Of a DNA stretch of 20,875 nt, positions 1 through 20,875 are shown piece after piece (the first letter of the stretch is position 1; each line of letters opens with the position of its first letter). The notes beneath the pieces are model-generated. The model was given only the letters and a program-made list of their open reading frames with translations. It was not told the DNA's origin and did no database searches. The stretch spans positions 1 through 20,875 of the IMG/VR virus record IMGVR_UViG_3300030406_002221. One strand, given 5' to 3'. Made by a program: the position numbers and the translations under genes. Source of the stretch: a virus.

Positions 1-62
1 TAGAGTATAGACTATCAAAACTTCTAAAGTTAGCTAAAAGCAAGGCAAAGAAAGTTGCTTAA
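1..62 (+). CDS. C-terminal end of an upstream gene (partial)
   Basis: Reading from position 3, an open frame runs to a TAA stop at 60-62 and gives 19 codons ending LLKLAKSKAKKVA. The tail is strongly basic with alternating Lys and Ala. The start lies outside the window, so the function cannot be told. The other two plus frames stop within the first 30 bases, and a hairpin follows 10 bases after this stop, both of which support this as the end of a real gene. It could still be a chance open stretch because it is so short. Confidence 0.5.
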   Translation, partial: EYRLSKLLKLAKSKAKKVA

Positions 63-72
63 CAAAACAAAT

Positions 73-97
73 AGGCAGGGGTTTCATACCCCTGTCT
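73..97 (+). terminator. Hairpin, possible intrinsic terminator after the upstream gene
   Basis: A 10-bp stem (73-82 with 88-97, one G-T wobble, core CAGGGGT/ACCCCTG) encloses a 5-base loop TTCAT. It lies between the stop at 62 and the ribosome-binding site of the next gene. It is one of the most GC-rich stretches in an AT-rich region. The plus-strand side is followed by only a short T run (TCTTAC). On the minus strand it is followed by ATTTGTTTTG, so it would terminate better in that direction. It could also be an RNA-processing or stability hairpin. Confidence 0.45.
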
Positions 98-120
98 TAC
101 ACAGTAAGAAAGGATATACA

Positions 121-360
121 ATGAACCAACAACAAAAAGCAGAGCATGATAAATTAGTTGACACTTTAATTGCTAGAGATAGTGAACGAGCCTATAGAAT
201 AGCAGATAGAATATTTTGGATAGTTATTGAAAACTCTCCCGCAAGAAATATTGATTTCTTCATAGAACCTGACCCTGATAATCCTGACGGAACAAGGAAC
301 ACAGAGAGAGGTCAAGAACTATTTAACGAACTAGAAAATTTTGCGAGGGATAATCTATGA
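121..360 (+). CDS. Small protein of unknown function (79 aa)
   Basis: I do not recognise this protein. The frame is open from 55, but AAGAAAGG at 106-113 sits just before the ATG at 121, so I place the start there (MNQQQKAEHDKL). The product is acidic and looks helical. It has a central hydrophobic stretch around FWIVIEN and a Pro/Asp-rich turn (EPDPDNPDG) near residue 55. It is the first of six tightly packed small plus-strand genes, and its stop overlaps the next start by 4 bp (ATGA), so translation is probably coupled. Phage genes of this size in this position are often early host-takeover or accessory genes, but that is inference. Confidence 0.75.
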   Translation: MNQQQKAEHDKLVDTLIARDSERAYRIADRIFWIVIENSPARNIDFFIEPDPDNPDGTRNTERGQELFNELENFARDNL

Positions 361-578
361 AACAAATAGATAAAGATACAATATCATTAGAGTGGACTAC
401 TGATGATGTTAAAATGCAATTAAAAAATAGAGGGCAAGAAAATGCATTGACTACTGATGAGTGCAGATTTGTTTTAAGCATGATGTTGGATAAGCATGAC
501 GCAACAATCGGTGTAAGTTGGGATGTCATGGATGTCTATATTGACAACGAAATTATAATGAAAGAGAGTGTACAATGA
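357..578 (+). CDS. Small conserved-looking phage protein (73 aa)
   Basis: The start ATG overlaps the previous stop (ATGA), with GAGGGA upstream as ribosome-binding site. The middle reads as SLEWTTDDVKMQ, and the C-terminal half contains KHDATIGVSWDVMDVYI. From memory, small proteins with an EDV segment and a HDATIGxxWD segment occur in several unrelated phages and remain uncharacterised; I could not search for this. There are no cysteines apart from one, and no membrane segment. Its stop overlaps the next small gene at 575, placing it inside a translationally coupled string. Confidence 0.8.
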   Translation: MKQIDKDTISLEWTTDDVKMQLKNRGQENALTTDECRFVLSMMLDKHDATIGVSWDVMDVYIDNEIIMKESVQ

Positions 579-754
579 GTAACATACATAACGATAGAAT
601 AAAAGAAGACATCATGGAAGAGGTTGAAAGCATGTCATTACATGAATTTCAAGAACTTCTAGATAAACATCACTTTAAAGCATTAAACCAATATATAGAC
701 GAACATATGGGAATGATAGTAGAGAAGTTATTTGAAGAGAGGTGTGACGGATGA
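575..754 (+). CDS. Small acidic helical protein of unknown function (59 aa)
   Basis: ATG at 575 overlaps the previous stop (ATGA), and its own TGA at 752-754 overlaps the next ATG at 751. AAAGAGAG lies upstream as a ribosome-binding site. Without this gene there would be an unexplained 172-base gap in an otherwise gapless string, and the double 4-bp overlap fits the pattern of its neighbours. The translation begins MSNIHNDRIKED and is rich in Glu, His and Met with a helical pattern (HEFQELLDKHHF). No motif is recognised. Confidence 0.75.
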   Translation: MSNIHNDRIKEDIMEEVESMSLHEFQELLDKHHFKALNQYIDEHMGMIVEKLFEERCDG

Positions 755-954
755 TAGATAAACTAAAAGTAATACAGTACACTTTAAGAGATACTGAAAA
801 ATATTTGTTTGGTATTATAAAAAATGAATGGATGAAAGACCACCCACATTTTGCATACAATCAAAAACAAGTATTACAAGATATAATTATTAATCTAGTA
901 AATAAACAAAACGAACTATCTAAATTGATAGACGAATTAAAGGAGGCAGAATAA
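751..954 (+). CDS. Small helical protein of unknown function (67 aa)
   Basis: It starts at the ATGA overlap with the preceding gene and stops at TAA 952-954, which overlaps the next ATG. The product begins MIDKLKVIQYTLRD and ends with a heptad-like helix (NKQNELSKLIDELKE). The middle contains a WMKDHPHF segment. No catalytic or metal-binding motif is visible. The good ribosome-binding site for the next gene (AGGAGG, 941-946) lies inside its last codons. Function unknown. Confidence 0.75.
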   Translation: MIDKLKVIQYTLRDTEKYLFGIIKNEWMKDHPHFAYNQKQVLQDIIINLVNKQNELSKLIDELKEAE

Positions 955-1274
955 TGAGTACACTAAAAGAAATGGAAGCACAAGTATTAAAAGTAAAAGA
1001 GAGAAGCAGAGAACGATTAAAAATTATTAATCAGTTGACAGAGGAAAACAAAGAACTGAGAATACAAAATAAATTTTTAGTTGATAGATTAGAGGTCTGG
1101 GCAGAAAGGAATTTTGCTGAACGACAGAAGAATATTAACATGACAGTTGATGAGGTTGTCGAACAATCTAAAAATAAAATGGATTATAAAAAAGAGCAAG
1201 AGTTAGCTAAGACTGTTGACGAGGTAACAGAGAGAGTTAAGAATTTAGATACAAAGGGAATGGTTAAGGATTAG
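954..1274 (+). CDS. Coiled-coil protein of unknown function (106 aa)
   Basis: ATG at 954 overlaps the previous TAA and is preceded by a perfect AGGAGG eight bases upstream. Most of the first 60 residues form a likely coiled coil (heptads around INQLTEENKELRIQNKFL). The second half repeats a short unit: MTVDEVVEQ near residue 62 and KTVDEVTER near residue 86 look like two copies of TVDEVxE(Q/R). It is highly charged with no membrane segment, so it probably acts in the cytoplasm as a dimer or adaptor. No family is recognised. Confidence 0.8.
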   Translation: MSTLKEMEAQVLKVKERSRERLKIINQLTEENKELRIQNKFLVDRLEVWAERNFAERQKNINMTVDEVVEQSKNKMDYKKEQELAKTVDEVTERVKNLDTKGMVKD

Positions 1275-1276
1275 TA

Positions 1277-1465
1277 ATGGCAGTATACTATATAGATGAG
1301 TACATAGAGTACGCAAAAGAGAAAGCAAGAGAAGCAAAAATGAAATGGATTAATGGTGATGATTGGAATGATGAGGAATATGAAAAACTAAAATTCCTAG
1401 AGGCTAGTCTAGACCATTTGGCTGATATGAAAAAACATGGACAAGTATTTTATACCGACTTTTAA
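1277..1465 (+). CDS. Small protein of unknown function (62 aa)
   Basis: ATG at 1277 lies two bases after the previous stop, with AAGGA at 1266-1270. The product begins MAVYYIDEYIEYA, then has an alternating Lys/Glu/Ala helix and a WINGDDWNDEEYEKL segment. It ends the first plus-strand cluster and is followed by a hairpin at 1486-1501 and a gene facing it. It is acidic and soluble, with no known motif. Confidence 0.75.
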   Translation: MAVYYIDEYIEYAKEKAREAKMKWINGDDWNDEEYEKLKFLEASLDHLADMKKHGQVFYTDF

Positions 1466-1485
1466 CCCCTTACAAACACACACGA

Positions 1486-1501
1486 GGGTCATTAAAGACC
1501 C
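1486..1501. terminator. Hairpin between convergent genes, possible bidirectional terminator
   Basis: A perfect 5-bp stem GGGTC/GACCC with a 6-base loop (ATTAAA) lies between the end of the plus cluster (1465) and the end of the lone minus-strand gene (1537). The GGG can also pair with ACCCCT at 1465-1470, so two alternative foldings exist. The U tract is poor on the plus side. The minus side is GT-rich (TCGTGTGTGTTTGT). The position between two converging 3' ends is the strongest argument. Confidence 0.45.
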
Positions 1502-1536
1502 CTTGTATGCGTCTTAAAATGGAAAAAAATCAATCA

Positions 1537-1710
1537 TCATTTGTCTTTTTTAGTGGTTTTAACTTTAAGTTTGTTTTCAGCCCATGCCCAATCATCTTGT
1601 GGGTATTCTGTTCTGACAAACTTTCTGATATAGTTCTCATCAGTATGATACTTATCAAACATACTAATAAGAAACCCGATAGATTTTTCAGTAATCCCAA
1701 ATACATTCAT
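1537..1710 (-). CDS. Lone minus-strand small protein of unknown function (57 aa)
   Basis: On the minus strand, GGAGGTG is followed after a short spacer by ATG at 1710, a textbook ribosome-binding site. I therefore use this start (MNVFGITEKSIGFL) rather than an in-frame ATG six codons upstream. The product has 57 residues, contains a DDWAWAEN segment and ends in a basic Lys/Thr tail (KVKTTKKDK). It is the only minus-strand gene in the early half. It faces the small-gene cluster and diverges from the zinc-knuckle gene. That isolated, opposed position would suit a regulator, but the sequence shows no helix-turn-helix I can identify. Confidence 0.7.
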   Translation of the reverse strand: MNVFGITEKSIGFLISMFDKYHTDENYIRKFVRTEYPQDDWAWAENKLKVKTTKKDK

Positions 1711-1726
1711 AATTTCACCTCCATAC

Positions 1727-1741
1727 ATTATATAAATTATA
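1727..1741 (-). promoter_or_regulatory. Candidate promoter -10 elements for the lone minus-strand gene
   Basis: Read on the minus strand, two exact TATAAT hexamers lie three bases apart (1741-1736 and 1732-1727), 17 to 31 bases before the start codon at 1710. No convincing -35 hexamer is present at the usual distance. In such AT-rich DNA the match could be chance, though two exact copies just upstream of an isolated gene make a promoter plausible. Confidence 0.35.
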
Positions 1742-1809
1742 ATGCTGTTTTATGAAAGTACTAGTGTTATTTTTGCAAATGAGGTGTTACAATTTGATAC
1801 ATTTTGTTC

Positions 1810-1837
1810 TTGACAAATTGAATAAAATGTGCATACT
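1810..1837 (+). promoter_or_regulatory. Sigma70-like promoter for the zinc-knuckle gene
   Basis: TTGACA at 1810-1815 is followed after 16 bp by CATACT at 1832-1837 (or ATACTA one base later). The transcript would begin around 1844, leaving a leader of about 15 bases that carries the AGAAAGG ribosome-binding site (1844-1850). A 7-bp inverted repeat (CAATTTG 1790-1796, CAAATTG 1814-1820) overlaps the -35 and could be an operator. The layout matches the promoter at 2376 (same -35, same 16-bp spacing). Confidence 0.65.
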
Positions 1838-1858
1838 AATATTAGAAAGGAAAATAAA

Positions 1859-2101
1859 ATGAAACAAAAAAGAAAAGTAGAATGTCCTGAGTGTGAAGGC
1901 AAAGGTAGAATACCTATATGTCCTGAACCTAGGTACGATGAGTGGGAAGAGTGTCCTGTATGTGAAGGGCATGGTTCTTGGTTAGAAGAGTATGACCCAC
2001 AAGACGATAAGTATTTAATAGATGATGAGTATCTTGAAACAATGAAAAAAGATATAGAAGATACTCTCATTGAACAAGTTAGAAAAGAAAGGATTATATA
2101 A
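1859..2101 (+). CDS. Small protein with two DnaJ-type zinc knuckles (80 aa)
   Basis: Two CxxCxGxG motifs (CPECEGKG near residue 9, CPVCEGHG near residue 32) are the four-cysteine knuckles of the DnaJ central zinc-binding domain, which binds zinc and unfolded or partner protein. The J domain and the substrate-binding part of DnaJ are absent. The second half is an acidic helix (DDKYLIDDEYLETMKKD). The frame is open from 1829, but AGAAAGG at 1844-1850 selects the ATG at 1859. A sigma70-like promoter lies directly upstream, and the next gene overlaps by one base. The same knuckle pair is inserted in this phage's DNA polymerase. A role in replication protein assembly is possible but is inference. 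Confidence 0.85.
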   Translation: MKQKRKVECPECEGKGRIPICPEPRYDEWEECPVCEGHGSWLEEYDPQDDKYLIDDEYLETMKKDIEDTLIEQVRKERII

Positions 2102-2286
2102 TGGAAACCAAAAAGTATGTAGTGTATGTTAAAGAAACAGTAACTAAAAAGTATTTTGTAGAGGCAGAAAATGGTGAAGACGCTAAAGATAAATACTTGC
2201 TAGAAGGTTTAACTTCACCTTTGTATGACGCAGAAATAGATAGAGAAATAACTTATGTATCTTTGGCTAATGAAAATAACTTCTGA
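2101..2286 (+). CDS. Small DpnD/PcfM-like protein (61 aa)
   Basis: The start ATG shares its first base with the preceding TAA stop, so the two genes are coupled. The sequence VYVKETVTKKYFVEAENGED resembles, from memory, the short DpnD/PcfM-like family: an antiparallel pair of strands followed by an AExxEDA helix. The biochemical role of that family is not established. The protein is acidic with no cysteine or membrane segment. Family assignment is tentative; the existence of the gene is well supported by the overlap and the coding pattern. Confidence 0.7.
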   Translation: METKKYVVYVKETVTKKYFVEAENGEDAKDKYLLEGLTSPLYDAEIDREITYVSLANENNF

Positions 2287-2355
2287 TTTTTCCATGTGTA
2301 TAGTAGATATATATCCCCGCATGGACAATCATATGTTATCATATATTAACAGATT

Positions 2356-2381
2356 TGTCAAGAAAAAAATAATGCTTGACA
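2356..2381. repeat. Inverted repeat overlapping the primase promoter -35
   Basis: TGTCAAG (2356-2362) and CTTGACA (2375-2381) are exact reverse complements separated by 12 bp. The right arm contains the -35 hexamer TTGACA, so a protein bound to this repeat would block the promoter. The left arm read on the minus strand is also a TTGACA, with TAACAT 17 bp further on, so a divergent minus-strand promoter is an alternative explanation. No minus-strand gene lies in front of it. Confidence 0.5.
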
Positions 2382-2403
2382 TCTATAAAAAAAAGTGTAT
2401 ACT
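2376..2403 (+). promoter_or_regulatory. Strong sigma70-like promoter giving a near-leaderless primase mRNA
   Basis: TTGACA (2376-2381) and TATACT (2398-2403) are separated by 16 bp, with a run of eight A in the spacer. Transcription would begin around 2409-2411, only 3 to 5 bases before the primase ATG at 2414. There is no Shine-Dalgarno sequence in between. The promoter is therefore expected to produce a leaderless or almost leaderless message. Confidence 0.75.
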
Positions 2404-2413
2404 GTAATAGATA

Positions 2414-3208
2414 ATGGAATATCAACATCAATTAAAAGCAATTCAAACCCTTAATATTGAGAAGGGTGGGAGTTATAGGGGTGATTGTATGTTCTGTTTG
2501 AATAGAAACACCTTGTCAGTTAGAAATGAAAATGGTAAATTATTTTGGAATTGTTTTCATGCTAACTGTGATGCTAAAGGTATGGCTAACAATGGTGTAA
2601 CCATAGATGACTTACAAACTTTTATGGATAGTAAAAACTCTTCTCATGATATCCCTCTTAAATTTACTATCCCCAAAGAGTTTGTAACAGTCTATGGTAA
2701 TAACAAAGCAAGAGAATACATCAGCAAGTATGAGTTGGAAGACACAGAGGCTAGATTGATGTATGATGTAAAACAAGATAGAATAGTTTTCCTCATAGAA
2801 AATAATGGGGAAGTTGTCGGTGCGGTAGGTCGTGGCTTGGCTGATGACACAATTCCAAAATGGTATAAGTATAATACTTGTCATTACCCTTTCGTGGCAG
2901 GTAATAATAAATATGTTGGTGTTGTCGTGGAGGATTGTGTCTCAGCCAGTAAAGTTGCACTTGCTAATCTTACTGGAATAGCTATCATGGGTACAAGTTT
3001 AAAAGAAGAGTTTATAAAACCTATAGCTGATATTATAGATAGATGTTTTGTTTGTTTAGATAAAGATGCAACAGAAAAAAGTTTTAAGATAAAAGATACT
3101 TTGTCTTATCATATTCCTACTTATGTTAAGATGATAGATAAAGATTTAAAATATTATAGTGTTAAAGAGTTAAAAGAATGGGGTGAAAAATTATGCGAGA
3201 CTTTATAG
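2414..3208 (+). CDS. DNA primase: zinc ribbon plus Toprim domain (264 aa)
   Basis: It synthesises RNA primers for the lagging strand. The N-terminal zinc ribbon has CMFC (C25, C28) and CFHANC (C47, C52), which in T7-type primases read the priming site. A Toprim-like core follows, with the metal-binding acidic residues visible as E173 (VVVED) and the D216-K-D218 pair (CLDKDA), plus a preceding segment (VVGAVGRG near 134) like that of T7 gp4. At 264 residues it is about half of T7 gp4: the helicase half is absent and sits in a separate gene at 4259. The start at 2414 lacks a ribosome-binding site, but no alternative Met precedes the first zinc cysteines, and the promoter ends just upstream. It heads the replication module. 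Confidence 0.88.
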   Translation: MEYQHQLKAIQTLNIEKGGSYRGDCMFCLNRNTLSVRNENGKLFWNCFHANCDAKGMANNGVTIDDLQTFMDSKNSSHDIPLKFTIPKEFVTVYGNNKAREYISKYELEDTEARLMYDVKQDRIVFLIENNGEVVGAVGRGLADDTIPKWYKYNTCHYPFVAGNNKYVGVVVEDCVSASKVALANLTGIAIMGTSLKEEFIKPIADIIDRCFVCLDKDATEKSFKIKDTLSYHIPTYVKMIDKDLKYYSVKELKEWGEKLCETL

Positions 3209-3285
3209 CGTTATTGATGTCAATGTTTATAGTGTTAGCATTTCTACTTTACTTAGTAGCAAACCTACCTAATGCGTATGTATAA
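3193..3285 (+). CDS. Tiny single-pass membrane protein (30 aa)
   Basis: ATG at 3193 lies inside the last codons of the primase (16-base overlap). The frame runs MRDFIALLMSMFIVLAFLLY to TAA at 3285, with a hydrophobic helix covering residues 4-24. It fills an otherwise empty 63-base gap between the primase and the next gene, whose ATG at 3272 overlaps its end. Hydrophobic codons could arise by chance in AT-rich DNA and the ribosome-binding site is weak (GGGGTG). The chained overlaps favour a real gene. It would sit in the inner membrane; function unknown. Confidence 0.5.
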   Translation: MRDFIALLMSMFIVLAFLLYLVANLPNAYV

Positions 3286-3583
3286 TAATATTATATTAGA
3301 GAGGCACTACAAGAAAGGTAGTAAAGGTGGCAGATTTAAAATATCTGAAAAGAATAAAAAGTTTTGGAAAACTTGGGATACATCAGTCAATACATCTGAA
3401 AAACAAACTGAAGGTAAGATTGTTATGGGTGGTGGCAGAGCAATTAGATTTGATAGAAAATTATCTATCGGTTGTAGTACTAGTAAAATAAATTATGATG
3501 ATTACAAAATGAAAGTTTTTAATTGTGACAGAGCCACAAAAAAAATGTACGAAGAGTATTACAAAAAAAATAAATATACATAG
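3272..3583 (+). CDS. Basic protein of unknown function (103 aa)
   Basis: The start is ATG at 3272, with a second ATG two codons later; neither has a clear ribosome-binding site, so coupling to the preceding tiny gene is likely. The product is very lysine-rich (HYKKGSKGGRF, SEKNKKFWKTW) with two cysteines in the second half and a Lys/Tyr tail. The basic surface would suit nucleic-acid binding, and its neighbours are the primase and helicase, but no fold or motif is recognised. The stop TAG at 3581-3583 is part of the next gene's ribosome-binding site (TAGAAAGG). Confidence 0.7.
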   Translation: MRMYNNIILERHYKKGSKGGRFKISEKNKKFWKTWDTSVNTSEKQTEGKIVMGGGRAIRFDRKLSIGCSTSKINYDDYKMKVFNCDRATKKMYEEYYKKNKYT

Positions 3584-3593
3584 AAAGGGAACA

Positions 3594-4040
3594 ATGGGAT
3601 TATTTGACGATAGAGAAAAATATTTAGTAGATGTAATGGGAGTGGCTACGATAGTTAAGGTTGGTTATAGTAGATATGATGACATATATAATGAACCTAC
3701 AATTATGTATCATATTACTTACGAGAACAAAGCGTTGTACGATTTAGGTGATGATACAGATAAAACTTATCAGCCTGATAAAAAATGTAAGACTAGTGGT
3801 ATAAAAATAGTGAGTGGTAAGAGATTAAAAGAATATCAATTACCTTTTAGCGAAACAGGATATCGCTCAGACTTTTCTAGTATTATGAAATATAATCCAC
3901 AGTATACTAGCCAAGAAGCCATTTTAGAGTCAGCAAAACATTTATTACAAGAAAGTGGTATACATAGAGATAAATATTTTGATGCAGAAACATTTGAAGA
4001 TAAACCTATTGTAAGTGTGGAAAAAATATTATGGCAATAA
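3594..4040 (+). CDS. Protein of unknown function in the replication module (148 aa)
   Basis: AGAAAGG at 3582-3588 precedes ATG at 3594, so I reject the longer reading from 3525, whose extra residues overlap the preceding gene. The product begins MGLFDDREKYLVDVMG and contains a beta-rich first half (ATIVKVGYSRYDD) followed by a Ser/Tyr-rich stretch and an acidic helix near the end. No catalytic motif is seen. Its last 10 bases overlap the next gene's start. Its place between primase and helicase suggests replication or early takeover, as inference only. Confidence 0.75.
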   Translation: MGLFDDREKYLVDVMGVATIVKVGYSRYDDIYNEPTIMYHITYENKALYDLGDDTDKTYQPDKKCKTSGIKIVSGKRLKEYQLPFSETGYRSDFSSIMKYNPQYTSQEAILESAKHLLQESGIHRDKYFDAETFEDKPIVSVEKILWQ

Positions 4041-4228
4041 AATTATTATTATTATTATTAATTAGTTCTTGTACATTTTCTTTTAACAGAGATAAAGAGG
4101 ATAAAATAATTATAGAAAAGTTAGAGCCTATTCAAGACACAAAATTAGATTGTGACGCACATGACTTAACAAAGTTAGAAGTAGCAAAGTGTAAAATGGA
4201 AGCAAAGCTATTGGAGTTAAAATATTAA
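4031..4228 (+). CDS. Small predicted lipoprotein (65 aa)
   Basis: After MAIK comes a run of six Leu (TTA codons) and then ISSC at residues 11-14, a good lipobox. Signal peptidase II would cleave before C14 to leave a lipid-anchored protein of about 52 residues in the periplasm. The mature part is charged and has two further cysteines, possibly a disulphide. It lacks the Pro-rich composition of Rz1-type spanins and lies in the replication module, far from the lysis genes. T5 Llp is a small early phage lipoprotein that protects the infected cell against superinfection; a similar role is possible but not shown. The start overlaps the preceding gene by 10 bases. Confidence 0.7.
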   Translation: MAIKLLLLLLISSCTFSFNRDKEDKIIIEKLEPIQDTKLDCDAHDLTKLEVAKCKMEAKLLELKY

Positions 4229-4258
4229 ATCTTACATGAGTAAGATAGAAAGGGTATC

Positions 4259-5515
4259 ATGGAAGACGGAAACTTAAAACTATATGTTTTAAAAATAATA
4301 TTAAAAAAGAAAGTATTTGATAGAGTAAAGAAAATTGTATCAGATTCTTTTTTTGTAAATGGTGGCAGAGATATATACAAAGCCATATCAAAAATATACG
4401 AGGATAATCCTGGGATAGAAGAGATAAGTATTGCTGATTTAAGAATCAGTTATTTTGAAACATACTTTGCAAATCAAAGTTATCAAGCACAAAAAAATAT
4501 AAAAGATTTAATTAGTAGGATAGAACATATCCAAGACATGAATGATAGTGTTGTAGAAAATGCTATCAAGAGTATGTATAAATCATCTAAAGCAGATGAG
4601 ATGTCAAGACTATGTATAGCTATTGGTAACAATCCTAGTGAGCATAGTTTTAAAGAAGTACAAAGATTTCTAGAAACTATTGATGAGGAATACTTTGATA
4701 CAGTTGATGATACTTCAGTTACTAAAGATGTAGATGAAATAATAGAAGCAGTAAATCAACAAAGAGAATTTAAGTTTAATATACATGCACTACAAAACGC
4801 TACAGAAGGTATTGGTAAAGGTAATTTTATGATTGTTTTTGCTAGACCTGAAAGTGGCAAGACTGCCTTTTGGGTTAGTATGGTAGCAAATGAAGGAGGC
4901 TTTGCGTGGCAAAAAAAGAATGTTCATATTTTTTGTAACGAAGAACCTGCTATCCGAACACAAATGAGAATGTTAAACGCATGTAGTAATCTAACCAAGA
5001 GGCAGATATTAAATGGTAGTAGGCAATTAGCCAAAGACAAGTGGCAAGAAATACAATCTTATATTTATACTCACGATAGTGTTGATATGAATATGGAGGA
5101 TTTAAATACCTATTGTAAAGAGCATGATGTAGATATATTAATCATAGACCAATTAGATAAAGTCAATGTAACAGGTAAATATAATTCGTCTCATGAAAAA
5201 TTAGGTGAGGTATATAGACAAGCTAGAGAGATTGCAAAAAGACATGATGTGTTTGTCATAGGATTATCTCAAGCGTCAGCAGAGGCACATGGTAGAACAC
5301 GATTAAGTTTTAATGTTATGGCTAATTCTAAAACGGGCAAAGCTGCGGAGGCAGATGTTATTGTAGGTATAGGAAAATTAGATGAGGGTAGAGAAGACCC
5401 TAACGAAGCATGTGTAAGACAGATAACTATTTCTAAAAATAAACTAACAGGAGACCACGGTGAGTTCGAAGTAAGACTAGTTCCCACCTTGTCACAATTC
5501 ACTTCATTTACATAG
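4259..5515 (+). CDS. DnaB-like replicative helicase (418 aa)
   Basis: This is a hexameric RecA-fold helicase that unwinds DNA at the fork. Walker A is ARPESGKT (195-202), with Ala in place of the usual first Gly. Walker B is DILIIDQ (292-298). The catalytic Glu is probably E228 or E229 (CNEEP), and the Gln sensor is in GLSQAS (335-340). Near the C-terminus, ISKNKLTGDHGEF resembles the DnaB-family end strand with its Arg/Lys finger region. Residues 1-150 form a helical N-terminal part with no primase motifs, so the primase at 2414 must act with it as a separate protein. AGAAAGG at 4247-4253 sets the ATG at 4259. The polymerase starts 13 bases after its stop. Confidence 0.9.
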   Translation: MEDGNLKLYVLKIILKKKVFDRVKKIVSDSFFVNGGRDIYKAISKIYEDNPGIEEISIADLRISYFETYFANQSYQAQKNIKDLISRIEHIQDMNDSVVENAIKSMYKSSKADEMSRLCIAIGNNPSEHSFKEVQRFLETIDEEYFDTVDDTSVTKDVDEIIEAVNQQREFKFNIHALQNATEGIGKGNFMIVFARPESGKTAFWVSMVANEGGFAWQKKNVHIFCNEEPAIRTQMRMLNACSNLTKRQILNGSRQLAKDKWQEIQSYIYTHDSVDMNMEDLNTYCKEHDVDILIIDQLDKVNVTGKYNSSHEKLGEVYRQAREIAKRHDVFVIGLSQASAEAHGRTRLSFNVMANSKTGKAAEADVIVGIGKLDEGREDPNEACVRQITISKNKLTGDHGEFEVRLVPTLSQFTSFT

Positions 5516-5527
5516 AAAGGACAACAA

Positions 5528-7564
5528 GTGATAACTACATTAGATATAGAAACAACCATAAGTAGTGAGGGAGACCCTTCACCTTTTAATCCACATAATA
5601 GATTAGTTAGTATTGGTATCAACGATGAATACTTTTTTTTCTATCATAAAGATGTAAAAGATGTAGAACAGATAAAAGATAACATGGCTAAAGTTCAAAA
5701 GATATTAGATGAGTCTACTTTAATTATTGGACACAATCTAAAGTTTGATATGTCATGGATGTATGAGTTTGGATTTAAATATAATGGTAAACTTTATGAT
5801 ACTATGTTAGCAGAATATATTATTATGAGAGGTAACAAAGATAAATCACTATCTCTAAAAGAGTGTTGTAGAAGACATAACATAAGTTTAAAATCTGATA
5901 TATTATCTACATACATGGAAGACGGATATGGTATTGATGAAATACCTTTGGAACATTTAGAGACATATGGTAGACAAGATGTTAAGATTACAAAAGAATT
6001 ATATCTTACACAAGTAAGATTTTATAATTTACCTGCGAACAAAGGACTGATACCTACTAGGGATTTGATGAATGATTTTCTACAGGTTCTAATAGACATG
6101 GAGTGTAATGGTAATCATATTAACTTAGAGGATTTAAATAGTGTTGAGAAAGAACTGACTCAAGAATATTATAAATTAAAAAATAAAATTGATAGAATCA
6201 TAGCACAAGTTATGGGTGATACAAAAATTAATTTGTCATCTACAGAGGATTTATCAAAAGTAATATACTCTAAGAAAGTTCAAGACAAAAGTATTTGGAC
6301 TAGCATGTTTAACATTGGTATAGATAAAAGAACTAAAAAAGCAAAACGAAGACCAAGAATGACAGACAGAGCCTTTCAAGAATTAGTTAATAAATATACT
6401 GACCCTGTATATAAAACAATAGCACAACAATGTGGTGATTGTAAAGGCGTTGGTCATGTTAGAAAAATAAAAAAAGATGGTAGTCCTTTTGCTAAACTAT
6501 CTAAATGTTCTAGATGTAAAGGTGAAGGTATGCTATTCATAGAGACAGAGGCTAGAGCAGGATTTAATTGGAAAGCTAACAGTGTACAAGATGTGGCACA
6601 GGGTGGTTTTAAAACTGATAAAGATACATTAAATAGAATAGGTATTTATGCAGAGGGTACACTAAAAGAATTTATAGATTGTATAATTAGATTTGGTGCG
6701 TTAGAAACATACCTTAATACATTTATAACAGGCATAAAAGATAATACAAACTTTGATAATATACTACATCCTTCTTTTAATCAACACATAACTACCACGG
6801 GTAGATTATCTAGTTCTAAACCTAATTTCCAAAACATGCCCAGAGGTGATAAGTTTCCTGTAAAAAAAGTTATACAATCTAGATTTGAAAATGGTCAGAT
6901 AATAGAAGTAGATTTTGCACAGTTAGAATTTAGAACTGCGGTGTTTTTGGCACAGGACAAACAAGGTATGGAGGATATTGAAAATGGTGTTGATGTTCAT
7001 CAGTATACTGCAGATGTCATAGGTTGTGATAGACAAACTGCAAAGGCACATACATTTAAACCTTTGTATGGAGGCATGATGGGTAAGAAAAAAGAAAGAG
7101 AGTATTATGAAAAGTTCTTAAAAAAATATCCACAGATAGCAGAGTGGCATCAGTTCTTACAAGACAGAGCATACAAAACAAAAATAGTTAAACTACCTAG
7201 TGGTAGAGAATATTATTTTCCAAATGTTTACAGAAGAAAAGATGGGTCCACTACACAAGCTACTGCTATAAAAAATTATCCTGTACAAGGATTTGCTACT
7301 GCAGATATAGTTCCTATTGCATGTTATAATGTTTGGGAGTTATTAAAAAAAAGAAATATGAAAAGTTTATTAATAAATACTGTACATGACTCTGTAATAT
7401 TAGATGCACATCCTGATGAAATACATCATGTCATTAGTATTATAAAGACAGGATTTAGTAATGTTAAGGACTCACTACTAAAAAGATATGATTGTGAGTT
7501 AAATGTTCCATTAGATTTTGAGATAAAAAAAGGTCAAAATTGGCTTGACTTATCCACAGTTTAA
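5528..7564 (+). CDS. polA: Family-A DNA polymerase with 3'-5' exonuclease and DnaJ-type zinc insert (678 aa)
   Basis: Replicative polymerase. Exonuclease residues: D6/E8 (LDIETT), D74 (GHNLKFD), D151 (YGRQD). Polymerase motif A: VDFAQLEFR with D462. Motif B: R502, K506, F510, Y514-G515. Motif C: VHDS with D621, where the usual HDE Glu is Ser. The residue matching E. coli Pol I F762 is F510 (Phe). Between the two domains, CGDCKGVG (302-309) and CSRCKGEG (327-334) form a DnaJ-type zinc pair, an insert I recall from HMO-2011-type phages. There is no 5'-3' exonuclease domain. The start codon is GTG at 5528, just after AGAAAGG (5514-5520); the exonuclease motif begins five residues later, so no later start is possible. 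Confidence 0.95.
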   Translation: MITTLDIETTISSEGDPSPFNPHNRLVSIGINDEYFFFYHKDVKDVEQIKDNMAKVQKILDESTLIIGHNLKFDMSWMYEFGFKYNGKLYDTMLAEYIIMRGNKDKSLSLKECCRRHNISLKSDILSTYMEDGYGIDEIPLEHLETYGRQDVKITKELYLTQVRFYNLPANKGLIPTRDLMNDFLQVLIDMECNGNHINLEDLNSVEKELTQEYYKLKNKIDRIIAQVMGDTKINLSSTEDLSKVIYSKKVQDKSIWTSMFNIGIDKRTKKAKRRPRMTDRAFQELVNKYTDPVYKTIAQQCGDCKGVGHVRKIKKDGSPFAKLSKCSRCKGEGMLFIETEARAGFNWKANSVQDVAQGGFKTDKDTLNRIGIYAEGTLKEFIDCIIRFGALETYLNTFITGIKDNTNFDNILHPSFNQHITTTGRLSSSKPNFQNMPRGDKFPVKKVIQSRFENGQIIEVDFAQLEFRTAVFLAQDKQGMEDIENGVDVHQYTADVIGCDRQTAKAHTFKPLYGGMMGKKKEREYYEKFLKKYPQIAEWHQFLQDRAYKTKIVKLPSGREYYFPNVYRRKDGSTTQATAIKNYPVQGFATADIVPIACYNVWELLKKRNMKSLLINTVHDSVILDAHPDEIHHVISIIKTGFSNVKDSLLKRYDCELNVPLDFEIKKGQNWLDLSTV

Positions 7565-7573
7565 TGCTATAAT
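7545..7573 (+). promoter_or_regulatory. Near-consensus sigma70 promoter inside the polymerase 3' end
   Basis: TTGACT (7545-7550), a 17-bp spacer and TATAAT (7568-7573) preceded by TGC (extended -10) make the best promoter match seen in the window. Transcription would begin near 7580, before the AAAAAGGAGG ribosome-binding site of the gene at 7598. It overlaps the last codons and the stop of the polymerase. GTCAA at 7533-7537 mirrors the TTGAC of the -35, a possible operator. Confidence 0.8.
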
Positions 7574-7597
7574 AAGTTTACAAAAAGGAGGCATTAT

Positions 7598-8422
7598 ATG
7601 TCAAATGAAGTACTAGCGGATATAGATAATATGTCCAACGATAAAGTGATGGCTATGTTAGGTCAAGATGTAGAGTCGGGTGGCTCTTCACTATCAAGGC
7701 TATCAATTAACTACGATACGGAGGATAGCGAAGGCAATCTGATAAAACGAGGTCTATATAAAATAGACAGTCAGAAACATGGTCTGGTCTTTGCAGAGAA
7801 AGTATCATTCAGACCATTCTTAAATACCTTTCAATATAATAAATATGATGAAGAGAATGAAGATAACAATTACAAATCTGTCATGTTTACTAGTTGGTCG
7901 GATGCAAAACCTGATACGAATGGAACTGACGCATGTGGTAGTGTACCTAAAGCGTTACGAGAAGACTTAGACCCTGCTTCTAAAATAGAACAGGATAAGG
8001 TTACTTGTTATAGAAATGTATTTGGTGTGGTATCTGCAAAAGGAAAAACCTCTAAAGGACAGGATGTCACAATTACAGAAGAGCCAGTCCTATATAGAGT
8101 TAGAGGCGTAAACTTTTTACCTATAGGTGACCAATTAAAAAGTCTATCTAAAAGAAATAAAATTATGTATAATACTGTTCTAGATTTTAATGGTACAGAA
8201 AAACATACGAAAGGTAGTGTTACTTACTTTACTGCTAAAATAAAAGATGCTAATAAAGATGTAAAATTTTCCGATACAGATAAACAAATACTAAAAGATT
8301 TTTTAGATTATGTTAAACAAGAAAATGATTATGTCAAGGCGGAGCATGACAAAGCAAAGAAAAGTGAAACTACTGCAGAGGATATTTTAGATGATGAAAT
8401 AATGAAGGAAGTTACCGCTTGA
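7598..8422 (+). CDS. Possible single-stranded DNA-binding protein (274 aa)
   Basis: I do not recognise the sequence with certainty. It sits between polymerase and nuclease, where T7-like phages keep their ssDNA-binding protein (gp2.5). It has its own strong promoter and strong ribosome-binding site (AAAAAGGAGG), as expected for a protein needed in large amounts. It appears beta-rich with many aromatic residues in the first 200 residues (GLYKIDSQKHGLVF, SFRPFLNTFQYNKY). It ends in a long Lys-rich helix and an acidic tail (AEDILDDEIMKE), like SSB C-termini that recruit partners. One Cys pair (near 113 and 137) has no zinc pattern. The assignment is inference from context and tail. Its stop overlaps the next start (TTGA). 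Confidence 0.5.
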   Translation: MSNEVLADIDNMSNDKVMAMLGQDVESGGSSLSRLSINYDTEDSEGNLIKRGLYKIDSQKHGLVFAEKVSFRPFLNTFQYNKYDEENEDNNYKSVMFTSWSDAKPDTNGTDACGSVPKALREDLDPASKIEQDKVTCYRNVFGVVSAKGKTSKGQDVTITEEPVLYRVRGVNFLPIGDQLKSLSKRNKIMYNTVLDFNGTEKHTKGSVTYFTAKIKDANKDVKFSDTDKQILKDFLDYVKQENDYVKAEHDKAKKSETTAEDILDDEIMKEVTA

Positions 8423-9318
8423 CTTTCTTAGAAGAAGTAAAATCATTTTTAGCACAGGCTCAACGAGAGCCTGTCGCTATACCTAAACCTATTATAAATA
8501 AATTTAAAGATGAATGTGAACAAGCAATAAGGAAACAATTTACAGACAAAAGAGAATCAAAGTTTAGAATAAGAATGTCTAACATTGGCAAACCTTTATG
8601 TCAATTACAAATGGACAAAAAGTATTCAGGTAAGAATAGTATAATTAGTTATGAGAATTATAATTTTAAATTAAGAAATTTATTTGGTGATATAATAGAG
8701 GCAGTAGTTGTAATGTTGCTGAGAACTGTAAAGGCAAAAATAAAAGGTGTTCAAGGTAATGTAAAACTAAATACAAAATTTTTTGATATGAAAGGCACAT
8801 ACGATATAATAATAGATGATAAAGTTTATGATATAAAATCTGCTTCACCTTTTGCGTTTGAAAAAAAGTTTGGAGAAAGTGGTGGTGGTTTCCACAAAAT
8901 AGCAGAGGATGATGTCTTTGGATATTTATCTCAAGGATATTTATATTCAGAAGCCACAGGTAAACCCTTTGGTGGTTGGATTGTAGTTAACAAAGCCACA
9001 GGCGAAATGTTAGTTAGTCAGCCTCCCGAGAATGACACAGAGTATAGGAAGAAAGCATTAGATAAAGTTCATCACAATGTAAAAGCATTAATGGAAGATG
9101 CGCCTTTTGAAAAATGTTATGATTTAGAAGAAGAAGTTTTTTATCAAAAGAAAACAGGTAATAAAGTTTTAGGTACGGTTTGCTCTTATTGTCCATACAA
9201 ACATAAATGTTGGGGTGATAACATTGAATACTTGCCCCAACAACAATCAAAAGCAAAGAACCCTAAATTTTATTGGTATGCTGAAATAAACAGTCCAAAG
9301 GAAGTAATACATGATTAA
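8419..9318 (+). CDS. Cas4/AddB-like Fe-S PD-(D/E)XK exonuclease (299 aa)
   Basis: This is a DNA exonuclease that probably resects ends for recombination or degrades host DNA. Active-site residues are E94 (FGDIIEA), D129 (KGTYD), D138-I-K140 (the D-x-K motif) and Q172..Y176 (SQGYLY), which is the RecB/Cas4 order. Four cysteines, C61 in the N-terminal part and C255, C258, C264 near the C-terminus (CSYCPYKHKCW), match the 4Fe-4S cage of Cas4 and AddB. There is no CRISPR array nearby, so it is a replication nuclease rather than a spacer-acquisition protein. The start is TTG at 8419, overlapping the previous stop as TTGA, with AAGGAAG 8 bases upstream. The next in-frame ATG (residue 53) would remove a large part of the fold. 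Confidence 0.82.
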   Translation: MTFLEEVKSFLAQAQREPVAIPKPIINKFKDECEQAIRKQFTDKRESKFRIRMSNIGKPLCQLQMDKKYSGKNSIISYENYNFKLRNLFGDIIEAVVVMLLRTVKAKIKGVQGNVKLNTKFFDMKGTYDIIIDDKVYDIKSASPFAFEKKFGESGGGFHKIAEDDVFGYLSQGYLYSEATGKPFGGWIVVNKATGEMLVSQPPENDTEYRKKALDKVHHNVKALMEDAPFEKCYDLEEEVFYQKKTGNKVLGTVCSYCPYKHKCWGDNIEYLPQQQSKAKNPKFYWYAEINSPKEVIHD

Positions 9319-9589
9319 ACAAATTAAATTAGATAAAGATAGTGTAGTTATAGTTGTAAAACCATTTGGTAAAAAAAATAAATTTATATGTGGTATAGAT
9401 AGAAGTTATGTAAAAGATACAGAACAAAAAGATATTTGTTTTAAAGTTGCTTTAGGTTTATGTCAGATTGCATTAGATGACCCCGACATGGTTTATGAAA
9501 TAGGTTTGGGTGTTTCAAAATTAGAGGAAATGGAAAATGGAAAGGCGAATATTATAAACATAGATGATTGGAGGAAGAAATTAAATTGA
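9311..9589 (+). CDS. Small protein of unknown function (92 aa)
   Basis: ATG at 9311 overlaps the end of the nuclease gene by 8 bases; GGAAG lies upstream. The product begins MIKQIKLDKDSVVIVVKPFG and looks alpha/beta, with hydrophobic strands in the first 30 residues, a helix holding two cysteines (FKVALGLCQIAL) and a short WRKKLN end. No motif is recognised. Its end carries the GGAGG ribosome-binding site of the next gene, and its TGA overlaps that gene's TTG start, so the two are coupled. Confidence 0.75.
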   Translation: MIKQIKLDKDSVVIVVKPFGKKNKFICGIDRSYVKDTEQKDICFKVALGLCQIALDDPDMVYEIGLGVSKLEEMENGKANIINIDDWRKKLN

Positions 9590-9966
9590 AACATAACTCA
9601 GATTTTAAATATGATTTAGTCACAGGAAAAAAGGGAGAGGGTATAATAGGAGCTATACTAGAGGGTGATAAAGTTGAAGTTAAATCAGAAATAGATAAAT
9701 GGATTAAGAGTGGTAATCATTACTGTGAATACAGAAGTAGAGGTAAAGATAGTGGGATACTAACAACACATGCAAAATATTGGACTATAAATTTTTACAA
9801 AGGTAAACAGTTTTGTTTTGCAATATCATTGGAGACTGATAGATTAAAGATGATGATTAAGAATAATAAATATAGGTCAGCACCTGGTGGTGATAGCAAT
9901 ACATCTTGGGGTTGGCTAGTTCCTATAAAACATTTAATGGATATAAATAATTATGCGAATACTTAA
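9586..9966 (+). CDS. PD-(D/E)XK-like endonuclease (126 aa)
   Basis: The start is TTG at 9586, overlapping the previous TGA, with GGAGGAAG at 9570-9577. The earlier in-frame TTG at 9568 is unlikely because the ribosome-binding site lies after it. Near the N-terminus D10 (FKYDLVTG), E18 (KKGEG) and E31-V-K33 (KVEVKSE) have the order and spacing of a compact PD-(D/E)XK active site. Then come GNHYCEYRSRGKDSGI and TTHAKYWTINF, which resemble small phage restriction-like or junction-resolving nucleases. In T7 the endonuclease that resolves branched DNA (gp3) also lies near the exonuclease and polymerase. Resolvase function is inference from size and position. Two cysteines are present, without a zinc pattern. 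Confidence 0.65.
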   Translation: MKHNSDFKYDLVTGKKGEGIIGAILEGDKVEVKSEIDKWIKSGNHYCEYRSRGKDSGILTTHAKYWTINFYKGKQFCFAISLETDRLKMMIKNNKYRSAPGGDSNTSWGWLVPIKHLMDINNYANT

Positions 9967-10204
9967 AGACCCATTTACAGGAGATTTACTTTTGTCTTTA
10001 GATACATTTGAATCTAAACAAGTAAAGGATAAAGGATATGTAAAGATATCTACTAAAGGAAACTTCTTTGGATATTTAAAAATATTACATGATGATTTAT
10101 CTGCTATAATAACAGAAGAATTAAGAAACATACAGTCACATAAGGAGAAAAAAGAACATGCAAAAATACGAAATAAGTCAAAAGCTAGTTCAAGCGATAG
10201 TTAA
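9953..10204 (+). CDS. Small basic protein of unknown function (83 aa)
   Basis: ATG at 9953 overlaps the end of the nuclease gene by 14 bases. The first 55 residues look like a compact fold (RILKDPFTGDLLLSL, then GYVKISTKGNFFGYL). After that comes a charged helix, and a Lys/Ser-rich tail lies in the region shared with the next gene. The ribosome-binding site is weak. The overlapping layout and codon pattern are those of its neighbours. Function unknown. Confidence 0.65.
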   Translation: MRILKDPFTGDLLLSLDTFESKQVKDKGYVKISTKGNFFGYLKILHDDLSAIITEELRNIQSHKEKKEHAKIRNKSKASSSDS

Positions 10205-10316
10205 TTTTCTATCCACATTGCCGTGGAATCAAGTAAATCAACTACTAAACTCTATTGCATTAGAGGTAAAAGAAAATGAAAATACAAAGAAAGAATCTAA
10301 TACGAAGAAAATATGA
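10158..10316 (+). CDS. Very small protein of unknown function (52 aa)
   Basis: AGGAG at 10143-10147 lies 10 bases before ATG at 10158. The frame gives 52 residues beginning MQKYEISQKLVQAIVNFL, with a helical LPWNQVNQLLNSI segment and a Lys/Asn/Glu-rich tail. It overlaps the end of the gene at 9953 by 47 bases and the start of the next gene by 41 bases, in different frames. It fills the 71 bases between 10204 and 10276 that would otherwise be empty. The good ribosome-binding site and amphipathic sequence support it. No family can be named. Confidence 0.65.
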   Translation: MQKYEISQKLVQAIVNFLSTLPWNQVNQLLNSIALEVKENENTKKESNTKKI

Positions 10317-10539
10317 TTTTCTAATTGATGTTGGTAGATTTAATGTGGGGGTTAATAGAGATTTTGAATTAGTTTTAAATTATAGTACGGTTAATCACAA
10401 GAAACTTTATGAAACTATGAAAGAAAAATATCCCGAATATATGCACACTAATATCCTAGTTGCTCTTACTCAAGAGACTAAACTTATGTTTGAAGATTTA
10501 ACAGAAGACTTAACTAAGTTTGTTAATAGTATTAATTAA
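10276..10539 (+). CDS. Protein of unknown function, last gene of the plus-strand module (87 aa)
   Basis: ATG at 10276 follows GAGG at 10263-10266. The product is basic at the start (MKIQRKNLIRRKYDF), then beta-like (RFNVGVNRDFELVLNY), with a mixed helical C-terminus (TEDLTKFVNSI). No cysteines, membrane segment or catalytic motif is seen. The TAA at 10537-10539 overlaps the stop codon of the endolysin gene on the other strand, so the two transcription units converge on each other here. Confidence 0.7.
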   Translation: MKIQRKNLIRRKYDFLIDVGRFNVGVNRDFELVLNYSTVNHKKLYETMKEKYPEYMHTNILVALTQETKLMFEDLTEDLTKFVNSIN

Positions 10540-11264
10540 TTTCTCTTAATAAATCTATTACCATATAAGTCTGACCTAGTTTTAGGTATACCTTCTAATT
10601 CTTCTATTGTAATATTATCAAAGGCTGAACCTGCACCTGTTTTAGCAGTTTCTTCTACTCTTTGTCTTTCTGCAGTCTCAAATAATTCTTTTTCAGATTT
10701 TCTTCTATTAACTAGACCAGGTAAAATTTTTCCACCTGGTTCGTCTTTTACAAAACCTATCTCAGGGTCAAACGCTTCTTCTTTAAATGTTTCTATATTA
10801 CCTACTGCTAAACCCTCTTTATATGCTTTACTTTCTAAAAATTTGCTTTGTCCTATATTATAAATAAGAGATACTAAAGCTGCTTTTTGATTATTATCTA
10901 GACTATTAGCAATTACCTTACCTCTAGCATCTTTTAAATTATCAACAAAATCTATATCTTTTTGTATTCTTTCTTTAAATTGTAATTCCATTTCAGGAAC
11001 TGTTGTAGCAGGAACTACACCACCCATATTATTTGCAGTTCTAATTTCTAATCCAAATCCATATGTTCTATTACCTGATGGGTCTTTATATTCACCTAGT
11101 AATGGTATTGCTCCCGTGGCTTCATTAGGTATGTATGTGCTGTTAGGGTCATATCTTTTTGCTGATAATATTGCATTATACAAAGCTGCATTTTCTTGTT
11201 TTGCTATAAATGTAAACGCTGTGTCTAATACTGTTCCTAAATCTTTTATTCTTTGTTCGCTCAT
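10536..11264 (-). CDS. Endolysin, GH24 phage lysozyme (242 aa)
   Basis: It cleaves peptidoglycan glycan strands to release progeny. The GH24 triad is visible: E24 (AKQENAALY), D61 (YKDPSGN) and T67 (RTYGFG). The supporting family motifs follow: DNNQKAALVSLIYNIG (123-138) and GGKILPGLVNRRKSE (177-191). D61 to T67 has T4-lysozyme spacing, but E24 to D61 is 37 residues against about 9 in T4, so a loop of about 28 residues is inserted in the active-site hairpin. A C-terminal extension of about 45 residues is present. There is no signal peptide, so export must rely on the holin. ATG at 11264 overlaps the holin stop (ATGA), the usual lysis pairing. Confidence 0.92.
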   Translation of the reverse strand: MSEQRIKDLGTVLDTAFTFIAKQENAALYNAILSAKRYDPNSTYIPNEATGAIPLLGEYKDPSGNRTYGFGLEIRTANNMGGVVPATTVPEMELQFKERIQKDIDFVDNLKDARGKVIANSLDNNQKAALVSLIYNIGQSKFLESKAYKEGLAVGNIETFKEEAFDPEIGFVKDEPGGKILPGLVNRRKSEKELFETAERQRVEETAKTGAGSAFDNITIEELEGIPKTRSDLYGNRFIKRN

Positions 11265-11698
11265 TTTTTAACTAAGCTCCCACCAAAATATAATCCCACT
11301 ATCGCTGACATTAGATGTGTGTCTAGTGGTGTGATAACTACACCTGCAAAAGATTTATCCATTAATATTTCTTTCTTTTCTATCAAGAATAAAAATCCAT
11401 TTGTGAACTCTGTCCATGTTAATATTACTGGAACATCAAATAATACTGGTACAAGTTTAGGATATGCTATAACCATGAATACTGCAGTCAATGCAATAAT
11501 TCTTCTTGTCCATTGAAAACCTTTGTTATCATATGTTCTAGCTTTTTCTATAAAAGACATTTGTGTCTCTGCTCTAGCTAGTAACATTTTTTGTTCTTCT
11601 TGTTTTGCTTTTATGCTCTGACTCCATATGGACATTACTCCACCTAGTAGGCTAGAGCCTAGCATTGTAATCATTTCTACAGGTAATCCACCTAACAT
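11261..11698 (-). CDS. Predicted three-helix holin (145 aa)
   Basis: Three hydrophobic segments are visible at about residues 5-25, 67-87 and 126-141, the last with SAIVGLYFGGS. Between the first two is a charged helix (KAKQEEQKMLLARAE) and an RR pair before TM2. This layout resembles the three-transmembrane holin family of gene transfer agents (GTA_holin_3TM), recalled from memory. It overlaps the endolysin start by 4 bp, which strongly suggests it forms the membrane lesion that frees the endolysin. AGGAGG, eight bases before ATG 11698, gives strong translation. A virion membrane protein is the alternative. Confidence 0.7.
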   Translation of the reverse strand: MLGGLPVEMITMLGSSLLGGVMSIWSQSIKAKQEEQKMLLARAETQMSFIEKARTYDNKGFQWTRRIIALTAVFMVIAYPKLVPVLFDVPVILTWTEFTNGFLFLIEKKEILMDKSFAGVVITPLDTHLMSAIVGLYFGGSLVKK

Positions 11699-11699
11699 T

Positions 11700-14600
11700 T
11701 TAAAATCCTCCTATTCCTAGTTCTACTGATTTATCATATATTTCTTGTTCGTCTTCTGTTACCCCACCTCTTTCCATTTGTTGTGTAAAGGTAGATTGCA
11801 TATTATCTAACATTCTTTTTATAGAGTTATGTAATTCTTTAGGGTTTTTAAATTTATACTTTTCATATGCATAGTCATACATCCATTGTTGCCATGCTTC
11901 TTCAATATTACCATTAAATTTTATATATGCCTCTGCCATCATCTGTACAAAATCTGACCTGCTCATGGATTCGCTACCCATTTTTCTTTTCATCATATAT
12001 TTAAATGTCATCTTTTTAGACTCTTCCAAACTTCTCATTGATAAATATTTTCTAGTAAACCAGTCTTTATCTTCTCTTATTATATTTTCTGTTTTACTTT
12101 GAATATAAAAAGGATTATCATGATTTTGATACCAACTTTCTATCCATCCATGCAGTGATGTTGGAGTAACTTTTTTCCATGCATCTCTAACATCTGATGT
12201 AGCAGGGGGTGTATAATCTAATAATGGTTTTCCTGTTAATTCTTGTGATGCTTTGTATAAAGTATAATATCTACTTAATTCAAATACACCTGCCGTTGCA
12301 TTTAATGCAAATTCAAAACTAGGAAAATTAATTACTTCGGTAGGGTCTGTAGTTGGAGCCATTAAAGAATTACTCATATCTGCTTGTAATGTTGTTGATG
12401 GTGCGCCAAATATAAACACATCAGGTAATCCAGACTTAATTAAAAAATCACTAAGGGTAGTATTAGCACCCATTAGTTTCATTACAAAATCTACAAATGT
12501 AACACCTACAACCCCTTTTAATCCACCAAAAAAGGCTTGACTTGCTATAAAGTTAGCTAGTTGTGTTGTTTGACCTTTTGGTATTGGAACAGGTAATCTT
12601 TGCTTTCCTATTTTTAATCTTTCAAATTGTGCTTTTTGTATTGCTTCTAGCATTTGACCATACCAATTATGTGCATATGTTTTAAATAATCCTGCAGGTT
12701 TAGATATAGCACCCACCCAATTAAACATCATAGGTCTATTATAAGCATGATACTCGACCATTCTTTGATTTGCTATGTAAGGTGCTTGTTTTATTACAAA
12801 CTCTTTACTGTAACCTAAAGACAGCATATGTTCACCTATAATATTTATAGCTTGAAGTCTTGTAAATTTTTCCATAAAACCAACAGGTATTTTACCATTA
12901 ACAAAGTTTAATGCTTTTTTACCTGCAAGTTTTGCATTTATTTTTCCTTGAGAAAAATATGTATCTCCTAGAAATTCTCTTAACATAGCCTCTGTTATAA
13001 CTTTTTGTCGTACTCCAGATTTAGCTAATGCTATATTAAACTCTGTAGGTTTTAATGTACGCAACATTCCTAGTGCAGTAGAATAGTATGCATGAGCAGT
13101 AGCATCCACCATGTTACCACCTCTAACTTCTACAGTCATACCTGCTAATTTATGTGGTATCATTTGCAAAGGTTGTATTCCTTGTAACATAATAAATCTA
13201 GGATTTAATGCTAATAAGAAAAATATGTTAGCATAGTTTGCTGATTTACCATACCACTTACTTACAAAATTTTCTATTGTAGTTCCTTCAGGACTTTTTC
13301 TTAAAGTTTCTACTATCTTATTAATCGGTAAACCTACAGCATTATCTTTATACATACTAGCAAATTTAAAATCTTCAGGGTATAAATCTGCTATAGTTTT
13401 TTGTCCTCTAGGTCCTGTGATAAAATTACCATCTTTACCTTTACCAATAGGTGTAGTATAAAAATCTGTAAACTCTCTAGCTAATTTTATTCTTAACGCA
13501 CTTTGAACACCACCACTAATATAAGTTGTCACAGCTTTTTTAAAATCTTCTACTCTCTTTCTAGGACTTCCAAATGTTCCAAGATAACCTGCAACTTGTT
13601 TTCCTGTTCTTTTTATTTTTTGTACATTAAATCCTCTTTGTAAGTATAAATTATTAACTGCTTTATCTAATGCATCTATGGCTTTTTTGTTAGATTTATT
13701 TCTTACAACTAAATTCATAACATCTTGAAATACTTCTGCAGATATATCTTTTACTTGACTTTCTTGACTAGAACGAATATTTATTTTTAAGTCTTTAGCA
13801 GGTACAGTAACACCGTCTACCTCAACACCTTTAGACATTAGTTTTCTAATTGCATTTGCCTCTCTTAAATTAGTAGCACCATATACACCTAATAAGTCAC
13901 CTTTAGTATTAGATACAAATACTTTATATTCTCCTATGTATATTCTTGGAAAATAGTTTGGTCTTCTGTTTATCTTTGATAAATTAGTACCATAGTTAAC
14001 AACATGTTGATTATAAAATTTTTGTAATCCATCAAAAGCTAATTGTATATCTTTCATAGCTTTTACTTCTGCTTTATTTAATCCAAAAGTATCTATATAT
14101 CCTGGTGTCGCTTCGCCTGATTTGCTATCAAATCTAACATCTTCTTTTCTTTGGTCTTTTGTTAATTTTCTATACAGAGTATATTCTGCATCTAATGTAG
14201 CCATTGTTTCTACTACTTTAGCCTGACTATTTATTGGTAGTTTTTCAAATGCAATAATACCAATACCTTCAGACGGTCTTAATTCTGTATATCTTAAAGG
14301 GCTATATCCTTTTATTTTATCTGTAGTTCCTATAGTTTTAAATGCCATAGGATTTTCTAAAAATAATTGTGTCATGTAAGCAACTTGATTATTGTAGTTA
14401 CTTACTAAATCTATACCATATTTAGCTACAGGATAATCTCCTAAAAATTTTGCAGGTATTACATACTTTCTAACACCTCTAGCCATTGCATCTAATAAAT
14501 TTGCAAACTGACTTTCGTGTTTACCTTTCTGCATATGCTTAGTATTTCTTCTAAGTTGTGTTACAGTTTCTTCTTTTTTATCATACTTACCTGTCTCTGT

Positions 14601-15893
14601 ATTTTTTCTTTTTTTAATGACAGTTGCATCAACACCTTTTACTAATAAATTTCTAGCTTCTGTTGGTGTTAGTGCAGAAACCATATCAAAGTCTCTCATA
14701 AACTTTGTAGCAAATAACTCATTGTCTCTTAACACAGCACTTAAAGTGTCCATAGATTTTTTTAATTTACCTTTTTCTACATTAATACCTCTTATAGTAG
14801 TTTTATTATTTTCTATGGTTGTGTTTATTTGATTTTGTTTTTCTACATTTTTTGTTCTAATCTTTTGTTTTTCTAATTTTGCATTTTGTATATTTAAATC
14901 TGTTATCTGTCTTTCATATGCTGTATGTTGGTCTATTATTGCAGCCATAGATTTATGTGTCTCATTAACTGCTTTTTCTGCTTTTTTTATATTTATTTGT
15001 TGGTCTATGACTGCTTTAGTTTTATTTACTAATGCGTCTGTAGCAATATCTAATTTACTTTTGTTAGTTAATTTAGGACCAAATATTCCTAATATTCCAA
15101 ATGTCGTAGCATTTGCTATTCTTTGTTCACCATCTTCTGCAGGACCTGCTGCACCCATAGCTGCCATACCTGTAACTCTTGTAGGTATTGCAAATTGATT
15201 TAGTTGTTGTAGAAATTTACCCATCAATGCACCCTCTGCACCTGCAAACCCTACTCTTTTTGCATACTCCATCTGAGATTCACCTTCTCTTTTTTCAGAT
15301 TCGAGTAACATATTAGTCAATGCAAAACCTGCCATAGGACTTCTAGTGGCTATTGTCGCAGGTGTATATAAAGCAATTACTCCTGGTGTCTGAACTATAC
15401 CTTGAATAACTTGAGATGTAAATCCAGAACCTGCTTTTTTCTGTGCTTCTAGTTGTTGCTTTTCATCTAATTCTTTTTGGTCTTTATGAAAGTCGTACCA
15501 TGCCATCATAGCACCCTTAAATTTACTATCTTCTTTTTTAGGGTCAAAGTTTTTTTCTCTAGATTTTTTCATGTCCTCTAGCTCTAAAAACTTTTCAGGT
15601 ATATTAGCAAATAATTGATTTGCCATTGCACTATATCCATTCCAACCTGCTACAGGAGCATATCTATAAGTTTTAGCAACATTAGTTCCTATGTTAGTTG
15701 CAGCGTCTATTACATTTTTTCCTTTTTTAATAATAGACTCACCAATACCAATAGACTCATCATTAAGTTCTTTTTCTTGCTCTAACTTAATTTTAAGATT
15801 ATCTTCGTATTCTTTTGCCTGTGCTTTTATTTCTGATAAAGGTGTACCTTCAGGAAATCTGACAACCACACCATCAGACATTTTAACATCCAT
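11700..15893 (-). CDS. Giant internal virion / DNA-ejection protein (1397 aa)
   Basis: It has the size and position of T7 gp16-type core proteins that leave the capsid to form the DNA-ejection channel. The N-terminus (SDGVVVRFPEGTPLSEIKA) resembles the short lead motif of many phage internal or polyvalent proteins. Hydrophobic Gly/Ala-rich stretches lie near 155-270. A long coiled coil covers about 295-380, with repeated Gln/Asn/Lys heptads. Another hydrophobic, membrane-active-looking stretch lies near 885-915 (FFLLALNPRFIMLQG). I see no lytic transglycosylase motif, unlike T7 gp16. It follows three smaller virion-type genes and precedes holin and endolysin. AGGAGA sets the ATG at 15893. Function is inferred from size, order and composition. 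Confidence 0.7.
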   Translation of the reverse strand: MDVKMSDGVVVRFPEGTPLSEIKAQAKEYEDNLKIKLEQEKELNDESIGIGESIIKKGKNVIDAATNIGTNVAKTYRYAPVAGWNGYSAMANQLFANIPEKFLELEDMKKSREKNFDPKKEDSKFKGAMMAWYDFHKDQKELDEKQQLEAQKKAGSGFTSQVIQGIVQTPGVIALYTPATIATRSPMAGFALTNMLLESEKREGESQMEYAKRVGFAGAEGALMGKFLQQLNQFAIPTRVTGMAAMGAAGPAEDGEQRIANATTFGILGIFGPKLTNKSKLDIATDALVNKTKAVIDQQINIKKAEKAVNETHKSMAAIIDQHTAYERQITDLNIQNAKLEKQKIRTKNVEKQNQINTTIENNKTTIRGINVEKGKLKKSMDTLSAVLRDNELFATKFMRDFDMVSALTPTEARNLLVKGVDATVIKKRKNTETGKYDKKEETVTQLRRNTKHMQKGKHESQFANLLDAMARGVRKYVIPAKFLGDYPVAKYGIDLVSNYNNQVAYMTQLFLENPMAFKTIGTTDKIKGYSPLRYTELRPSEGIGIIAFEKLPINSQAKVVETMATLDAEYTLYRKLTKDQRKEDVRFDSKSGEATPGYIDTFGLNKAEVKAMKDIQLAFDGLQKFYNQHVVNYGTNLSKINRRPNYFPRIYIGEYKVFVSNTKGDLLGVYGATNLREANAIRKLMSKGVEVDGVTVPAKDLKINIRSSQESQVKDISAEVFQDVMNLVVRNKSNKKAIDALDKAVNNLYLQRGFNVQKIKRTGKQVAGYLGTFGSPRKRVEDFKKAVTTYISGGVQSALRIKLAREFTDFYTTPIGKGKDGNFITGPRGQKTIADLYPEDFKFASMYKDNAVGLPINKIVETLRKSPEGTTIENFVSKWYGKSANYANIFFLLALNPRFIMLQGIQPLQMIPHKLAGMTVEVRGGNMVDATAHAYYSTALGMLRTLKPTEFNIALAKSGVRQKVITEAMLREFLGDTYFSQGKINAKLAGKKALNFVNGKIPVGFMEKFTRLQAINIIGEHMLSLGYSKEFVIKQAPYIANQRMVEYHAYNRPMMFNWVGAISKPAGLFKTYAHNWYGQMLEAIQKAQFERLKIGKQRLPVPIPKGQTTQLANFIASQAFFGGLKGVVGVTFVDFVMKLMGANTTLSDFLIKSGLPDVFIFGAPSTTLQADMSNSLMAPTTDPTEVINFPSFEFALNATAGVFELSRYYTLYKASQELTGKPLLDYTPPATSDVRDAWKKVTPTSLHGWIESWYQNHDNPFYIQSKTENIIREDKDWFTRKYLSMRSLEESKKMTFKYMMKRKMGSESMSRSDFVQMMAEAYIKFNGNIEEAWQQWMYDYAYEKYKFKNPKELHNSIKRMLDNMQSTFTQQMERGGVTEDEQEIYDKSVELGIGGF

Positions 15894-15902
15894 GTGTGTC
15901 TC

Positions 15903-16802
15903 CTATATTGTTTCGCCAGTATAAGGTGGATTTTCGTCTTCATTCATATCCATTAACTCTGCAGAAGATATTGGGTCTTGATTACCCGACATTACTACAG
16001 GAGTAATAGGTATTTTACTTTCTAAAACTACATTATAATATTTGTTAATAATATTTGTTTTATCTATTGCAGAAGAGTCAGGACTAACTAACATATTATA
16101 ATCATCCTGAAAACTTTGCTTTAAAGTTTGGTCACCTTCAAAACCTATACTGTCTGCACTTGTACTTAAATATCCTAGTATATCTGCTCGAGTTACTTTT
16201 ATATTTAAAGGCATAGGTGTAATAGCTTCAAATCCACCCTTCACAACATCAGGTGCTGTTAATGCAGGTGGGTCAAAGTCTACAAGCTCCTCTTGTCTTT
16301 CTCTAATATTTGTTGGTGGCTCAAACATAAACTTTGCTAAAAAGTTTTTTGTATCTTGACCCATGTTGTTTTTAGAAACTAATCCGTTATTTATTTTACT
16401 TTGATTTACATCTGCTACAAATTTATTTTGTGCAACCTTAGTATAATCTTCATAACTATTTTTTGTTTCATCATCTAAATTTTCAAAATTTTTCTTTAAT
16501 GTAGCAAATGCTTCATTTCTATTTTCAGGAGACATTGCTTGAAGAGCAGCAATATATTCTATATCTTCTGTAGCAAATATATAATTAGCAAAAGTTCCAC
16601 CACCTACATTACCACCTACTTGTAAAGCTGTATCATAAGTGTCTTTAAAACTTGCTACTTCTTCGTTTACTTCTTTATTTGCTAGTTCTAATGTTTCTAT
16701 TCCTTTTTGACCAATGGTTCTATTTTCATCCATACGAAAAAGTAATCTTCTACCGCCACCGATAGCAGCGTCTCTTAAAAATTTAGAACTTAATAAACTC
16801 AT
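15903..16802 (-). CDS. Probable internal virion protein (299 aa)
   Basis: I do not recognise the family. The ATG at 16802 overlaps the previous stop (TAATG), with AAGGAG upstream. The N-terminus is basic with a Gly patch (AAIGGGRRLLFRMDEN). A helical region follows, with a Gly-rich segment (GGNVGGGTFANYIFA). The second half is Pro/Asp-rich (VDFDPPALTAPDVV, TPMPLNIKVT) and the end acidic (MDMNEDENPPYTG). Its position next to the 1397-residue protein suggests it is a partner in the internal core or ejection complex, comparable to T7 gp14/gp15, which is inference. Confidence 0.65.
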   Translation of the reverse strand: MSLLSSKFLRDAAIGGGRRLLFRMDENRTIGQKGIETLELANKEVNEEVASFKDTYDTALQVGGNVGGGTFANYIFATEDIEYIAALQAMSPENRNEAFATLKKNFENLDDETKNSYEDYTKVAQNKFVADVNQSKINNGLVSKNNMGQDTKNFLAKFMFEPPTNIRERQEELVDFDPPALTAPDVVKGGFEAITPMPLNIKVTRADILGYLSTSADSIGFEGDQTLKQSFQDDYNMLVSPDSSAIDKTNIINKYYNVVLESKIPITPVVMSGNQDPISSAELMDMNEDENPPYTGETI

Positions 16803-17305
16803 TATTCATCATCTCCTTCTTTAGACATTAAACCTTTTGACTTTTCTTTTTCTACTTTTTGCTTTTCATCTTGTGATTTTTTACCTTCTATGTCTTGTGC
16901 AAAATTTCTAGTCTTATATAAATCTTTTAATACTTGTCTTGTTTCTTTTGGTTTAGGTCTAGTTATTTTTATTTCTTTTATATCAGCAGCTTTACCTATT
17001 GCTAATACCATTTTTTGCACTGCAGGTGTTAATAGTATAGCTGAGTCTATAGAAAAAGCACCTTCTAGATAACCTGAAAATATTATAACTCTTGTTATTG
17101 CTTCGACAGATACCCCTGTTTGTAACATTAAAATAATTTTACTTAATGTTTCTTTTTTATGTAGTCTTTCCCAAATAAATGTAGCAGAGTCTTCTATTTT
17201 AGCAAATCTAGGAGGGTTTTCCCAAACATAATTTTTAGGTTCATCTGTTAATGATTGACCTGGAACAGGTGTATCAAACGGATTTTGTTGTCTTTCCATA
17301 GCCAT
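16802..17305 (-). CDS. Conserved phage virion-associated protein (167 aa)
   Basis: The N-terminus (MERQQNPFDTPVPGQSLTDEP) contains a PFDxPxPGQSLT signature that I recall from many marine tailed-phage proteins of unknown role. The middle is a helical bundle with hydrophobic stretches (KIILMLQTGVSVEAITRVII, SAILLTPAVQKMVLAIGKAA). The C-terminal 40 residues are Lys/Glu-rich and probably disordered or coiled (DEKQKVEKEKSKG). ATG at 17305 is followed by a second Met two codons on; GAGG lies upstream. A structural role in tail or core is likely from context. Confidence 0.7.
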   Translation of the reverse strand: MAMERQQNPFDTPVPGQSLTDEPKNYVWENPPRFAKIEDSATFIWERLHKKETLSKIILMLQTGVSVEAITRVIIFSGYLEGAFSIDSAILLTPAVQKMVLAIGKAADIKEIKITRPKPKETRQVLKDLYKTRNFAQDIEGKKSQDEKQKVEKEKSKGLMSKEGDDE

Positions 17306-17306
17306 G

Positions 17307-17555
17307 TTACATTATCCTCTTAGACATTTCTAAATATTCATTATTTAAGTAACTATCCCATGCTCTTAAAAATTCAGCATAAGATGTTGACTCACCAAAT
17401 CTAACTGTTTCTGCCTCTGCAGGAGATTCAGTAGTCTCCATATATCTTGTAAAACTAATATCAGGTGCTTGAGGTGTTTGACCTACACCACCACCATCTC
17501 TACCACTTAGTATATTTGCACCGATACCAAAAATTGTACTCCATCCTAAACTCAT
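17307..17555 (-). CDS. Small virion-type protein (82 aa)
   Basis: AAGGAGAT precedes ATG at 17555. The first part is hydrophobic and Gly-rich (MSLGWSTIFGIGANILSG, then RDGGGVGQ), followed by a Pro/Ser/Thr linker and an acidic helical end (YAEFLRAWDSYLNNEYLEM). Its size and position between the Gln-rich protein and the PFDxPxPGQSLT protein fit a minor structural or assembly protein. It is not a clear transmembrane protein. Family unknown. Confidence 0.65.
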   Translation of the reverse strand: MSLGWSTIFGIGANILSGRDGGGVGQTPQAPDISFTRYMETTESPAEAETVRFGESTSYAEFLRAWDSYLNNEYLEMSKRIM

Positions 17556-17564
17556 TTTATCTCC

Positions 17565-19007
17565 TTATAATCTACTAAATATTTCTAATCCTATTGCACC
17601 AATTATTTGATTTAACGCACCTTGCGATTCTTCATCTAATAATGCTAATTCTGTTTCTCTTTCTAAAGCTGCCATTGCAACATTGTGCGCTCTGTCTTTA
17701 GAATTTTCTGATGATGTATTTATCCATGATGCCTCATCTCTCCATTGTTGCCATAACGCAGATAATGCAAAGTTAGATATGTTCAATAAGTTTTGTGCAT
17801 CTGTTTGATTAGCTGCATTAATAGCTGCAGTATTTGCAGTGTTAATACTTCTTCTCCATGTCACATTTGATTGGTCGATAACTCTTTGATTTTCTACATT
17901 AAATCTTTGTCTTTGGTCTTCTAGTTGTGCATTAAATTGATTTATAGCAGCTTCTCTTTGTGCATTAGCTTCATTAACACCTATTTGATTTTGTGCATTT
18001 TGTGCTGCAATTTTATTTTTTTCAGATATAGAATATTGATTCATGGCATCTGCTCTTGCAGCATTATTAGAATTTATTTGTGTTTGTAAACTTGCAAAGA
18101 ATTGGTCTGTTTGCTGTTGACTTTGTGCATTAAATTGTGATGCAGCATTACTTGCAGCTTGGTCTGATAATAATGTTTGTTGTCTTAATTGTATATTTGT
18201 TAAACTTGTTTGTTGTCTATTAGACAAGTTCTGCATATCCATTTGGAAGTATTGTTGTGCATTTAATACTGCAGCTTGTTGTCTGTTAGATAAATTTTGA
18301 AAAATAGCTTGTTGAAATACTTGAGCATCTGCCTGTGCAATAGGTATAGAAGACTGTAATATACCTGATGCTAAAGCCTCTGCTGCAATACTAGAGGCAC
18401 TAAGACCTCTTTGTTGCATGGCTGCATCTACGATTTTTTTAGCACCTTGTGCAAACGCAGGTAAAGGTTTACCTTCGTCTACAGATGTTTGTATTGCTTG
18501 TGATATGTTTGCTAATTGACCTTGAACTGTAGCTTCGGGAGGCAACGCTGTTAAATCTTGTTGCTCGGCTACCATAGGTTGAGATACAACACCTTGAGCA
18601 GCAGTCATTTGAGGAACTGTTTGTCCTGTTACTGCTTGATATTGTGGTGCTGTTGTAACTTGTGTTTGTGCAATTTGTTCTGCACTAGGAGTTGTTGTAG
18701 GGGTAATTGTTGGTGCTGTGGGTGTGGTTGGTGTTACAGCTTGGACATCACCAGTTAAACCTTGAGTAGCTACAGTTGTAGCTGTTGTTGGTGCTTGTAG
18801 TGCAAGACCAGGGGTAACTGCTGTTCCTCTTGGTAAAGTAGGTTGTCTCATTGCAGCTCCTACTTCTGCTTGAACTCTTTGTGATGGGTCTGTTAATGTT
18901 CTCTCTGTGGATTGCTGTGTTGCATCCATAAATTGTTTATATGCAGCTTCATCTGGAAATTGTTGTTTCTGTTCAGGTGTAAGTTCTGCGTAAGGTTTGT
19001 ATGCCAT
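17565..19007 (-). CDS. Gln/Asn-rich virion protein with a Thr/Pro linker (480 aa)
   Basis: Not assigned to a family. Residues 1-45 are a small charged domain (ELTPEQKQQFPDEAAYKQF). About 50-140 are low-complexity Thr/Pro/Ala/Gln (VTPTTPTAPTITPTTTP), likely flexible. About 200-420 form a long helical region unusually rich in Gln, Asn and Ala, with two NLSNRQQ units 20-odd residues apart and later QFNAQ units. About 420-480 ends in a more ordinary fold (WQQWRDEASWIN, then GALNQIIGAIGLEIF). Long Gln/Asn helical proteins next to ejection proteins are common in marine podoviruses, where they are usually unnamed virion proteins. GGGAGAT lies before ATG 19007. Confidence 0.65.
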   Translation of the reverse strand: MAYKPYAELTPEQKQQFPDEAAYKQFMDATQQSTERTLTDPSQRVQAEVGAAMRQPTLPRGTAVTPGLALQAPTTATTVATQGLTGDVQAVTPTTPTAPTITPTTTPSAEQIAQTQVTTAPQYQAVTGQTVPQMTAAQGVVSQPMVAEQQDLTALPPEATVQGQLANISQAIQTSVDEGKPLPAFAQGAKKIVDAAMQQRGLSASSIAAEALASGILQSSIPIAQADAQVFQQAIFQNLSNRQQAAVLNAQQYFQMDMQNLSNRQQTSLTNIQLRQQTLLSDQAASNAASQFNAQSQQQTDQFFASLQTQINSNNAARADAMNQYSISEKNKIAAQNAQNQIGVNEANAQREAAINQFNAQLEDQRQRFNVENQRVIDQSNVTWRRSINTANTAAINAANQTDAQNLLNISNFALSALWQQWRDEASWINTSSENSKDRAHNVAMAALERETELALLDEESQGALNQIIGAIGLEIFSRL

Positions 19008-19201
19008 TAATTATCTCCCATTAAGTAAGATTCCATCCACATAATTTTTTCTTTTATAATTGCAATGTCTTGTTGCATTTGAGTAACAGAGTCAGCTTTT
19101 TTTTCTACTGCCTCTAATCTTTCACTCCACATGCCCCATGTCATAGCTAAACTTGCTATGATAACTATGTATGGTAATATTACTTTTAAATCTATTTTCA
19201 T
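19007..19201 (-). CDS. Small membrane-anchored coiled-coil protein (64 aa)
   Basis: After MKIDLK, residues 7-25 form a transmembrane helix (VILPYIVIIASLAMTWGMW). The remainder is a short coiled coil (ERLEAVEKKADSVTQMQQDI). ATG at 19201 overlaps the previous stop (TAATG). It has the same plan as its upstream neighbour, one N-terminal membrane helix then a coiled coil, so the two may form a complex in the inner membrane. Single-helix spanin or holin-like roles are possible, but the holin/endolysin pair lies 8 kb away. Confidence 0.65.
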   Translation of the reverse strand: MKIDLKVILPYIVIIASLAMTWGMWSERLEAVEKKADSVTQMQQDIAIIKEKIMWMESYLMGDN

Positions 19202-19683
19202 TATTTCATCCCTGCTAACGGATTAGCTAAAGTTTTTTGTATAGTTTCCTGTACCTCTTCTTCAAGATTAGCCATATCTTCTTCTATTGATTTAACTAAT
19301 TCTTTTAATTCTTTTTCGTTAGCTCTAGAGTCTTCTTTAACTCTGGTTTCTACATCTTCTACGATAGTTTCAATTCTGCGGACATCCCCTTTAAGGTCGT
19401 TCTTTAATTCTTTTGCAACATCAGCCACTAGATTTACTTCTTCTAATATCATAGATAATTCACTTTGTAACATAGTAACTTCTTGTTGTATTAGTTCTAT
19501 TCTTTTATCATAGTCAGAAAGGTCAGGACTTACAAAAGAATTTATTTTTTGTTCCATAGACTTATATCTTTGTAAGACTTCAAAGCCTCCCCATAGTCCA
19601 CCAATAAGTGTACCTAGTAATGGAACGATAAGTAGTAGCTTTGAGCCACCTACCTTTACTCCTTTATATTCTATTTCTGCCAT
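19201..19683 (-). CDS. Membrane-anchored long coiled-coil protein (160 aa)
   Basis: GGAGAT before ATG 19683 supports the start. The N-terminus (EIEYKGVKVGGSKLLLIVP) leads into a hydrophobic Gly-rich helix at about 15-36 (PLLGTLIGGLWGGF). From about 40 to 150 nearly everything is heptad repeat (IELIQQEVTMLQSELSMILE, then DVETRVKED and EEEVQETIQ). Proteins with a similar opening occur, from memory, in other marine phages as unnamed structural or membrane proteins. It is followed without a gap by the 64-residue protein of the same layout. Confidence 0.7.
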   Translation of the reverse strand: MAEIEYKGVKVGGSKLLLIVPLLGTLIGGLWGGFEVLQRYKSMEQKINSFVSPDLSDYDKRIELIQQEVTMLQSELSMILEEVNLVADVAKELKNDLKGDVRRIETIVEDVETRVKEDSRANEKELKELVKSIEEDMANLEEEVQETIQKTLANPLAGMK

Positions 19684-19690
19684 ATATCTC

Positions 19691-20875
19691 CTATCTATTA
19701 TATTGACTATCTACTATCTGATTAAATGTATTATCGCTATCTATTGTCATAAAATAATTAGCAATATTATTATCTGATAATTCTGTGTCAGGTAATTCTA
19801 CATCTGTAAAGAAACCTTGTATTTCAGATAATTGTGTATCTACAAAAAAACTTTTACTGTTTGCTAATACTTGCATTACTATTAAAGTTTTTATTTGATT
19901 GTTTGCTTCGTATCTGCCTTTGTCACCCATCTTCTTAATAATCTTTGTAGCAGCTTTTTGTTTCTCTTCTTGCTTTGGTTTTTCTATAGGTTCTTGAGCA
20001 GGTTCTTGTTCTTCTTTCTGTTGTACACTTTCTTGCTCATCACTACTCTCATCTTCCATAGTGGATTCTTCAGTAGCTTCGCTATCGGGTTTTGTTTGTT
20101 CAACTTCTTCTGTTGGTTCATTTTGTTCACTATCAGTATCAGCTTCCACAACAGGTTCTTCGTTTGTAGATTCCGATGTATCCATAGTTGGTTGTTCTGT
20201 TTCTGGTTCAACATTTACTTCTATCTCTGGCATTTCTATTTCTATATCAAAATCTAACTCTAGTTCTACCTCTATAGTTTCATAAGAAAAATCTTCTACA
20301 GTGTCATTAATAGGTTCTAATGTAAAAACAGGAGCGTCTTGTATAGGTTCGTTAAACTCAAAAATAGTTTCTACAACATCTATTATTTCTGTAGAAACAT
20401 CTGTGTTTAAAGCTACAAACATTTCTACTGTAGTTATTTCTTGAGTAACTATTGTGTTGACAACATTATATAAAACATTTATACTAACATCATCAAATAG
20501 TGGACCTATTGCAAGATTAATATCTCTACCACCAACTTCTACAACTAGTCTATTTAAACTTCCTGCAAAGTCAAAATTACCTGTGTATTGTTGATAGCCA
20601 CTTGTAACACCTGTTTCAGATAATATATCTGTTCCACTAAATACTGAAGTGTTACCATTACGACCTGTAATGTGCATGTAGATTCTATCTTGAGGGTCTC
20701 GTTTATCTACACTTATAGTATACACTACTTGACCACCTTTGTCAATAGTTAAATCACTTATATCTACAGTCTGTATAAATGTTGTACCCATACCAGATAC
20801 ACCCATTGAAGATGTAGAATTACCACTACCAGTAATTTGTGCGCATCTATCTGTGCCTAACTCATAACAATTAGA
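19691..20875 (-). CDS. Virion protein with beta-sandwich-like domain and acidic linker (partial, 5' end outside window)
   Basis: The frame stays open to the window edge at 20875, adding 23 codons upstream of the ATG at 20806. That ATG has no ribosome-binding site, so the true start is probably outside and 394 residues are visible. The first 130 or so look like a jelly-roll or carbohydrate-binding sandwich (GQVVYTISVDKRDPQDRIYM, LNRLVVEVGGRDINLAIGP, FDDVSINVLYN). About 175-315 are a Glu/Gln/Pro/Thr-rich, strongly acidic low-complexity linker (EPVVEADTDSEQNEPTEEVE). A short C-terminal part follows. A surface or tail-associated role is possible from the sandwich fold and its place in the late operon; the linker could equally belong to a decoration protein. 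Confidence 0.65.
   Translation of the reverse strand, partial: SNCYELGTDRCAQITGSGNSTSSMGVSGMGTTFIQTVDISDLTIDKGGQVVYTISVDKRDPQDRIYMHITGRNGNTSVFSGTDILSETGVTSGYQQYTGNFDFAGSLNRLVVEVGGRDINLAIGPLFDDVSINVLYNVVNTIVTQEITTVEMFVALNTDVSTEIIDVVETIFEFNEPIQDAPVFTLEPINDTVEDFSYETIEVELELDFDIEIEMPEIEVNVEPETEQPTMDTSESTNEEPVVEADTDSEQNEPTEEVEQTKPDSEATEESTMEDESSDEQESVQQKEEQEPAQEPIEKPKQEEKQKAATKIIKKMGDKGRYEANNQIKTLIVMQVLANSKSFFVDTQLSEIQGFFTDVELPDTELSDNNIANYFMTIDSDNTFNQIVDSQYNR

Follow-up and report, generated by a model that had tools for sequence, protein, structure and literature searches.

The gene at positions 5528 to 7564 (+) of the window, that is, of the whole stretch of DNA analysed here (a virus record of 20,875 bases), encodes, judged from its sequence, a family A DNA polymerase that replicates the genome of a marine phage of the HMO-2011 type, and alignment together with structure modelling locates its cysteine-bearing insert within the thumb, where helices H1 and H2 flank it. 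This insert is already known as a hallmark of HMO-2011-type polymerases and is not new; what is added here is the precise point at which it enters the thumb, how this differs from the T7 polymerase, a conserved basic loop and a testable idea of DNA grip. The reading that we prefer, with a probability of roughly 0.5, is that the insert forms a one-zinc beta-ribbon that extends the grip of the thumb on DNA and so would raise processivity.

Position of the insert in the polymerase

The gene has a GTG start and encodes 678 amino acids, with Pfam matches to DNA_pol_A (PF00476, 1e-51) and DNA_pol_A_exo1 (PF01612, 3e-10). The 3'-5' exonuclease domain (5528 to 6037, +; residues about 1-170) retains the motifs D6/E8, N70/D74 and Y147/D151, and the region comprising thumb helices H2 and I, the palm and the fingers (6608 to 7561, +; residues 361-678) retains motifs A (D462), B (K506, Y514) and C (H620-D621). 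In an alignment of 188 polymerases, made up of the present one and 187 related ones found on viral contigs or in isolates, these exonuclease residues and R426, D462, K506, Y514 and D621 of the polymerase domain were present and conserved. The sequence-only reading that preceded this analysis had held that the polymerase is otherwise intact and the insert no decay product, and the catalytic residues, all in place and conserved, bear this out. A decay product or a chance motif was ruled out by the intact motifs, by shuffling and by conservation. The AF2 model of the whole polymerase, built from 57 sequences for the protein chain alone, reached a mean pLDDT of 90, with the blocks of the insert mostly at 85-94, and its best matches among solved structures were Pol I large fragments and Pol theta.

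The order of elements in this model was H (200-229), H1 (239-247), the insert (248-361), H2 (365-374) and I (378-405). Helices H and H1, the latter INLSSTEDLSKVIY, are encoded at 6125 to 6268 (+), as assigned from AF2, phmmer and the alignment with Klenow 570-594, and the insert is encoded at 6269 to 6610 (+), as assigned from AF2 and alignment. Residues 226-250 (ending KINLSSTEDLSKVIYSKK) aligned with Klenow 570-594, and residues 358-403 aligned with the thumb of the insert-free StenR_269 polymerase; in both comparisons, 0 of 1000 shuffles scored as well. The length of the insert was about 100-114 amino acids in nearly all relatives. The insert had been described as lying between the exonuclease and polymerase domains, both in the papers and in the sequence-only reading, but this placement has to be corrected, since thumb helices H and H1 precede the insert and H2 and I come after it; the wording probably arose because the main Pfam match begins after the insert.

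The gp5 protein of T7 is likewise a replicative family A polymerase with a basic thumb insert, and the site of its thioredoxin-binding domain (TBD) was at first expected to be that of the present insert. This was ruled out by the AF2 helices and the published helix positions of T7 gp5, in which H1 spans 339-348, H2 spans 365-372 and the thioredoxin-binding segments lie at 269-302 (PMC9198812). The T7 TBD thus precedes H1, between H and H1, whereas the present insert follows H1, so that the two occupy neighbouring but distinct sites. The argument for different sites is built on Klenow, the published T7 helices and AF2, because MAFFT misplaced T7 around the insert region and because T7 on its own gave no significant result in the segment test. 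The T7 insert also differs in lacking cysteine knuckles and in its dependence on thioredoxin from the host, and no sequence similarity was seen between the two inserts.

Long extra segments between the same two thumb helices were also found in the PolAs of Andromeda, MEP401 and ICP2, where they differ in length and sequence and, by eye, have no cysteine pairs. The H1-H2 junction of the thumb may therefore be a general insertion hotspot of phage PolAs.

Cysteine knuckles and predicted fold

The two CxxCxGxG knuckles lie exactly where the earlier reading had put them. Knuckle 1 (CGDCKGVG; 6431 to 6454, +) covers residues 302-309 as C302xxC305xG307xG309, and knuckle 2 (CSRCKGEG; 6506 to 6529, +) covers residues 327-334 as C327xxC330xG332xG334. 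In composition-preserving shuffles of the polymerase, one CxxCxGxG motif arose in 0.05% and two in 0 of 200,000. The Pfam family DnaJ_CXXCXGXG (PF00684) matched residues 299-336 at 7e-5 with 23.4 bits, which is under its gathering score of 32.7. A lack of cysteine conservation among relatives had been set beforehand as a possible refutation; C302, C305, C327 and C330 were identical in 188 of 188 polymerases, a sample biased towards finger bearers, as some of the search patterns sat within the insert. Invariant alongside the four cysteines were G309, G318 and G334, and the gap between the CxxC pairs was 21 residues in all but one of the polymerases (187/188). Both full CxxCxGxG motifs, however, were present in just 106 of the 188, with G332 replaced in many relatives, and the invariant unit is therefore the four cysteines and not the full motif.

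Modelled alone with AF2, the insert gave a pLDDT of 92.7, with strands at 295-301 and 335-343 flanking the knuckles. The top Foldseek matches were DnaJA2, BSD2 and the zinc finger of DNAJA3, the match to DnaJA2 extending over 40 columns with an rmsd of 2.2 A and a weak E value of 0.13, and VIA-align gave a low best Z of 4.8; such low scores follow from the small size of a zinc ribbon. The insert profile matched residues 26-64 of the E. coli DnaJ zinc domain (1exk) with an E value of 0.0067 and, more weakly, phage Q antiterminators. Since repeats II and III of DnaJ together form one zinc site, the polymerase finger is predicted to be a one-zinc version, in which the four cysteines would bind a single zinc.

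The CxxCxGxG pairs and the predicted ribbon fold are like those of repeats II and III in the cysteine-rich domain of DnaJ/Hsp40 proteins. DnaJ/Hsp40 has four repeats, two zinc sites, a J domain and a substrate domain, whereas the polymerase insert has two repeats, one predicted site and neither of these domains; a Pfam search of the polymerase at E values up to 1 gave no match to a J domain with its HPD motif. The polymerase is not a DnaJ. Ribbons of similar topology occur in lambda Q, UvrA and anti-TRAP, which gave weak structural matches; these are not in polymerases, and common ancestry is not claimed.

Basic loop, proposed DNA grip and alternative roles

The loop between the knuckles (6455 to 6505, +; residues 310-326, including the invariant G318) carries a net charge of +5 in the present polymerase. 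Among 79 representatives under 90% identity, the net charge of this loop averaged +4.6 (range +3 to +9), and positions 313, 315, 316 and 326 were basic in 85-95%. On average, the insert had a net charge of +8.5, the exonuclease domain one of -11 and the remainder of the polymerase one of +1.6; for the finger as a whole (294-344), values as low as +1 occur among relatives. Template DNA becomes crosslinked to T7 gp5 within segments that cover H1, 6c, 6d and H2 (PMC9198812), and the T7 and human mitochondrial polymerases hold their processivity factors by means of thumb inserts (PMC7699545).

From this we infer a contact of the insert with DNA and a role in processivity. The insert of about 110 residues would fold into a compact module with a beta-ribbon as its core, and this ribbon would be pinned by one metal site formed by C302, C305, C327 and C330, as in DnaJ repeats II/III. 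At the thumb tip, the metal-pinned ribbon would present the lysine- and arginine-rich loop 312-326, which could touch the backbone of the primer-template duplex as this duplex emerges from the active site. The polymerase would then stay on DNA for longer and be more processive, with the ribbon acting within the chain as thumb-bound thioredoxin does for the T7 polymerase. Klenow fragment without the thumb tip has lower DNA binding and processivity. A DNA-gripping extension of the thumb is favoured because the insert and its loop are basic, because the H1-H2 segments of T7 crosslink to DNA and because of this effect of the Klenow thumb tip. It is suggested more tentatively that the ribbon is a built-in, metal-held processivity clamp, which would reach the DNA from another helix junction than the T7 TBD and would need no host factor.

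A conserved basic surface would suit docking to an acidic partner equally well. The ribbon could then serve as a platform for a replisome component, such as the DnaB-like replicative helicase encoded directly upstream (4259 to 5515, +; PF03796 at 4.5e-23, phrog_19 at 8.7e-53), which is a candidate partner of the polymerase, or, through its acidic tail, an SSB-like protein whose gene follows directly downstream (7598 to 8422, +). The strongly basic insert is compatible with such docking, and the downstream protein, a candidate ssDNA-binding protein, belongs to a family conserved in other HMO-2011-type phages; among the representatives in which its ORF was found (68 of the 79), the last 25 residues had a net charge of -3 or below in 93%, and in the HMO-2011 clade the tail reaches about -10 over the last 20 residues. 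The T7 SSB tail binds the TBD in the thumb of gp5 (PMC7699545), and each polymerase-helicase pairing is reported to be exclusive to its own phage group (PMC8528129). Nevertheless, profile searches of the downstream protein against T7 gp2.5, Enc34 SSB, Pfam, PHROGs and PDB gave no match that would identify it as an SSB, its tail in the present window is only -5, which is unexceptional among the proteins of the window, and across relatives the tail charge does not offset the insert charge (r = +0.49). Docking is regarded as the main rival to DNA grip, a credible but rather unlikely role of the insert.

Less probable still is a purely structural role, in which the metal site would stabilise a long H1-H2 insertion that touches neither DNA nor a partner. 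The H1-H2 site evidently tolerates insertions, because other phage PolAs, those of Andromeda, MEP401 and ICP2, carry varied long inserts there. However, such a role leaves unexplained both the conserved basic loop (313, 315, 316 and 326, with the invariant G318) and the retention of the finger without loss across very divergent members. Lastly, a chaperone role, in which the DnaJ-like domain would bind unfolded protein or bring in the DnaK of the host, has been alluded to in published work by comparison with lambda replication but is very improbable: the sequence does resemble DnaJ repeats II/III, but the J domain, which is the DnaK-stimulating part of DnaJ, was not found by Pfam at E up to 1 in the 678 amino acids, only two of the four repeats and one predicted metal site are present, and the same ribbon occurs in the non-chaperones lambda Q, UvrA and anti-TRAP.

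No functional test of the insert of an HMO-2011-type polymerase was found in the literature searched. With its placement between H1 and H2 and with one conserved basic loop, the "unusual domain of unknown function" is now open to a simple mutational test. If the insert does raise processivity, as the DNA-grip reading proposes, it would have solved independently a problem for which T7 borrows thioredoxin from its host, and might perhaps serve in the engineering of polymerases. Phages of the HMO-2011 type rank among the most abundant in the ocean (PMC9038755); if the clamp reading is true, this highly abundant marine group would replicate its DNA processively with no processivity factor from the host.

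Relatives and neighbouring genes

The polymerase shares 53% identity with that of HTVC033P, a phage of SAR11 (Pelagibacter) and the nearest isolate, 41% with that of HMO-2011 and 38-41% with those of the Roseobacter phages CRP-1 to CRP-738. Altogether, 12 isolate records matched at 38-53% identity over 97-100% of the length, and beyond them identity was about 30% or less. The values are within the threshold for HMO-2011-type membership (identity to isolates of 25% or more across 80% or more of the length), and the polymerase has the other defining features, namely a family A polymerase with a 3'-5' exonuclease and two CXXCXGXG motifs. HMO-2011-type polymerases (HMO-2011, CRP-1/2/3, HTVC033P) have the same domain order and the two knuckles in the same place, and their phages share the primase-helicase-polymerase gene order of the present sequence, in which a DNA primase-like protein is encoded at 2414 to 3208 (+; phrog_47 at 1.7e-15). 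No essential difference was found, and the present polymerase is a further member, near the side of pelagiphage HTVC033P; polymerases 100% identical to it are already in IMG/VR.

The partial DnaJ domain with two CXXCXGXG motifs was described in 2019, 2021 and 2022 in papers that cite the genome report of HMO-2011, and over 2000 polymerases of this type have been reported (PMC6918029, PMC9038755, PMC8528129). The domain serves as a criterion for HMO-2011-type polymerases (PMC9038755, PMC8528129). The statement in the sequence-only reading that HMO-2011 has the same arrangement, and that it is a lineage marker, agrees with the shared knuckles and with the use of the marker in the literature (PMC9038755, PMC6918029, PMC8528129). 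Some genomes, however, are reported to carry Cobavirus-like structural genes together with a replication module of the HMO-2011 type (PMC8528129), and because of these mixed genomes the finger marks the replication module and not a whole phage lineage.

A tblastn search with the insert alone against 50,697 phage records returned just 12 HMO-2011-type records and weak partial matches in Aeromonas phages. Cysteine pairs in the thumb were absent from the nearest out-group polymerases, those of MEP401, QDWS535, ICP2, StenR_269, Vibrio 1.209.O and Andromeda. A single origin of the finger was considered and not adopted; the tree of the shared domains groups all bearers on one side of a branch, with weak support (60/36).

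HMO-2011-type polymerases were also seen on contigs filed as bacterial or archaeal, mostly marine MAGs and one single-cell-style assembly, and these are probably infecting or contaminating phage DNA. In MEP401, QDWS535, ICP2 and two metagenome contigs, the family A polymerase is encoded in two ORFs, with the split just after TGRLSSS and before motif A; in MEP401 the halves are separated by a small ORF.

Downstream of the polymerase and the acidic-tailed protein, a Cas4-domain-type exonuclease is encoded at 8419 to 9318 (+; PHROGs phrog_1990 at 1.8e-24). The virion-side gene at 11700 to 15893 (-) encodes a protein of 1397 amino acids, which had one weak match in Alcaligenes phage QDWS535 and 10 loci in IMG/VR but no match among HMO-2011-type isolates, and the protein of the adjoining gene (15903 to 16802) had no phage match at all. 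A chimeric structural module, considered because the 1397-amino-acid protein had no HMO-2011-type match, was dropped, as a virion-side protein of 480 amino acids matches HTVC033P at 62%. At 1829 to 2101 (+), a separate small protein of about 80 amino acids, likely starting at the ATG at 1859, also carries two CxxCxGxG knuckles; it gave just weak partial matches in the phage collection and was found on 14 related contigs near replication genes.
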